Shown here: positions 1 through 64,000 of the stretch, piece by piece
Layout: each line of letters opens with the position of its first letter
How positions within the stretch are numbered: the stretch's first letter is position 1
Origin: Sulfurospirillum tamanense
GTDB lineage: Bacteria > Campylobacterota > Campylobacteria > Campylobacterales > Campylobacteraceae
Direction: 5' to 3'
Length of the DNA stretch: 64,000 nucleotides
NCBI RefSeq assembly: GCF_016937535.1
Contig: NZ_JAFHKK010000007.1
Location: 1 to 64,000, forward strand
The notes under the pieces: model-generated
What the model was told of the DNA's origin: nothing
Seen by the model: the letters and a program-made list of their open reading frames with translations, nothing else
Databases searched by the model: none
Program-made: the position numbers and the translations under genes

Positions 1-279
1 AAGCTCATACCCAATGGCCACATTGTCAATGTCCACCAAAGAAGTGATAATCATAATTGGCACCTTGATCCCTGACTCTTTTACATAGCGGATAATCTCA
101 TGGCCACTAACCTCAGGAACCTTGATGTCTAAAATTAACAGATAATAGGTTTTTTCATAAATACTATCGAGGGCATCCGCGCCATTATCAAAATCATCCA
201 CCTCGAAACCCAACATCTCAAGGTATTCCTTAATACTTTCACGATAATTGTAGTCATCTTCAAGCAAAAGAATCTTCAT
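1..279 (-). CDS. Response regulator receiver domain protein (partial, cut by window start)
   Basis: The first 93 codons of a two-component response regulator are visible; the rest lies outside the window. Acidic residues D8 and D9, the phosphoacceptor aspartate D51 in LILDIKVP, and T79-S80 match the CheY-like fold. The conserved lysine and any output domain are beyond the edge, so the response cannot be assigned (OmpR-type, NtrC-type or single-domain). It starts 27 bases downstream of the nrfD-like gene on the same strand and probably shares its transcript, which hints at a link between this redox module and signalling. Receiver identity is clear; function is not. Confidence 0.85.
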   Translation of the reverse strand, partial: MKILLLEDDYNYRESIKEYLEMLGFEVDDFDNGADALDSIYEKTYYLLILDIKVPEVSGHEIIRYVKESGIKVPIMIITSLVDIDNVAIGYEL

Positions 280-306
280 GAATATCCCCAGAGGTTGATG
301 TGCGCT

Positions 307-1278
307 TTAGGCGCCAGTAAAGGTCTGGCCAGCGTAAATAATGTAGTATCGTAGCAGAAAAACACCCAAAAGAACAATCATGGCATTGGCCACAATAAAG
401 CCCATGCGATACACATGGCTGCGCAGTGCAGTCAGGGCAATAACCAAGGGGGTTAGCAGTCCAACACCCACGACTCCACCCCAAAAAATCCACGCCAAAT
501 ACCCTTCACTAAGAGCCGCCTTAGCTGCCTCCATGCCCCCTTCTCCACTGTAAAACATGCCAAGGAAAAGCATGACAATAAGAGGAATCTCACTCATTAC
601 TGCCCGCATGTCCAAAACCAAAAGGTACTTCACACTCTCAGGATTAATAGAGCTTTTAAAAAATAAAAGTCCTACTAAAATATTGGATGCAATCCCTGCT
701 GAAATACCTGAAGTTAAAAACAAAATGGGCAAAATAGGATTATTCCACATAGGCACCGCTTGAATTGCTGAGAGCAAAAATCCCGTATAAGCCCCCACTC
801 CCAAGGCAAAGGTAAACAAAAAATATTCTAACTCTTTGGCACGATGGGAAAATGAACGTATAAACATCACAAGAGGCAAAAATAGGCGCAATAGTTTGTG
901 GCGCTTAACTGTTTCCTCAAAAATCATCAAAGTAAACAGCAAAGAGAGCGGGGTATAAATAAGCAAAATAATAATACCAAGAGACATGACAGACGTAGGA
1001 TTATAATAAACAAGCAACCAAAAAAACGAAAGGGGCTTTCCTAAATCCAAAATAAGTAACATGAGCCCCAAGATAATTGCCCCAGGAGCAATCAGTGCAC
1101 CCGCCTTTACCATGGCATCCCAGATGGAGTTCGTGTTGCGCTCATGGCGACTCCACTTCACTAAAAGCGCCACGAGCATTGAACCCGCGCTCAGTCCTGC
1201 CAAAAACAGATACACTGCAATAGGCCATGGCCAATGGATGACCTCGTGTTGCGCCATACTCCCCCACATATTACTCAT
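307..1278 (-). CDS. nrfD: NrfD/PsrC-family membrane quinone-interacting subunit
   Basis: A 323-residue, strongly hydrophobic protein with about eight to nine membrane segments, starting MSNMWGSMAQHEVIHWPWP. The W-PW-A-YLFLAGLSAGS stretch near the N-terminus is typical of NrfD/PsrC, the membrane anchor that exchanges electrons between the quinone pool and a ferredoxin-like subunit in polysulfide reductase, nitrite reductase and related complexes. Its ATG overlaps the stop of the preceding four-cluster ferredoxin gene by 8 bases, so the two are translationally coupled. No molybdopterin catalytic subunit lies upstream in the window, so the final substrate cannot be read from context. Confidence 0.9.
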   Translation of the reverse strand: MSNMWGSMAQHEVIHWPWPIAVYLFLAGLSAGSMLVALLVKWSRHERNTNSIWDAMVKAGALIAPGAIILGLMLLILDLGKPLSFFWLLVYYNPTSVMSLGIIILLIYTPLSLLFTLMIFEETVKRHKLLRLFLPLVMFIRSFSHRAKELEYFLFTFALGVGAYTGFLLSAIQAVPMWNNPILPILFLTSGISAGIASNILVGLLFFKSSINPESVKYLLVLDMRAVMSEIPLIVMLFLGMFYSGEGGMEAAKAALSEGYLAWIFWGGVVGVGLLTPLVIALTALRSHVYRMGFIVANAMIVLLGVFLLRYYIIYAGQTFTGA

Positions 1279-1834
1279 AGCGCAATCCTTTTTTATTGGG
1301 AATGATGGCTACTTTTGGCTTTGTGCCAAGATGGGATTGTGGATAAAAACTAAAGGAGTTTTTGAGTTTTTGGGTCACAGGACTATGGGGGTCGTTCATG
1401 TCTCCAAATACAAGCGCATCTGTCGGACAAACTTCAACACAAGCAGGAAGTTCTCCTTTTAAAATACGTTTTTGATAACAAAAATCACACTTTTGTAATG
1501 CCTTGGTCAGGGGGTCTGTATAGCGCGCACCGTACGGGCATGCTAGTGCGCAATACTTACACGAAACACACCGTTTTTCATCTACTAAGACAATACCATC
1601 ACGCATTTGAAAAGTAGCTCGCGTTGGACATACGCTCACACAAGGAGCGTTATCACACATAACACACGCACTTCGGGTAAAATCCATTGTGGCCGCCTCA
1701 GGGCGCACAGCAACAAAAACCTGAAGCCTGTAAACCTCCAGAGGAATATGGTTTTCAGCCCTACACGCAATGTTGCATGCTTGGCACCCGATACACAGGT
1801 TTTCATCATGCACAAGGCGGTAGGCTTTTTTCAT
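1271..1834 (-). CDS. nrfC: NrfC/PsrB-like 4Fe-4S ferredoxin subunit
   Basis: A 187-residue ferredoxin with sixteen cysteines in four groups: C14/C17/C20/C24, C57/C60/C65/C69, C89/C92/C95/C99 and C116/C119/C132/C136. This is the standard four [4Fe-4S] arrangement of the electron-transfer subunit of CISM complexes (PsrB, NrfC, TtrB, DmsB). There is no Tat signal; partner subunits of this family are usually carried out with a Tat-tagged catalytic subunit, which is not present here. It is followed with overlap by the NrfD-like anchor. Family certain; whether the complex reduces polysulfide, tetrathionate or something else is open. Confidence 0.9.
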   Translation of the reverse strand: MKKAYRLVHDENLCIGCQACNIACRAENHIPLEVYRLQVFVAVRPEAATMDFTRSACVMCDNAPCVSVCPTRATFQMRDGIVLVDEKRCVSCKYCALACPYGARYTDPLTKALQKCDFCYQKRILKGELPACVEVCPTDALVFGDMNDPHSPVTQKLKNSFSFYPQSHLGTKPKVAIIPNKKGLRYE

Positions 1835-1856
1835 GGGTTACTCCATTGCAATACTA

Positions 1857-3143
1857 CTATAGGTTGACAATTTTATCGACTTTGGGCTGGGACCGAAACA
1901 TCGCGCGCACCCCGTCCATGCCTGCATAAAACTCTCGCATCAACACCAAAGAAACATAACTCCCAAATTCTGTAGGGACAATCACACCATCAGAAATCTC
2001 AATAGCACCGGCAAGTTTTAGCATGGTAATTTCCTTACCCATTACCCGTTCTACATTGGTTTTGAGCATTTGATTAAACTGGGCAATATCTACCATGCCA
2101 TCGAACAAAGAGGTCATGAACTGATACTGCACCCGTTGCTTAGGAGTGAACGCACATGAAGCAATAACAGCACTCTCTTCGTTGGCTACCTTGTCCATAT
2201 ATTGGTCCAAATCAAAAGCATTAACGTACAAAGTGCCCTCCAAAAAGCTAAAAGAACCACTTCCAACACCCACATATTCGCTATGGCTTCCCACATATTC
2301 ATCACTTAGCTTCTCTTCTTGGCGAGAAAAAGCCCACCCATTAACAGGACGGTACTGGTTCATGGCGCCTCGAATGAGCTCATAAAAACGGTGTTCATTG
2401 TCACTTTTTTGCCCATCAAATGCCTTCGAGATAGACTTCTTCATAAGATTTGACTGCATGAGAGGGTAGGTTGTAATTTGATCAATATCCAACGCTTGCG
2501 CTGTAATTACATCACGTAAAAGCTGTTCTTCTGTTTGGCCTGGAAAGTTAAAAATTAAATCAATACTTGTGGTAGGCAAAATACCTGCCATTTTCAAAAG
2601 CTTTTCTTGAATTTGCGCGCCTGAGCCAAATTTTTCATACCGTCCAATGCGTTTTAAAAGCGTGTCATCAAAACTTTGCACCCCGATGGAAAGACGGTCA
2701 ATCAACCCACGAAAGCGACGCAAGCTATTTGGTGCAAGGTGGTTTGGGTCACTTTCACAAGAAACTTCTTTGATATTAAAAAGGCTTTTGGCGTATTCTA
2801 ACGTCTTAATAAGTTCTGGTTCATTTATAAGCGTTGTACCGCCACCTACATACAAGGTTTCAAAATCATACCCCTGCTCTTTTACCTTGCGCAATTCGTG
2901 CCGTACAAAAGAAAAATACTGTAATGCCTTTTCTTCGTTGTAATAAAATTTATGAAAAGAGCAGTAAGAACAAAACGTATGACAAAAAGGAATGTGAATG
3001 TAAAGCATGTAAGTGTGTCCAGGTTTTGCTTTGCGCTTTATCTCTTCTTTGACTGGCGTGATAACAAGGTGGTTAGCCAAAGACTTCCGCATAATTTTTT
3101 CAGCCCAAAACACTGTGGATGATTGAACAAAATTTAATGGCAT
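1857..3143 (-). CDS. Radical SAM coproporphyrinogen III oxidase-family (HemN/HemW/HutW-like) protein
   Basis: A 428-residue radical SAM protein. The SAM/[4Fe-4S] motif is C54-x3-C58-x2-C61 inside YIHIPFCHTFCSYCSFHKF and the glycine-rich motif GGGTT follows at about 100-104. The sequence YIHIPFC and SIGVQSFDD are signatures of the HemN/HemW family. HemN proper has an N-terminal extension and a second SAM site; this member more resembles HemW (heme chaperone) or the HutW/ChuW heme-degrading branch. AAGGAG sits 9 bases ahead of the chosen ATG. It precedes the NrfC gene on the same strand with a 22-base gap. Precise role uncertain. Confidence 0.8.
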   Translation of the reverse strand: MPLNFVQSSTVFWAEKIMRKSLANHLVITPVKEEIKRKAKPGHTYMLYIHIPFCHTFCSYCSFHKFYYNEEKALQYFSFVRHELRKVKEQGYDFETLYVGGGTTLINEPELIKTLEYAKSLFNIKEVSCESDPNHLAPNSLRRFRGLIDRLSIGVQSFDDTLLKRIGRYEKFGSGAQIQEKLLKMAGILPTTSIDLIFNFPGQTEEQLLRDVITAQALDIDQITTYPLMQSNLMKKSISKAFDGQKSDNEHRFYELIRGAMNQYRPVNGWAFSRQEEKLSDEYVGSHSEYVGVGSGSFSFLEGTLYVNAFDLDQYMDKVANEESAVIASCAFTPKQRVQYQFMTSLFDGMVDIAQFNQMLKTNVERVMGKEITMLKLAGAIEISDGVIVPTEFGSYVSLVLMREFYAGMDGVRAMFRSQPKVDKIVNL

Positions 3144-3205
3144 CGTTGTTTCTCCTTAATTATGGCCGCATTGTAACGAGGCTGTGTAAATTGAGTGTAA
3201 ATTTT

Positions 3206-3237
3206 AAATTTCTTGTAATGGGTTTTACAAGAAATTT
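3206..3237 (-). terminator. AT-rich 13-bp hairpin after the radical SAM gene
   Basis: Arms 3206-3218 and 3225-3237 (AAATTTCTTGTAA and its complement) are a perfect 13-bp inverted repeat with a 6-base loop. It starts one base beyond the stop of the minus-strand radical SAM gene and precedes the HemN-like gene. No long T-run follows on the minus strand, so it may be a weak terminator, an mRNA-stabilising hairpin or an operator. Confidence 0.45.
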
Positions 3238-3238
3238 A

Positions 3239-4096
3239 TTATAAAAAACGCTTTCGAAAATCGCACCGTTGACACAAAGGTTCTGGAGGTTTTTTTTCGT
3301 CAAATCCACGACGTATCTCCTGGGCTTTTTGGGACGCTAAAATACCATAAAGTGGCTGAATAAAAAGATTTCCGAGCATCAAAACACCCTCCCCGTCTAA
3401 ACAGCAAGGTACCACTGTTCCATCACTTAAAACACCAATATGGGAATGGAGTCCATGGCAAAACCCATCTGGCACAACAGGCGCACTTAATGAAGGCCAC
3501 ATAAAATACTGTTCCTTGTGCAAACGTATTTTCGTGTCCAATTGACATACCTTTTTCTCAACGTTCCATTCTAACATGGGCGTGTGAAAAAACGTGTGAG
3601 AAAAAAATGTCTCTATTGCCAAAGAAAAATCCGCATCACGCGCATCGCCACCTTTATTCCATAAGCGTAAGTTTACAAATGGCCTTGGCGCATGGTGGCG
3701 TTTGTATTCACACCATGTCATAATTTCTTCCAAATACGTTCGCAATTTTTCTTCGCATTGGCCCAGGGCACTATTGAGGGAAATGTTAAGCTGAATGAGC
3801 GCAGGGTGTGACAATAAAGTCTTTTTGTGCATACTGAGTCGAAACCCACTAGTAACAAGATGGATGCCAAAACCACTAGCGTGGGCTAAGTCCATGTATT
3901 CTTTGATATTTTCAAGCATCAAAGGGTCGCCAAAAACATGCAAAGCAAGGGTTTTAGTGTAGGGTTTTAACTCCAAAAGGACATGGCCAAAACTCTCAAG
4001 GCTCATGACGCGTTTTTGCTTAGGCCTAGAGGGGCAAAAAGAGCACGCCTGCCCACATGCGTTGGTGAGCTCTACGTAAACTTTAGCGAACCGCAT
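3239..4096 (-). CDS. Radical SAM protein with SPASM-like C-terminus
   Basis: From the ATG at 4096 the product is 285 residues: MRFAKVYVELTNACGQACSFC carries the radical SAM cysteines C14, C18 and C21. The C-terminal part contains GVLSDGTVVPCCLDGEG and a terminal CQRCDF, the layout of a SPASM-type auxiliary cluster domain. I chose 4096 over an in-frame start at 4138 because radical SAM proteins of this type start just before the VYVELTNAC strand and the longer form adds an unrelated cysteine-rich leader lying inside the upstream gene. It overlaps that gene by 14 bases. The substrate is unknown; SPASM proteins often act on peptides. Confidence 0.8.
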   Translation of the reverse strand: MRFAKVYVELTNACGQACSFCPSRPKQKRVMSLESFGHVLLELKPYTKTLALHVFGDPLMLENIKEYMDLAHASGFGIHLVTSGFRLSMHKKTLLSHPALIQLNISLNSALGQCEEKLRTYLEEIMTWCEYKRHHAPRPFVNLRLWNKGGDARDADFSLAIETFFSHTFFHTPMLEWNVEKKVCQLDTKIRLHKEQYFMWPSLSAPVVPDGFCHGLHSHIGVLSDGTVVPCCLDGEGVLMLGNLFIQPLYGILASQKAQEIRRGFDEKKPPEPLCQRCDFRKRFL

Positions 4097-4379
4097 CACA
4101 GCACAAATAACGCACCACGTACCACTTGGCAATTTCAAAAGAGGTAAAAGAGATTTCTCGTTGGTCTTGGGGGATGCTTAACTGGCGCATTTTACTGCTA
4201 ATGATACCTGCTAACAAATACCCAAACAGCCCACCTAACGCACCCGCACTCCAATGAAATTTCCACCACCCCAGAAAAACCAAAATAAAAGGCCCGCCCC
4301 AAATGCCAAGCCCAATTCCCCACGCGAACAGTTTGCACCTGAGGGTTTTGGGTGTAGGGGTGGGCTCGTACGTGTGCAT
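4083..4379 (-). CDS. Small membrane protein of unknown function
   Basis: A 98-residue protein starting MHTYEPTPTPKTLRCKLFAWG. Two hydrophobic stretches (about residues 17-39 and 43-61) suggest two membrane segments with a short loop; the C-terminus is soluble. It lies 1 base downstream of yajQ and overlaps the radical SAM gene. No family recognised. Tight packing on both sides supports a real gene rather than chance reading frame. Confidence 0.65.
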   Translation of the reverse strand: MHTYEPTPTPKTLRCKLFAWGIGLGIWGGPFILVFLGWWKFHWSAGALGGLFGYLLAGIISSKMRQLSIPQDQREISFTSFEIAKWYVVRYLCCDAVR

Positions 4380-4380
4380 G

Positions 4381-4878
4381 TTAGGAAAAGTTTGTAAACG
4401 AAAGAGGCAGGGGAAGCTCCATCTCTTTTACCATCTTGATACATGCTTGCAAATCGTCAATCGCTTTGGCGGTCACGCGCACCTCTTCTCCGCGAATGCT
4501 TGCTTGGACTTTGAGTTTTTGAGCTTTAATTTCTTTGACAATTTTCTTTGCATCGTCGCTGGAAATCACATCCACCACTTGCAAAGTTAGCTTTGTATTT
4601 CCCCCGCCCACGCTTTCACGCTTAAGCTCTTTAATGGCTTCTGAGGCAATGCTACGTTTGATAACTTTTGAGATAACAATCTCTTTTATTGCCTCCACTT
4701 TTGCATCACTGGTGCTTGTGAGGGTAATCACTTTGGCCTTTTCATTGTAGTCAATCTCGGCAAGCAGTCCTTTAAAATCGTACCGGTTTGCCACCTCTTT
4801 TTTGGCTTGTTCTAACGCGTTTTTTAACTCTTGTTTGTCCACTTCAGCGGTAATGTCAAAACTGTGTTCTTTAGCCAC
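4381..4878 (-). CDS. yajQ: YajQ-family nucleotide-binding protein
   Basis: A 165-residue protein of the YajQ/UPF0234 family: MAKEHSFDITAEVDKQELKNAL, NRYDFKG, VVDVISSDDAKKIVKEIK and QASIRGEEVRVTAK are all family hallmarks, and the length is standard. Members bind nucleotides, and in Xanthomonas a homologue binds cyclic di-GMP; whether this one does is not shown by the sequence. It overlaps the upstream hydroxyacid dehydrogenase gene by 8 bases and is presumably co-transcribed. Confidence 0.95.
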   Translation of the reverse strand: MAKEHSFDITAEVDKQELKNALEQAKKEVANRYDFKGLLAEIDYNEKAKVITLTSTSDAKVEAIKEIVISKVIKRSIASEAIKELKRESVGGGNTKLTLQVVDVISSDDAKKIVKEIKAQKLKVQASIRGEEVRVTAKAIDDLQACIKMVKEMELPLPLSFTNFS

Positions 4879-5812
4879 GATAACTCCTTAAGAATGTTTC
4901 AATATTTTTTACAACTAGCCCAATGAGCGTTGTGCGCGCTTCAATGCTCGCCCATGCCACATGAGGCGTGAGCACCAAGCGTTCTTTACATGTAAGGCTT
5001 CGCAAAGGCGCGTTAGGATCCATGGGCTCAATAGCTAGCACATCAAACCCTGCGTAAATCTTCTGAGCTTCAAGGGCCTCTTTGAGTGCCACTTCATCCA
5101 CAATGCCGCCGCGCCCTACGTTGATGAGCAATGCATCTTGGCGCATCCAAGAGAGCTCTTTTGCACTGATGAGTCCTTGGGTGTGCGCATTAAAGGGCGC
5201 ATGAATGCTCACGATATCACACTCTTTAAGAAGCGCTTCAAGGCTCTTGTGCGGGTACGGCTCTTCTCTTTTGGAACCTGAAGCGGAGTGATAGCACACC
5301 GTTGCGCCAAACGCCGTAGCAATCTGCGCCACTTGTCTGCCAATAGCTCCAAGGCCGATAATGCCCCAATTTTTCCCATGAATCTCACGGATGGGATTGT
5401 CGATGTGGGTAAAAATAGGGCTTTGCACCCAGCCGTCATTTTTGACAAACCCGTCGTAATAACTCACGTGTGTTAGCAGCTCTAACACCAAAGCAAAGGT
5501 ATGCTGGGCTACCGAATGGGTCGAATACCCCGCCACGTTTTTCACTTCAATCCCCAAGGCTTTAGCTGTCTCAAGGTCAATGTTATCTGTGCCTGTTGCG
5601 GTAATGCAAATGAGTTTGAGCTGAGGACACGCCTCCATAACGGCTTTGCCGATTTTGACTTTGTTGGTGATGGCAACCGTTGCGCCCTCAAGGCGCGAAA
5701 CCGTCTGTTCGGGCAAAGTTGTTTCATAACTTACTGTTTCGCCAAAGCACTCAAAAACTTTTAAATCCGCATCTTTTCCTAATGTCTTGGCATCTAATAA
5801 TACTAATTTCAT
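4871..5812 (-). CDS. hprA: D-2-hydroxyacid dehydrogenase (glycerate dehydrogenase-like)
   Basis: A 313-residue NAD-dependent D-2-hydroxyacid dehydrogenase. The Rossmann motif GLGAIG is at 153-158 and the catalytic set is complete: R234 in NVGRGGI, E262 in AIEP and H284 in TPHVAW. Such enzymes reduce hydroxypyruvate or other 2-oxoacids. The sequence from 1 to 100 is the substrate-binding half. The gene overlaps the upstream YgiC-like gene by 4 bases (ATGA). One TTACATGTAA copy (4986-4995) encodes LTCK within it. Confidence 0.88.
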   Translation of the reverse strand: MKLVLLDAKTLGKDADLKVFECFGETVSYETTLPEQTVSRLEGATVAITNKVKIGKAVMEACPQLKLICITATGTDNIDLETAKALGIEVKNVAGYSTHSVAQHTFALVLELLTHVSYYDGFVKNDGWVQSPIFTHIDNPIREIHGKNWGIIGLGAIGRQVAQIATAFGATVCYHSASGSKREEPYPHKSLEALLKECDIVSIHAPFNAHTQGLISAKELSWMRQDALLINVGRGGIVDEVALKEALEAQKIYAGFDVLAIEPMDPNAPLRSLTCKERLVLTPHVAWASIEARTTLIGLVVKNIETFLRSYRG

Positions 5813-6993
5813 AGACTCTCCTTAATCACATGTCCTACAAATTTGGAATAATTATCTAAAATCTCACCGCCACGGCGAAACCCAAGCCCACACCCCTCGT
5901 AAGCAAAAAAGACGCCTGCCTGATAACGTTCCTTGTTGCCATCTTCCATAAAAGGAGCGTACGCTTGAAACACTTTGGGGTGGTGACCGTACACGCCACC
6001 CTTCTCCAGCACGGGATGGCCTGCAGCGTCCAAGATGTGCACATTTGCCCCTTCTCTTCCAAACATCGGCTTTTGCACTTGCTTTACATGTAAAGGTTCA
6101 AAACGCGCTTCTAGCAACAACGGGTGATCAGGAAACAACTCCCATAAAATCTTCAACATCCCTTTGCTTTGAAACAAAAGGGTGTAAGCGGGATTGAGGA
6201 TAATCGCTTTTTGGTTTTTAATGATGTTTTCCAGGGTCAACGCCAAGGTTCCCTCTTCCACCGCAATCGCTTCCCACGGAATGAGTTTAAACCAATACTC
6301 AAACTGCTCTTCCCCTTTGAAAATTCCCTCTTCGTCGTTAAAACCCACAGCATCTACAAAGGCAAAGTCCGTATGAAACCCTGCCTCATTGGCCGCAGCT
6401 TGTAGCAGTTTCGTAGTCACCTCATCTTCGATGCTACCACCCATACAAGAAAAAAGAATTTTCCACCCCTCATAGTGGCGTCCAAATGCCTCAGTGTCGC
6501 CCTCAAACACCACAAGACGCTTGAAATTTTCTTTGAGCGCTTCGTAAAGAGTGTTAAACTGCGCGGCTTCATTGAGTCCATTGTATTTAAGGTGTGCCCA
6601 CTGGATGATGGCGGTTTCGTACAATGCCGTGGGCGTGTCGGCATTAAACTCTATCAGCTTGATGGGCGCCCCACCAAGGCCTCCTGAAAAATCAAACCGT
6701 CCGTAGAGGTGCCAATGCACATCATTTTCCCACGAGTCGCGAATAAGTTCCACAAGATTAAAAGGAATGCCAAGCTCATGAAACAAGTTGTGCCTAATTA
6801 CATGCTCGGCCCCTGCCACCATCATCTCATAAGCTGTATTGGCCGCCTCATAGTAGGCGTTAGCTTCCGCCTCACTAACACACACTAACGTGTCGGTTAG
6901 ATAAGGGGTTTGGTCAGGGTCTGTGTGCCACCAAAAACCAATGGATTCTAAAAATTCCTGTGTTAAAGGCTTTACATGTAAGGTCTCTACCAC
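5809..6993 (-). CDS. Glutathionylspermidine synthase-family ATP-grasp protein (YgiC-like)
   Basis: About 394 residues with the ATP-grasp synthase half of glutathionylspermidine synthase: FDFSGGLGGAPIKLIEFNADTPTALYE in the N-terminal half, FGREGANVHIL, and AGVFFAYEGCGLGFRRGG near the end are typical of the YgiC/YjfC branch, which may form peptide bonds; substrates are not established. The frame is open from a GTG at 7005, but a GGAGG lies 5 bases before the GTG at 6993 and that start is preferred. It overlaps the YgiB-like lipoprotein gene tail, matching the ygiB-ygiC pairing known from enterobacteria. It carries two TTACATGTAA copies (6084, 6972), both read LHVK. Confidence 0.85.
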   Translation of the reverse strand: MVETLHVKPLTQEFLESIGFWWHTDPDQTPYLTDTLVCVSEAEANAYYEAANTAYEMMVAGAEHVIRHNLFHELGIPFNLVELIRDSWENDVHWHLYGRFDFSGGLGGAPIKLIEFNADTPTALYETAIIQWAHLKYNGLNEAAQFNTLYEALKENFKRLVVFEGDTEAFGRHYEGWKILFSCMGGSIEDEVTTKLLQAAANEAGFHTDFAFVDAVGFNDEEGIFKGEEQFEYWFKLIPWEAIAVEEGTLALTLENIIKNQKAIILNPAYTLLFQSKGMLKILWELFPDHPLLLEARFEPLHVKQVQKPMFGREGANVHILDAAGHPVLEKGGVYGHHPKVFQAYAPFMEDGNKERYQAGVFFAYEGCGLGFRRGGEILDNYSKFVGHVIKESL

Positions 6994-6994
6994 C

Positions 6995-7594
6995 CTAGCC
7001 TCCACTCACAGCACCCGTTTGGCTGGTGCCACCACTGGAGCCGAAAAAGCCGCTGCGTTTTGGTGTACTGCTTGTCGTGCCAGTAGCCCGTGCTTTTTGA
7101 AAGCTGTTCACGCTACGACTATAAGTCTGGGGGTTTTTGTAAGCACTTTGGCGTTGTTGTTGGTAGGCAGGACTGTTAAACAAACGCCCTCCAATCCAAC
7201 TACCAATCATCGCTCCCGCCATACTAGCAAGGACGATTTCCCCAAGACCCATAGAACCAGAACTCACCTTGTCTCCTGTGAGTGCTGATGTTCCTGCTTC
7301 TATTTTTTTGGCCTCTTCTGCTACTAGTGCTTCAAGTTCCGCATCGCTCAAAATCCGCTCGTTGCCATCAAGGGTGCGCAAAATAACCCGCGTCACGTCA
7401 CTTGGGTACTCATCCAAGATGGTATAACCACCGTTTGGCTCTTCGCCAATAACCACAAAAGCGCCTTGGGTCTGGCTGGCCTTTGTAAAAGCCGCCTCAT
7501 CCCCTTTTTGCTCGCATCCTTGCAAACCCATCACCACAAGTAAACCAATACCACCGGCAACCGCATAATCTGATGTTTTTCGTATAATATTCAT
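6995..7594 (-). CDS. UPF0323/YgiB-like lipoprotein
   Basis: A 199-residue protein with an N-terminal hydrophobic helix ending in the lipobox LQGC (C27), so probably a lipoprotein. A second small hydrophobic segment (GEIVLASMAGAMIGSWIGG) is followed by a serine/glycine/threonine-rich tail ending FFGSSGGTSQTGAVSGG. Architecture and partner match the YgiB family and the epsilonproteobacterial UPF0323 family. Its 3' end provides the ribosome binding site for the YgiC-like gene and its start overlaps the upstream HTH gene by 4 bases. Function unknown; envelope location inferred. Confidence 0.8.
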   Translation of the reverse strand: MNIIRKTSDYAVAGGIGLLVVMGLQGCEQKGDEAAFTKASQTQGAFVVIGEEPNGGYTILDEYPSDVTRVILRTLDGNERILSDAELEALVAEEAKKIEAGTSALTGDKVSSGSMGLGEIVLASMAGAMIGSWIGGRLFNSPAYQQQRQSAYKNPQTYSRSVNSFQKARATGTTSSTPKRSGFFGSSGGTSQTGAVSGG

Positions 7595-8247
7595 GATTTT
7601 CCTAAAAGTTCTTTAAGCTTCTTTCCGCGTCGGATAAACAACGTTCCATTCTCTTCTCTCACGTCCTCACAAAACCCAACTTTTTGAACTAAGGCCGTGT
7701 TAATCTTTTTTTGTTTTTTTTCAGAGATGCCTTTTTTTTGCATAGAAACGCCCAAGTTAATCCACTCCTCGGGTACTGGCTCTCCCACTAACTCCTTTTC
7801 ATAAGGTGTTAGCTCTTCAAAATCCGCATCAATGGTTTCATTTTTTGCAGGCAATGTTTTTTCCAACAAAGGGCGAGTTGCTAAAGATAAAATTGCTTTT
7901 AATTGCTTGTCACGCTCTTTGTAAATACGCTCCACTTCCTCTTTAGAGTGGACAAGCAGCGCTTCTTTTTCTGCAATCAATCGCTCTTTGTCTTCTTCAA
8001 GTTTTTTAACAAGGGCCTTGAATTCACCAACTTGTTCCTTGAGAAGTTCTACATAAAGGTCATCTTGAGGAATAGTTTTAGGCTGGGAAAATTTTGCTGA
8101 AGAAGATTTTGCCTCTTCTTCAAGAACCACATGTTTTACTCCCGCTTCAGTAACACTTTTCAAAGTGCCACGTCTGATGCGATTATAAATGGCTTCTTTG
8201 GTAATGCCCAAAATGTCCGAAGCTTCTGCAACCGTGAATTTTGCCAT
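7591..8247 (-). CDS. HTH coiled-coil protein (DUF3972-like)
   Basis: A 218-residue protein starting MAKFTVAEASDILGITKEAIYNRIRRGTL, a MerR-type winged helix-turn-helix in the first 45 residues. A long charged coiled coil follows (about 75-130, rich in K/E: KLEEDKERLIAEKEALL), then a C-terminal basic part ending RRGKKLKELLGKS. This resembles the DUF3972 family of Campylobacterota, assigned from memory of architecture only. A GGAG box lies before the ATG. It heads the run of minus-strand genes down to yajQ and may regulate them or structure DNA; no target can be read from sequence. Confidence 0.7.
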   Translation of the reverse strand: MAKFTVAEASDILGITKEAIYNRIRRGTLKSVTEAGVKHVVLEEEAKSSSAKFSQPKTIPQDDLYVELLKEQVGEFKALVKKLEEDKERLIAEKEALLVHSKEEVERIYKERDKQLKAILSLATRPLLEKTLPAKNETIDADFEELTPYEKELVGEPVPEEWINLGVSMQKKGISEKKQKKINTALVQKVGFCEDVREENGTLFIRRGKKLKELLGKS

Positions 8248-8356
8248 GGAGTCTCCTTTTTGCCGTTCAAAACCATCGCCTAACGCGTTAGGGGTTATTA
8301 TACGTAAGAAGTCTAAAAAAGGGTTAAAATGGGGGATTTGGCACTAACGGGAGTAT

Positions 8357-8382
8357 AATGCGAAGCCTTTTGGCTCCGCATT
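8357..8382 (-). terminator. Terminator hairpin after rpsU
   Basis: Arms 8357-8367 and 8372-8382 pair over 11 positions with a 4-base loop. Read on the minus strand the single mismatch becomes a G-U pair, which favours minus-strand function. It lies 7 bases beyond the rpsU stop. The T-run after it is short. Confidence 0.6.
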
Positions 8383-8389
8383 ATTTGGA

Positions 8390-8602
8390 TTAGAGTCGTG
8401 ACTCGTAACGTCGTAGCATGTACAATCGTTTAAGCATTTTTTTACGCGCGCTGATTTTCTGTTTCTTGCGAATTTCTGTCATCGGCTCAAAATACTGACG
8501 TGCTCGTGTTTCTGTAACTACAAGATTACGATCAGTTTGCTTTTTAAACTTTCGGTATGCTTCGTCAAACGAATCATTTGGATGCACTTTGATTCCTGGC
8601 AT
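8390..8602 (-). CDS. rpsU: 30S ribosomal protein S21
   Basis: Seventy residues starting [20 protein letters not shown], the standard S21 length and sequence, with the basic tail [17 protein letters not shown]. The frame extends upstream to 8668 but the start at 8602 has a GGTGGTGAG purine stretch before it and matches the family. S21 is a small subunit protein that helps mRNA recruitment. The gene stands alone between a terminator and a divergent promoter region. Confidence 0.95.
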
Positions 8603-8737
8603 CTGGCTCTCACCACCTTTCAAATGATTTTGGAGGCGTATTGTACCCAAAAAGCACTGTTTACGCAACCAATGCGCTTCATGAGGCTGATACTGCTCAC
8701 TATTTTCGTCAATTTGACGTAAATACGTTTTATTACC

Positions 8738-8767
8738 TTGACTTTATACGTCATGTCGCGCTATACT
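8738..8767 (+). promoter_or_regulatory. Sigma70-type promoter for the recombinase-like/ccoG operon
   Basis: TTGACT (8738-8743) and TATACT (8762-8767) are separated by 18 bases, 29 bases before the ATG of the recombinase-like gene. It is the best sigma70 match in this intergenic region and faces the plus-strand operon. Confidence 0.6.
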
Positions 8768-8795
8768 TTCTTACTTGTGATAAAAAGGTGACACC

Positions 8796-9476
8796 ATGGC
8801 AATTATACTTCTAAAAAATATGACCAAAAAGGTTAATATTATCGAACAGCAGCAGCATGTTTTAAAGTATGCGGCTACACACGGCATCCCCATCCACTCT
8901 ACTGAAATTGAGACTTCTGACGCGTCTTTGGTCTTGGAAGATCGCAAAGAGTTTAAGGGATTTTTACGTTCTTTGAACAACAATGAAACCCTGCTTGTTT
9001 ACGATGTTTGGGCTCTGAGCACACACGTTGATGAACTTGCAAAGGTCTTTGAATGTTTGCTAAAAAGAGACATTACTTTACATGTATGCCACACCGAAGA
9101 GATTGTCTCTAGTAGCCTTAGCGCACTCAATGCGCTGTCTGTTTTGGTGCGTATACGAGAAGAAGGCATACACCCTAAAGAGCAAGCTTCTCAAGGGCGC
9201 CCCAAAGGAAGGATGTCTCAATCTAAATTTGACACTTACCGCGCCAAAGTCATTGAGTATTTGGAAGAGGGAATTTCCGTCAGTGAAATTGCTAAACTTT
9301 TACATGTAAGCCGCAGTTCACTAAAAGATTATATTAATTCACGAGGTTTAAAAGAGCTGGCCAAAACAAAGAAAAAACTTCTCTACGCTACCCCAACAAA
9401 ACAGCCCACAAAAGAGAAAAAGCCAGAAAAAGAGTGTGAATTAATTGCACAGCCCCCCCTGGGAGGCAACGCATGA
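8796..9476 (+). CDS. Degenerate serine-recombinase-like DNA-binding protein
   Basis: A 226-residue protein with a resolvase/invertase-like N-terminal domain (1-125) and a C-terminal HTH_7-type helix-turn-helix (about 150-185: GRPKGRMS, EGISVSEIAKLLHVSRSSLKDY). The N-terminal fold is recognisable by pattern, but the catalytic serine of the usual R-V-S motif is absent (ILLKNMTKK) and the DRLGR-type arginines are replaced (VYDVWALSTHVDEL). It is therefore unlikely to recombine DNA and may be a domesticated regulator. Its stop overlaps the ccoG ATG (ATGA). A TTACATGTAA copy lies inside the HTH at 9299-9308. Confidence 0.75.
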   Translation: MAIILLKNMTKKVNIIEQQQHVLKYAATHGIPIHSTEIETSDASLVLEDRKEFKGFLRSLNNNETLLVYDVWALSTHVDELAKVFECLLKRDITLHVCHTEEIVSSSLSALNALSVLVRIREEGIHPKEQASQGRPKGRMSQSKFDTYRAKVIEYLEEGISVSEIAKLLHVSRSSLKDYINSRGLKELAKTKKKLLYATPTKQPTKEKKPEKECELIAQPPLGGNA

Positions 9477-10840
9477 GTTGTGCTACTTGCACCCCAGTGT
9501 TTTATAACAAAAAACGCTACCTAACCTTTGGCATCATCACCCTTGTTGCTCTTGCCTTGCCCTTTATTGCCCTCGAGGGGAACCACTTGTTCTTATTGAG
9601 TTTTGATAAAAAACAACTGCATCTTTTGTTTACAACCTTTGATATGCAAGAACTTTACCTGATGCCCTTTTTGCTAATGCTTCTGTTTTTGGGTGTTTTC
9701 CTTGTAACCACCCTTGGTGGCAGGGTGTGGTGCGGGTGGGCATGTCCTCAAACGATTTTTCGTGTTGTGTATCGTGATCTTATTGAGACAAAACTGTTGG
9801 GCATTCGTCGCACTATCGCCAACAAACAAACACCCCCGAAAGAGAACCAAGGCTTTAAAAAAGCGCTTGCGGTTGCTATTTGGATAGGATTAGCGTTTCT
9901 TGTTGCTTCTAACTTTATGTGGTATTTTATTCCCCCTGAGGATTTTTTTACCTACTTACGCTCGCCTGCTGAACATCCTGTTTTGTTTGGTTTTTTGTTT
10001 GCCATTAGTGGGTTTTTAATTTTTGATATTCTCCTGCTAAAGGAAAATTTTTGCATCTATGTGTGCCCTTATGCGCGCGTGCAATCGGTGATGTACGACG
10101 AAGAGACCCTACAAACCCTTTATGACACCAAACGCGGTGGCCTTGTCTTTGATGCTAGCGGAAAAAAACTTTGGAGCAAGCCTCCTGGCAAAGACGATGA
10201 ATGCACAGGATGCGAAGCGTGTGTTCGGATTTGTCCTACCCATATTGACATCCGAAAAGGAATGCAGCTTGAGTGCATTAACTGCCTTGAATGTGCCGAT
10301 GCGTGTACTAAAGTCATGAATAAATTAGGAAAAGAGACCCTTATCTCATGGACAAGCCCTAACGCGCTTACCCAACACCGAAACACTAAATTTTTGCGTT
10401 TTCGCACCTTGGCCTATGGTATTGTTTTGTCTGTGGTGTTTGGGCTATTGCTGTTTATGGGAACTCAAAAAGAGTATATGCTACTCAACATCAACCGCAC
10501 CACGGAACTCTACAAGGTACAAGAAAAAAGTATTGAAAATGCTTACACATTTTTATTTCAAAACACTGATAGCGTAGACCACACTTACCATTTTGAAGTA
10601 GACCATCCACACATTCGTATTGAGCGTCCGCGCGAACCATTTTTACTCCAAGCTGGTCAAAAAGCCAAGCGCATTGTGATTCTCTCTACCGATCAAGAAC
10701 TTGCACGAGATGAGCGCAAAGACACGCCTATTCCCATTGTTATCACGGCTTATGCTGTTGATCAGAAAGAGAAAATTAGCATTACCAGAAACACAGTTTT
10801 TGTTTATCCGCGTCAAAGTATTATTAAAGAAGGGCGTTAA
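9473..10840 (+). CDS. ccoG: Cytochrome c oxidase accessory protein CcoG (FixG/RdxA)
   Basis: A 455-residue membrane ferredoxin. Order: N-terminal MSCATC, membrane segments near 17-35 and 56-80, GGRVWCGWACPQTIF, two more segments, CIYVCPYARVQSVMYDEE, then two [4Fe-4S] motifs CTGCEACVRICP and CINCLECADACTK, a further membrane helix and a C-terminal Ig-like domain. CcoG acts in copper delivery to the cbb3 oxidase in the inner membrane. The cbb3 structural genes (ccoNOQP) are not in the window. Translationally coupled to the recombinase-like gene before it. Confidence 0.93.
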   Translation: MSCATCTPVFYNKKRYLTFGIITLVALALPFIALEGNHLFLLSFDKKQLHLLFTTFDMQELYLMPFLLMLLFLGVFLVTTLGGRVWCGWACPQTIFRVVYRDLIETKLLGIRRTIANKQTPPKENQGFKKALAVAIWIGLAFLVASNFMWYFIPPEDFFTYLRSPAEHPVLFGFLFAISGFLIFDILLLKENFCIYVCPYARVQSVMYDEETLQTLYDTKRGGLVFDASGKKLWSKPPGKDDECTGCEACVRICPTHIDIRKGMQLECINCLECADACTKVMNKLGKETLISWTSPNALTQHRNTKFLRFRTLAYGIVLSVVFGLLLFMGTQKEYMLLNINRTTELYKVQEKSIENAYTFLFQNTDSVDHTYHFEVDHPHIRIERPREPFLLQAGQKAKRIVILSTDQELARDERKDTPIPIVITAYAVDQKEKISITRNTVFVYPRQSIIKEGR

Positions 10841-10904
10841 TTCGAAACGTTGCTGTGCGTTTAAAGGTAGTAGCGTTGTGGTACTAGAAAGTGTTTAAAG
10901 AAGT

Positions 10905-10940
10905 GCGCACCCTCCTTACATGTAAAGAGGGTGCGCTTTT
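10905..10940. terminator. Rho-independent terminator with TTACATGTAA in its loop
   Basis: Arms GCGCACCCTC (10905-10914) and GAGGGTGCGC (10927-10936) form a perfect 10-bp GC-rich stem followed by TTTT. The 12-base centre contains the palindrome TTACATGTAA (10916-10925). It lies between the convergent ccoG and rplT genes and can serve both. Confidence 0.75.
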
Positions 10941-10972
10941 AGGGCAAGAAGAAATCTTGCTCTAAAGAGAAA

Positions 10973-11326
10973 TTACAGAGCGGCTTTTGCCTTGGCAGCA
11001 ACAGCAGCAAATGCTTCAGGGTCGTTCATTGCCATGTCAGCTAGAATTTTACGGTCAAGCACGATGTTGGCTTTATTAAGACCATTAATGAAACGTGAGT
11101 AGCTCAGGTCATTTAATCGGCATGCTGCGTTGATACGCGTAATCCAAAGGCGTCTAAAATCTCGTTTTTTCTGTCGTCTGTCACGGTAAGCGTACACCAG
11201 ACTGCGCTCAAGCTGCTCTTTTGCTTTTCTAAAGTGTTTGCGGCGTCCGCTGTAAAAGCCACGCGCTAACTTCAATAACTTCTTATGGCGTCGTCGTCGG
11301 ACAACCCCAGTCTTTACTCTTGCCAT
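10973..11326 (-). CDS. rplT: 50S ribosomal protein L20
   Basis: A 117-residue very basic protein starting [35 protein letters not shown], standard L20. It binds 23S rRNA early in assembly. It ends the thrS-infC-rpmI-rplT operon, the canonical bacterial order, where L20 can repress its own operon in other bacteria; no such leader was verified here. Confidence 0.97.
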
Positions 11327-11421
11327 TATGTCTCCTTAACCTTATGGTGCCTCATTCTAGAGGACTTTCCCTGCATGAGGGGGATGTGTTTCAAATGGCG
11401 AAATCGCCAAAAACCTTTGTC

Positions 11422-11616
11422 TTACTTTTGATTGAGCATCAATTTCACGCCGTTGACGTTAGTGCTGTCAACATACTGTGATGCTTTAAGTCCGCGCATA
11501 CGCTTAGTGGGCTTTTTAGTCAAGATGTGGCTACGGAATGCTGAACCGCGTTTAATCTTGTTTTTTGTCGCTTTAAAGCGCTTTGCCGCACCACGTACCG
11601 TTTTCATTTTCGGCAT
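11422..11616 (-). CDS. rpmI: 50S ribosomal protein L35
   Basis: Sixty-four residues, [22 protein letters not shown] through [17 protein letters not shown]. The frame is open to 11679, but the ATG at 11616 is preceded by AAGGAG and gives the normal L35 length. Sits between infC and rplT. Confidence 0.96.
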
Positions 11617-11715
11617 GGTATCTCCTTGCTGTGTCTCTTGAAAATAGAAGGGGAAACCCCAAGCATTTTTCAAAGCCAAACATGTTAGCCGAAAAATGCT
11701 TAGAGTGTTGTTAAA

Positions 11716-12243
11716 TTACTTGGAGTTGTCTTTTTTGGGGAATGTCATCATATTTACAAAGCGTCCTTCCAAGGCAGGCGCCTTGTCACGATCTGCAATA
11801 TCTTCCACAAGTGGCCATAGGCGCTCAAGGACGTCGATGCCTGCTTGGGGATTAGCCATTTCTCGGCCTCGCAAGAAGACCCGAAATTTGACATGTTTGC
11901 CCTCTTCTAGAAACTCGCGGGCATGCTTGATTTTGTAATTCACATCATTTTGCGCGATTTTCACAGAGAATTTAATCTCCTTTATTTCGATACTTTTTTG
12001 CTTTTTCTTTGCTTCTTTGAGCTTTTTATCCTGTTGGTACTTGAATTTACCATAATCCATTACCTTGCACACAGGTGGCGTGGCTTCAGGAGCAATAAGC
12101 ACTAAATCCAAGCCCATTTTCTCAGCAATCGAAAGTGCTTCGTTACGGGAAATAATCCCATATTGGGTACCGTCATCCCCAATACACCTCACTTCACTTG
12201 CACGTATCTCGTCGTTCAACATGACGTCTTTTTGTTTACTCAA
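11716..12243 (-). CDS. infC: Translation initiation factor IF-3
   Basis: A 175-residue IF-3 with the N-domain [24 protein letters not shown], the linker rich in lysine ([18 protein letters not shown]) and the C-domain [14 protein letters not shown]. The start is a TTG at 12243 overlapping the thrS stop (TTTTGAG), a rare start codon as is usual for infC, which autoregulates through its start codon in other bacteria. It keeps the 30S subunit dissociated and checks the initiator tRNA. Confidence 0.95.
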
Positions 12244-14051
12244 AAGCGTACCTCACTCATTTTCTCCTTTAATTGCGCTAAGAGCTCTTCTAAAGATAGG
12301 GTCGATTGCATACGCTCTCGCCTGTCTCGAAGGGCAACACTTTGGTTTTTAACCTCTTCTTCACCCACTACTACAATCATAGGCACCCGTTGCTTTTCAG
12401 CAGTTCGAATACGCTTGTTCAAACTCTCGTTTTTGGCCGACACTTCCGCATCAATGCCTTGTTCAAGCAACTTGCGTGCCACTTCTTTGGCATAGCTATG
12501 GTGCTCTTCGCCAATAGGCACAATGACCACTTGCGTGGGCGCAATAAAAAAGGGAAACTCCCCTCCTGTGTGCTCAATCAAAATACCAATAAACCGCTCA
12601 AACGACCCCAAAATAGCACGGTGAATCATCACTGGCTGCGCACGCTCGTTGTGTTGGTCAATATAACTAAGCTCAAAACGGCTTGGCAAGTTGAAATCCA
12701 CCTGTATAGTACCACACTGCCACTTACGTTTCAAGGCATCCGTGATTTTGATGTCGATTTTTGGGCCATAAAAAGCACCACCCCCCTCATCAATGCCATA
12801 CACAAATCCGTGTTCGTCCAAAGCATCTTTAAGGCCCTGTGTCGCCTTTTCCCACACAGCATCATCACCGATTGCTTTGGCAGGCTTAGTGGAAATTTCC
12901 ATTTCATAAGTGAAGCCGAAGCTTTTCATGATTTGGTCAACAAAATCTAAGATTTCAATGACGTTTTCTTTGATTTGTTCGGGCGTACAAAAAACATGGG
13001 CATCGTCTTGCGTAAATTCACGCACGCGAAACAAGCCGTGCATGACGCCACTTTTTTCATGGCGGTGCACCACGCCGTATTCAAAAAACTTTAATGGCAA
13101 ATCACGATAAGAGCGCACATCGCTTTGAAATACCTTCACATGGCCCACACAGTTCATGGGCTTGATGCCGTATTCCATCTCATCAATGACCGTAAAATAC
13201 ATGTTTTCACCATAGTTATCATAGTGTCCACTGGTTTTCCATGCATCGGCCTTAAGAAGCTCAGGGCCACGCACAGGCTGATAGCCTCGCTTGCGATGTG
13301 CAGCAAACAATAAGTGCTCGAGCTTGGAGCGCAGCCGGCTACCATTAGGAAGCCAAATAGGAAGTCCTGCGCCAATTTCTTCATCAAAGGTAAAGAGTTT
13401 TAATTCATTGCCAAGCTTTCGGTGGTCGCGCTTTTTGGCTTCTTCAATCATTGCCAAATGCTCTTTAAGGGTCTCTTTATCAGCAAATGCGGTACCGTAA
13501 ATGCGGGTAAGCATTTCCCTGGTTTCATCCCCACCCAAATACGCCCCCGAAACACGGGTAAGTTTAAAAAAGCGCAAGAGGTTCACATTGGGCACATGGG
13601 GGCCACGGCAAATGTCTTCAAAATCCCCTTGTTTATAAATAGACACACCGCCTTCTGGAATCCGCTTGAGGACTTCTTGTTTTAAATCATCCGCAACGAA
13701 TTTTTGAGAAACTTCAGCCTTGGTTAATTCATAGCGCTCAATGGGGTGTTTCTCTTTGAGGATTTCTAGCATGGTCTTTTCGATGGTTTTTAGCTCTGCT
13801 TCAGTAATCTTAGCAGCAACACGAAAATCATAATAAAAGCCATCTTCAATCACAGGACCCACAAAGAATTTTGCCTCAGGGTACAGGCGCTTAATGGCAT
13901 GGGCCATCAAATGGGCAGTGGAGTGGCGAATAAGCTCTAAAGAGGCTTCGGAGTTATCAAAAAAAAGAGGTGAGCCTTGGAGATTTTTTGCGGCAACGGT
14001 TTGGGTATCGACGGGCATGCCGTCCACGAGGTATGCGATAGGTTCGCTCAT
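12240..14051 (-). CDS. thrS: Threonyl-tRNA synthetase
   Basis: A 603-residue class II synthetase. The editing domain region contains [16 protein letters not shown]; catalytic motifs include [19 protein letters not shown] (zinc-binding Cys), [14 protein letters not shown] (motif 2) and [20 protein letters not shown] (motif 3). The TGS domain is shortened as in other Campylobacterota. It heads the initiation-factor/ribosomal protein operon; a tRNA-Val lies 53 bases upstream. Confidence 0.97.
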
Positions 14052-14104
14052 TATTGTCTTTCCTTTTACCTACTGAACTCCCATACAAGCGGGAGAACAA
14101 AAAA

Positions 14105-14180
14105 TGGTGATCACGATTGGACTTGAACCAACGGCCCCTACCATGTCAAGGTAGTGCTCTACCAACTGAGCTACGCGATC
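14105..14180 (-). tRNA. tRNA-Val (GAC)
   Basis: Complete cloverleaf on the minus strand, 76 nt including encoded CCA. The anticodon stem CTACC/GGTAG encloses loop TTGACAT, anticodon GAC. T-arm GTTGG-TTCAAGT-CCAAT. The acceptor GATCGCG pairs CGTGATC with one G-U. Confidence 0.95.
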
Positions 14181-14253
14181 CCAAAATTTAAAGAGCTGAG
14201 ATTATAACGCTCAAAGCTTTTAATTTGGCTTAAAAATGCCTCAGGACGCCACT

Positions 14254-14275
14254 ATGCCTTTACATGTAAAGGCAT
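14254..14275. terminator. 22-bp perfect palindrome centred on TTACATGTAA
   Basis: Positions 14254-14275 form an uninterrupted palindrome: ATGCCT extends TTACATGTAA on one side and AGGCAT on the other. It lies 1 base beyond the lspA stop, so it may end lspA transcription on the minus strand, although no T-run follows; the absence of a loop also allows a protein-binding site. Confidence 0.5.
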
Positions 14276-14276
14276 G

Positions 14277-14729
14277 CTAAGCTTGTTTTTTTGGAAAAAA
14301 GAGGGTCTGAATAAGAATAATTGCTACCGAAATATTAATCATCACATCAGCCAAGTTAAACACAGCAAACTCAAACCATCGGTGCCAAAACAGATAATCC
14401 ACTACGCCACCGTGCACAAAACGGTCAAGCACGTTGCTGCTGCCCGCTCCTAAAAGCATCCCAAGAGGAATGGCATGGTCCTGCACCATGGTTTTATTTT
14501 GCACCAAATACCCTAAAATTCCCGCAATAAGCCCTACTTGAATCACTTTTAACCATGGTCCTAACGAAGCCAACATAGAAAATGCAACCCCTTTGTTGTA
14601 GGTTAAAACGAGGGAGAAATACGCGCCATTCCATTGAACTCCCTCATACACAAACAAAGCTTTAATAGCCTGATCAACCGCAAAAACCGTTACAAACCCC
14701 AAGGCAAACAGCGCCCACGCTTTACCCAT
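14277..14729 (-). CDS. lspA: Lipoprotein signal peptidase (signal peptidase II)
   Basis: A 150-residue inner-membrane aspartyl protease with four membrane segments. The two catalytic aspartates are in [14 protein letters not shown] and FNLADVMIN, and the NKGVAFSML box is present. The start MGKAWALF at 14729 overlaps the glmM stop; a longer frame to 14771 lies within glmM and is not needed. It cleaves prolipoproteins after lipidation. Confidence 0.95.
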
Positions 14730-16062
14730 TGAGCACCTTAGTAAAAAACTTTTCCAGCTCTTCCATGGCACTGTTTAGACGACTCGCATCTTCCCCTTCA
14801 AGCAAAAGACGCAACAAGTTTTCTGTCCCCGAATACCGCACTAATGTGCGGATATTTTCTTTAGCTAAGGCGGTTTCTAGTGCCTCTAAGCCTTCGATTT
14901 TTTCCAAAGGAATCTTTTTTCCTATGGGAATATTTTTTAGCAGCTGCGGATAAAGCTCAAATGGGCTTAGAAGCGCACTCGCTTTTTTCTTAGACGTCAA
15001 CAAATACGCCATCACTTGCATGGCCGCCACCAAGGCATCACCGGTTTTGGCAAAATCAGAAAAGATAATGTGGCCGCTTTGCTCGCCCCCAAAGTTCATC
15101 TCTTTTTCTCTTAGGCCCTCTAAAACGTACTTATCGCCCACGTTGCATCGGTGCAGTGCCATACCTTCCTTGGTAGCAAAATCTTCAAGTGCTTGGTTAC
15201 TCATCACTGTTGTGACCAAGCCATTTCCCTTGAGAATACCTGCTTGCTTGAGGTAGAGCGCCAATGCGCCTAGCAATTTATCGCCCTGCACCACTACGCC
15301 CGTTTCATCCACCACCACAAGCCTATCCGCATCCCCGTCAAACCCAAACCCAATGTCTGCGCGCAGTTTTCGCACTTGTTCACTCAAAAACTCTGGATGC
15401 AAAGCACCGCAGTTACAGTTAATATTACTTCCATCGGGCTCATTTGCAATCACAAACGTCTCCGCGCCAAGTTCATTAAAAATCGTCGGCGCCACTTTGT
15501 ACGCCGCCCCATTAGCCACATCAAGCACCACCCGCATTCCGCTCAGGGTCAGTGCTTTTGGAAAAGAGTTTTTAATCTGCACAATGTACCGACCAATCAC
15601 GTCATCAATCCGCTTGGCACTGCCAATCTCTAGCTCTTCTTTTTGGTTTTTCTCAATCAGTTCATCGTTAAAAAAGATTTTCTCAATAGCCGCTTCTGCT
15701 TTTTCATCCAGTTTATTGCCTTGGTGATCAAAAAATTTAATCCCATTGTCGTAGTACGCATTGTGCGAAGCACTAATCATAATCCCCGCATCACACCGCA
15801 TATCTTCGGTTAAAAAAGCAATGGCAGGGGTGGGCATCGGGCCAATTTGCCGCACGTTGTACCCCACTGCCGTCAAGCCCGCCACAATCGCTGTTTCAAT
15901 CATATACCCGCTACGTCTGGTGTCTTTGCCGATGATAATTTTATTGGTTCTGGAGTGCTTTCTAAAATAAATCCCTGCGGCCATGGCCAGCCGCATCGCA
16001 GTAGTTGCATCGAGTTTTCGCCCTGCTTTGCCCCGCACGCCATCGGTTCCAAAAAGTTTCAT
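14722..16062 (-). CDS. glmM: Phosphoglucosamine mutase
   Basis: A 446-residue phosphohexomutase, start [14 protein letters not shown]. The catalytic phosphoserine is in [17 protein letters not shown], the metal loop is DGDADRL, and the sugar loop GGEQSGHI and phosphate loop [10 protein letters not shown] are intact. It makes glucosamine-1-phosphate for peptidoglycan and LPS. Overlaps lspA by 8 bases, the order glmM-lspA being usual in Campylobacterota. Confidence 0.97.
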
Positions 16063-16206
16063 ACCATAACCTTTACATGTAAACTAAAAATCATGGCGCT
16101 ATTGTAACACAACTCTTTCAAAGCTTTTGGGTGTGTCCAAGAGGCGAAAGAGCTTTTTTTTCTTTAAATTTTACTGAAAATAAGTTTTGTTTAATTTTTA
16201 ATTCTG

Positions 16207-16212
16207 TATAAT
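16207..16212 (+). promoter_or_regulatory. Extended -10 box of the rpsT promoter
   Basis: TATAAT preceded by TG one base upstream sits 35 bases before the rpsT ATG in an AT-rich region without a clear -35 box, as is common in epsilonproteobacterial sigma70 promoters. Confidence 0.6.
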
Positions 16213-16247
16213 CCAAGACTAAAATTTTACACGAAAAGGCATTCGAA

Positions 16248-16520
16248 ATGGCGAATCATAAGTCCGCTGAAAAACGCGCACGACAAACCATCGTAAGAAC
16301 TGAGCGCAACCGATTTTACCGCACCAGAATGAAAAATCTTACAAAAGCTGTCCACGCCGCTGTTGCTGCTGGTGACCTAGAAGCTGCTCAAAACGCATTC
16401 AAAGCTGCAAACAAAAGCCTTCACAGTTATGTGAACAAGGGATTTTTGAAAAAAAACAGTGCTGCACGCAAAGTTAGTCGTCTTTCCAAGTCTGTTAGTA
16501 CCCTCAGTGCCGCAAATTAA
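16248..16520 (+). CDS. rpsT: 30S ribosomal protein S20
   Basis: Ninety residues, [31 protein letters not shown], helical and basic as all S20. Binds 16S rRNA. Followed after 42 bases by prfA, the usual epsilonproteobacterial neighbour. Confidence 0.97.
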
Positions 16521-16529
16521 TTTCGCGGC
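16509..16529 (+). terminator. Possible attenuating hairpin between rpsT and prfA
   Basis: GCCGC (16509-16513) pairs GCGGC (16525-16529) with AAAT/ATTT inside, followed by a T-rich stretch. It overlaps the rpsT stop and could end part of the transcripts before prfA. Confidence 0.5.
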
Positions 16530-16562
16530 CTTCTTTTCTTCTTTCACTATTAGCTTGTCATC

Positions 16563-17630
16563 ATGTTAAGAGAAAAACTTCTCCCGTTTTTAGACCGTTA
16601 CAATGAAATCACGCGACTCCTAAGCGAACCTGAAATTGTCACCGACATCAAACGCATGACAGCACTCTCCAAAGAGCAATCCAATCTCGAAGAGATTAAA
16701 GAAGCAACAATTTCCTATTTGGATGTTTGTGAGCAACTTACACAAAACAAGCTTCTCCTAGAAGATGCTGAGTTGTGGGAACTAGCCAAGGAAGAAATTA
16801 AAGAACTCGAACCTCGCAAAGAAGCACTAGAGGAAGAGATCAAAATCTTGCTTCTCCCCAAAGACCCCAACGATGACCGAAACACCTTTTTAGAGCTTCG
16901 CGCAGGCACAGGGGGCGATGAAGCTGCACTGTTTGTCGCAGACCTCTTTAAAGCCTACATGCGCTATACCGAAGTGCGAGGCTGGAAAGTGGAGATTGTG
17001 AGCCAAAGCGAAGGCGTCATGGGTGGCTACAAAGAGGTTATTGCCGTTATTAAAGGGCAGGGGGCATTTAGCCGCATGAAATACGAAGGTGGCGTTCACC
17101 GCGTCCAACGTGTTCCAGCCACCGAGTCCCAAGGGCGCGTTCATACTTCCGCCATCACCGTAGCGGTCATGCCCGAAGTGGATGATATTGAGATTGAAAT
17201 CAATGCTAGTGACTTAAAAATAGATGTAATGCGAAGCTCTGGCAACGGCGGGCAGTCTGTTAATACCACCGACAGTGCCGTGCGCATCACCCACCTTCCT
17301 ACAGGCTTGGTGGTTGTTAATCAAGACGGCAAATCCCAACATAAAAACAAAGATGCGGCGATGCGGGTTTTAAAAGCACGTTTGTACGATTTGCAAGAGC
17401 AAGAACGCATGGCCAAAGAGACGCAAGAGCGTAAATTGCAAGTGGGAACAGGAGATAGGAGTGCACGCATTCGCACCTACAATTACCCTCAAAATCGCAT
17501 CACTGACCACCGTGCCAACCTCACCCTTTACCGGCTTGATGCCATCATGGAGGGCGGGTTATTTGATGAAGTTATCGAGCCAGTAATGGCACACTTTCAA
17601 GCCGAAGCGATGAAAATAGCGGGGCTCTAG
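16563..17630 (+). CDS. prfA: Peptide chain release factor 1
   Basis: A 355-residue RF1. The stop-codon reading tripeptide PAT lies in [15 protein letters not shown] and the peptidyl hydrolysis motif GGQ in [18 protein letters not shown]1 recognises UAA and UAG. Its last 59 bases overlap the 3' end of the convergent Bax-like gene. Confidence 0.97.
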
Positions 17631-18333
17631 GCTTATCATACACATGAAAGCCATTGTCCTGCATTGCTTTTTTTAGCATCTCCACGTACTTTTCTCTTAT
17701 TTCTGAGTAGTAAATCATTGTCTTAGCCGCCTCTGTCCCGCCAAAAGCTTTTTGTTGCTGATGCGCTCTGGCCCTTTCCTCCCGAAACATCTCGTAAGCA
17801 TAATGGCGGTTAAGATTCAGCGCGTACGCATCGACAGATTCTTTTAATGAATCAAAAATCCGAATACGGTGCGTCATGCCTTCTGCGCGGTTAAGAGGTA
17901 CTAATCCTTTTTCACCCCATGTCCAGTGCCCAAAAATATTGTTGGCTTCTCGCACAAAACGGCTTTTTCCCCAACCGCTCTCAATGGCACCTTGCGCAAG
18001 TGCTAACGAAATGGGGATAATATCAATCCGCCTCAAGTACTCTTCGCGGTCATACAGAGCCTCTACGCGGTATTTTTTTCGTAGTGTCGCAAGCCTAGAA
18101 AGCTCCTGTTCAGGCACATCACGAAAAGCATTAGCCAGATGGGTTTGAAAAAACTGTCTTACAAAAGCCCGTTCAGCTAAAATTTCTTTGTTTGTTTTTT
18201 CTACAAGGGGTTTTAAAATTGCACCAAATGCCTCTTTTTGCTCTTCGCTTTTTGTAATCGCATAGTAGGATTCAGGAAAACCTGTTGCGCCAGCCATTAA
18301 CGCCACCATTATCCATAAAATGAGCCCTCTCAT
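17572..18333 (-). CDS. Bax-like glucosaminidase-domain protein
   Basis: A 253-residue exported protein. The first 18 residues ([18 protein letters not shown]) look like a signal peptide. The glucosaminidase/Bax domain spans about 95-230 with [21 protein letters not shown], containing the catalytic glutamate, and NNIFGHWTW. Expected to act on peptidoglycan in the periplasm. Its C-terminal 19 codons are antisense to the prfA end, an unusually deep convergent overlap. It overlaps dapF by 4 bases. Confidence 0.85.
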
Positions 18334-19076
18334 TGCTTTATCCTCATGTCTATGTCTACAGAAAACACTCGTCGCACTGCGCCTTTGAGAAAAAGTTTTC
18401 CGCTAGCGTCAATGCGCACCTGTAGTTTTTCTTGACTGGTGGGAAAAACTGCCAACACTTCAGGCCCACCCAAGTAGGTAAACACACTCAAAAATGAAGC
18501 AACCATCCCCGTGCCGCAGGCTCCTGTTTCAGCCTCTACACCCCGCTCGTACGTCCTTACATGTAAAGCATCATCATAAAGACAAAAATTTACATTGGCA
18601 TTGTATTTTTCGCGCATAGTTCTAGCCAGCACTGGCTCATAGGGGAGGTCAAATGTTACAAGATGCGGCACACCTGTATCAAAAAAATGCCAACGCGCGC
18701 CGGCTTCCTCAAAAGGCGCAAGAAGCTCCTTAGCGGCTGTAAGTTGGCTCTCCACCTCGTCCCCTTCAACCCGTGAAATTATTTCACCCGCAGCAGTCAT
18801 AAAGCGCATCGTGGCAGATGCCAATCCATGGGTGAGAGCATAATGGGCACAAGCACGCGAGCCGTTGCCGCACATTGAGGCCGTTGAACCGTCGCTGTTG
18901 TAAAATTCCCACATAAAATCACAAGATTCGTGAGGCAAAAGCACGATGAGCCCATCGGCCCCTATACCCTCTTGGCGGTGACAGAGGCGCTTTGCTAGGG
19001 CTGAACGGTCTGCGCTTTTGAACCCATGAAAAATAACAAAATCATTGCCGCTCGCGCTGTATTTATCCAGATACAT
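18330..19076 (-). CDS. dapF: Diaminopimelate epimerase
   Basis: A 248-residue epimerase. Both active-site cysteines are seen: MCGNGSRACAHYAL and ETGACGTGM. The N-terminal YSASGNDFVIF is diagnostic. It converts LL-DAP to meso-DAP for lysine and peptidoglycan. It overlaps coaE by 14 bases and the Bax-like gene by 4. A TTACATGTAA copy (18557) encodes LHV. Confidence 0.96.
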   Translation of the reverse strand: MYLDKYSASGNDFVIFHGFKSADRSALAKRLCHRQEGIGADGLIVLLPHESCDFMWEFYNSDGSTASMCGNGSRACAHYALTHGLASATMRFMTAAGEIISRVEGDEVESQLTAAKELLAPFEEAGARWHFFDTGVPHLVTFDLPYEPVLARTMREKYNANVNFCLYDDALHVRTYERGVEAETGACGTGMVASFLSVFTYLGGPEVLAVFPTSQEKLQVRIDASGKLFLKGAVRRVFSVDIDMRIKQ

Positions 19077-19656
19077 TCTCTTCCTTTAGCCAGCGGCAAA
19101 ACGCCGCTATCTCTTTTTCTAAATGGGCCAAGTCTTGGCTGTTGTCAATCACATAATCGGCCCATTGGCGCTTTTGTTCGCTATCAAGTTGTGCCTCAAT
19201 GCGCAACAAAGCCGTTGCTTCATCCCAGTTATTTCGAGCACAAAGACGCTCTAGCTGCAGTCTTTTAGGTGCGTAAACCACAGCCACGTCAAAGCCCTCG
19301 TAGACGCTTTGGGTTTCATAATAAAGCGGAATGTCCAACACGCAAGGTTTTTTTTGGGCCTTACATGTAAGGAATGCTTCCATCAGGCCTGCATGCACCT
19401 TTGGGTGCAATAAGGCTTCTAAGCTTTTGCGTGCTTGGGAATCAGTAAAAACAACCGCGCCAAGTTTCGCACGATTGACCACACCATCCTCAACACACGT
19501 TTCCCCAAAAATCGCGGCAACTTCACGATGATGCTCTTGAAGAAGCTCATGAGCTAGCACATCTGCGTCAAGAACAACGACACCAAAATCACGCAGCCTT
19601 TTGCAAACGGTGCTTTTTCCGGTTCCGATTCCACCTGTAATCACACAATCTCGCAC
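19063..19656 (-). CDS. coaE: Dephospho-CoA kinase
   Basis: A 197-residue kinase with P-loop GGIGTGKST near the N-terminus and the family motif VLDADVLAHELL. Performs the last step of CoA synthesis. The start is GTG at 19656 (GTGCGAGATTGT). First gene of coaE-dapF-bax-like, all overlapping. Divergent from purM. Confidence 0.95.
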   Translation of the reverse strand: MRDCVITGGIGTGKSTVCKRLRDFGVVVLDADVLAHELLQEHHREVAAIFGETCVEDGVVNRAKLGAVVFTDSQARKSLEALLHPKVHAGLMEAFLTCKAQKKPCVLDIPLYYETQSVYEGFDVAVVYAPKRLQLERLCARNNWDEATALLRIEAQLDSEQKRQWADYVIDNSQDLAHLEKEIAAFCRWLKEENVSG

Positions 19657-19764
19657 CCTTTTTATCCTTTGCGCCTTGTGTCTATTAACCCTGATTTTAA
19701 CATGTTTTAGCTAAAATCAGGCAAATTCTACAGACGGATTACGTTTGGTCACCGCGGTGGTCTT

Positions 19765-19854
19765 TTGAGATCTAAACTTTGGCGAGAACATCCTGTTGTG
19801 CCTTTTGAGCTAAAACAGCCTTATTCCGCCGTGCCAATTGGGAAAAAGAAATGA
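19765..19854 (+). other. Short open frame coupled to purM (possible small gene or gene remnant)
   Basis: The frame is open from 19711 and could start at TTG 19765, giving 29 residues LRSKLWREHPVVPFELKQPY with a further basic tail. Its TGA overlaps the purM ATG as ATGA, the arrangement seen throughout this window for real coupled genes. No ATG start and no clear ribosome binding site are present, and I do not recognise the peptide. It may be the tail of a lost gene, a leader peptide or chance. Confidence 0.3.
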
Positions 19855-20849
19855 AACAAAGTGTGAGCTACAAAGAAGCAGGTGTTGATATTGATGCGGG
19901 AAATGCCTTTGTTGAGGCCATTAAACCTCTTGTGAAAGCAACCTTTAGCCCCAATGTTGTGGGTGGAATCGGGTCGTTTGCTGGAGCTTACGAACTCCCT
20001 AAAGGCTTTCAAGAACCTGTATTAATGGGCGCGACTGATGGGGTAGGGACCAAGTTAAAACTGGCCATTGATTCTCGTCGGTTTGATACCGTTGGGATTG
20101 ATTTGGTAGCTATGTGCGTCAACGACCTCATCTGTAACTTTGCCACGCCACTCTTTTTTCTTGACTATTACGCCACGGGAAAATTGGAACTTGACGCGTC
20201 TATTGATGTGGTCAAAGGCATTGCCGAGGGATGTAAACGGGCGCAAACAAGCCTCATTGGTGGCGAAACAGCTGAAATGCCAGGCATGTACCACGAGGGC
20301 GACTTTGACCTTGCAGGCTTTGCCGTGGGCATTGCAGAAAAAAGCGAAATGGACCGCGCCTTACATGTAAAGGACGGGGATGTGCTTGTCGCCCTCCCAA
20401 GTTCGGGCATCCATTCCAACGGCTACTCCCTTGTGCGCAAACTCTTTTTTGACAAACTTGGCTACAGTTTTGACAATGAAATTGCAGGAAAACCGCTCAT
20501 CGACATCTTGCTTGAGCCTACACGCATCTATGTCAATGAATTTAAAACCCTCAAACCTTACATCAACGCCCTTGCCCACATCACGGGTGGTGGCATCGTC
20601 GAAAACCTTCCTCGTGTCTTTCCTGAGGGTCTTGGGGCGGAGGTGGAAAAAGCGTCCATTCGCACCTTGCCTGTGTTTAATTTCATGAGTGATTACGTGG
20701 AAGAAGCAGAAATGTACCGCACCTTCAACATGGGGGTAGGCATGGTGTTAGTGGTGAGTCCTGAAAACCTAGATGCCGTCCTAGAAGGCTCTGATGGCTA
20801 TGTTATTGGTGCCATGAAGGCGGGAATTCAAGGTGTTCGCCTCCTTTAA
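19851..20849 (+). CDS. purM: Phosphoribosylformylglycinamidine cyclo-ligase (AIR synthetase)
   Basis: A 332-residue PurM. Signatures include VSYKEAGVDIDAGNAFVE, GATDGVGTKLK, LIGGETAEMPGMY and HITGGGIVENLPR. Makes aminoimidazole ribonucleotide in purine synthesis. It ends in a TAATG junction with the ElyC-like gene. TTACATGTAA at 20361-20370 encodes LHVK. Confidence 0.96.
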   Translation: MKQSVSYKEAGVDIDAGNAFVEAIKPLVKATFSPNVVGGIGSFAGAYELPKGFQEPVLMGATDGVGTKLKLAIDSRRFDTVGIDLVAMCVNDLICNFATPLFFLDYYATGKLELDASIDVVKGIAEGCKRAQTSLIGGETAEMPGMYHEGDFDLAGFAVGIAEKSEMDRALHVKDGDVLVALPSSGIHSNGYSLVRKLFFDKLGYSFDNEIAGKPLIDILLEPTRIYVNEFKTLKPYINALAHITGGGIVENLPRVFPEGLGAEVEKASIRTLPVFNFMSDYVEEAEMYRTFNMGVGMVLVVSPENLDAVLEGSDGYVIGAMKAGIQGVRLL

Positions 20850-21613
20850 TGTTTGTCCTTTCTAAACTTTTTACCGCTTTCGTGCTGCCTCCTGGGATTT
20901 TCATCCTTGTGCTCTTAGGGGCAGCCATTTGGGCCAAACGCTTTCGCTTTTTCTTCTTTTGCTGCGCTGTTGCGTTTTATGGCCTTTCTACTCCTTTTTT
21001 AGCCTCAAAGCTCCTCTCTCCTCTAGAAGCTCCCTATCGTGTCTTTAATGCGCCCTCGCAAGCGCCTGATGCGGTGATTGTACTAGGGGGTGGCGTGATT
21101 CAAGGCCAACCCTTATCCCTCACCAGTGATGGCCTCAAACGCGCCCTTGCAGGCCTAGGGCTTGCTAAAACCTATGGTGTGCCACTCGTGTACACTGGGG
21201 GTGGCGACAAACAACTTACCGAAGCCCAAGGATTTGCCCAGTCTCTTGATGCTATTTTTACACCCTTTGGGATTGCTTTTTCTGAAACAGGAGAGGGATT
21301 TAGGATTATCCTAGAAGACAGAAGTCGTGATACTTACGAAAATGCTGTGCTAACGCGCACCTTATTTAATCACACACCTCGTGTTGTGCTTGTCACCTCT
21401 GCCTATCATATGAAACGGGGGGTAGTGCTGTTTGAACACGCAGGGTTTGAGGTACTCCCTTACGCGACCGATTTTAAGCTCGACGCGCCCCGTGAAGATT
21501 CGTGGCGAGATTACACACCCTCATTTGGAAATCTTGCACGTAGCTACTTGGCATTGCATGAGTATGCAGGGATGTTAAGTCTTATGCCTCGGGGTCTTTG
21601 GAAGCCTTTTTAG
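20849..21613 (+). CDS. ElyC/YdcF-family (DUF218) membrane protein
   Basis: A 254-residue protein with two N-terminal membrane helices (about 7-50) and a DUF218 domain with DAVIVLGGGVIQ, YTGGGDKQL, SRDTYENAVLT and VLVTSAYHMKRGVVLFEHAG. The E. coli relative ElyC affects envelope lipid-carrier balance. It begins one base inside the purM stop and overlaps the convergent rarA by 32 bases. Confidence 0.88.
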   Translation: MFVLSKLFTAFVLPPGIFILVLLGAAIWAKRFRFFFFCCAVAFYGLSTPFLASKLLSPLEAPYRVFNAPSQAPDAVIVLGGGVIQGQPLSLTSDGLKRALAGLGLAKTYGVPLVYTGGGDKQLTEAQGFAQSLDAIFTPFGIAFSETGEGFRIILEDRSRDTYENAVLTRTLFNHTPRVVLVTSAYHMKRGVVLFEHAGFEVLPYATDFKLDAPREDSWRDYTPSFGNLARSYLALHEYAGMLSLMPRGLWKPF

Positions 21614-22802
21614 GCGCGTCTTTGGTGCGGATTTTGTGAAGCCACTCGTCTAGCGTTTTTTCAAAGCCAACCCCACTGGAAGTGTAAAAATGCACGGGCT
21701 TGCTCGTGTAGTCTTGCTTTACCCATCCCCCAAACGCGTGCGGATAAAGATATCCTTGGCGGGTGGGCTCTTTAAGATGCGCAGGCACGTCTAGGCGTGG
21801 CTTGTTAGTCACGTAAGCTTGGGCTTTATTGATAGCGTCATACGCACTGTTGGACTTGGGCGAAGAGGCCAAATAGACCACACACTGGGAAAGAATAATG
21901 CGAGATTCTGGGTAGCCTATCAACTTCACCGCTTGCATGGTGCTAACAGCAAGATTGAGCGCGTTAGGATTAGCGTTTCCCACGTCTTCGCTAGCCAAAA
22001 TCACCAACCGTCTTGCGATAAACTCAGGCGTTTCAGCCCCGTCAATCAAGCGTGCCAAATAATACAACGCCGCGTCCACATCTGAGCCTCGAATGCTTTT
22101 AATGAGCGCACTGGCAAGTTGATAGTGGGTATCGTCGCTACTAACCCCATCTTTGAGCGGGGCAGGGCGCAAGGATTTGAGCAACATTAGGTCAATGTGC
22201 GTGTTTACATGTAAGGCATATTCGAGCAAGTTGAGCATCGCTCTTGTATCGCCCGCACTCGAATCCACCACATAATCGGCAGCTTCTGGCGTGATGGTAA
22301 ACCCAAGGGCATTTTGAACCCGCACCAAAAGGGTGTGCAAATCCTCTGCTTCAAGGGGTTTAAATTCAAACAACATGGAGCGGGAGCGAATGCCATTACT
22401 AAGGGCGAAGTAGGGATTTTCTGTGGAAGCACCAATGACGGTAGCTTCGTGGTTTTCCATGGGCAAGAGCAATACTTCTTGTTGGGTTTTACTCAAACGG
22501 TGCACTTCATCCACAAAAATAAGCGGTTTCACAAGGGCGTGTTGATGGGAAGCGAAAATCTTGCGAAAGGATTCCACTTTCAAGCTCGTGGCATCCAACT
22601 CATAAAAAGGCGCATCAAGCATGTTTGCCACGATGCGCGCGAGGGTGGTTTTGCCCGTTCCCGGAGGTCCAAAAAACATGGCGTGGGGCATTTTTCCCTT
22701 TTTTAAAAGGGCAAGAAGAGGGCTTCCTTCGCCCACGAGGTGCCGTTGCCCCACCATCTCTTCGAGAGTTTTGGGGCGAAAGCGCAACGCCAAAGCGTCC
22801 AT
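21582..22802 (-). CDS. rarA: Replication-associated recombination protein RarA (MgsA) AAA+ ATPase
   Basis: A 406-residue clamp-loader-like ATPase. Walker A FGPPGTGKTTLARIVA, Walker B LIFVDEVHRL, sensor region GASTENPYFALSNGIRSR. The C-terminal part with GSDVDAALYYLARLIDGAE and YPHAFGGWVKQDY matches RarA tetramerisation domains. Acts at stalled forks. One-base overlap with the upstream pseudouridine synthase gene. Confidence 0.93.
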   Translation of the reverse strand: MDALALRFRPKTLEEMVGQRHLVGEGSPLLALLKKGKMPHAMFFGPPGTGKTTLARIVANMLDAPFYELDATSLKVESFRKIFASHQHALVKPLIFVDEVHRLSKTQQEVLLLPMENHEATVIGASTENPYFALSNGIRSRSMLFEFKPLEAEDLHTLLVRVQNALGFTITPEAADYVVDSSAGDTRAMLNLLEYALHVNTHIDLMLLKSLRPAPLKDGVSSDDTHYQLASALIKSIRGSDVDAALYYLARLIDGAETPEFIARRLVILASEDVGNANPNALNLAVSTMQAVKLIGYPESRIILSQCVVYLASSPKSNSAYDAINKAQAYVTNKPRLDVPAHLKEPTRQGYLYPHAFGGWVKQDYTSKPVHFYTSSGVGFEKTLDEWLHKIRTKDAPKKASKDPEA

Positions 22803-23581
22803 TAGTAGCGGATGCCTCGTTCTTTTAAGAAACTGCGCAAATCTTCATACTCACTGTTTTCTAAAAAGCGGTGCTTGCCAGGCTTTAGCATGTCTAGGCT
22901 CACGCGACCATAACTTACCCGTTTTAGTTCCACCACATCGGCATCAAAATAGCCAAAAAAGCGGCGTAGTTCACGGTTTTTACCTTCACTAATGACTACT
23001 TTAAGTCTTGTGTAGCCCCCTGTGCTATTTAAAATGCCATAGGCCAAAAAGGGTGCAAAGGTCATAGACCTAATCTCACTTTTTTCATGCCCACCTTTGG
23101 TGGCATCGGCTGCCACAAGGCCGTTGCGCATGGCTTCAATCATCGCAGGCGTCACTTCGCCTTTGATTTTTAGGTAATACATCCGCTCCAAATCACTGTG
23201 CATGAGCGCTGAAGCGATGACGGGAGAGTCTGTGAGAAGCAATAATCCCTCGCTCGCGAAATCAAGACGCCCCACACTGAGGTAGTTAGCATAACGCTTT
23301 GGCAAGGTGTCGTAGATGGTTTTGCGTCCACGGTCATCCTTTTTACTCACCAACTCGCCTTTTTGCTTGTGGTACACCAAAACGGTAAAATCTTCTTTTT
23401 GGCGTACGGGGCGTTCGTTGATTTTGACTTTATCGCCCTCTTTGATTTGCGTCGCAAGGTCGGTAGCGATATGGTTGTTCACCCGCACCTTACCCTCTTG
23501 AATAAGCTTGTCTGCCTCACGCCGTGAGTATTTGGTGTTATGAGAAATAAATTTATTAAGCCGTTTGGTTTCGGGGTTCAT
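22802..23581 (-). CDS. RsuA/RluB-family rRNA pseudouridine synthase
   Basis: A 259-residue enzyme: S4 RNA-binding domain at 7-55 (LNKFISHNTKYSRREADKLI) and catalytic domain with the aspartate in GRLDFASEGLLLLTD. RluB/RsuA-type enzymes modify 23S or 16S rRNA. It overlaps kdsD by 4 bases and abuts rarA. Confidence 0.92.
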   Translation of the reverse strand: MNPETKRLNKFISHNTKYSRREADKLIQEGKVRVNNHIATDLATQIKEGDKVKINERPVRQKEDFTVLVYHKQKGELVSKKDDRGRKTIYDTLPKRYANYLSVGRLDFASEGLLLLTDSPVIASALMHSDLERMYYLKIKGEVTPAMIEAMRNGLVAADATKGGHEKSEIRSMTFAPFLAYGILNSTGGYTRLKVVISEGKNRELRRFFGYFDADVVELKRVSYGRVSLDMLKPGKHRFLENSEYEDLRSFLKERGIRY

Positions 23582-24543
23582 TGAATGCCTGCTTCCACGA
23601 GATCGTGAATATGCAACACCCCAATAGGGCGTGCTTGAGTATCAGTAACAACCACCAATTGAATCTTATAGGATTCAATCAAGGCTAACGCGTCACTGGC
23701 TAACATGTTTTCGTTAGTAAACGTTTTAGGGTTTTTGGTAGCATAGCACAATGAAGAGTTTTCAAGCGAAAAATCCTCTTGCATAAGGGCACGTCGCAAA
23801 TCACCATCGCTTAAAATGGCAACCAGCTTTTCCTCTTCATCTACTAACAAAACGCTTCCTAGTCTCCCTTCGCTCATCACAGTGATGGCCTCTTTTAATG
23901 GGGTTTTAGCGCTAATAATGGGTAGGTTTTGCGTGCGCATCATATCACTAACACGCACAAACAACCGTTTGCCCAAACTGCCGCCTGGATGAAAGGAGGC
24001 AAAATCTTCTTTTTGAAAATTACGGCACTTCATCAAACACACGGCCAACGCATCCCCTAAAGCTAACGTTAGGGTCGTCGAACACGTCGGTGCTGCGTCT
24101 AAAGGGCAAGCCTCTTTTTCCACATGGACAGATAAAAATACGTCACTGTAGTGTCCTAGTGTTGTCTCTTTGGTCTTTGCCATACCAATGAGTGGAATCC
24201 CAAGACGCTTAATGTGGGGCAAAATACGCACCAACTCTTCGCTCTCGCCACTATAGCTAATGGCAAGCACTGCGTCTTCTTTTCCAATCATTCCCAAGTC
24301 TCCGTGCATGGCTTCGGTGGGGTGAAGGAAAAAACTACTTGTGCCCGTACTGGCTAGGGTTGCGGCAATTTTTGCGCCCACAAGGCCACTCTTGCCAACA
24401 CCCGTCACCACAAGCTTTCCTTTTGTATTTACCACAAGTCTCAATGCTTCTTCAATTTCTTCGCCCAAAGATTCGGCACAACGCAACAACTCTTTAGCTT
24501 CTAGCACTAACACTTCTTTAGCAATTTGCTGATAATTATGCAT
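23578..24543 (-). CDS. kdsD: Arabinose-5-phosphate isomerase (KpsF/GutQ family)
   Basis: A 321-residue protein with a SIS domain (about 30-180: GVGKSGLVGAKIAATLASTG, SYSGESEE, PTCSTTLTLALGDALAV) and two CBS repeats (about 205-321). Converts ribulose-5-phosphate to arabinose-5-phosphate for KDO. Lies between rnj and the pseudouridine synthase as in related genomes. Confidence 0.94.
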   Translation of the reverse strand: MHNYQQIAKEVLVLEAKELLRCAESLGEEIEEALRLVVNTKGKLVVTGVGKSGLVGAKIAATLASTGTSSFFLHPTEAMHGDLGMIGKEDAVLAISYSGESEELVRILPHIKRLGIPLIGMAKTKETTLGHYSDVFLSVHVEKEACPLDAAPTCSTTLTLALGDALAVCLMKCRNFQKEDFASFHPGGSLGKRLFVRVSDMMRTQNLPIISAKTPLKEAITVMSEGRLGSVLLVDEEEKLVAILSDGDLRRALMQEDFSLENSSLCYATKNPKTFTNENMLASDALALIESYKIQLVVVTDTQARPIGVLHIHDLVEAGIQ

Positions 24544-24551
24544 TGCACGCC

Positions 24552-26576
24552 CTACATTACAAAAATGGTTGGTACGATAGTAGGGTATTTTTTGAGCGAG
24601 CGGAAAATATGCTTTCGCACCACTTGGCGCACTTCATTTTCAAGAGCACGTTGGTTTTGCAACAGCTCTTTTTTGGCGTTAGTGATAAATTGAATCAACA
24701 CCTCTTCCATCTCTTTTGAAAAATTCTTATCTTCGCGGTCAGGCACCAAACCGTAACTCACAACCCGTGGTTTTGCAGCTAGTTTATGGTCATCTCTGTT
24801 GATTTGGGCGATAATCATCACCACACCAGATTCTGCTAATTTTTGGCGATCAATCACTACATCATCGGCAATTTGTTTGTTGATTTGATTGTCAATAAAA
24901 ACTTTGCCCGTCTTGATAGTTTTAACTTTTTTAATGTACTTTCCGCACACTTCAATCTGATCCCCATCTTCCATAATAATGGTGTTTTTGGGATCTACAC
25001 CACATTTAATGGCGGTTTCTTGGTGCTTAATGGTGTGGTTAAGCTCTCCGTGCACAGGAATGAAGAATTTTGGCTTCAAAAGACGTAACATAAGTTTTTG
25101 CTCTTCTTGGGCAGCATGGCCACTGACGTGAATCTCACTAAAATCTTGATACGCTACACTCGCGCCACTCTTCAATAAAAAGTTCAACACTTTTGAGACA
25201 CTGTTTTCATTGCCAGGGATGGCTTTAGCGGAGATAATGATCTGATCGGTGGGCTTGATTTTGATGTGGCGGTGCTCGTCTGTTGCCATGCGATAAAGGG
25301 CCGCCATGGTTTCCCCTTGACTTCCTGTGGTAACGATGAGTACTTCATGGTCGGGGTATTTGTGCACTTCATTAGCATCAATAAAAATACTTTTATCCAG
25401 ATCGATATACCCAAGTTCGCGTGCCATCTCAAGGTTGCGCTCCATAGAGCGGCCAATGACGGCTACTTTTCGCCCATAATTTAATCCGTGGTCAATGGCT
25501 TGGTACACACGGTGAATGTTGGAAGAAAAGGTGGACATAATCACGCGGCCTTTAGCTTTGGAAAAAATAGCATCAAAGGTTTTACCCACAGAACTTTCAG
25601 AGCGCGTAAAGCCTTCTTTATGGGAATTAGTACTGTCGCTTAGCATACACAAAACGCCTTTTTCTCCATACTCCGCAAAACGGTTCAAGTCGCTCACATA
25701 GCCATCAATGGGCGTGTGGTCGATTTTAAAATCGCCCGTGTGGAAGATGGTGCCGGCTTTACATGTAATAGCCAACGCGGAGGCATCGATGATGGAATGG
25801 GTGATGTGCATCCACTCTACATCAAACTCCCCAATCTGATAAATTTTGCGTTTTTCTACAGGACGGAAAAGCTTTTTAGCTTGCTTTAGACCATGCTCGT
25901 CAAATTTATTAGAAAGCATTCCAAGAGGCAATGGAGTACCATAAAGAGGAAATTGCATCTCTTTAAAAAGGTAAGGAATGGCACCGATGTGGTCTTCGTG
26001 GGCATGGGTAATGACAATACCTTTAATTTTATCTTTAATTTTACGAAGATAATCAAAATCGGGCACTAAAATGTCTACCCCGTGCATGTCTTCACTGGGA
26101 AAACTCATTCCCACGTCAATAATAATCGCACTGGTTTCAGTCTCCACCACGGTAATGTTTCCACCAATTTCACCAAGACCGCCTAAAGGCGTGATACGTA
26201 CTTTTGTTGTGTTGGCATTGATAGTTGTATTGGGTTTTAGACGCTCATCATGGGCCCGTTTGTTTGCCTCAATCACCCGCCCAATCTCTTTTTGCCACGG
26301 CTCATTGCCCACAATCGGCGTTGAAGCATTTTTACGTCGGTTTTTATTGCCTTGGGCTGATTTATTTGCTCTGCTTTCGGGTGTATTTACAGGGGTTGAA
26401 GCCTGCACTGGCGCCTCAGAAGTAGCAGGTGTTCCAACGTCTTGAAGCGCTGGTTTTTGCCCTTGTGGCTTTCGAGGACGTCTACGTCTACGGGGTTTTG
26501 CTGGCGCCTCAGAAGAAGTTGGATTAGGGTTGTTGCTACTGGAGTCGCTATTGCTGTTGTTGTTCATTTCTGACAT
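24552..26576 (-). CDS. rnj: Ribonuclease J
   Basis: About 674 residues. An N-terminal low-complexity extension of some 125 residues is first Asn/Ser-rich (NNNSNSDSSSNNPNP) then Arg/Pro-rich (KPRRRRRPRKPQ), followed by the metallo-beta-lactamase/beta-CASP core with ITHAHEDHIGAIPYL and SGHAAQEEQKLML. RNase J is the main mRNA-decay nuclease in epsilonproteobacteria. An ATG at 26582 is also in frame, but AAAGG lies at proper distance from 26576. The start overlaps the rsmA tail. Confidence 0.95.
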   Translation of the reverse strand: MSEMNNNSNSDSSSNNPNPTSSEAPAKPRRRRRPRKPQGQKPALQDVGTPATSEAPVQASTPVNTPESRANKSAQGNKNRRKNASTPIVGNEPWQKEIGRVIEANKRAHDERLKPNTTINANTTKVRITPLGGLGEIGGNITVVETETSAIIIDVGMSFPSEDMHGVDILVPDFDYLRKIKDKIKGIVITHAHEDHIGAIPYLFKEMQFPLYGTPLPLGMLSNKFDEHGLKQAKKLFRPVEKRKIYQIGEFDVEWMHITHSIIDASALAITCKAGTIFHTGDFKIDHTPIDGYVSDLNRFAEYGEKGVLCMLSDSTNSHKEGFTRSESSVGKTFDAIFSKAKGRVIMSTFSSNIHRVYQAIDHGLNYGRKVAVIGRSMERNLEMARELGYIDLDKSIFIDANEVHKYPDHEVLIVTTGSQGETMAALYRMATDEHRHIKIKPTDQIIISAKAIPGNENSVSKVLNFLLKSGASVAYQDFSEIHVSGHAAQEEQKLMLRLLKPKFFIPVHGELNHTIKHQETAIKCGVDPKNTIIMEDGDQIEVCGKYIKKVKTIKTGKVFIDNQINKQIADDVVIDRQKLAESGVVMIIAQINRDDHKLAAKPRVVSYGLVPDREDKNFSKEMEEVLIQFITNAKKELLQNQRALENEVRQVVRKHIFRSLKKYPTIVPTIFVM

Positions 26577-27399
26577 AATCATTCACCTTTGTAAGTTGTT
26601 TAAAGAGGTGATGATGCGTCGCAGTGTCGATTTCATGTGGTCTGCTATTTAACGAAAGTGCCTGTTCTTCTAGTAACGAAGCCAAAAGTGTTTTTTCAAA
26701 ACCCAAGGTCATATTTTTTAACCAGCGCTTGCGAGGGGCACTAAAAGCCATTCTCAAATACCGTTCAAAAGCATCCCGTTGGGCTTCATTTTTAAACACT
26801 CCATGCTCTCCGCCCACGTATTCGCGCCGTTTTTGTATCCACAACACCGATGAAGTCACCTTGGGTGGCGGCTCAAAAGCGTGGGGCGGAACATCAAACA
26901 GCACTTCAACATGGCCTAAAAGTTGGGCCAAAATTCCCAATGCTCCAAAATGTTTTTCTTTTGGGGCAGCGGCAAACTTTTGTGCCACCTCTTTTTGCAC
27001 CATCACCCGAAGGCTTTGGCACTGGGTATCACGTAAAGCACGTAAAATAATGGCCGTTGCGATGTAATAGGGCAGGTTAGCAACCAAGTCATAAGGCTTG
27101 GTTGCTAAGGTCTCCTGCTTTTCCCATCTGGCTAGCACATCGCCTTGGTGCAAAACAAACTGTTCTGTTTTGCGTTCTTTGGCAAATCTTTCGTTTAAAT
27201 AAGCGCACAAGTCTGTATCGACTTCGTAGGCTACTACACCTCTTTTTTGGAGTAGCCACTGCGTCAAATCACCTAATCCAGGGCCGATTTCTACCAATGC
27301 GTTGGGTGAATCTTCGGGCATCGATTGGATGATTTGGTGTAATACGGAGCTATCTTTGAGAAAATTTTGTCCAAACATTTTTTTGGCTTTAATGCCCAT
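26548..27399 (-). CDS. rsmA: 16S rRNA dimethyladenosine transferase
   Basis: A 283-residue KsgA-type methyltransferase: KKMFGQNFLKD, SAM motif VEIGPGLGDLTQWL, catalytic NLPYYIATAI. Dimethylates two adjacent adenosines of 16S helix 45. Its last 29-35 bases overlap the start of rnj, so rnj is probably translated by coupling. Confidence 0.96.
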   Translation of the reverse strand: MGIKAKKMFGQNFLKDSSVLHQIIQSMPEDSPNALVEIGPGLGDLTQWLLQKRGVVAYEVDTDLCAYLNERFAKERKTEQFVLHQGDVLARWEKQETLATKPYDLVANLPYYIATAIILRALRDTQCQSLRVMVQKEVAQKFAAAPKEKHFGALGILAQLLGHVEVLFDVPPHAFEPPPKVTSSVLWIQKRREYVGGEHGVFKNEAQRDAFERYLRMAFSAPRKRWLKNMTLGFEKTLLASLLEEQALSLNSRPHEIDTATHHHLFKQLTKVNDYVRNEQQQQ

Positions 27400-27622
27400 G
27401 CGCGCTCCTAAAACGGCCCATTATACCCAATAAATTCTGTAAAGTCCATGAATGATTTACTTTTTTCAAACACCTTTGCGACAAAGCTCCAAAATCTTCT
27501 CAACAGCAAGTTCCTCTAAAAAACAAGTTTTACCAGATGCTTAAGTAGCTTTTAGCCCTATTTTCGGTAAACTCAACCCTTAATTACTGAAACTTTTCAT
27601 ACGAATTCACCGAAGGAAATGC

Positions 27623-28381
27623 ATGGAAGAATTTGCCAAGCGCATCATCCCTTGCCTTGATGTAGACAACGGCCGTGTCGTCAAGGGAGTAAATTTTGTT
27701 GGCCTCAAAGACGCGGGCGATCCGGTGGAAGTGGCAAAACGGTACAACGAAGAAGGGGCAGATGAACTCACCTTTTTAGACATCACCGCCTCCCACGAGG
27801 GGCGCGATACGATTGTTGATATTGTCGCTAAAGTTGCCAAGGAGGTGTTCATTCCTCTGACCGTTGGTGGCGGTATTCGTAAACTCGAAGACATTTACAA
27901 GCTTTTACATGTAGGGTGTGACAAGGTGAGTATCAACTCAGCCGCCATCCACCGCCCTGAGTTTATCAACGAAGCGGCCCAACGTTTTGGCACCCAGTGT
28001 ATTGTCGTCGCAATCGACGCCAAGCGCACGGGAGACGCATGGCACGTGTACATCAATGGCGGGCGCATCGACACAGGCAAAGATGCGCTAGCGTGGGCCA
28101 AAGAGTTGCAAGAGCGCGGTGCGGGTGAGATTTTGCTCACGTCTATGGATTGTGATGGCACCAAAAATGGCTACGACATCCCGCTGACTTCTCAAATGAG
28201 CCAAATGCTTGACATTCCTGTCATAGCCAGTGGCGGGGCAGGGACGATGGAGCACATCAAAGACGCTTTTGTAAACCATGCGGACGCGGCCTTGGCTGCT
28301 TCGATTTTTCACTTTAAAGAGATAGACATTATGGATTTAAAACGCTACTTGTACGATCAAGGCATTGCGGTGCGCTTATGA
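27623..28381 (+). CDS. hisF: Imidazole glycerol phosphate synthase cyclase subunit HisF
   Basis: A 252-residue TIM barrel with the two catalytic aspartates in [14 protein letters not shown] and VVAIDAKR, plus TVGGGIR and [13 protein letters not shown]. Works with HisH, which is not here. Its stop overlaps the next gene by 4 bases. It carries a near copy of the iterated palindrome at 27905 (TTACATGTAG). Confidence 0.96.
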
Positions 28382-28929
28382 TTGTTTGTGCGGGTGCGAG
28401 CGAGCAGTTTTCTTTTGCCAAGCCTATTGGCATCGGATTAGTAGACAGCACTATCGCACTGACACGCTTGTGCTTGGAATGCAAACCAGAGCATTTGCTT
28501 TTTGTAGGAAGTGCGGGAAGTTATGGAAAACTTTCTTTGCTTGAAGCGTGCGTAAGCACCCATGCACGCAATCTCGAGGGAACGGCGCTTCTTCAAAAGG
28601 CCTATTCACCCCTTTCTCTAAATATCTCCCACCATTCACCCTATGTTTCACGTGAAACATTGCCACAGGTTGTTGTCAATTCCAGCAACTACATCACCGC
28701 AGATGAGGCGCTTTGTACTGAATTTTTAGCAGCAGAATGCGCTGTGGAAAATATGGAATTTTACGCGGTTTTGCGCGTAGCAGAAATGTTTAACATCCCC
28801 GCTTTTGGTCTTTTTGTGGTGACAAACTATTGTCATAAAGATGCACATAAGGCTTTTTTAGCCAACCATCAAGAAGCCAAAGCGCGCCTTGAATTTTTAG
28901 TTCACACACACTGGAAACACCTACAATGA
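28378..28929 (+). CDS. Purine-nucleoside phosphorylase/MTAN-family protein
   Basis: A 183-residue short member of the nucleoside phosphorylase family: [10 protein letters not shown] near residue 42, and [31 protein letters not shown], which matches the purine-binding glutamate loop and later helix. It is shorter than standard MTAN (about 230). The gene carries a perfect parS at 28644-28659, translated YVSRET. Overlaps hisF and rlmN by 4 bases each. Substrate not determined. Confidence 0.75.
28644..28659. other. parS site 1 (ParB-binding centromere-like site)
   Basis: TGTTTCACGTGAAACA is an exact copy of the bacterial consensus parS, a 16-bp palindrome bound by ParB. It lies inside the nucleoside phosphorylase-like gene. 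Confidence 0.93.
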
Positions 28930-29996
28930 AACCCTCTCTTTTAGACTTTACCAAGGAAGAGCTCGCCCAAGCACTTAGCCCGAGTTTTCGTGCAAAACAG
29001 GTGTTTAAATGGATTTACCAAGGCTACGTGGATGACATAGAAGCCATGTCCAACCTCCCCAAAGCCATGCGCGAACACCTTGGGCAAACCTATGATTTGA
29101 CACCTTTACATGTAGTCCGTGAAGAGATTAGCCAAGATGGTAGTGCTAAAGTGTTGTTTCAATTGCGTGATGGACACACCATAGAATCTGTGCTTTTGCC
29201 CATGAAAGAAGAAGTGGTGGACGAAGAAGGCAGACGCGTGAGCCATCCCAAGTTTACCATTTGCATCTCTTCGCAAGTGGGTTGTAAGATTGGGTGCACC
29301 TTTTGTTTTACCGCAAAAGGGGGTTTTGTGCGCAACCTAAGCGCGGGTGAGATCGTAGGCCAGGTGCTTGCCATCAAAAAACGGCACAACATCGCACCCG
29401 AACGTCGGGTCAACATCGTCTACATGGGCATGGGTGAACCACTGGATAATCTTCCTGAAGTGGTCAAAGCAGTAAAGATTTTTGCAGACATTGACGGGCT
29501 TTCCATCTCTCCCAAACGCCAAACAATCTCCACCAGCGGCCTTAGCCACCAAATCAAAAAATTGGGTGAAATGAATTTAGGCATATTACTTGCCATCTCT
29601 TTGCATGCGGTAGATGATGCCTTGCGTCAAGAGCTGATGCCCATCAACAAAGCTTACAACATCGCTTCTATCATTGAAGCAGTCAAAGCCTTTCCTATTG
29701 ATGAGCGCAAGCGGGTGATGTTTGAGTACCTTGTCATTCGTGGGCGCAACGATGACCTTGGAAGTGCTAAAAAATTGGTGACACTATTGCATGGCATTAA
29801 GGCAAAAGTGAACCTTATCTATTTTAACCCGCACGAGGGCAGTGCTTACCAGCGTCCAGAACTTAAAGCCATGGAAGCCTTTAGGGACTACCTCAATGCG
29901 CACGGAATCGTCTGCACGATTCGTCAGTCTAAAGGGCTAGACATCAGCGCTGCGTGCGGACAACTCAAAGAAAGGAGCACCCATGACCGTACTTGA
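28926..29996 (+). CDS. rlmN: Dual-specificity 23S rRNA/tRNA adenine-C2 methyltransferase RlmN
   Basis: A 356-residue radical SAM methyltransferase. The CxxxCxxC motif is in [19 protein letters not shown], the substrate cysteine is in SAACGQL near the C-terminus, and MGMGEPLDN and [17 protein letters not shown] are typical. Methylates A2503 of 23S rRNA and some tRNAs. The end overlaps the ATG of a 32-residue membrane peptide. Confidence 0.96.
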
Positions 29997-30081
29997 TTGG
30001 GGGCAAGTGATTTTTCTAGGTATCGTTGCGGTTGTTTCGATTGGTGGTATGATTAAGGTGTTGTTTTTAGATAAAGACTAA
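29983..30081 (+). CDS. 32-residue hydrophobic membrane peptide
   Basis: A short gene encoding [20 protein letters not shown] and a tail ending KVLFLDKD. One transmembrane helix (about 8-28) with an acidic/charged end. AAAGGAG lies 7 bases before the ATG within the rlmN end; overlap with rlmN is 14 bases and with the convergent FAH gene 4 bases. Strong ribosome binding site and operon position support translation. Function unknown. Confidence 0.65.
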
Positions 30082-30689
30082 CACGCCCGCCATGTTTGTT
30101 CAACAAGCAACTGGTCTCCTTCGTACAATTTTCCCACAAACACATCGCCCACCTGAACGACACCCACGCCTTTGGGTGTCCCCGTAAACACGAGGTCATT
30201 TTCGCTAACATCCACAAACGCACGCAGTTCTTCGAGAAGGGCTTCGGGCGTGTACAGCATCTGCTCTACCTTGCCTTCTTGTGCTAACACGTTATTGATC
30301 CAAAGCTCCAATCGTAATGCTTCTTTACATGTAAAGGAGGTGCAAGGGCTAACTAGTGCAGCACCGCGAAATGCTTTGGCGCGCTCCCATGGCAATCCTT
30401 TAGCCTTAAGCGCGCTTTGCAAAGTTCGCTTGGTAAGGTCCAGTCCAATGCCCGCGGCTTTATAGCCTTCATCGCCCACCACAAAAACAATCTCTGCCTC
30501 GTAATGAATAGGCTCATCGTGCTCGCTTACATGTAACAATTCTGCTAATGTACTGTTGGGTTTGAAAAAAATCACAGGAGTTTCTGGGGTTTCATTACCA
30601 AGCTCCTTAATATGCTCGGCATAATTTCTCCCGATACAAAAGAGGGTGCTAGGAACTATTGGGGTTTCATTGCATAAAATTGTACGCAT
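30078..30689 (-). CDS. Fumarylacetoacetate hydrolase-family protein (YcgM-like)
   Basis: A 203-residue FAH-fold enzyme. IGRNYAEHIKELGN, PVIFFKPNSTL, HYEAEIVFVVG (metal-binding Glu pair), and LVFTGTPKGVGVVQVGD match the oxaloacetate decarboxylase/acylpyruvate hydrolase branch. The start at 30689 has AAAGGA upstream; the frame upstream to 30764 lies within the RluA-family gene. Contains two TTACATGTAA copies in different reading phases (30325 FTCK, 30527 LHV). Confidence 0.88.
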   Translation of the reverse strand: MRTILCNETPIVPSTLFCIGRNYAEHIKELGNETPETPVIFFKPNSTLAELLHVSEHDEPIHYEAEIVFVVGDEGYKAAGIGLDLTKRTLQSALKAKGLPWERAKAFRGAALVSPCTSFTCKEALRLELWINNVLAQEGKVEQMLYTPEALLEELRAFVDVSENDLVFTGTPKGVGVVQVGDVFVGKLYEGDQLLVEQTWRAC

Positions 30690-31599
30690 TTTTTTCCTTT
30701 CCAAAGGCATAAAAGAGGGCAGCGGTGTCTTGCAAAGAGGCGAACGTGTAGTTTTTCTCCTCAAAAGTAAAGGCTAACGTGTTAGCGTGCAAGAGCAGAC
30801 GGTTTGCGCCCATCCACTCTAAACGCTCTTCTAGGGCGAGAACTTCATCCAAATAACGCTCACTAACCCACGTCGGGACCCCGTATAAAGGGTCACCCAA
30901 AATAGGATGTTTCACGTGAAACAAATGCACACGGATTTGATGTTGCCGCCCTGTATGGGGTGTGGCTTTTACTAGGGTTGCATCAATGTCAGGAAAATAA
31001 GAAAGGGGTTCAAAATCTGTCTGAGAAGGCTTGCCGCGTTCGTCCACTACCATGCGCAGTTTAATGTCACTGTAATCTTGATTATTTAAAAGCGGGGCGT
31101 TTACATGTAAAGGTTCCCTCATCTGCCCTCGCACTAAAGCAAGATATGTTTTGGCCACTTGACGTTTTTCAAAACACTGCTTGAGTGCTACTTCGGCTTT
31201 TTTGTGTTTTGCCACCAAAATCAACCCGCTCGTTTCCCTGTCAAGACGATGGACAATCTTCGCTTCTTCACCAAAATGATGTAAGATTTCATCGTACAAA
31301 GAGTAGGTTGTTTTACGACTAGTAGGATGCACCAACAAACCGCTTGGCTTGTCAAAAAGGGCAAAGTCTTCTTCTTCAAAACAAGGATTTAAACCTTGAG
31401 ACTCTGGGACATACACCACCACATCTACAAGGCCAACAAGGCGTTGGTTTTTTTCTGTAATGACCACACCGTCTTGGTACACGCGACCACGGTCTACATA
31501 GCGCTGCGCTTCTTTCATGCCAAGACCCAAAACGTCCATCAAGAAAGCATAAGCAGGAGTAGGGCGTAAAGCCCGAAAAGGTTTTTGAATATAAGGCAA
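30667..31599 (-). CDS. RluA-family RNA pseudouridine synthase
   Basis: A 310-residue enzyme with an S4-like N-terminus (GLGMKEAQRYVDRGRVYQDG) and the catalytic D120 in HRLDRETSGLILVAK, plus PHTGRQHQIRVHL. Modifies rRNA or tRNA; precise target unknown. The codons for LFHVKH (226-231) form a perfect parS. A TTACATGTAA (31101) encodes LHV. It overlaps the FAH gene. Confidence 0.92.
   Translation of the reverse strand: MPYIQKPFRALRPTPAYAFLMDVLGLGMKEAQRYVDRGRVYQDGVVITEKNQRLVGLVDVVVYVPESQGLNPCFEEEDFALFDKPSGLLVHPTSRKTTYSLYDEILHHFGEEAKIVHRLDRETSGLILVAKHKKAEVALKQCFEKRQVAKTYLALVRGQMREPLHVNAPLLNNQDYSDIKLRMVVDERGKPSQTDFEPLSYFPDIDATLVKATPHTGRQHQIRVHLFHVKHPILGDPLYGVPTWVSERYLDEVLALEERLEWMGANRLLLHANTLAFTFEEKNYTFASLQDTAALFYAFGKEKNAYNFMQ
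30908..30923. other. parS site 2 (ParB-binding centromere-like site)
   Basis: A second exact TGTTTCACGTGAAACA, inside the RluA-family gene, 2.25 kb from the first. Position confirmed by the reading frame (TTG TTT CAC GTG AAA CAT). Confidence 0.93.
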
Positions 31600-31709
31600 T
31601 CTTTACTCACATTTAGATAGAATTTACTCTTTACATGTAACGCTTTTCTTACTTGTAAAGAGGGAAAAATATTATACCCAAACACCAACCCCTTAAGGAC
31701 TTTTCATCA

Positions 31710-31760
31710 AAATATTTGTTTCATCCAACCCAGAACAACGCTTGCATGAAACAAATATTT
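31710..31760. promoter_or_regulatory. 15-bp inverted repeat upstream of purB
   Basis: AAATATTTGTTTCAT (31710-31724) is repeated in perfect inversion at 31746-31760 with a 21-base spacer, ending 19 bases before the purB start. It could be a 5'-UTR hairpin or a two-site operator; the right arm contains a possible -10 (TATTTAAT). No named family was recognised. Confidence 0.6.
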
Positions 31761-31779
31761 AATACAAAAAGGTAGAGAA

Positions 31780-33120
31780 ATGGTTGAAAGATACGCACGG
31801 GAAGTTATGAAGCAAAAGTGGACCGTTCAGGCCAAGTACGATGCGTGGCTTGAAGTAGAAAAAGCGGCCGTCAAGGCATGGAACAAACTTGGACTTATTC
31901 CCGATGAAGACACGCAAAAAATTCTAGCAAACGCCGCCTTTGACATCGCACGCATTGACGAAATCGAGCAAGAAACCAAGCACGACGTCATTGCCTTTTT
32001 AACCAGTGTTTCTGAAAGCCTTGGGGACGAGAGCCGTTGGGTGCACTACGGCATGACCAGTAGCGACTGCATCGACACCGCTGTAGCCCTCCAGATGCGC
32101 GATTCTTTGAAACTTATCATCGAAGACGTAAACGCATTGATGGCGGCTCTAAAAACCCGCGCCATGGAACACAAAATGACCCTCATGGTCGGACGCAGCC
32201 ACGGCATTCACGGCGAGCCCATCACCTTTGGACTCGTGCTTGCCATCTGGCATGATGAAATCAAGCGCTCTTTAGAAAACCTAGAACACGTCATGAAAAC
32301 CATCAGCGTCGGACAAATCAGTGGTGCCATGGGCAACTTCGCCCACGCGCCTTTAGAACTTGAAGAGTTTGTCTGCGAAGAACTTGGCCTTACGTGCGCT
32401 CCTGCTTCCAACCAAGTCATCCAACGGGATCGTTACGCGGCACTGATGAACGCCCTCGCGCTTTTGGCGTCTAGTTGCGAAAAAATCGCTGTTGCGGTAC
32501 GCCACTACCAACGCACCGAAGTTTACGAAGCGGAAGAGTTTTTTAGCAAAGGCCAAAAAGGCAGCTCTGCCATGCCCCACAAGCGCAATCCTGTCCTCAC
32601 CGAGAACATCACTGGCCTGTGTCGCATGATTCGCTCCTATGCCATGCCAGCGCTAGAAAACGTCGCTTTGTGGCACGAGCGCGACATCTCCCACAGCTCC
32701 GTAGAGCGGTTCATCTTGCCCGATGGGTTCATCACCACTGATTTTATGCTTGCACGCCTTACCGGAGTCATTGAAAAACTGGTGGTTTACCCTGAAAATA
32801 TGATGCGCAACCTCAACCTCACGGGCGGCCTTGTCTTTTCCCAACGCATCTTGCTAGAGCTTCCTGCCCTCAACGTTTCCCGCGAAGACGCGTACAAAAT
32901 CGTCCAACGCAACGCCATGAAAGTGTGGGCCGACCTCCAACAAGGTAAACCTGCCCTTAACGCCCAAGGGGAAAGCCTCTTTTTGCAAAACCTACTAGAA
33001 GATGCGGACTTGCGGGCAAAGCTTGATGAAGCGCACATCCGCGCCTGCTTTGACTACAGTTACTACACTAAAAATGTCGATAAAATCTTTGCCCGAGTCT
33101 TTGGAGAAAGCGCATGCTAA
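31780..33120 (+). CDS. purB: Adenylosuccinate lyase
   Basis: A 446-residue lyase with the signature GSSAMPHKRNPVLTEN, the catalytic histidine regions TSSDCIDTA and GRSHGIHGEPITFG. Two steps of purine synthesis. The stop overlaps nrdA start by 7 bases, tying purine supply to deoxynucleotide synthesis. Confidence 0.97.
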   Translation: MVERYAREVMKQKWTVQAKYDAWLEVEKAAVKAWNKLGLIPDEDTQKILANAAFDIARIDEIEQETKHDVIAFLTSVSESLGDESRWVHYGMTSSDCIDTAVALQMRDSLKLIIEDVNALMAALKTRAMEHKMTLMVGRSHGIHGEPITFGLVLAIWHDEIKRSLENLEHVMKTISVGQISGAMGNFAHAPLELEEFVCEELGLTCAPASNQVIQRDRYAALMNALALLASSCEKIAVAVRHYQRTEVYEAEEFFSKGQKGSSAMPHKRNPVLTENITGLCRMIRSYAMPALENVALWHERDISHSSVERFILPDGFITTDFMLARLTGVIEKLVVYPENMMRNLNLTGGLVFSQRILLELPALNVSREDAYKIVQRNAMKVWADLQQGKPALNAQGESLFLQNLLEDADLRAKLDEAHIRACFDYSYYTKNVDKIFARVFGESAC

Positions 33121-35483
33121 CCGTCATTAAACGCAATGGTCGCACAGAACCATTGGATATTTCCAAAATCAAAAAATACACCTCCTCTGCTGTCGCGGGC
33201 TTAGACAACGTCAACCAAAGCGAACTGGAAGTGGATGCTAAGATTCAGTTTCGCGACCAAATCTCCACCGAAGAGATTCAAAAAACCCTCATCAAAACCG
33301 CCGTAGAAAAGATCGACATCGACCGCCCCAACTGGACCTTTGTGGCGGCGCGCCTTTTCTTGTACGACTTGTACCACAAGGTCAACGGTTACTCTGACTA
33401 TGGGCACTTACGCGCCTATTTTGAACGGGGAGAGGCCGAGGGAAGACTGCTTATGGGCTTAAAAGAAAAGTACGACTTGGACGATCTTAACGCCTATATT
33501 GCCCCAGAACGTGACTTGCAATTTACCTATTTGGGTGTCAAAACCCTCAATGACCGCTACCTCATTAAAGACCGCCAGGGCAAGCCCATCGAACTGCCTC
33601 AGCACATGTTCATGGCCATAGCCATGTTTTTGGCCCAACACGAATTTAACTGCCAAGATTGGGCGAAGAAATTTTACGATTTGATCAGCAAATTTGAAGT
33701 GATGCTCGCCACCCCAACCCTCTCCAACGCCCGCACTACGCGCCACCAACTCAGCTCATGCTACATCGGCTCCACACCCGATAACATCGAAGGGATTTTC
33801 GATAGCTACAAAGAGATGAGTTTATTGAGTAAATTTGGCGGAGGCATTGGTTGGGATTGGAACTTGGTGCGCGCCATGGGCGGCAGCATCGATGGCCATA
33901 AAAACGCCGCGGGAGGCATCATCCCTTTCTTGAAAATCACCAACGACATCGCCATTGCCGTAGACCAACTGGGCACCCGCAAAGGGGCCATTGCCGTGTA
34001 CCTTGAGCCGTGGCATATGGACGTGTCTGACTTTTTAGACTTGAAGAAAAACTCAGGCGAAGAGCGCCGCCGTACCCATGAACTCTTTCCTGCCTTGTGG
34101 ATTAATGATCTGTTTATGAAGCGGGTACAAGAAGATGGCATGTGGACGCTGTTTGACCCAGCGGAAACCGCAGACTTGTGTGAGCTTCACGGCGAAGTCT
34201 TTGCGGCACGCTATGAGGCGTACGAAAAAGATGAGTCAGTGAGCAAAGAGCACATGAAGGCCAAAGAGTTGTGGAAGAAAATATTGCTCAACTACTTTGA
34301 AAGCGGCAGTCCTTTCTTGTGCTTTAAAGACCACGCCAACCGCGTCAACCCCAACAGCCACACAGGAATCATCCGAAGCTCAAACCTCTGCACAGAAATC
34401 TTCCAAAACACCCAACCTAACCACTACCTCATCAAAGTGGTTTACGAAGATGAGAGCGTGGAACTCTTTGAAGAAGACGTGGATGTACGGGTCGATAGTG
34501 GTATTACTAAAAAAGCAAAAAAGATTACAGCCTTAGACGCCATCGGCGGCAAAGCCATTTACATCGTCGAAAAAGAAAAATGCGAAGGCAAAACCGCCGT
34601 GTGTAACCTGGCAAGCATCAACCTCTCCAAGGTCAACACCAAAGAGGAGATTGAACGGTGCGTACCCATTGCGATTCGCATGCTTGACAACGTCATTGGC
34701 CTCAACTTTTACCCCCATGCCAAAGTCAAGCGCACCAACCTTGCCTCACGCGCCATCGGTCTTGGCGTCATGGGTGAAGCCCAAATGCTCGCTGAACAAG
34801 GCATTGTTTGGGGCAGTTATGACCATCTCGCCAAAGTGGATGAGATTATGGAAGCGGTGAGCTACAACGCCATTTACGCCTCTTCTAATCTTGCGGTAGA
34901 AAAAGGGGTCTACCCCGAATTTCAAGGCTCCAAATGGTCACAAGGCATTTTCCCCATCGACATGGCCAACGAAAATGCCAAAGCCCTTGTCAAACGTGGC
35001 GGGCTCTTTGATGGCACCACCTACGACTGGGAAAAACTGCGTGCTAAAGTCAAAGAGCACGGCATGCGCAACGGCTATTTGATGGCCATCGCCCCCACAA
35101 GCTCCATCTCCATCCTCGTGGGCACCACTCAGACCATTGAGCCTGTGTATAAACGCAAGTGGTTTGAAGAAAACCTCTCAGGGATGATTCCCGTCGTCGT
35201 GCCCAATCTCTCCCCTGATACATGGAACTTTTACACCCCTGCGTATGAGCTTGACCAGCGTTTGCTTATCAAAGCAGGTGCTGTGCGCCAAAAATGGATT
35301 GACCAAGGCCAAAGCCTTAATATTTTCATCACCCTTGACAAGGCCAGTGGCAAATACCTCAACGACATTTACATGCTCGCGTGGGAACTTGGTATCAAAT
35401 CTACTTACTACCTACGCTCTCAAAGCCCCGAAAATGCCCTAGACGTGGCAGATCGCAGCATCGAGTGCGAGGGGTGTCAGTAA
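33114..35483 (+). CDS. nrdA: Class I ribonucleoside-diphosphate reductase alpha subunit
   Basis: A 789-residue NrdA. An ATP-cone is at 1-90 (VIKRNGRTEPLDISKIKKYT). Active-site cysteines are in LSSCYIGSTPDN, RSSNLCTEIFQN and the thiyl/partner region AVCNLASINLSK; the redox pair is at the C-terminal end, CEGCQ. With NrdB it reduces NDPs using a tyrosyl radical. The nrdB gene is 10 kb away on the same strand, not adjacent. Confidence 0.96.
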   Translation: MLTVIKRNGRTEPLDISKIKKYTSSAVAGLDNVNQSELEVDAKIQFRDQISTEEIQKTLIKTAVEKIDIDRPNWTFVAARLFLYDLYHKVNGYSDYGHLRAYFERGEAEGRLLMGLKEKYDLDDLNAYIAPERDLQFTYLGVKTLNDRYLIKDRQGKPIELPQHMFMAIAMFLAQHEFNCQDWAKKFYDLISKFEVMLATPTLSNARTTRHQLSSCYIGSTPDNIEGIFDSYKEMSLLSKFGGGIGWDWNLVRAMGGSIDGHKNAAGGIIPFLKITNDIAIAVDQLGTRKGAIAVYLEPWHMDVSDFLDLKKNSGEERRRTHELFPALWINDLFMKRVQEDGMWTLFDPAETADLCELHGEVFAARYEAYEKDESVSKEHMKAKELWKKILLNYFESGSPFLCFKDHANRVNPNSHTGIIRSSNLCTEIFQNTQPNHYLIKVVYEDESVELFEEDVDVRVDSGITKKAKKITALDAIGGKAIYIVEKEKCEGKTAVCNLASINLSKVNTKEEIERCVPIAIRMLDNVIGLNFYPHAKVKRTNLASRAIGLGVMGEAQMLAEQGIVWGSYDHLAKVDEIMEAVSYNAIYASSNLAVEKGVYPEFQGSKWSQGIFPIDMANENAKALVKRGGLFDGTTYDWEKLRAKVKEHGMRNGYLMAIAPTSSISILVGTTQTIEPVYKRKWFEENLSGMIPVVVPNLSPDTWNFYTPAYELDQRLLIKAGAVRQKWIDQGQSLNIFITLDKASGKYLNDIYMLAWELGIKSTYYLRSQSPENALDVADRSIECEGCQ

Positions 35484-35495
35484 GGAAATGGGCAC

Positions 35496-35906
35496 ATGAT
35501 GGATGAAAAATTTCACCTTTTTTTAAAAGACCATCATGTGCTCAACCTAACTACATGTAAAGACAATCAGCCTTATGCTTGTAGTTGCTTTTACGCTTTT
35601 GACCTCAAAAATGCTTCTTTTGTGATAGCCTCTGACTCTAAAACACGGCACATGCAAGACGCTCTTGCAAATCCACTTGTTGCAGGCACCGTAACCTTGG
35701 AAACCAAAACCGTTGGACTTATTCAAGGAATGCAATTCACGGGACATTTAAATGAAGCCTCCAAAGCACACAAAAGACTTTATTATGCCACGTATCCATT
35801 TGCCCTAGCCATGCTCCCTGAACTTTGGACTGTTCGCATTGACTATGCCAAGCTCACCGACAACCGCTTGGGGTTTGGAAAAAAACTAGAATTTAAACGA
35901 AATTGA
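35496..35906 (+). CDS. Pyridoxamine 5'-phosphate oxidase-like (UPF0306/YhbP) protein
   Basis: A 136-residue split-barrel flavin-binding-like protein: HHVLNLTTCKDNQPYACSCFYAF, VIASDSKTRHMQDALANPLVAGTV, IQGMQFTGHL. Relatives bind FMN or heme; activity unknown. It is 12 bases downstream of nrdA. A one-mismatch copy of the iterated palindrome at 35551 encodes TTCK. Confidence 0.82.
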   Translation: MMDEKFHLFLKDHHVLNLTTCKDNQPYACSCFYAFDLKNASFVIASDSKTRHMQDALANPLVAGTVTLETKTVGLIQGMQFTGHLNEASKAHKRLYYATYPFALAMLPELWTVRIDYAKLTDNRLGFGKKLEFKRN

Positions 35907-35942
35907 GAACCTTCTTCCAAAACCTGTTTTGCAAGAAAAAAA

Positions 35943-36017
35943 GCACCAAGGGTGCGCGAGCCCTGCGCTGAGGAGAACTCAGCGTTAGCGTAGCCTTTGG
36001 GGTTTTACTCCAAAGGC
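35943..36017. repeat. Three tandem hairpins in the gap before the racemase gene
   Basis: GCACC-aag-GGTGC (35943-35955), CGCTGAG-5 nt-CTCAGCG (35966-35984) and GCCTTTGG-9 nt-CCAAAGGC (35993-36017) follow one another. No T-run follows. The stretch is more GC-rich than nearby spacers. It could be a transcript-end structure or the remnant of a structured RNA. Confidence 0.5.
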
Positions 36018-36085
36018 GTATCTGGAATTTAAATAAAACCACTAAACTTCACCTTTACATGTAAGGGTGTGATACAGGAGTGACA

Positions 36086-36775
36086 ATGCAAAGTATCGGC
36101 CTCATTGGCGGCATGAGCTGGGAATCTACAAGCCACTATTACACCAAGCTCAACCAGACGATTGCAAAAGTAAAAGGGGGTTTGCACAGTGCGCCCTTGT
36201 GGCTACATTCTGTGGATTTTGCCCCCATTGAAGTGCTTCAAAGAGAAGGAAAATGGGAAGAAGCAGGACATCAACTCGCTAGTGCTGCGTGCGCACTTGA
36301 GCGCGCAGGCGCCCAAGGTATCGCCCTTTGCACCAACACCATGCACAAAATCGCCCCCATGATTAGCGCGGCGATTTCGGTTCCTTTTTTGCACATTGCC
36401 CACGCTACAGCACAAGCACTTTTAAAAGACAGCGTCACTGAGATTTTGCTTCTTGGCACACGCTTTACCATGGAAGAGGCGTTTTACAAAGAGGTGTTAG
36501 TCCAACACGGTATTCGTGTTCACGTGCCCAAAGAAATCATGGAAATTAACCGCATTATTTTTGAAGAATTGTGTAAAGGAAAAATAGATACCTCGTCCAA
36601 AGTCTATTATCAAAACACCATCAAAAACCACCTACTCGCACATCCCACTACCCAAGGCGTCGTGCTTGGATGCACAGAAATAGGGATGCTCCTAAGCCCC
36701 CAAGATGCTCCTGTTCCTCTGTTTGACACCACCGATATTCACGTCGAAGCCATTGTAAAATTCATGCTTTCGTGA
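36086..36775 (+). CDS. Aspartate/glutamate racemase family protein
   Basis: A 229-residue racemase. IGLIGGMSWESTSHYYTKLN at the start, cysteine in ALCTNTMHK and the second cysteine in VVLGCTEIGMLL form the two-base catalytic pair of YgeA/aspartate racemases. AGGAG lies 6 bases before the ATG at 36086; a GTG two codons earlier is less likely. It stands alone, bounded by hairpins. Confidence 0.9.
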   Translation: MQSIGLIGGMSWESTSHYYTKLNQTIAKVKGGLHSAPLWLHSVDFAPIEVLQREGKWEEAGHQLASAACALERAGAQGIALCTNTMHKIAPMISAAISVPFLHIAHATAQALLKDSVTEILLLGTRFTMEEAFYKEVLVQHGIRVHVPKEIMEINRIIFEELCKGKIDTSSKVYYQNTIKNHLLAHPTTQGVVLGCTEIGMLLSPQDAPVPLFDTTDIHVEAIVKFMLS

Positions 36776-36860
36776 TTTTATAATTTAAAAATTTAAATTA
36801 ATTTTTCATATTTAGCAAAATTGGCAAAATGTCACACTAAAAAATTCAATAAATTCAATA

Positions 36861-36885
36861 AAAACCCTATTTATAGGGTTTTATT
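36861..36885 (+). terminator. Terminator after the racemase gene
   Basis: AAAACCCTA (36861-36869) pairs TAGGGTTTT (36874-36882) with a 4-base loop, in AT-rich DNA 85 bases past the racemase stop and before nrdD. Confidence 0.65.
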
Positions 36886-37002
36886 TAGATAAAAATTGAT
36901 GTGAAAATTTTAACTTGTTTCATTAAAATTAGACTTTTTGGCAAATTTTTAAGCATGTCACGCCCTTGTAACAAAAATAATTAAGTTTCAAGATGCACCC
37001 TT

Positions 37003-37013
37003 TATACTATAAT
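37003..37013 (+). promoter_or_regulatory. -10 region of the nrdD promoter
   Basis: Overlapping TATACT (37003-37008) and TATAAT (37008-37013) lie 42 bases before the nrdD start in a 270-base AT-rich spacer. No convincing -35 box or FNR-type dyad was seen. Confidence 0.5.
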
Positions 37014-37054
37014 AAACCCCTAAAAAGACAAATCTCCCACCCGTTAGGATGCCC

Positions 37055-39187
37055 ATGCTTACGACACTACTTAAACGCGACGGAACCACCCAAGAGTTTC
37101 AACCCTACAAAATCGAAGACGCCATTAAAAAAGCCTTCAAAAGCGAAAACACCACCTACGACAGGGTTATTTTTCTCAATGTTATAGAGAAACTCAATGC
37201 CAAGCGCCTTGCAGCCGTAGAAGACATCCAAGACCTCATCGAACAAGAACTCTACCGTGGACGCTATTTTGAAGTCATGCGCTCTTTTATGATCTATCGC
37301 CACACCCACAAAATGCAGCGCGAGCACGTGCTAGGACTCTCAGAAGACACCACTTTTATCAACTCCACCCAAACCATCGAAGAGTACATCAACGGCAATG
37401 ACTGGCGCATCAAAGCCAACTCCAACACGGGCTACTCCAACGCAGGGCTCATTAACAATACCGCTGGCAAAGTCATCGCCAACTACTGGCTCGATAAAAT
37501 CTACTCCAAAGAAGAAGGCATTGCTCACCGAAACGGCGACTACCACATCCACGACCTTGACTGCCTTACCGGCTACTGTGCAGGCTGGAGCTTGCGCAAC
37601 TTGTTAAATGAAGGTTTTAACGGTGTGCGTGGCCGCGTGGAGAGTCGTGCACCTAGGCATTTTCGTGAAGCCCTAGGGCAAATGGCGAACTTTTTAGGCA
37701 TCTTGCAAAGCGAATGGGCGGGCGCCCAAGCCTTTAGTTCCTTTGACACCTACCTTGCCCCTTATGTCTTCAAAGACCAACTCAACTACAAAGAAGTGAA
37801 AAAAGCGGTACGTAGCTTCATCTACAATCTCAACGTCCCTGCACGTTGGGGCCAAAGCCCTTTTACGAATGTCACCATCGACTGGAGCGTGCCCGAGGAT
37901 CTGAAAGACCAAACCCCTACGGCCAATAATATACACCTCCTCAAAGGAAACGAAACTAACGAGAGGCTTGTTGCCATAGCTAAAGAGCGTGGTGCTAAAA
38001 CCTTAGACGCGCTCACTTATGGGCATTTTCAACCTGAAATGAACCTCATCAACCGTGCTTTTTACGAAGTGATGACTGAGGGCGACAAAACAGGGCAACC
38101 CTTCACCTTTCCTATTCCGACAGTAAATATCACCGAAGATTTTGATTGGTACGGCGAAAATACCGATTTGCTCTTTGAAAACACTGCTAAAATTGGCTCT
38201 TCGTATTTTCAAAACTTTATCGGAAGCCAATACTTACGCGACGCACAAACAGGCGAGCTTGTGGAAAATCCCAAGGCTTACAAACCCGGTCACGTACGCA
38301 GTATGTGCTGCCGCTTGCAGCTGGATTTGCGCGAGCTTTTAAAACGCGGGGGCGGGCTCTTTGGCAGTGCGGAGATGACAGGAAGCATCGGAGTAGTCAC
38401 CCTTAACCTCGCACGCCTTGGCTACCTTTACAAGGGAAATAAAGAGGGATTATACGCACGACTGGATGAGCTTTTAGAGATGGCTAAATCCACCTTGGAA
38501 AAAAAGCGTGTTTTTGTAAAGACCATGTATGACCGTGGGCTTTACCCCTATACTGCCCGCTATTTGCCTAATTTTAATAACCATTTTTCGACCATTGGCA
38601 TTAATGGCATGAACGAGATGATTCGTAACTTTACCAATGGTGACCACGACATCACAAGCAATTTTGGCGATGCGTTTACGCTTGAAATGCTAGAGTACCT
38701 GCGCGATAGAATTCGTGCTTACCAAGAAGAGACAGGCAACCTCTATAACCTCGAAGCCACACCAGCCGAGGGCACCACGTACCGTTTTGCCAAAGAAGAC
38801 AAAAAACGCTATCCCGACATTATCCAAGCAGGCAGTGGCAAAAATGTCTACTATACCAACTCTTCTCAGCTTCCTGCTGATTATACCGATGATCCTTTTG
38901 AAGCTCTGGACATGCAAGATGAACTCCAATGCGCCTACACGGGCGGTACGGTCTTGCACCTTTACATGAAAGAGCGCATCAGCTCTGCTGAGGCTTGCCG
39001 TCGGCTCATCAAAAAGGTTATTAGCAATTACCGCATGCCTTACATCACCATCACACCTGTCTTTTCTGTGTGTGAGAAGCACGGCTACATTAGCGGTGAG
39101 CATGAATTTTGCCCTATGTGTGACGAGGAATTGTTAAAAGAACATCAAGAAATCCAAAGGAGAGAACATGAACAAGCAACTGCCTAA
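37055..39187 (+). CDS. nrdD: Anaerobic ribonucleoside-triphosphate reductase, large part (lacks glycyl-radical tail)
   Basis: About 710 residues of class III reductase: ATP-cone at 1-90 (LKRDGTTQEFQPYKIEDAIKKAF), NGDYHIHDLD, the catalytic barrel with RSMCCRLQLDLREL, and a C-terminal zinc-site half CEKHGYISGEHEFCPMC. The protein then ends, without the glycyl-radical RVxGY motif that normally follows. That motif is in the next, overlapping gene. An ATG at 37049 is in frame; TAGGA is better spaced for 37055. It makes dNTPs without oxygen, activated by NrdG. Confidence 0.93.
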   Translation: MLTTLLKRDGTTQEFQPYKIEDAIKKAFKSENTTYDRVIFLNVIEKLNAKRLAAVEDIQDLIEQELYRGRYFEVMRSFMIYRHTHKMQREHVLGLSEDTTFINSTQTIEEYINGNDWRIKANSNTGYSNAGLINNTAGKVIANYWLDKIYSKEEGIAHRNGDYHIHDLDCLTGYCAGWSLRNLLNEGFNGVRGRVESRAPRHFREALGQMANFLGILQSEWAGAQAFSSFDTYLAPYVFKDQLNYKEVKKAVRSFIYNLNVPARWGQSPFTNVTIDWSVPEDLKDQTPTANNIHLLKGNETNERLVAIAKERGAKTLDALTYGHFQPEMNLINRAFYEVMTEGDKTGQPFTFPIPTVNITEDFDWYGENTDLLFENTAKIGSSYFQNFIGSQYLRDAQTGELVENPKAYKPGHVRSMCCRLQLDLRELLKRGGGLFGSAEMTGSIGVVTLNLARLGYLYKGNKEGLYARLDELLEMAKSTLEKKRVFVKTMYDRGLYPYTARYLPNFNNHFSTIGINGMNEMIRNFTNGDHDITSNFGDAFTLEMLEYLRDRIRAYQEETGNLYNLEATPAEGTTYRFAKEDKKRYPDIIQAGSGKNVYYTNSSQLPADYTDDPFEALDMQDELQCAYTGGTVLHLYMKERISSAEACRRLIKKVISNYRMPYITITPVFSVCEKHGYISGEHEFCPMCDEELLKEHQEIQRREHEQATA

Positions 39188-39323
39188 AGAGTTGGAAGAA
39201 AAACGCACGCGTTGCATGGTATACACCCGTGTTATGGGCTACCACCGCCCTGTCGAGAGTTTTAACATCGGCAAAAAAGGGGAACACCGCCAACGAGTGA
39301 AGTTTGCAGAACCCGTCAAATAA
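39168..39323 (+). CDS. Separate glycyl-radical C-terminal subunit of NrdD (51 aa)
   Basis: This small gene encodes 51 residues: MNKQLPKELEEKRTRCMVYT then RVMGYHRPVESFNIGKKGEH and a short tail. The RVMGY-N-GK pattern is the glycyl-radical motif that in usual NrdD follows the zinc-binding cysteines; C16 would complete the four-cysteine site begun in the large part. AAAGGAG sits 6 bases before its ATG, and it overlaps the nrdD stop in another frame by 20 bases. So the radical-carrying tail appears to be a stand-alone subunit analogous to GrcA/YfiD for pyruvate formate-lyase. Confidence 0.88.
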   Translation: MNKQLPKELEEKRTRCMVYTRVMGYHRPVESFNIGKKGEHRQRVKFAEPVK

Positions 39324-39993
39324 ACCCATCTTCGACATCACCCGCTTTACCACCACCGACTTTCCAGACCGCCTAGCTTGCGTGGTCTGGTTTAGTGGGT
39401 GCAATATGCGCTGTCCTTACTGCTATAACCCTAACATTGTGCGCGAAAAAGGCACCTTGTGCGAATCAGACCTGTTTGATTTTTTGCGTTTGCGCCAAGG
39501 AAAGCTTGATGGCGTGGTACTAAGTGGTGGCGAATCCACGTTGTACCCGCATCTCCAAGACCTTTGTGAAGCCATCAAAGCCATGGGATTTGAAATCAAA
39601 CTTGATACCAATGGAACTAAGCCCTCAGTCATTCGCACCCTTGTGGAAAATGCCCTTGTGGATTACGTAGCCCTTGATTACAAAGCGCCCCAAGCCCTTC
39701 ATAAATCCCTCACAGGCTCTTCAAACTACGATGCTTTTTATGAAAGCTTAACCTACCTCATTGGAGCAGATGTGAGCTTTGAAGTACGCACCACTGTGCA
39801 TCCTGACCTCTTACATGTAAACCACATCAACACCATGATTGAAGAGCTTCACGCTCTTGGGTACAATGGCACGTACTATCTCCAACGCTATTTACATGTA
39901 GAGCCCACCTTGGGCAATACGCCTTCCCCACTAAACGCGTTTGCTCTAGAATCCCTCACACACCTCATTCCTGTTCGCTTACGTAATTTTTAA
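39304..39993 (+). CDS. nrdG: Anaerobic ribonucleotide reductase activating protein
   Basis: A 229-residue radical SAM activase: WFSGCNMRCPYCYNPNIV holds the CxxxCxxC motif, then VVLSGGESTLYP and LDTNGTKP. It generates the glycyl radical, here presumably on the separate 51-residue protein. The start is TTG at 39304, inside the end of the small gene (20-base overlap); no ATG precedes the cysteine motif. Contains TTACATGTAA at 39811 and a near copy at 39892, both LHV. Confidence 0.92.
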   Translation: MQNPSNKPIFDITRFTTTDFPDRLACVVWFSGCNMRCPYCYNPNIVREKGTLCESDLFDFLRLRQGKLDGVVLSGGESTLYPHLQDLCEAIKAMGFEIKLDTNGTKPSVIRTLVENALVDYVALDYKAPQALHKSLTGSSNYDAFYESLTYLIGADVSFEVRTTVHPDLLHVNHINTMIEELHALGYNGTYYLQRYLHVEPTLGNTPSPLNAFALESLTHLIPVRLRNF

Positions 39994-40048
39994 CCCAAAT
40001 TTCGCTACGCTTCGCTAATTTTTACGCGTTTTGCGCCAAGGAACCCCC

Positions 40049-41236
40049 ATGAACCAACCCATTTTGCAGCTAGCATCCAGCTGCCTTGAATGCAAAAAAC
40101 CCAAATGCCGCCCCGGTTGCCCCATCAACACCCCCATTCCACAAATGATTCGCCTCTTTTTAGACGGCCATATCCATGAAGCAGGGCAGCTTTTATTTGA
40201 AAATAATCCCCTTTCCCTTATCTGCTCTTTGGTCTGCCCCCATGAAAAACACTGCGAGGGCCATTGCATCCTCAACAAAAAAGGTTCACCTGTAAGCGTA
40301 GGAGCCATTGAGCACTACATTTCTAGCAACTTCATTCACCGTGCTGCCTTTGAAAAACCCGCACACAACGGCCACAATGTGGCTATCATTGGCAGCGGGC
40401 CAGCGGGTATGGGGCTAGCGTTTTTGCTCGCGCTTAAGGGATACGGTATTACCATTTATGATAAAAACGACAAAATGGGCGGGGTGTTGCGCTATGGAAT
40501 TCCTGATTTTAGGCTTGACAAAACCTTGATTGACGCCCTTGTGGGGCACCTTAAAGCCCTTGGTGTAAAAATTCGCCCCAACACCACCGTGGGCAAAAAC
40601 CTCACTATTGAAGATATGTTTCGCGATGGCTTTAACGCTGTATTTATCGGTACGGGCGTGTGGGCACCCAAAAAGCTGGGCATCAAAGGCGAAAGCTTAG
40701 GCCATGTGCATTTTGCTATTGAGTACCTCAAAAATCCCGATGTGCATGACTTAGGGGAAAAAGTCGTCGTCCTGGGAGCTGGCAATGTGGCCATGGATGT
40801 GGCGCGCACCGCCATCCGAAAGGGAGCCAAAGAGGTTCGCATTATGTACCGAAAGGGCGAAGAAGAGATGCCTGCGTCTAAACACGAAATCCATTGCACC
40901 AAGCTCGATGGTGTGCACTTTGATTTTTACCGCACACCCGAGGAGATTACTCCTGAGGGCGTGCGCTTTACATGTAAAGGCGAAGAGGGCTTTGAGAGCG
41001 CCACAAGCGTACTGGTTGCCATCAGCCAAAACCCACGCGACGTGATTGTCAGCAACAACAAAGGCATTGACGTTGACCCACGCGGGCTCATTGTGACAGA
41101 TGATTGCGGACGCACCACCCATGAGGGGGTTTTTGCCTCTGGGGACGTGGTCACAGGCGCGCGTACCGTCGTAGAAGCCGTTGCATTTTCTAAACGGGTC
41201 GCTGAAGCCATCGAAGAGCACATCGCCAAAGCGTAG
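40049..41236 (+). CDS. GltD-like NAD(P)-dependent oxidoreductase with FeS N-terminus
   Basis: A 395-residue flavoprotein related to the glutamate synthase small subunit. N-terminal cysteine motifs CLECKKPKCRPGCPINT and CSLVCPHEKHCEGHC bind [4Fe-4S]; FAD motif VAIIGSGPAGMGLAF (about 111), NAD(P) motif VVVLGAGNVAMDVART, and FASGDVVTGARTVVEA at the end. No large subunit is adjacent, so it may act with another partner such as NfnAB-type or as a stand-alone transferase. Start at the ATG 40049, close after nrdG. Confidence 0.87.
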   Translation: MNQPILQLASSCLECKKPKCRPGCPINTPIPQMIRLFLDGHIHEAGQLLFENNPLSLICSLVCPHEKHCEGHCILNKKGSPVSVGAIEHYISSNFIHRAAFEKPAHNGHNVAIIGSGPAGMGLAFLLALKGYGITIYDKNDKMGGVLRYGIPDFRLDKTLIDALVGHLKALGVKIRPNTTVGKNLTIEDMFRDGFNAVFIGTGVWAPKKLGIKGESLGHVHFAIEYLKNPDVHDLGEKVVVLGAGNVAMDVARTAIRKGAKEVRIMYRKGEEEMPASKHEIHCTKLDGVHFDFYRTPEEITPEGVRFTCKGEEGFESATSVLVAISQNPRDVIVSNNKGIDVDPRGLIVTDDCGRTTHEGVFASGDVVTGARTVVEAVAFSKRVAEAIEEHIAKA

Positions 41237-41251
41237 CCGTGCACTCTTTTA

Positions 41252-41267
41252 ATTTACATATGTAAAT
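41252..41267. promoter_or_regulatory. 16-bp palindrome ATTTACATATGTAAAT upstream of the SLAC1/TDT gene
   Basis: A perfect palindrome 37 bases ahead of the GTG start of the transporter gene. It is the iterated palindrome with two bases inserted at its centre, and its placement fits an operator. Confidence 0.45.
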
Positions 41268-41303
41268 AATAAATGTATGCTTCCTAAAAAACGAGGAGTT
41301 TTC

Positions 41304-42257
41304 GTGGAAGCACAAACGCGTATTGGGCATTTTCCCATCATGATGTTTGCCATCGTGATGGGCATGGGAGGCTTAAGCTTGATGTACCTAAAAGCAGGGG
41401 AAATCCTAGGGTTTCCTGCTTTTTTAGGACAAGGGCTTTTGGTTGTTAGCACGGCCATTTTTCTTTTTATTGGTGCTTTATACAGTTTAAAAGCACTACG
41501 GTACTTTGACGCGGTGCGGCATGAGTTTGCCCACCCTGTGCGCATCAATTTTTTCTCGGCAATTTCCATCTCCATGCTCATGCTTGCCATTGGCTACAAA
41601 GAGCTTTCCCCTGCCATCAGTGCCCTTTTTTGGTACTCAGGCACGTTGTTGCACCTGTTTCTAACCCTGCACACCATCGCTTTTTGGATTAACCACAACC
41701 AACAGCTTGACCATTCTAGTCCTGCGTGGTTCATTCCTATCGTGGGCAACGTGTTAGTCCCTCTTGGCGGCGTAGGGTTTGTGCCTACGGGCGCGTTGTT
41801 TTACTTTCTCTCCATTGGGCTTTTCTTTTGGGTTGTACTTTTTTCCATCGTCCTTAATCGCATCATTTTTCACAACCAACTGGCTACAAAGTTTATGCCC
41901 ACGCTCTTCATCCTCATCGCGCCTCCAGCGGTAGGATTTCTCTCTTACCTCAAGCTCACCCACTCCCTTGACACCTTTGCGTTGATGCTTTACAACCTTG
42001 GGCTCTTTTTTACCCTGCTCATTGCCTTTATGTACAAGAACTTTGTCAAGATTAAATTTTTTATCTCGTGGTGGGCGTTTATCTTCCCCTTGGCAGCCAT
42101 GGCCATTAGCACCATGGTGCTGTATAGCCTCACAAAAGAGCAGGGGGTTTTATATTTAGCTTACATTCTAATCGCCACTACAACTATCATTGTGGGCATT
42201 GTTATCTACCAAACCCTTTTACATGTAAAGCGCGGAGAGATTTGCGTACAAGAGTAG
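41304..42257 (+). CDS. SLAC1/TDT-family anion transporter
   Basis: A 317-residue protein with about ten membrane helices; IGHFPIMMFAIVMGMGGLSL at the N-terminus and FWINHNQQLDHSSPAWFIPIVGNVLVPL match the TehA/SLAC1 family of anion channels and C4-dicarboxylate/sulfite exporters. The start is a GTG at 41304 with GAGGAG 5 bases before; an ATG at 41277 lacks a ribosome binding site. A terminator hairpin includes its stop. Substrate unknown; the adjacent convergent TauE/SafE gene suggests sulfite or another anion. Confidence 0.85.
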   Translation: MEAQTRIGHFPIMMFAIVMGMGGLSLMYLKAGEILGFPAFLGQGLLVVSTAIFLFIGALYSLKALRYFDAVRHEFAHPVRINFFSAISISMLMLAIGYKELSPAISALFWYSGTLLHLFLTLHTIAFWINHNQQLDHSSPAWFIPIVGNVLVPLGGVGFVPTGALFYFLSIGLFFWVVLFSIVLNRIIFHNQLATKFMPTLFILIAPPAVGFLSYLKLTHSLDTFALMLYNLGLFFTLLIAFMYKNFVKIKFFISWWAFIFPLAAMAISTMVLYSLTKEQGVLYLAYILIATTTIIVGIVIYQTLLHVKRGEICVQE

Positions 42258-42277
42258 CAAGGGATTTCCCTTGCTAC
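42254..42277. terminator. Bidirectional terminator containing both stop codons
   Basis: GTAGCAAGGG (42254-42263) pairs CCCTTGCTAC (42268-42277) with a 4-base loop. The TAG of the SLAC1-type gene lies in the left arm and the TAG of the convergent TauE-like gene in the right arm. Confidence 0.7.
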
Positions 42278-43074
42278 AGCACAGAACTTAGCATCTTTAA
42301 ACTCAAAAGCATAAGCAACAACGCAAAGATTTTTTTGAGTTTACCCACAGGCAAGCGGTGAGCCATGCTCGCGCCAAAAGGAGCTGTAAAATAACTCACC
42401 AAAGAGATAAGCACCACCGCAGGAAGGTAGACAAAACCTGCAGTCATGGCAGCATCACTGGGATGTAAAAGGCCATTGACCACATACCCCAATGTCCCCG
42501 CAAGCGAAAGAGGAAGGCCAATGGCCGCAGACGTGGCGATGGCTTTTTTCACATCCACATTTTGCCACACTAAAAAAGGTACGCTCAGCGACCCGCCGCC
42601 AATGGAAACCAGCGCCGAAATCACACCGATAAACGTCCCCCCACCAAAAAGGGCAGGAGGAGGCAACAACACGCGGCTAGGTTTTGGTTTTTTATCGATG
42701 GCCATCTGAATCGAAACGTATCCCATAAACACAGCAAAGAAAATGGCTAAATGCGCTGAAGCCATCCATGTGGCCAAAAACGTCGCGGCAAAGGTGCCAA
42801 GAATCACCCCGCCCGCCATCAATTTCACAATATCCCATTGCACCGCACCGCGCTTGTGATGGGCACGCATACTGGCAAAAGAGGTGAAGACGATGGACGC
42901 CATGGAGGTGCCAAGAGCCAAATGCACCACGTTTTCTACAGGCACCCCTTGGGCAAGAAAAATGGCTGTGAGCACCGGCACCATAATGCCACCCCCGCCA
43001 ATCCCCAACAATCCCGCCATAAAGCCTACCACCGCGCCCAAAATCAAAAAAGCGATTATCCATTCAATGCCCAC
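42274..43074 (-). CDS. TauE/SafE-family sulfite/anion exporter
   Basis: A 266-residue TSUP protein of about eight helices, with two inverted halves: VGFMAGLLGIGGGGIMVPVL at the N-terminus and GVISALVSIGGGSLSVPFL in the second half, the paired family signatures. Inner membrane export of sulfite or organosulfonate is typical. Convergent with the SLAC1-type gene. TTACATGTAA lies 9 bases upstream (43084). Confidence 0.9.
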   Translation of the reverse strand: MGIEWIIAFLILGAVVGFMAGLLGIGGGGIMVPVLTAIFLAQGVPVENVVHLALGTSMASIVFTSFASMRAHHKRGAVQWDIVKLMAGGVILGTFAATFLATWMASAHLAIFFAVFMGYVSIQMAIDKKPKPSRVLLPPPALFGGGTFIGVISALVSIGGGSLSVPFLVWQNVDVKKAIATSAAIGLPLSLAGTLGYVVNGLLHPSDAAMTAGFVYLPAVVLISLVSYFTAPFGASMAHRLPVGKLKKIFALLLMLLSLKMLSSVL

Positions 43075-43176
43075 GAAAATCCTTTACATGTAAAGAATAA
43101 AAGCATTATTGTAACGCAAATCGCTCCAAAGTGCAGAAATGCTACAATATAAAAAAATTTACCAAAGGGTGATTCT

Positions 43177-45456
43177 ATGGCGCTTTTGAAAAAAAATATA
43201 TGGTCAATTTTTTACATTTTGACGGCGCTTTTTACTCTTTATTTTGGTTTTGTCTCCTATCTCCAATGGCAAAGGCTTTTTGCTAATGCCAAAAGCTCCC
43301 AAGAAAACACCCTAAGACTCATCGCCAACTCCACCCAAGCGCTCTATAGAACCAACGAAGTGATGCTAGACATCCTTGGGCATCGGTTTTTAGAAGACGA
43401 CTCCTATCAGGACAACCAAAGCGCTATGGCCATTCTTGATGCGGCCCTTGAAAAAAGTCCTGCCATTATTTCAATCGCACTGGTCAACCCCCAAGGAGCC
43501 ATGCTGTTTGCTACCAATAACCTTGATGTTTCAACCTTCCCCAATCTTTTAGAGCAACCCGAGTCTCGTGACTCTTTTATCAAAACCATGGAAACAGACG
43601 ACATGGTTTTTGGGCGTACCTATTTTTTTAAGCCTTTTCAAGACTGGATTGTTCCTATCCGCAAAGCCATGCGCAACCCTGATGGAAGCGTCCATCACGT
43701 CATTACAGCCGCCTTGCGTTTGGAGGATTCTTTTGGGCATTTGGTTAAAAACATCGACCATGAAAACCGTTATCTTTCACTGATTGTGCGTGAGGATATG
43801 CGCGTGCAATACGCCAGCAATGGGCAAGAGCCTAACTACAACATCTACCAAGACGCGCTTTCGCACAGCAAACAAGAAGCAATGAAAAAAGCGGTAGAAA
43901 AAACCCACGCAAGTGCGTTGGGTAGTTTTTGGCGTTCACGCCAACCTCTCTCTTTTGTCTACGACGCAGAAGAAACTTCCCGGCTAGTCTCCTTCCAATA
44001 CGACGCAACGTACAAGCTTTGGTTTGTTCTCATGACGCAGATGAAGCTTCTTTGGATGGATTTTGCCAAGTTATTGGGAACCTATTTTCTCATTTTTGTA
44101 TGTGTGGAAGGGTTGCTTTATTTTCTCTTTCGCATCATTGCTACCGCTGAAGCCAAACGCAGGGCCGAGTTGTTACACCAAGCCACCCACGACCAGCTCA
44201 CCGGCCTTTTAAACCGAAACTACCTCAAAGACAACATCCAGCAGTGGATTTACCCCAAAGCGCCCCCTTTTGGATTGCTGTACATAGATTTGGATAATTT
44301 TAAAAACGTTAATGATAGTTTTGGTCACCAGCATGGAGATGTGCTCCTAAGAGAACTTGCCCAACGTTTACGCGCCATTTTGCCAAAAAATGCGCTCTTA
44401 CTGCGCCACGGGGGCGATGAGTTTATTTTACTAACACTTGCCCACGAGGATAACACTCTGTTAGCTTTGGCAAAAGAACTCATCACAACTGCTTCAGCCC
44501 CTTACCACATCAATGCCATGCGTTTACATGTAGGGGCAAGCGTTGGAATTGCCAAATACCCTGCCCACGGGCAAACCATTAACGAACTCTTGCGGGCAGC
44601 GGACATTGCCATGTACGAATCCAAACGCCTCAAAAACAGCGCTCATTTGTTTAAAAACACCATGCAAGAAGGGTACTTGCGCAATGTCAACATCGAACAA
44701 GCCCTTCGCAGCGCCATCGAAAACCGTGAATTTTTCATGGTATACCAACCTCAAATAAGCACCCAAGGCGCTTTTTACGGCGTGGAAGCCTTAGCTCGCT
44801 GGAACAGTCCTATTTTAGGCAATGTGCCTCCCGATGCCTTTATCCCTGTGGCGGAGGCTTCTGGGCAGATGCCTGCTCTTGGCCGGTGCATTATTGAAGC
44901 CAGTTTTGCCGATATTAAAGGGGTCCAACAGGCCCTTGGCCGCACCTTTTACACCTCCATCAACCTCTCCGCCCGCCAACTGCTTGAGCCTGATTTTGCG
45001 GCCTATTTTATTGGCAAAATGCGCGAAGAGGGCATCCAAGGGGTGTGGGCGGCGTTGGAAATTACTGAGAGTTTACTGATTGAAGATGTTGGAAGTATTT
45101 TACCCCTACTCCAAGAGCTCAAAGCCCATGGCATCAAGCTTTCTATGGATGATTTTGGCACGGGGTACTCTTCGTTGAGCATGTTGCGCATGCTTCCCAT
45201 CGATGAGCTTAAAATCGACAAAAGTTTTATCGATACGGTTTTGCTGGACAAGGGTGCCCAACAAATGGTGCAAAGTATCATCACCATTGGCAAAAACCTG
45301 GAAATGGACGTGGTTGCCGAGGGTATTGAGACCAAAGAACAGCTAGACATGCTGACCCATTTTGGGTGCGACAGGTTCCAAGGTTACTACTTTGCGCGTC
45401 CCCTTGACAAAGAAGCATTGGCTGATTTTATACAAGAAAACCACCCTTACATGTAA
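43177..45456 (+). CDS. Membrane GGDEF-EAL cyclic di-GMP enzyme
   Basis: A 759-residue protein: membrane helix near 10-28, a periplasmic sensor of about 260 residues (dCACHE-like), a second helix near 290-320, GGDEF domain with intact HGGDEF (about 415), and EAL domain with intact GVEALARW (about 530) and [14 protein letters not shown]. Both diguanylate cyclase and phosphodiesterase motifs are complete; no RxxD inhibitory site is evident. The stop codon is the last TAA of a TTACATGTAA (45447-45456), read P-Y-M-stop. Confidence 0.92.
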
Positions 45457-45521
45457 AGGTTTTTTCTTCCCTCTTAGCAAACTTCGTGTACAATACCACG
45501 AAAATATCACAGGGAGTTTTT

Positions 45522-46544
45522 ATGGAACGCAAACGTATTTATAACCCAAACTCTAACGAAAGCCTAGGTGATCGCAAAATTTTTGGCGGAAATCCCCACG
45601 GCATCTTGAACTTCACCAAAGCCAAATACACCTGGGCACTCAAACTCTGGGACTACATGGAAGGCAACACGTGGTTTCCCAAAGAAGTGGACACCACCAA
45701 AGACGTGCTTGATTACAACCGCAACCTCACGGACGCCGAAAAACGCATGTATGACCTTGTCTGGTCGCAGCTTATCAGCATGGACAGCTTCCAGACCAAC
45801 AACCTCGCGGACAACATCAACCCCTACATTACCGCTCCCGAGATTAACGCATGCCTTGCCCGTCAAGCGTACGAAGAAGCCAACCACTCCAAATCCTACG
45901 CGGTCATGGTCGAAGCCATTTGCGACAACACCGACCTCATTTACGAAATGGAAAAACACGACGAAGTATTGCGTCGCAAAAATGACTACATCTCAAGTGT
46001 GTACGAAGAACTTGCCGGCGATGTGACGGATGAAAAACTCGTCCTTGCGATGTTTGCCAACCAGATCCTAGAGGGCATTTACTTCTACTCAGGCTTCACC
46101 GCCATCTACGCCCTTGCGCGTGCGGGACGGATGCTAGGAAGTGCACAGATGATTCGCTTTATCCAGCGAGATGAAATCACTCACTTATTACTCTTTCAAA
46201 ACATGATTAACTCCGTCCAAAAAGAACGCCCTGACCTGTTTACACCCGAACTCAAAGCCAAAGTGGTCGAGATGTTCAAAAAAGCGGGCGATTTGGAAAT
46301 CGAATGGGGCAAGTACATCACCCAAAACCAAATCATGGGCTTTACTGATGACATCATCGAAGAATACATTCATTACCTCATCGACGACCGCCTTAAAGCC
46401 GTTGGATTTGAGAAAATCTACGACGCAAAACATCCCATCAAATGGGTCGATGATTTTTCGAAATTTAACGACCAAAAGACCAACTTTTTTGAAGGCAATG
46501 TAACCAACTACAGCAAAGGAAGCTTGTCGTTTGATGACTTCTAG
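45522..46544 (+). CDS. nrdB: Class I ribonucleoside-diphosphate reductase beta subunit
   Basis: A 340-residue NrdB starting [14 protein letters not shown], with AGGGAG before the ATG. Di-iron ligands D88, E119 and H122 and the radical tyrosine Y126 (EEANHSKSY) are present, as is [12 protein letters not shown], so it is a tyrosyl-radical type. The C-terminal tail KGSLSFDDF binds NrdA. It pairs with nrdA 10 kb upstream. Its stop overlaps the nitrilase gene start. Confidence 0.96.
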
Positions 46545-47277
46545 TCTACCCTTGCACACGCTAAGTTTTGCCTACCAAGAACGGCCTTGGGAGGACAACT
46601 TAGCCACCCTTTTAGCTTTACTTGAACGCGCCGAGCCAGACTCTTTGTGCCTTGCGCCAGAACTATGTCTCACGGGTTACAGCTATGACCGCATGGAAGA
46701 AGCGGCCGCCTTTAGCGCCAAAGCACTAGAAAAACTCAAACAAGGCACCAAAAAAAAGGCGGTTGGCTTTACATGTATCGTCAAAACATCCCACGGGTTT
46801 GCCAACCGTTTTTACCTCCTCGAAAACGCGCAAGTTGTCCACACCCAAGACAAAGCCAAGCTCTTTCCTCTAGGCGACGAGCCTGCCCATTTTGTCGCGG
46901 GCGACACAGCCGCCATTGCCCCTTTTTTGTGGCGTGGTATGCACGTAGGCGTGCTCATTTGTTTTGAATTGCGCTTTCCTGCCTTATGGGAACAGCTTAA
47001 AGGAGTAGAAATACTCCTTGTGCCTGCCCTGTGGGGAAAAGAACGCAAACGCCACTACGAAACGCTGTGTGATGCCCTTGCTATTACCAACCAATGTTAC
47101 GTCATTGCCGCCAATGCCAGCGATGAAGCCACAGGAAGCGGGCTCATCGACCCTTTTGGCGTAAGCGTGCGCGATGACGCTAAAGCTTTGCTTACATGTA
47201 AGGCCACCGCCAAAACCCTTCACACCATGCGACGCTATATCAACACAGGACTTTCATGCACTTCCACCAAAAACTAA
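46534..47277 (+). CDS. Carbon-nitrogen hydrolase (nitrilase superfamily)
   Basis: A 247-residue hydrolase with the Glu-Lys-Cys triad: E43 in [10 protein letters not shown]107/K109 in QDKAKLF and C143 in [10 protein letters not shown]. Likely an omega-amidase or related amidase. The start ATG at 46534 overlaps the nrdB end by 11 bases. It overlaps pcm by 22 bases. A TTACATGTAA at 47192 encodes LTCK. Confidence 0.88.
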
Positions 47278-47903
47278 GGCTCCATAAAAGTAAAAATCTC
47301 GCCACCGCCCTTGCAGACCACCTGCCCCTTGACCCTGCTGTTTTTGAGGCCTTTGCCTCCACAGAACGCGAACTCTTTGTCCCCCAAGGCATGCGCCACA
47401 ACGCCTACACGCTAGATGCCTTGCCATTAGCGGGCAACCAGTGGATAAGCTCGCCACTTACGGTTGCTAAAATGACCCAAGCCCTAGCGCCTTTGGGTGT
47501 TGACGCGGTGCTAGAGATTGGGTGTGGGAGCGGGTATCAAGCGGCGATTTTAAGCAAGATTGTACGGCGGGTGTTTACCATTGAACGCATTGAAAAACTC
47601 TTGCGTGAGGCCAAAACACGGTTTGACACTCTTGGGATTCGCAACATCCACGCGCGGTTTGATGATGGACAACGGGGATGGCGTGATTTTGCGCCCTTTG
47701 AACGCATCTTGTTTTCAGCTTCTACGCCCAAGGTGCCTGAAGTCTTGTTTGACCAACTTAAAGAGGGCGGGGTTTTAGTAGCACCCATTGAACAAGGGGA
47801 GAAGCAAATCATTACGCGGTTTTGCAAAAGAGATGGTGCTATCACCCAAGAAGTGATAGAGGCGTGCCTGTTCGTGCCCGTACAAAACGGGGTGGTACGC
47901 TAA
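47256..47903 (+). CDS. pcm: Protein-L-isoaspartate O-methyltransferase
   Basis: A 215-residue methyltransferase with SAM motif VLEIGCGSGYQAAIL, the preceding LPLAGNQWISSPLTVAKMTQAL and RILFSASTPKVPEVLFDQLKEGG. Repairs isoaspartyl residues in aged proteins. Slightly shortened relative to E. coli but all blocks are present. Convergent with a small membrane-protein gene, 4-base overlap. Confidence 0.92.
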   Translation: MHFHQKLRLHKSKNLATALADHLPLDPAVFEAFASTERELFVPQGMRHNAYTLDALPLAGNQWISSPLTVAKMTQALAPLGVDAVLEIGCGSGYQAAILSKIVRRVFTIERIEKLLREAKTRFDTLGIRNIHARFDDGQRGWRDFAPFERILFSASTPKVPEVLFDQLKEGGVLVAPIEQGEKQIITRFCKRDGAITQEVIEACLFVPVQNGVVR

Positions 47904-48130
47904 GCTTGTCGGCGAAAGGGGCGCAGGGCTAGCGCAACAACCACGCGAAGAATGCTCAACACCACATAAATGCCAAAGGTGTACACGAGCGGGTGCCATG
48001 GCATAACATGATACCCTAACCCCTCCCAGTGTGCCACGGGGGCGCTCAACCACCTGTCCATGTGCATTCCTAAAGCCAACACACCAAAAAGAATCACAAA
48101 AAAAACCACTTCTCGCACAAGATGTCGCAT
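47900..48130 (-). CDS. Small two-helix membrane protein of unknown function
   Basis: Seventy-six residues, MRHLVREVVFFVILFGVLAL at the start and a second hydrophobic segment near 47-66 (PLVYTFGIYVVLSILRVVVAL), ending in a basic RPFRRQA. No family recognised. It follows the sulfide dehydrogenase-like pair on the minus strand and may belong to that transcription unit. Confidence 0.65.
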   Translation of the reverse strand: MRHLVREVVFFVILFGVLALGMHMDRWLSAPVAHWEGLGYHVMPWHPLVYTFGIYVVLSILRVVVALALRPFRRQA

Positions 48131-48216
48131 TTGTTACCTTTTATTTATCATGTTGCAAAAAAGGAATTTTAACCAAAAAAGGTAAGGGATCGGTAAACGA
48201 ACCCTTACATGTAATG

Positions 48217-48885
48217 CTATTTTTTTCCTTTTTCATTAAAGTGAAAATAAATATAGGTCGCCATGTCTTTGGGATGGTATGCCATGCCGCGGTTTTCAAT
48301 GCGCTTAAGCGTCTCTGCCATCAGTGCATGGTGGCCTCCTGAGGATTGAAATCCTTCTTTCAATGAAAGAAGCTCCATTTCCAATTCGTGTAGGGCGTAG
48401 GTGTTTAGTGGCGGTCCTTTTTTGTCTGGGTCGCCTTGGGCTTTGTCTCCGTGGCATTTTGCACACATCTGAGCGTACACTTCCTCTGCCGAATACTCGT
48501 GGTATCCTCTGGATTCAAGTTTTGCTAGAGGATTAAATGTGGTGTAAATATAGCGCGCCATGTCATCAGGGTGGTAGCGCATCCCTTTTTCTTCAATCTT
48601 GCGTTGGTTATGTTCCATAATTTCATGGTCACTTCCCGAAGATTGTGTCACCGCCGTAAGATTAAAAAGCTCATAAGAGAGAGCGTTTTGCGGCAGTGTG
48701 TTAAGCGGAGGTGCTTTTTTATCACCAACCCCTTCGCCTTTTATTCCATGGCAATGGGCGCAGGTTTTTTGGTAAATGTCTTCCATGCTAAGCACTTGTG
48801 CAAATGCACCGCTTGCCGCCAACCCGATTACAAAAACTAGCACCAGCGGCAGTGTGCCGCCTCTTTTCAAATATACTGTTTTCAT
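48217..48885 (-). CDS. Exported diheme cytochrome c with internal duplication
   Basis: A 222-residue protein. Residues 1-29 form a signal peptide; heme-binding CAHCH (42-46) and CAKCH (141-145) head two homologous halves, each with a PPLNT box, a QSSG motif and a GMxYHPxDMAxYIY motif that can supply a methionine ligand. The gene begins 2 bases after the sulfide-dehydrogenase-like flavoprotein, so it is the likely electron acceptor, as FccA is for FccB. Confidence 0.9.
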   Translation of the reverse strand: MKTVYLKRGGTLPLVLVFVIGLAASGAFAQVLSMEDIYQKTCAHCHGIKGEGVGDKKAPPLNTLPQNALSYELFNLTAVTQSSGSDHEIMEHNQRKIEEKGMRYHPDDMARYIYTTFNPLAKLESRGYHEYSAEEVYAQMCAKCHGDKAQGDPDKKGPPLNTYALHELEMELLSLKEGFQSSGGHHALMAETLKRIENRGMAYHPKDMATYIYFHFNEKGKK

Positions 48886-48887
48886 GG

Positions 48888-50333
48888 CTACGCTCGCCCT
48901 TTGAGCATACCATGAAAATACATGGGTTTAAGCATGTACACTTTCATAATCCACCACAACCAACGCTCTTGAGAAGGGTCAAGAAGAGGAAAGGAGGGGG
49001 TAGGCTTACCACTCCAATCAAACTCCGCCATCATCACTGTTCCAATCCCTGTCACCAAAGGGCACACGGTATAACCGTCGTATTTGGCCTTGGGCTCTTT
49101 GCCATTCATGACTGCAATAAGGTTATCAGCGCACACGGTGTATTGCTTGCGCACAGACCCTCCTGTTTTTCCCATGGGAATTCCCGCCACATCTCCCAGA
49201 GCGAAGACATTGGGGTAGCGGTAGTGTTGCAGGGTCTCCTTTTCTACCTCGACCCAACCTCCTGCGGCCGCGCTCCCGCGCTGCCATGCAAGAGAAGAGT
49301 TTCGCACTGCATCTGGGGCTGTCATAGGAGGCGTTACATGTAAAAAGTCATAGGGTACTTCCACGCGTTTTGCCTCTGGAATCATCTCAAATTCTTCCAA
49401 ATCTTCATCCCACGCGCCTTTAACAAGGTAGTGGTGGTCAAAGGTGGCGATCTTTTTGCTTGCATCCACCCCAATCAGATTGTGTCGGTAGTTCCATTCC
49501 ATACCACGGACTTCGTACTGCTTAATGATAGCATCGTGGTATTCAGGTACATCGAACATCAACCCACCATTGGGGTAAAAGGTTAGGGTGGCATTTTCAC
49601 GCGCTTTGGCTTCTTTTAAACGGTCATGGGTAAGGTACATGATTTTTTTTGGAGCGCCACCACATTTAATGGGTGTATTGGGGTGAGAAAAAACACCTGC
49701 TACCTTTTGGCCAGACTTTGCTTTGGCAACAAATTCTTGAAGCACACCCCATGTCTTGAGCGCACCTTGAGGGGTATAAATAGACCCGATGCCTTCCGTC
49801 CCAATCATCTCCTTGGTTAGCCCATCAATGGTCTCATAATGCAGTTGCAACCCCGTGGCCACTACTAAAAAATCATAGCGGATTTGACCGTTAGCGGTTG
49901 TTTCTACGGTGTTGTTTTCGGGATCAAAGGAAACCACACTGTCTTTTATCCACTTCACCTCTTTGGGCAAAAAGTCCTCCGTTTGGGCCACAATATCTTC
50001 GAGTTTGTAAATCCCCGTAGCCACAAAGGTTTGGCCAGGCTGGTATGTCACACTCTGAGGATTTGGCTCAATAAGGGTAATATCTGGGGAAGAAATCTTT
50101 TTTACCAAGGCATTGGCAAGAGAACACCCCGCCGCCCCGCCGCCAACGATGAGGATTTTTCCAGTGACACTGCTTGCCGTTGCCGAGGTTGCACCCACCG
50201 ATGCGCTCGGGTTTAGCAAAAAAGCCGCAGAACTCAGGCCCGCGAGTTTCAGCGCATCTCTGCGCGATAATCCATGCTGTTTTAGCTCTGTGTCTAACAC
50301 GTCACAAAGCGCGTCTAGCTCTCTTTTCTCCAT
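48888..50333 (-). CDS. Tat-exported FAD-dependent sulfide dehydrogenase/SQR-like flavoprotein
   Basis: A 481-residue flavoprotein. LSRRDALKLAGLSSAAFLL with R24-R25 is a twin-arginine signal; FAD motif GGGAAG at 64-69; VTYQPGQTFVATG and YDFLVVATGLQL are typical of sulfide:quinone reductase and flavocytochrome c sulfide dehydrogenase. Cysteines in PIKCGGAPKK and GYTVCPLVTG are at the expected redox-active places. Being periplasmic and coupled to a diheme cytochrome argues for an FccB-like role. AAGGAG precedes the ATG. Confidence 0.88.
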   Translation of the reverse strand: MEKRELDALCDVLDTELKQHGLSRRDALKLAGLSSAAFLLNPSASVGATSATASSVTGKILIVGGGAAGCSLANALVKKISSPDITLIEPNPQSVTYQPGQTFVATGIYKLEDIVAQTEDFLPKEVKWIKDSVVSFDPENNTVETTANGQIRYDFLVVATGLQLHYETIDGLTKEMIGTEGIGSIYTPQGALKTWGVLQEFVAKAKSGQKVAGVFSHPNTPIKCGGAPKKIMYLTHDRLKEAKARENATLTFYPNGGLMFDVPEYHDAIIKQYEVRGMEWNYRHNLIGVDASKKIATFDHHYLVKGAWDEDLEEFEMIPEAKRVEVPYDFLHVTPPMTAPDAVRNSSLAWQRGSAAAGGWVEVEKETLQHYRYPNVFALGDVAGIPMGKTGGSVRKQYTVCADNLIAVMNGKEPKAKYDGYTVCPLVTGIGTVMMAEFDWSGKPTPSFPLLDPSQERWLWWIMKVYMLKPMYFHGMLKGRA

Positions 50334-50384
50334 GATTTCTCCTTGTTCTGTTTTGGGACAAAGAGAAGCATAGCACGCGAGATT

Positions 50385-51968
50385 TTAGGTACAGCTTAAA
50401 ATTTGCTTTATAAGTAACTGAGGTGTTACTAATCCGCGATAACTGTTCTTTTGAACAGTAAAGACAATATCAATCACATTTCCTTTTCGTGCGGGTGTGT
50501 CAAAATTAAAAAAAAGGGATTCCAAGGTTCTTGTAGGGGTTTGTAAAATCAACTTAAGATGGTTGTGTTCTTTGCCAATCGTGCGATCAATTTTTACCTC
50601 AATTCCTCGAATCAAAAACGAAGGGCGCGGGTTTTTTTGGCCATAAGGCTCATAAAATTCTAAAATCTCTAAAAGTTCAAAATCGATTTCATCAGGGTCA
50701 ACCTCCCCAAGAACATCCTCATTCATGCCAAGTTCATGGTGTGCAATGTCTTTACATGTAAGCTCTAGGGCTTGCTTGAATGCAGGCAAATTTTCTGGGG
50801 CAATCGCCATCCCAGCCGCACCCTTATGCCCGCCAAAACCCAATAAAAACCCCTCATGCTGAGCAATAATCGACAAAATATCCACCCGACCCACACTTCT
50901 TGCACTTCCTTTGGCACGCTCGCCATCCACCGAAAATACCAACGCGGGCTTATGAAAACGCTTTGCCAAACGCGAAGCCACAATCCCAATCACCCCCTCG
51001 TGCCACGCTTCACCCCATACCACAATAACGTGCTCATCTTCTTTGATCGCACGCAATGAAGACTCAAAGAGTTGCTGTTCTTCCTCTTTGCGCAAATTAT
51101 TAAACGCGACAATTTCCTCCAAAAGCTCCGTGGCAACCTTTACAGATGAAGACTTTAAAAACCGATACGACACCATCGCATCATCCATGCGCCCCGAACT
51201 GTTAATCAAAGGCGCGAGCAAAAAAGAGATGTCGTCGCTTTCAAATTGCTCTTTTTTAAAAAAAGAGCGCACCGCCTCAAAGGCGGGCCTAGAAGAGCGG
51301 TTGAGCTCACAAATCCCTTTCTTTACCATAGTGCGGTTCATGTTTTTAAGCTCCATCATGTCCGCCATAATAGCAATGGCCAACAAATCAAGACATTTTC
51401 CCAAATCATACGCCACGCCGCACGCATCTTTAAGCGCAGCAACCAAATACCACGCCACTTGTGCGCCACAAATCTCACTGTGGGGAAAACTGCAATCTTC
51501 TTGTTTGGGGTTAATGATGGCATAGGCCTCAGGCAGGCCCTCTGTGGGGGTATGGTGGTCTGTAATGATGAGGTCAATCCCTTGACTAAGACAATACTGC
51601 GCGGCCTCATGAGCAGAAATTCCGTTATCGACGGTGATAATCAGTGTGGCGGCCAAGTCTTTAACAATTTTAGGATTTAGCCCGTATCCGTCCGTAAAAC
51701 GGTTGGGGATTTTGAGGGTATAGGGCACCATAAGTGCGTCAAAAAACTCGCTTAGAATCACCGAAGAAACCACCCCATCCACATCATAATCGCCTACAAT
51801 AGCAATGGGTTCTTTGGCTTCAATAGCCCGCTTAATACGCGCGGCGGCTTTGTCGATGTCTTTAAATTGATGGGGCGGGGGTATCATGGAGAGTTTGGTG
51901 CACACGTCCTCTTCAAACCGTGCCGCCAAAATCTCCGCAATCGCCTCCTTGGTGAGTTTCTCAGCCAT
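50385..51968 (-). CDS. recJ: Single-stranded-DNA-specific exonuclease RecJ
   Basis: A 527-residue RecJ with DHH motifs [34 protein letters not shown] and the DHHA1 part [13 protein letters not shown]. Shorter than E. coli RecJ but normal for Campylobacterota. 5'-3' ssDNA exonuclease in repair. It overlaps the pyrG stop by 8 bases. Confidence 0.95.
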
Positions 51969-53598
51969 GCCGCGTGGCTAGCGCCGCTTTGGCAAACCCT
52001 AAAATCGCTTTATTGGGATTTGTTAGCCGTGAAGTAAACTCAGGGTGAAATTGCACCCCAATAAACCACGGATGCCCTTCAAGCTCCACCGCTTCAATCA
52101 GCCCATCCGACTCGCCACTTACAGTAAGACCCGCTGCTTCAAAAGCACTTCGGTATTCAGGATTGGCTTCGTAGCGGTGGCGGTGGCGTTCTTTGATAGT
52201 GGGCTTGTCTTGGTATACTTCACGCAGCAAAGAGCCTTTTTTGGTTTGGCATTGGTAGGCCCCAAGACGCATTGTGCCCCCAAGAGGACTTTGATAGGTG
52301 CGCAACTGTTTTTGACCGCTGGTATCCAAAAAGGTGTCAATAAGGTAGATGATAGGATTTTTACATGTAGCGTTAAATTCTACCGAATTAGCATCTTCAA
52401 TCTTGAGCACATTGCGTGCAAATTCAATCATCGCTAGCTGCATTCCAAGGCAAATCCCAAGGTAAGGAACCCCGTTTTCTCGCGCGTAACGAATGGCACG
52501 CATCTTGCCCTCGACCCCGCGCTCTCCAAACCCTCCGGGCACCAAAATACCGTCCACATCATCCAGCAGTCCCTTTTCGCCTTTTTCTTCCAATACTTCG
52601 CTATCAACCCACTTGATGGTAATCTTCGCATCTAAATGGGCTCCTGCATGAATAAGCGATTCGGTAAGGGATTTGTAGGATTCTTTTAAACCCAAATACT
52701 TGCCCACAAAAGCAATCACAATCTCATCCCTAGGAGCAATCACTCGCTTAACAAGCGTGTTCCACTCTTCCATATGGGGCTTGAGCTCGCCTAGGTCCAA
52801 AACTTCCGAAACAGGAGCAAGAATATTGTCTTTTAAAAAGTTTAGAGGAACTTGATAGATGGTTGGGGCATCCGCAGACTCAATCACGCTGTTACGCTCT
52901 ACCCCACATGAAGAGGCTAGCTTATTACGAAGCTCTTTTGGCAAAGGGCGCTCCGCACGGCAAATGAGCATGTCTGGTGTAATACCGATGCGGCGCAACT
53001 CTTGTACGGAGTGTTGGGTAGGCTTAGTCTTCAGCTCACCCGCAACAGTGATGTAGGGAACAAGCGTCAAGTGAATGTTCATCGCATTTTTCTTGCCCAC
53101 TTCGGAACGCAATTCGCGAATGGCCTCCAAAAAGGGGAGTCCTTCGATGTCGCCCACCGTACCGCCAATCTCTACAATCAAAATATCTTGTCCCTTGGCT
53201 GCCTCTTTCATACGTCTAGTGATTTCACCCACGATGTGTGGAATCACTTGAATGGTTTCCCCTAAATAATCCCCGCGCCGCTCTTTTTCGATGACGGTCG
53301 AATAAACTTTTCCCGTGGTAAAGTTGTTGGTTTGGTGCAAATCCACATCCAAAAAGCGCTCATAATGGCCCAAGTCAAGGTCCGTCTCCGCTCCATCGTC
53401 CGTAACAAAAACTTCCCCGTGTTCCAAGGGACTCATGGTGCCTGGATCCACGTTGATGTACGGGTCTGCTTTTAAAATACTCACTTTAAATCCAACATTT
53501 TTAAGCAACGTTGCAATACTCGCAGCAGCAATACCTTTGCCAAGAGAGCTTAAAACGCCGCCGGTGACAAAGATATATTTGGTAGGGGAGAGAGGCAT
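51961..53598 (-). CDS. pyrG: CTP synthase
   Basis: A 545-residue CTP synthase: synthetase part [28 protein letters not shown] through [15 protein letters not shown], then the glutaminase part with the nucleophile in [11 protein letters not shown] and His-Glu in GVQFHPEF. The frame extends to 53634, but the family begins at 53598. Co-transcribed with recJ. A near copy of the palindrome at 52361. Confidence 0.97.
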
Positions 53599-53717
53599 GA
53601 ATGTCCTTGTTTTTTTGGAGGTGATTATAGCCAATCTAAGGTTATAAAGGCTTTACATGTAAGACAAAGAGGTATGCTACAATGTCTTTCATAGTTTATT
53701 TCCTCAGGAGGACAACC

Positions 53718-55124
53718 ATGCGTTTTTTAGCCCCTTTATTTTTATCTAGCCTCTCTTTGATGGCGAACACCGCCTTGCTTGAAATCTACACCAACAAAGC
53801 CTTTCTCACTCAACAATTTGAGGTAGGTAGTGGCGTCTTTGAAACCACACTTCCAGATTTTGTTCACAATGAAACCTTAAGTATTCGCACACCGTGCGCC
53901 ACCAAAAACAAAACCATTGGTGAGCCCATTCAAGCAAACACGCCTTTGCAAAAAGAGATAGAAAACGCAACCCAAGCGCTCCAAACTGCGCAAGAAGAGC
54001 TTCTTGCCACACAGGCCAAAGAACGTCTTTTGGAGCGTGTCAGCTTCTCTAACAGCTCTTTTGGAGAATTGCAAAAAAATGCACAAGGGTTTACCGCCCT
54101 AGCCCTTGAAACATTGCGCGCCAAAGAAGCGCAGCAAAAGGCCGTTAATCTTGCTCAAGAAGCCCTCAACCGCCTCACCTCAAAACAAACAACAAGCAAG
54201 GCAAAACCTCTCTCTCTTTCCCTTACATGCACTGCACCAAGTGTGTTAGAGATTCGTTTTGAGCTCCCTAATCTTGAAGCCAAACGCGTCAATACGTTCA
54301 CAGGAGAGAGCGCTCAAGACAAGCTTGCCATCACCCAATCGCTTTTCATCTCTCACACGCTTGGAGAAGACTTAACCAACATCGCCTTACGGCTTTATTC
54401 CTTTGCCCACAACCACGCCCTGGCACCCACGCCTTTTTATCCCTACTATGTGGGCTTGCCAGAAGCACTACCCATGATGCGCACCATGGCACTCAAATCC
54501 ATGGGCGAATCCACCCAAGATGTCGCGGGCACACCCGTAGAACTTGAGAGCAAAGAGGTCTGGGAGGCCTCACCTGTGACACTACCCAGTGGAGAACACA
54601 CACAGGTGATATTGCACCAACAGCAGGCATTTGCCCAGTATGGCATCGAAGTAGACGGCTATGGCACGGCGTTAGCATACATGCGTGCAACCTTTTCACC
54701 CCAAGTGAGCGTAGAGTCTGCCTTAACCCACTTTGTCCTTGATGGAATGCTATTGGGAGAGCGCAATACAGGCCAATTTCTCCCCGACCAACAAGCCCAT
54801 GTTTACTTTGGAAAACACGATTTGATTGGAGTAGAGAAAAAACTGGTGCGCAACTTTACCACCGAATCGGGATTTGGTTCCACCAAAACCACCGAACGTG
54901 TTTGGCGATACACCCTCTCCAACCGCTCCTCCAAGACACAAGCCGTCGATTTTCTAGAAAGGCTTCCCCTTTCTAGTCATGAAAAAGTGGTGATTAAACG
55001 CTTAGGGGACGCACCCGACTCCCTAGATGCAGAAGGAAAGGTGCGCTGGAATTTTACATTAAAAGCTGGGGAACAACGCACCTTGGAATTTGGCTACACC
55101 CAAAGCGAGCCCATTCAAAAGTAG
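53718..55124 (+). CDS. DUF4139-domain exported protein
   Basis: A 468-residue protein with signal peptide MRFLAPLFLSSLSLMANTAL, a coiled-coil segment around 85-150, and a DUF4139-like C-terminal beta-rich part (ELESKEVWEASPVTLPSGEHTQ, LSNRSSKTQAVDFLERLPLSSHEKVVIK). The relatives are poorly characterised envelope proteins. AGGAGGACAACC precedes the ATG at 53718. TTACATGTAA lies upstream (53653). It stands alone. Confidence 0.82.
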   Translation: MRFLAPLFLSSLSLMANTALLEIYTNKAFLTQQFEVGSGVFETTLPDFVHNETLSIRTPCATKNKTIGEPIQANTPLQKEIENATQALQTAQEELLATQAKERLLERVSFSNSSFGELQKNAQGFTALALETLRAKEAQQKAVNLAQEALNRLTSKQTTSKAKPLSLSLTCTAPSVLEIRFELPNLEAKRVNTFTGESAQDKLAITQSLFISHTLGEDLTNIALRLYSFAHNHALAPTPFYPYYVGLPEALPMMRTMALKSMGESTQDVAGTPVELESKEVWEASPVTLPSGEHTQVILHQQQAFAQYGIEVDGYGTALAYMRATFSPQVSVESALTHFVLDGMLLGERNTGQFLPDQQAHVYFGKHDLIGVEKKLVRNFTTESGFGSTKTTERVWRYTLSNRSSKTQAVDFLERLPLSSHEKVVIKRLGDAPDSLDAEGKVRWNFTLKAGEQRTLEFGYTQSEPIQK

Positions 55125-55131
55125 ATAGACC

Positions 55132-55157
55132 TGCAGGGCTTTGACTAAAGCCCTGCA
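55132..55157. terminator. Bidirectional terminator between DUF4139 and marC genes
   Basis: TGCAGGGCTTT (55132-55142) and AAAGCCCTGCA (55147-55157) form an 11-bp stem with a 4-base loop. The stop codon of the convergent marC-like gene (55145-55147) is in the loop. Confidence 0.7.
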
Positions 55158-55783
55158 CTCCATAAAGAAGAGACCCCGCCTACTACAAACTGCACCGCAA
55201 TAGCCCCAACAATGAGGCCCATCAAACGGCTGATGATTTTTTGGCCCGTGATGCCCAAAAGCTTACGAATCTTCAAAGAATTACGAAAGGCAATGTAAGT
55301 TAAAAAAGCCACCACCAAAAATGCCAATGTTAAGGCCACAAGGTCGAGGTAACTTGTGGCGCTGGCTTTGAAAATGACAATAGTAGCAAAAATGCCAGGC
55401 CCAAAGGTAATGGGAATTCCCAGAGGGATGATGGCAAATTCATGGCTATGTTTGGCCTCTTCGCGCTCTTCAGGGGTTTGGTTTTTAGGCTCCAAACTCC
55501 CCTCAACCATCTTAATGGCCATAAGCAACAACACAAGCCCACCCATAACTTTTAGCGCGTCTAGCTCAATGCCAAAAAGATTGAGCACAAACTTTCCTGT
55601 GAGCAATACCACAAAAAAAGCGATGACGATGGTTAGCGTAGATTTTTTGGCGATGCCATTCATCTGTTCTTGCGTCGTAGAAGCAGGAAGCATGGAGAGT
55701 AAAATAGCACTGACCCCCAAGGGGTCAATGATGGCAAAAAGGGTAATGGTCTGCTGTAGAAACAGGGCGAAAAATTCGTTCAC
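55145..55783 (-). CDS. MarC-family integral membrane protein
   Basis: A 212-residue protein with six membrane helices; [18 protein letters not shown] and [17 protein letters not shown] are MarC/UPF0056 signatures. Function unknown in the family. It overlaps ilvD by 4 bases. Confidence 0.9.
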
Positions 55784-57462
55784 TCAAGCTCCGTCTTTAG
55801 CATGGCGCCGTTGCTAGCATTGGTGACAAGTTGGCGGTATTGTTTGAGCCACGAGCCTTTGACTGTTTGGACTTTTGGCGTAAAGTGCGCCTGACGGGTC
55901 TGAATTTCGATTTCGTCCAAATGGGCATGGATTTCATAACTATCCACATCAATTGTAATGGTATCCCCATTTTCTAGCAAGCCAATCAGACCGCCCTCAG
56001 CTGCCTCAGGACTCACGTGTCCGATGCTAAGCCCCCGCGTAGCCCCCGAAAAACGCCCGTCGGTAATGAGTGCCACATCTGCACCCAAGCCCATCCCCAT
56101 AATGAGTGAAGTAGGGGAGAGCATCTCTTGCATCCCTGGCCCCCCGCGCGGACCCTCATAGCGAATCACAACCACATCTCCTGCCTTAACTTTCCCCCCA
56201 ACAATGCCCGCAATAGCTTCTTTTTGAGAGTCAAAACAAACCGCTTTGCCCACAAAACGGCGCTCACCTGTAATGCCTGCGGTTTTAATAACACACCCCT
56301 CTTCAGCGATATTGCCAAATAAAATAGCCAAACCGCCCACTTTAGAGTAGGGCTTGTCGATGGGGTGAATCACTTCAGGATTAGTAATCACCGCGTCTTT
56401 GATACGCTCTCCCATAGTCTCGCCCGTCACAGTAAGATTATCAAGGTGCAACACCCCGTTGTCACGCTTGCTAATCTCTCTCATCACCGCGCTCACGCCA
56501 CCGGCTTTGTGGATGTCTTCCATATGCACCGTGGAAAGAGAGGGGGCGATTTTAGCGATGTGCGAAACGTTTTTGCTGATGGTATTAATGTTTTCAATGC
56601 CAAAGTTCACGCCCGCTTCTCTGGCGATGGCCAGCATGTGCAAAACTGTATTAGAGCTACCGCCCATGGCCATGTCGATGGCAAAGGCGTTTTTGACCGC
56701 ATTTTCGTTGAGAATATTTTTAAGCTTGAACCGCTCATCCAACGCAATCTCACACACGCGACGTGCCGCTTTACGGATGAGTTCTTCCCGTTCAGGGGTG
56801 AGAGCCAAGATAGTTCCATTGCCTGGCAATGCGATGCCCATGGCTTCCATGAGGGTATTCATAGAGTTGGCCGTAAACATGCCCGAACACGACCCGCCAC
56901 TCGGACACGCGTTGCACTCGATGTCGTACAATTCTGCCTCGTCGATGTCCCCTTTGCTAAATTTGCCCACCGCTTCAAAGGCTGTGGTAAGGTCAATGGG
57001 TGTGCCGTCTTTTTTGTACCCTTTTTTCATGGGGCCGCCACTCACAAACACCGTAGGCACATTCACGCGCAGTGCGCCCATAATCATCCCAGGAACGATT
57101 TTGTCACAGTTTGGCATACAAATCATGGCGTCCAGCATGTGAGCATTCATTACCGTTTCGATAGAGTTGGCAATGAGTTCGCGGCTGGGCAAAGAGTAAA
57201 GCATCCCCTCATGCCCCATGGCGATGCCATCGTCCACGCCGATGGTGTTAAACTCAAAAGGCACACACCCACAAGCGCGGATTTCCTCTTTGATAATTTC
57301 GCTGTAATGATTGAGAAAAAAGTGCCCGGGAATGATTTCGATGAAGGAGTTAGCTACGCCGATAAAGGGTTTATCAAAATCTTCATCTTTTAGACCTGTT
57401 GCACGAAAAAGGCTTCGGTGTGGGGCACGATCGTACCCTTTTTTAACCATATCACTTCGCAT
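55780..57462 (-). CDS. ilvD: Dihydroxy-acid dehydratase
   Basis: A 560-residue IlvD starting [24 protein letters not shown]. Cluster cysteines are in [11 protein letters not shown] and [21 protein letters not shown]-terminal [15 protein letters not shown] is conserved. Fe-S dehydratase for valine, isoleucine and pantothenate synthesis. GGAAA precedes the chosen ATG; the frame upstream to 57498 is dispensable. Confidence 0.96.
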
Positions 57463-57541
57463 GGGGTTTCCTTTGAGTGGTTGAGAATTAATGATCACAT
57501 TATACCTTAAAGTAAAAAGCCTTTAAAAGCGCCCAATTATC

Positions 57542-57570
57542 TTTACTTTTAAAAAAACTTCTGCTATAAT
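57542..57570 (+). promoter_or_regulatory. Promoter of the tRNA cluster
   Basis: TTTACT (57542-57547) and TATAAT (57565-57570) with a 17-base spacer, 19 bases ahead of tRNA-Gly. Confidence 0.65.
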
Positions 57571-57588
57571 TTCGTCTCTTTTTACAGC

Positions 57589-57663
57589 GCGGGAATAGCT
57601 CAGTGGTAGAGCACAACCTTGCCAAGGTTGGGGTCGCGAGTTCGAACCTCGTTTCCCGCTCCA
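57589..57663 (+). tRNA. tRNA-Gly (GCC)
   Basis: 75 nt with encoded CCA. Anticodon stem CAACC/GGTTG, loop TTGCCAA, anticodon GCC. First gene of a tRNA cluster. Confidence 0.97.
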
Positions 57664-57686
57664 TTTTTTTATACATGTAAAAGTCT

Positions 57687-57774
57687 GCCCGGGTGGCGAA
57701 ATTGGTAGACGCAAGGGACTTAAAATCCCTCGAACATTATGTTTGTACCGGTTCAAGTCCGGTCTCGGGCACCA
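57687..57774 (+). tRNA. tRNA-Leu (TAA)
   Basis: 88 nt with a long variable arm and encoded CCA. Anticodon stem AGGGA/TCCCT, loop CTTAAAA, anticodon TAA. Confidence 0.97.
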
Positions 57775-57786
57775 CCAAATACAAAG

Positions 57787-57860
57787 GGCGGCATAGCCAA
57801 GTGGTAAGGCAGGAGCCTGCAAAGCTCTCATCCCCGGTTCGAATCCGGGTGTCGCCTCCA
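57787..57860 (+). tRNA. tRNA-Cys (GCA)
   Basis: 74 nt with encoded CCA. Anticodon loop CTGCAAA, anticodon GCA; acceptor GGCGGCA pairs TGTCGCC with a G-U. Confidence 0.97.
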
Positions 57861-57889
57861 GTCCTTTTTAACGAACACAAGGAGTTCAC

Positions 57890-58039
57890 ATGCGTGCTCT
57901 TTTGATTGTTATAATGAGTCTTTTTTTTGCAGGATGCGCCACATGGCAAGGCATCAAGCAAGATTCTAGTGATGCGGCGGAGTGGTCTAAAGAAAAGGTC
58001 AACAAAGGCGCAACCTACGTTAAAGAAAAAACCGAATAA
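57890..58039 (+). CDS. Entericidin-like small lipoprotein (49 aa)
   Basis: Forty-nine residues. [16 protein letters not shown] is a lipoprotein signal peptide with lipobox FAGC (C16), followed by [20 protein letters not shown] and an amphipathic helical tail. This matches the entericidin EcnA/EcnB size and pattern. AAGGAG precedes the ATG. It is embedded between tRNA-Cys and tRNA-Ser and probably relies on their transcript. Envelope stress role by family only. Confidence 0.82.
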
Positions 58040-58054
58040 CCTTCGGTTATACAC

Positions 58055-58142
58055 CGGGAGATGGCTGAGTGGTCGATAGCGGCGGTCTTGAAAACCGTTG
58101 AGGGTAACACCTCCGGGGGTTCGAATCCCTCTCTCCCGGCCA
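58055..58142 (+). tRNA. tRNA-Ser (TGA)
   Basis: 88 nt with long variable arm and encoded CCA. Anticodon loop TTGAAAA, anticodon TGA. It follows the lipoprotein gene by 15 bases. Confidence 0.96.
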
Positions 58143-58192
58143 CCTTTTAACTTTATAAGACAACACCCTCCTTAAACCCAACAAGTGATTCT

Positions 58193-59527
58193 ATGAATGT
58201 CCTTAATGCTCCCACTCCTTCTGTTTTTTTCCGTTATGCTTCTTTTTCTGTATTGGGAATGCTTGCTATTACCTCCGCAGGGATTATTGATGGGTATTTT
58301 GTGGGCAATTATGTGGGAGCTGAAGGACTAGCAGCGATTAACATCGTTTTGCCTATTTTTTCTTTACTTGTAGGACTTTCGCTCATGTTGGCCATCGGCG
58401 GCAGTGTAGTTAGTGGCAAATTCCTTGCCCAAAACAATACCCTCTTGGCTTCTATTATGCTTAGTAAGACGGTGCTAAGTGCTGCATTGGTGGCTATTTT
58501 GCTCTGCACTCTTTTGGGCACTTGGCTCACACCTCTTTTACTCTTTTTGGGCGCTAATGCGGACCTATTGCCTCTCTCAAAAGCCTATATAGGGCTCTTG
58601 TTGTTCTTTTTACCATTTTTGATGGTAGGCATTACCTTGGACCACTTCACACGCACAGACAATCGGCCCTCTTTGGCTTTTTATGCGCTTCTTGCAAGCT
58701 CTGTGCTTAATATTATTTTGGATTGGCTCTTGGTTGTTCACCTTGATTATGGTCTTCAAGGCGCAGCTTTTGCAACAGGATTTTCACATTTGCTCTTAGT
58801 GGCTATTTTGCTTCCCGTTTTCATAAGGCGCACCAGCGGACTTAGATTTGTAAAACCTTTTGGTGCCAATACTAATGTCTTCAGGGCAGCTTATAATGGG
58901 CTTTCTGAATTTGTTAATGAATCCTCTATCGCCATCACGACGCTACTTTTCAACCTTGCCATGCTGCACCATTTTGACACCGCTGGCGTAGCGGCATTTT
59001 CAGTCATTACTTATTTGCTATGGATTGGACTGATGGCTATTTTTGGGGTTTGCGATGCGCTTCAGCCTCTGGTGAGTAAAAATTATGGCGCCAGACACCC
59101 CAAGCGTATTGAAGCATTTTTGCGCCTAGGGGGCGCTACGGTACTTGGCATTGGACTTATATTTAGCCTCTTTCTTATAGCTATTCCCGAATACCTTACG
59201 GCTTTATTTTTAAACAAAAGAGGTATAGAGGCACACGCCATTGCCCTAGAGTTTGCCTTATTTATTTGGCCTATTTTTTTATTTAATGGGTTTAACTTAT
59301 TGGTTTCGGCGTACTTTACAGCCATTCAAAAGCCCCGTAAATCTACTACCATTGCCTTTTTACGCAGCCTTGTTTTTCCATTAATTTTTATTCTAGCACT
59401 TCCAAAAACCTTTGGCGTCACTGGCATCTTTATCGCCCTGCCTCTTGCGGAATTTTGTACGTTTTTTATTGCGCTATTTTTACTGCTTCGTCACACACCT
59501 AAAAAGGTCCTTGAGGCTAAAGCTTAA
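58193..59527 (+). CDS. MATE-family efflux transporter
   Basis: A 444-residue protein with about twelve membrane helices in two halves, start [51 protein letters not shown] is the typical first-half signature. Exports drugs or cations by ion antiport. It starts 50 bases after tRNA-Ser and overlaps the convergent chemoreceptor gene by 11 bases. Confidence 0.9.
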
Positions 59528-61151
59528 ACACATTAATCTCTTCTTCAAGCTCTTTGGAGGCGTGATTTAATGTCTCCACGATGCCGCGAATCTCTGTGGC
59601 CATTTGATTATTTTGGTATGCAATTTTCGTTGCCACCACCACCTCTTCACTCAACTGGGAAATGCTCGCGACCGCGTCGTCTGTTTTTTCCCGAACGCCC
59701 TTGGTTGCAGTAAGCCCTTCAAGGGTTTTCACCTTTGTTGTCTCGGCCAGAACGCCCACAGCCTGAGCCTCTTTAGTCAGGGTATGAATATGCTTAGTGT
59801 TCATTTGAATATGTTCATTTGTGTCATTTACCCCCTGAACCACAATGCCAATAGTCACATCAATTTCGGAGAGTGACTTTTTAGTCCGTTCAGCCAATTT
59901 GCGCACTTCGTCGGCTACTACAGCAAACCCTCGGCCGTGCTCCCCTGCACGAGCAGCTTCAATAGCTGCATTTAGGGCCAGCAGATTGGTCTGCTCGGCG
60001 ATGTCAGAAATCATCTCCAAAACACTCTTAATCTGCTCAGTTTGCTCTGCGAGGTGATGCATTTTTTGAGAAACTTCGCCTTCATCTTCACTCACTCGCA
60101 TAATGCCTTCTACGACGGTATTTAGGATTTGAATCATCTCTTCCAAGCTGCGATAATCATCTTCCATAATCACAGCACTTTGTTCTGCGAGCTGTTTCGA
60201 TTCTTGGAGCTTGCCGCGCACTTCTTTTGTTAACACTTCAACTTTTCCAGAAAGGGCATCTTGCTGTGTGGCCATTTGGTTCATTTGCTCTACTGTTTGA
60301 CGCATAGAGAGACTCGACTCCAGTGCGTGGCCTGTAGAGACTTTTGCTTTTGAGAGCGCTCGGCGAAGGTTTGCCAACAAGGTATTGATATTTTCACACG
60401 TCTGGCCCAATTCGTCTTTGCCCCCTTTCCACTCTAGCTGGCGTAAATCCAAATTATTAGCACTTTGCGCGATGGCACGTGTCATAAAATTGATGTTTTT
60501 TACCAAATACCGCGTAATGGCACTCAGCAGACCTGTTGTTCCTAAAAAAGCCAAAAGGGCAAAAGCAATATTGATGTAAATAATCTGACTTAAGCGCGCA
60601 GAAATATGTTCTTTGGTGTCCAAAACACGCGTAGTCGCAATACTTGAGAGGGTCTTAAGATGTTCCATCACCTTGTGAAAATCCTCTTCAATCATAATCG
60701 CCACAATACCCATCTCATCTGCATCATCCAAGCGGTATGCCTCCTCAATCATGCCAAGATATTTCTTGTTAAACGCCTCATAATCACGCTCTAAGGCTTC
60801 TAGCATCTTTTGTGCGCGCACATCTTCGTAAAAAGGATCTTTCTTAGCCGCCTTAAAATACATATCCATTGCTTTTTGGCTCTCATCAAGACGCGTTTTC
60901 GCTTGTCCTGTAGGAAGAAACTGTCCAATCACATACACCAAATCCCCCAAAACAGACTCAAAGGCATTGTTAGCATGTTCGATTTTCTGGGAAGGCACCA
61001 TACTACCCTCGTAAATTTCTTGCAACGACTTCTCTCCGATAAGGGCACTGTAAACACTCAAGGAAGAAAGCGCTCCTACACCAAGTACAGAAAGGATAGA
61101 AATGGTAATGAGTTTTGTTGAAATATGAACACGGCTAATAAAGTTCCGCAT
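59517..61151 (-). CDS. Methyl-accepting chemotaxis protein
   Basis: A 544-residue transducer. Membrane helices near 15-35 and 190-215 enclose a four-helix-bundle periplasmic sensor (4HB type); HAMP follows, then the signalling domain with the conserved hairpin tip [20 protein letters not shown]. The start at 61151 has AAAGGA upstream. Ligand unknown. Monocistronic. Confidence 0.93.
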
Positions 61152-61291
61152 AAGGGTCCTTTTTGACGAATTAAAAGCCACTCAGTATACTTGTAGTAAA
61201 ATAAAGTTTACTTTAACTCTGGCTCTTTTACGTCATTTTTACCCTTTACATGTAAGAATACAGCCAAAACAGTTACATGTAAGGAGAAAGT

Positions 61292-61519
61292 GTGATTCCT
61301 AAGCGTTATGAGTTTTTGCTTTTTGCTTTTTTTATGAGTCTGTTTATGTCTTTTTTGATGTCAGGGGTCATTACATTGATTAACATAGGAGCGGTAGAAG
61401 GGTTTTTACTGCTGTGGTTTTTGGCTTTTGTTAAGGCTTTTCTTGTTGCTTTTCCCACAATCTTGGTAGTGGTGCCACAGGTGCGAAAACTTGTAGGATT
61501 GCTTATTGAAAAAAACTGA
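61292..61519 (+). CDS. DUF2798-like two-helix membrane protein
   Basis: Seventy-five residues, two membrane helices: FLLFAFFMSLFMSFLMSGVI, then FLAFVKAFLVAFPTILVVVP. The F-M-S-x4-SG-I pattern fits DUF2798. Start GTG at 61292 with AAGGAG. Two TTACATGTAA copies (61246, 61273) lie in the 45 bases before it, the closest pair in the window. Confidence 0.75.
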   Translation: MIPKRYEFLLFAFFMSLFMSFLMSGVITLINIGAVEGFLLLWFLAFVKAFLVAFPTILVVVPQVRKLVGLLIEKN

Positions 61520-61539
61520 AGGGGCCTTGGCCCCTTCAG
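61516..61539. terminator. GC-rich terminator hairpin between DUF2798 and AEC genes
   Basis: CTGAAGGGGCC (61516-61526) and GGCCCCTTCAG (61529-61539) form a perfect 11-bp stem with a 2-base centre. Upstream A-run becomes a T-run on the minus strand, so it terminates minus-strand transcription from the AEC gene; it includes the DUF2798 stop. Confidence 0.75.
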
Positions 61540-61652
61540 AAAAGAGTCCACACACAAACTCTTTAAGCCCACACACACGCATAAGGCTTAAAGCAAAATG
61601 TACCCAGTAGTGACTTAAATAGTAATAAAATATTTACTTTACTACCATTTTG

Positions 61653-62570
61653 TTAAAGTAAAACTGACATTACGATGCTTATTGTTCCAAAGGCCAAGAG
61701 CGTTTGGCCTGTGATTAATGTAGACATTAACTCCACATCGCCACCCATTTGACGTGCCAAAATGTATGCCGCTGCCGCTGTTGGCATGGCGGCAAATAAA
61801 ACCACAATGTCACGCATGAGCCCCTCTAATCCCACAACATAGCAAGCGCCTGCCATCATCAAAGGAAGCACAACAAGTTTTCCCACAGAGGAAATCCAAA
61901 AATCAGGCTTGAACGTCCCCAAAGAGCGAAACCGAAGCCCCACCCCAATGGAAAGCAATCCCAAAGGAATCCCCGGAGCGCCCAAAAGCGCCATAATCGG
62001 CTCAAGCACAAAAGGAAGGCCGATGGTGCTAAAATTCAAAAACCCGCCTAGCAAACAGGCCAAAATCAAAGGATTGGTCACGATGGACCTGCCCAAGCTC
62101 TTGAAAGAAAAGCGCCCTTCATTGACATAAAGCCCAAAAGTGCTCACCGAAAGAACATTGATAGAAGGAATCACAAAGGTAATTAAAAATGCCGCAAGCA
62201 CAATCCCCTCATCCCCATAAAGGGCATCTATAAGTGCCAAATACACATACGTGTTGTAGCGAATAACCCCTTGGTAGACTGAAGAGTACACGGGGCCTGA
62301 GAATTTTATGAAAAACTGCAACACCATGAGTACAACACTCATGAGAACCAAAACACCAAGGACCACCTTAACCATCACTGCCGCGTCGGTGGCATTTTCA
62401 AGACTAGCCGTTGCGAGACGATGCACCAAAAGTGCGGGAATAAGCACATAATAGGTCAGCTTATCCAGCAGTGGCCAAAACCCTTCCGCAGGAAAATGCA
62501 ACCGCTTGAGGCCATAGCCAATAAAAATCAAAGCAAAAATAGGAGAAAGCGCGGTAAATAAGGTCATCAT
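61653..62570 (-). CDS. AEC-family transporter (auxin efflux carrier type)
   Basis: A 305-residue protein with about ten helices: LSPIFALIFIGYGLKRLHFPAEGFWPLLDKLTYY at the N-terminus is characteristic of AEC carriers; central DALYGDEGIVLAAFLITFVIP. Exports small organic anions in other bacteria. Substrate not inferable. Monocistronic. Confidence 0.87.
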   Translation of the reverse strand: MMTLFTALSPIFALIFIGYGLKRLHFPAEGFWPLLDKLTYYVLIPALLVHRLATASLENATDAAVMVKVVLGVLVLMSVVLMVLQFFIKFSGPVYSSVYQGVIRYNTYVYLALIDALYGDEGIVLAAFLITFVIPSINVLSVSTFGLYVNEGRFSFKSLGRSIVTNPLILACLLGGFLNFSTIGLPFVLEPIMALLGAPGIPLGLLSIGVGLRFRSLGTFKPDFWISSVGKLVVLPLMMAGACYVVGLEGLMRDIVVLFAAMPTAAAAYILARQMGGDVELMSTLITGQTLLAFGTISIVMSVLL

Positions 62571-62766
62571 TAGGCATGCTCGCGACAGAAGAATTTAAAA
62601 AGGAGAATTGTAACATACGTAAGGAGAAAAGAGGGGCGGGCGACCCCATCTTTTCTTGACAGAACGAGGGCAATCGTTGCGGCATTGAAATAATACGCTT
62701 TTTTGGAAACAAAGTAGTTACAAGAACTGATTAAATTTTAGACAATTTCCTAACTGGGGGATATTC

Positions 62767-63243
62767 ATGCAGACGCTAACCCTCTCTTCAAACCATTTTC
62801 TTGACAATTTTGTACTGGGTGCCGAATTTGCTGCACATGCTGGCATCTCTGGCAATGCTTACCGCTACTGGAAAAATGGGGTCGCTGCCAAATTTGAAGG
62901 CTCGCGTACGGTTTTTTTACGCAAAGATACTATTCCCGCCAAACACACAAAAGCCCTAACACGTTGCACCTGTCTTGACGGACTTGTTCTCTCTCAAGCC
63001 TTTTGTGCTTTCACAGGCCTGGCTAGCTCACACCTCACCCAAAGTAACGGTTCAAAGCTCTATGAAAAACTTCACGTCAACACCCTCATGGGTATAAAAT
63101 TTGTCAATCTCAAACGCTTTTATGACGATTTGGGATTAGCCTATCATTATAATATTTATATTGAAAAGTGCCATTTTTTCGCCCCTTCACCCCTTGAAAA
63201 AAAAATCAAACTTACTGATACCTTGTGTGTTGGATATTATTAG
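62767..63243 (+). CDS. Orphan 158-residue protein
   Basis: Starts MQTLTLSSNHFLDNFVLGAE. I do not recognise a family. The segment FAAHAGISGNAYRYWKNG resembles a helix-turn-helix of phage or regulator type, but this is tentative. It has five cysteines (CTCLDG, AFCAF, EKCHFF, TLCVGYY) and a C-terminal region rich in aromatic residues. GGGGGATATTC precedes the ATG. It stands alone between the AEC gene and tRNA-Pro. Confidence 0.6.
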   Translation: MQTLTLSSNHFLDNFVLGAEFAAHAGISGNAYRYWKNGVAAKFEGSRTVFLRKDTIPAKHTKALTRCTCLDGLVLSQAFCAFTGLASSHLTQSNGSKLYEKLHVNTLMGIKFVNLKRFYDDLGLAYHYNIYIEKCHFFAPSPLEKKIKLTDTLCVGYY

Positions 63244-63392
63244 GGCATATTTGCAACAACGTTCACCGGTGAAAAAAGAGTGAAAAAGTCTTTACAAGTA
63301 AAGAAAAGCAGGCCTGCCAGAAAATCTATTTTGCAAGCGTTGTATTAAAAGGTTTTCTAAGCAAGAGTTGGCTATAGTTCGCATCTCATAGT

Positions 63393-63470
63393 CGGGGTGT
63401 GGCGCAGTCTGGTTAGCGTGCTACCTTGGGGTGGTAGAGGCCGTGGGTTCGAATCCCGCCACTCCGACCA
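63393..63470 (+). tRNA. tRNA-Pro (GGG)
   Basis: 78 nt with encoded CCA. Anticodon stem CTACC/GGTAG, loop TTGGGGT, anticodon GGG. Acceptor CGGGGTG pairs CACTCCG. Confidence 0.95.
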
Positions 63471-63491
63471 TGTTTTCTTCTTCTTAAAACT

Positions 63492-63596
63492 TCATTGAAA
63501 CGCATGGTAAATACTCGAAGCAAGTATAGAGACTAAAAACACAACGCCTATTATTAGCCTTATATAAAATCGTCGGTATCTAGGATCTAATGCCAT
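63492..63596 (-). CDS. 34-residue membrane peptide
   Basis: Encodes MALDPRYRRFYIRLIIGVVF and a tail ending SSIYHAFQ. A basic N-terminus and one membrane helix (about 12-30). GGGAG lies 5 bases before the ATG, and a -10-like TATGAT preceded by TG lies about 40 bases upstream on the minus strand. Function unknown. Confidence 0.6.
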   Translation of the reverse strand: MALDPRYRRFYIRLIIGVVFLVSILASSIYHAFQ

Positions 63597-63713
63597 CATA
63601 ACTCCCTATATGTAATATCGTTTTTCAGTATCATACCAAACTTTGCAAGCCTTTCAATTTTCTTGACTTTTGACAATTCTTTCGTCGTTTCTTTTTGCTA
63701 ACATTCTCTTCAG

Positions 63714-63946
63714 TTTATCTCACTTCTTCTCCTGTGGGCTAAATCTAGGGACACACTATGCGTTTGTTTTGGGATTCTTGGTCGTTGCCACACACCTCGC
63801 CCAAGAACAGGAAGTGCCAACAAGACATACCTGACACTATGTCCACTCCTACACACACTAACGGCACTTCCTCTTCCCCAAAACAAATGTGCTTTTTCTT
63901 CCTCTGCCTTTGTTTTTAACGTCCATATAAGCACAAGTGAGATAAA
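63714..63946. ncRNA. Candidate structured RNA of about 230 nt (strand undetermined)
   Basis: Five perfect inverted repeats are nested without conflict: 63714-63725 with 63935-63946 (12 bp), 63763-63773 with 63877-63887 (11 bp), 63775-63781 with 63801-63807 (7 bp), 63809-63818 with 63863-63872 (10 bp) and 63824-63829 with 63838-63843 (6 bp). A long closing helix with a side hairpin in a central bulge and an apical stem recalls 6S RNA architecture. It is not tmRNA, SRP RNA or RNase P by their motifs. On the plus strand a T-rich tract follows the second helix; on the minus strand the side hairpin would be on the 3' side of the bulge. Confidence 0.5.
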
Positions 63947-63967
63947 ATTGCCGTCCGCTTATCCTGT

Positions 63968-64000
63968 AGAGAGGTGTCCGAGCGGTTGAAGGAGCACGCC
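63968..64000 (+). tRNA. tRNA-Ser (partial, cut by window end)
   Basis: AGAGAGG-TG-TCCGAGCGGTTGAAGGA is the acceptor and D-arm start of a serine tRNA; the sequence stops in the anticodon stem. The anticodon is outside the window. Confidence 0.85.

Follow-up and report, generated by a model that had tools for sequence, protein, structure and literature searches.

A conserved RNA is almost certainly encoded on the plus strand near the end of the window, the stretch of DNA analysed here, which covers the first 64 kb of a contig of 92 kb in the 2.46 Mb genome of Sulfurospirillum tamanense. The sequence comparisons give good support to its being a new small RNA of Campylobacterota, of about 180 nt and absent from the Rfam catalogue, and equally to a fold that has been conserved by evolution across two families. 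The region is found between tRNA-Pro(GGG) (positions 63393–63470) and tRNA-Ser(GGA) and is present as a single copy in its own genome. With Rfam 15 no family scores above the gathering threshold for the region, and a relaxed threshold gives chance matches only. The original prediction of an unannotated structured RNA at this position is strongly supported by covariation, by a conserved position and by a conserved promoter. The best explanation is probably a small RNA that acts in trans, is controlled by a Crp/Fnr-type regulator and would block Shine-Dalgarno (SD) sequences with its CUCC loops. Positions of the features are listed in the table.

Table. Features of the small RNA locus and its surroundings (positions in the window)
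Feature	Positions	Strand	Support or remarks
Crp/Fnr-like imperfect dyad TTGAC-N4-GACAA, centre about -41.5	63663–63676	+	pattern TCTTGAY-N4-RRCAATT in 12/12
-10 box TAACAT (gnTAnaAT type)	63699–63704	+	such a box in 12/12, 6–9 nt before the hairpin
Small RNA, conserved core	63712–63893	+	covariance models R1–R3; double changes at 37/43 pairs, 12 homologues
5' hairpin, loop UUCUUCUCCU at 63724–63733, anti-SD-like	63713–63744	+	94.7% of cells paired, 12 homologues
Long central helix, 5' arm (partner 63877–63890)	63760–63773	+	changes on both sides at 16/16 modelled pairs
Side hairpin, loop CACACACC at 63789–63796	63775–63807	+	double changes at 10/10 pairs where present
Second junction arm, containing inner hairpin 63824–63843 and unpaired CACUCCUACACACAC at 63844–63858	63809–63872	+	minimum free energy (MFE) fold
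Long central helix, 3' arm	63877–63890	+	covariation and MFE fold
Probable tRNA-Ser promoter, TAAGCACA-N7-TAAAAT, overlapping the right arm of the outermost repeat	63928–63948	+	same spacing in four family members and L069
tRNA-Ser(GGA), start	63968–64000, continues past the window end	+	ARAGORN on locus L002
Small ORF of 34 aa with a single membrane segment, oriented divergently to the RNA	63492–63596	-	homologues adjoin the RNA in four genomes and are without it in one

Homologues of the RNA comprise 12 distinct sequences from six genera (g1, g9, g12, g57, g65 and g82) in two families of the window's order. A DNA search gives L003 from the same genus and L004 from another genus, each adjoining tRNA-Ser, and the fourth homologue, L020, was reached via the neighbouring small ORF. 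The covariance model built from the first two sequences gives 54 bits for the third and 41 bits for the fourth. The four-sequence model identifies the second-family members L066–L069, with E values of 1e-6 to 1e-12 per genome, and the eight-sequence model four additional homologues, L078–L081. Identity to the window sequence outside the genus is only 45–54%. The relatives of the window in the named collection are uncultured 'Campylobacteraceae' or 'Campylobacterales' MAGs. A tRNA-Ser(GGA) gene is 80–750 nt downstream of 11 of the 12 homologues; at the twelfth, L067, the contig edge is just past perR. Since the covariance models hold no positional information, this recurrent position upstream of tRNA-Ser(GGA) counts for a real RNA family. 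Weak covariance matches at L070, L071, L072 and L074 (20–23 bits) are at loci without a tRNA and were excluded. Filtered covariance searches did not find the RNA in the remaining genera that belong to its family, nor in the second family's two largest genera, and as the filters drop weak matches (model R1 missed the genome of L020) absence elsewhere is unproven. An order-wide motif search with CTTCTCCTGTGRGYTAAAT, allowing 2 mismatches, gave matches that are nearly all due to chance; one of them, L035, is homologue L069, which was confirmed later.

Secondary structure modeling of positions 63700–63960 shows that the plus strand folds with -71.7 kcal/mol, compared with -47.7 kcal/mol for shuffled sequences (z = -6.0; none of 200 shuffles equals it). 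The minus strand has a z of -2.9. The inverted repeats that led to the original prediction are present in the sequence: an outermost repeat of 12 bp, TTTATCTCACTT/AAGTGAGATAAA (positions 63714–63725 and 63935–63946), a second repeat, TTTGTTTTGGG/CCCAAAACAAA (positions 63763–63773 and 63877–63887), and further ones, i.e., GGAAGTGCC/GGCACTTCC and others. The outermost repeat, which had been taken as a closing helix, pairs at 12 of 12 positions in the window, but only at 8, 5, 5 and 7 of the 12 in four relatives. A pyrimidine bias on the plus strand had also been pointed out; it is present, at 58%, but modest, being matched by about 10% of the window's 233-base stretches.

The conserved architecture has a long helix of 14–16 bp and a second arm that exposes CACACACUCCUA. 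The loop of the 5' hairpin carries CUUCUCC, which is invariant in all 12 homologues, and the motif CUCC(U/C)A of the second arm is likewise kept in 12 of 12; the register of the outer part of this arm differs among relatives. A side hairpin with a CACACAC loop is a feature of some members; in one related genus the side hairpin is cut short or missing, and the lack of the CACACAC loop in some relatives counts against the proposed explanation. A search of relatives for covariation had been proposed as a check, and it gives compensatory changes at most modelled pairs. In model-fitted alignments with a fixed 43-pair structure, the number of pairs with double-sided changes is 24 with four sequences, 35 with eight and 37 with 12. 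Between 94 and 96% of the cells are paired across the three alignments (94% with 12 sequences), compared with 42–52% after a shift of the partners by one or two columns, and none of 500 shuffles attains the observed covariation values. These alignments are fitted to the structure, and an independent MAFFT-only alignment was therefore made of the eight second-family sequences; RNAalifold again recovers the 5' hairpin and the long helix from it. In the plus reading the pair counts include 16 G-U and 2 A-C pairs, an excess that identifies the plus strand as the RNA. Taken with a folding z for the conserved core alone of -4.1 on the plus and -2.1 on the minus strand, and with the promoter on the plus strand, the sequence evidence shows the plus strand to be the RNA strand.

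The -10 box is of the consensus type reported for the phylum Campylobacterota (PMC3847290) and would place the transcription start at about position 63711. In all 12 loci, the TCTTGAY-N4-RRCAATT element is 21–22 nt upstream of this box. The consensus for Crp/Fnr sites in Campylobacterota is TTGA-N6-TCAA, and the sites at napA, norE and nosB of Nitrosophilus labii begin 48–49 nt before the start (PMC11539149). In the RNA promoter TTGA begins about 48–49 nt ahead of the presumed start, which is an activating position and the same placement as at the nap, nor and nos genes of that Campylobacterota species (PMC11539149). The downstream half-site is RCAA in 12 of 12 loci, in place of the published TCAA, so that the regulator is identified as a hypothesis, and there is about an even chance that the RNA is under Crp/Fnr-type control. 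The full pattern together with a -10 box has 3 copies in the genome, including the RNA promoter, and the reversed pattern has none. The two promoter elements, found together in 12 of 12 loci, suggest an independent transcription unit, as is expected for a trans-acting anti-SD small RNA. A search at the locus did not find an intrinsic terminator for the RNA.

The probable promoter region of tRNA-Ser(GGA) has a constant layout of its own, TAAGnACA-N7-TAtAAT, in the window, L003, L004, L020 and L069. The suggestion that the outermost repeat could instead be two outward-facing -10 boxes is half right: the right arm overlaps TAAAAT, the probable -10 box of tRNA-Ser.

In the proposed mode of action, an RNA of about 180–230 nt with a presumed 3' end would be transcribed independently from a sigma-70 promoter, with a start near 63711, and a Crp/Fnr-type regulator (Nss-like) that binds at about -41.5 would probably activate this promoter. 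Through the conserved fold, a short C/U-rich sequence would be exposed at each of two places: CUUCUCC in the loop of the 5' hairpin, and CACUCCUA in the second arm. Both may pair with the SD sequence (AGGAG) of presumed target mRNAs and thereby block translation under the inducing condition; for an Nss-like regulator this would be low oxygen or the presence of nitrogen oxides. An anti-SD trans-acting mode is the likelier interpretation of the two motifs, as conserved and unpaired SD-complementary sequences are what such an RNA should have, and the CUUCUCC loop and the CUCC(U/C)A arm provide them. Anti-SD sequences can pair with almost any ribosome binding site, which counts against the proposed mode of action.

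Small RNAs of similar properties are found elsewhere. FnrS of E. coli is an Fnr-activated small RNA, and the new RNA resembles it in having a Crp/Fnr-like site upstream of its promoter. However, the two sequences are unrelated, Hfq dependence is, as far as known, not applicable, and the regulator of the new RNA is a putative one. The LhrC-type small RNAs of Listeria (with RsaE, FsrA and RNAIII) have, like the new RNA, several exposed CUCC/UCCC sites complementary to SD sequences, and the C/U-rich loops of LhrC have been shown to bind SD sequences redundantly (PMC4132741). The new RNA differs from LhrC in that it has no sequence or Rfam relation to it, has a larger and branched fold and is from another phylum. 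RepG of Helicobacter pylori is from the same phylum, has a C/U-rich loop and is trans-acting, as is proposed for the new RNA, but its target is a G-repeat and the reports of it are from H. pylori (PMC8295292, PMC8322730).

The neighbouring genes bear on other interpretations. A Fur-family gene (perR-like) is located between the RNA and tRNA-Ser in seven of the eight second-family loci, and in L067 a convergent peroxiredoxin gene comes first and the perR-like gene follows; the Pfam FUR domain was confirmed on L066. The RNA is co-oriented with and near perR or tRNA-Ser in most loci, and together with the lack of a detectable terminator this would fit a cis-acting leader, i.e., a 5' UTR element or attenuator, of either gene. 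Such a leader is nevertheless unlikely. The gene downstream changes between tRNA-Ser, perR and, in L067, the convergent peroxiredoxin gene, which argues against a leader element and for an independent RNA. In addition, tRNA-Ser has its own conserved -10 region, and the RNA is without an expression platform.

Directly upstream of the RNA is a gene for a 158-aa protein (positions 62767–63243, plus strand), found in five loci from both families (the window, L003, L069, L079 and L081). The copies from the window and L069 have no Pfam matches. In the remaining second-family loci a cysteine desulfidase/serine dehydratase-like gene is found in its place.

It is also improbable that the RNA serves as a protein-binding regulator or scaffold, e.g., as a sponge, with the loops as protein sites. 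The strong fold and the CACACAC repeats in loops are consistent with such a role, but there are few GGA loops, so that the RNA is not CsrB-like, and the conserved motifs are complements of the SD sequence.

The small ORF next to the RNA belongs to a family of membrane peptides of 32–35 aa, with the consensus ..RRFYIRLIIGxVFLLSILASSIYHAFQ, present in five genomes of the group and without Pfam or NCBIfam matches. It raises the question of a type I toxin-antitoxin pair, such as zor-orz or tisB-istR, where the 34-aa peptide would be the toxin and the RNA its antitoxin. In four family members the peptide is conserved next to the RNA, in divergent orientation, and its SD sequence could pair with the CUCC motifs. 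However, a type I antitoxin should have specific complementarity to the adjacent toxin mRNA, and pairing with the peptide's ribosome binding site is no better than with the starts of 56 window ORFs used as controls (fractions as good, 0.27–0.59), which disfavours a toxin-antitoxin pair. The peptide is present once without the RNA, in L061, where it is near peroxiredoxin and perR genes, and it was not seen beside the second-family RNAs among ORFs of at least 75 aa, or among smaller ORFs in L066 and L069, where these were listed. The probability of an antitoxin function is thus small.

The likeness to 6S RNA suggested in the original prediction does not hold, and it is very improbable that the RNA acts as a 6S RNA, or as a second one, by trapping sigma-70 RNA polymerase. 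The length is similar and both RNAs are heavily structured, the closing helix is found in the window sequence alone, and RF00013, the Rfam model of 6S RNA, performs poorly on the 6S RNAs of the phylum. A scan with RF00013, the check proposed at the outset, gives no matches in the region, the window or the genome, a weak test as the 6S RNA of the phylum escapes this model. However, the same genome already has the 6S locus of the phylum: RF01069, the 'purD motif', precedes purD on contig C3 with a score of 83.1 bits, whereas the new RNA is on C7, and in H. pylori and C. jejuni the region upstream of purD is reported to code for 6S RNA (PMC3847290). What is conserved is a free 5' hairpin with a branched helix, in place of a closed rod around a central bubble, the invariant parts are loops and not a bubble, and the closing helix is not conserved; the relatives L020 and L081 are clearly without any closed rod fold. 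The 6S identity is rejected on both locus and fold. Rfam 15 keeps RF01069 as a cis-regulatory motif, in contrast to the report that the region encodes 6S RNA (PMC3847290; locus L082, positions 2812–2943, minus strand).

A mobile element with terminal repeats was rejected, as the region is a single copy in its genome and the same neighbour is kept in relatives, and so was a coding sequence: relatives have lost the plus ORF (MSTPTHT...), and a reading by eye shows an interruption of the 74-codon minus ORF in L003.

In published comparisons, C. jejuni and H. pylori were found to have no non-coding RNAs in common beyond housekeeping RNAs, with most candidates restricted to one species (PMC3847290, PMC3656092). 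More tentatively, the RNA may be a global regulatory RNA responsive to redox state or nitrogen oxides, controlled by a Crp/Fnr-type regulator and independent of Hfq, that would turn off many mRNAs via two SD-blocking loops and be conserved across families in a phylum thought to share only housekeeping RNAs between genera. A covarying small RNA in six genera and two families gives the group a shared riboregulator to study. It would also provide a case of small RNA regulation in a group whose best-studied member, H. pylori, is without Hfq and ProQ (PMC8322730), and the site in its promoter predicts when the RNA would be made.
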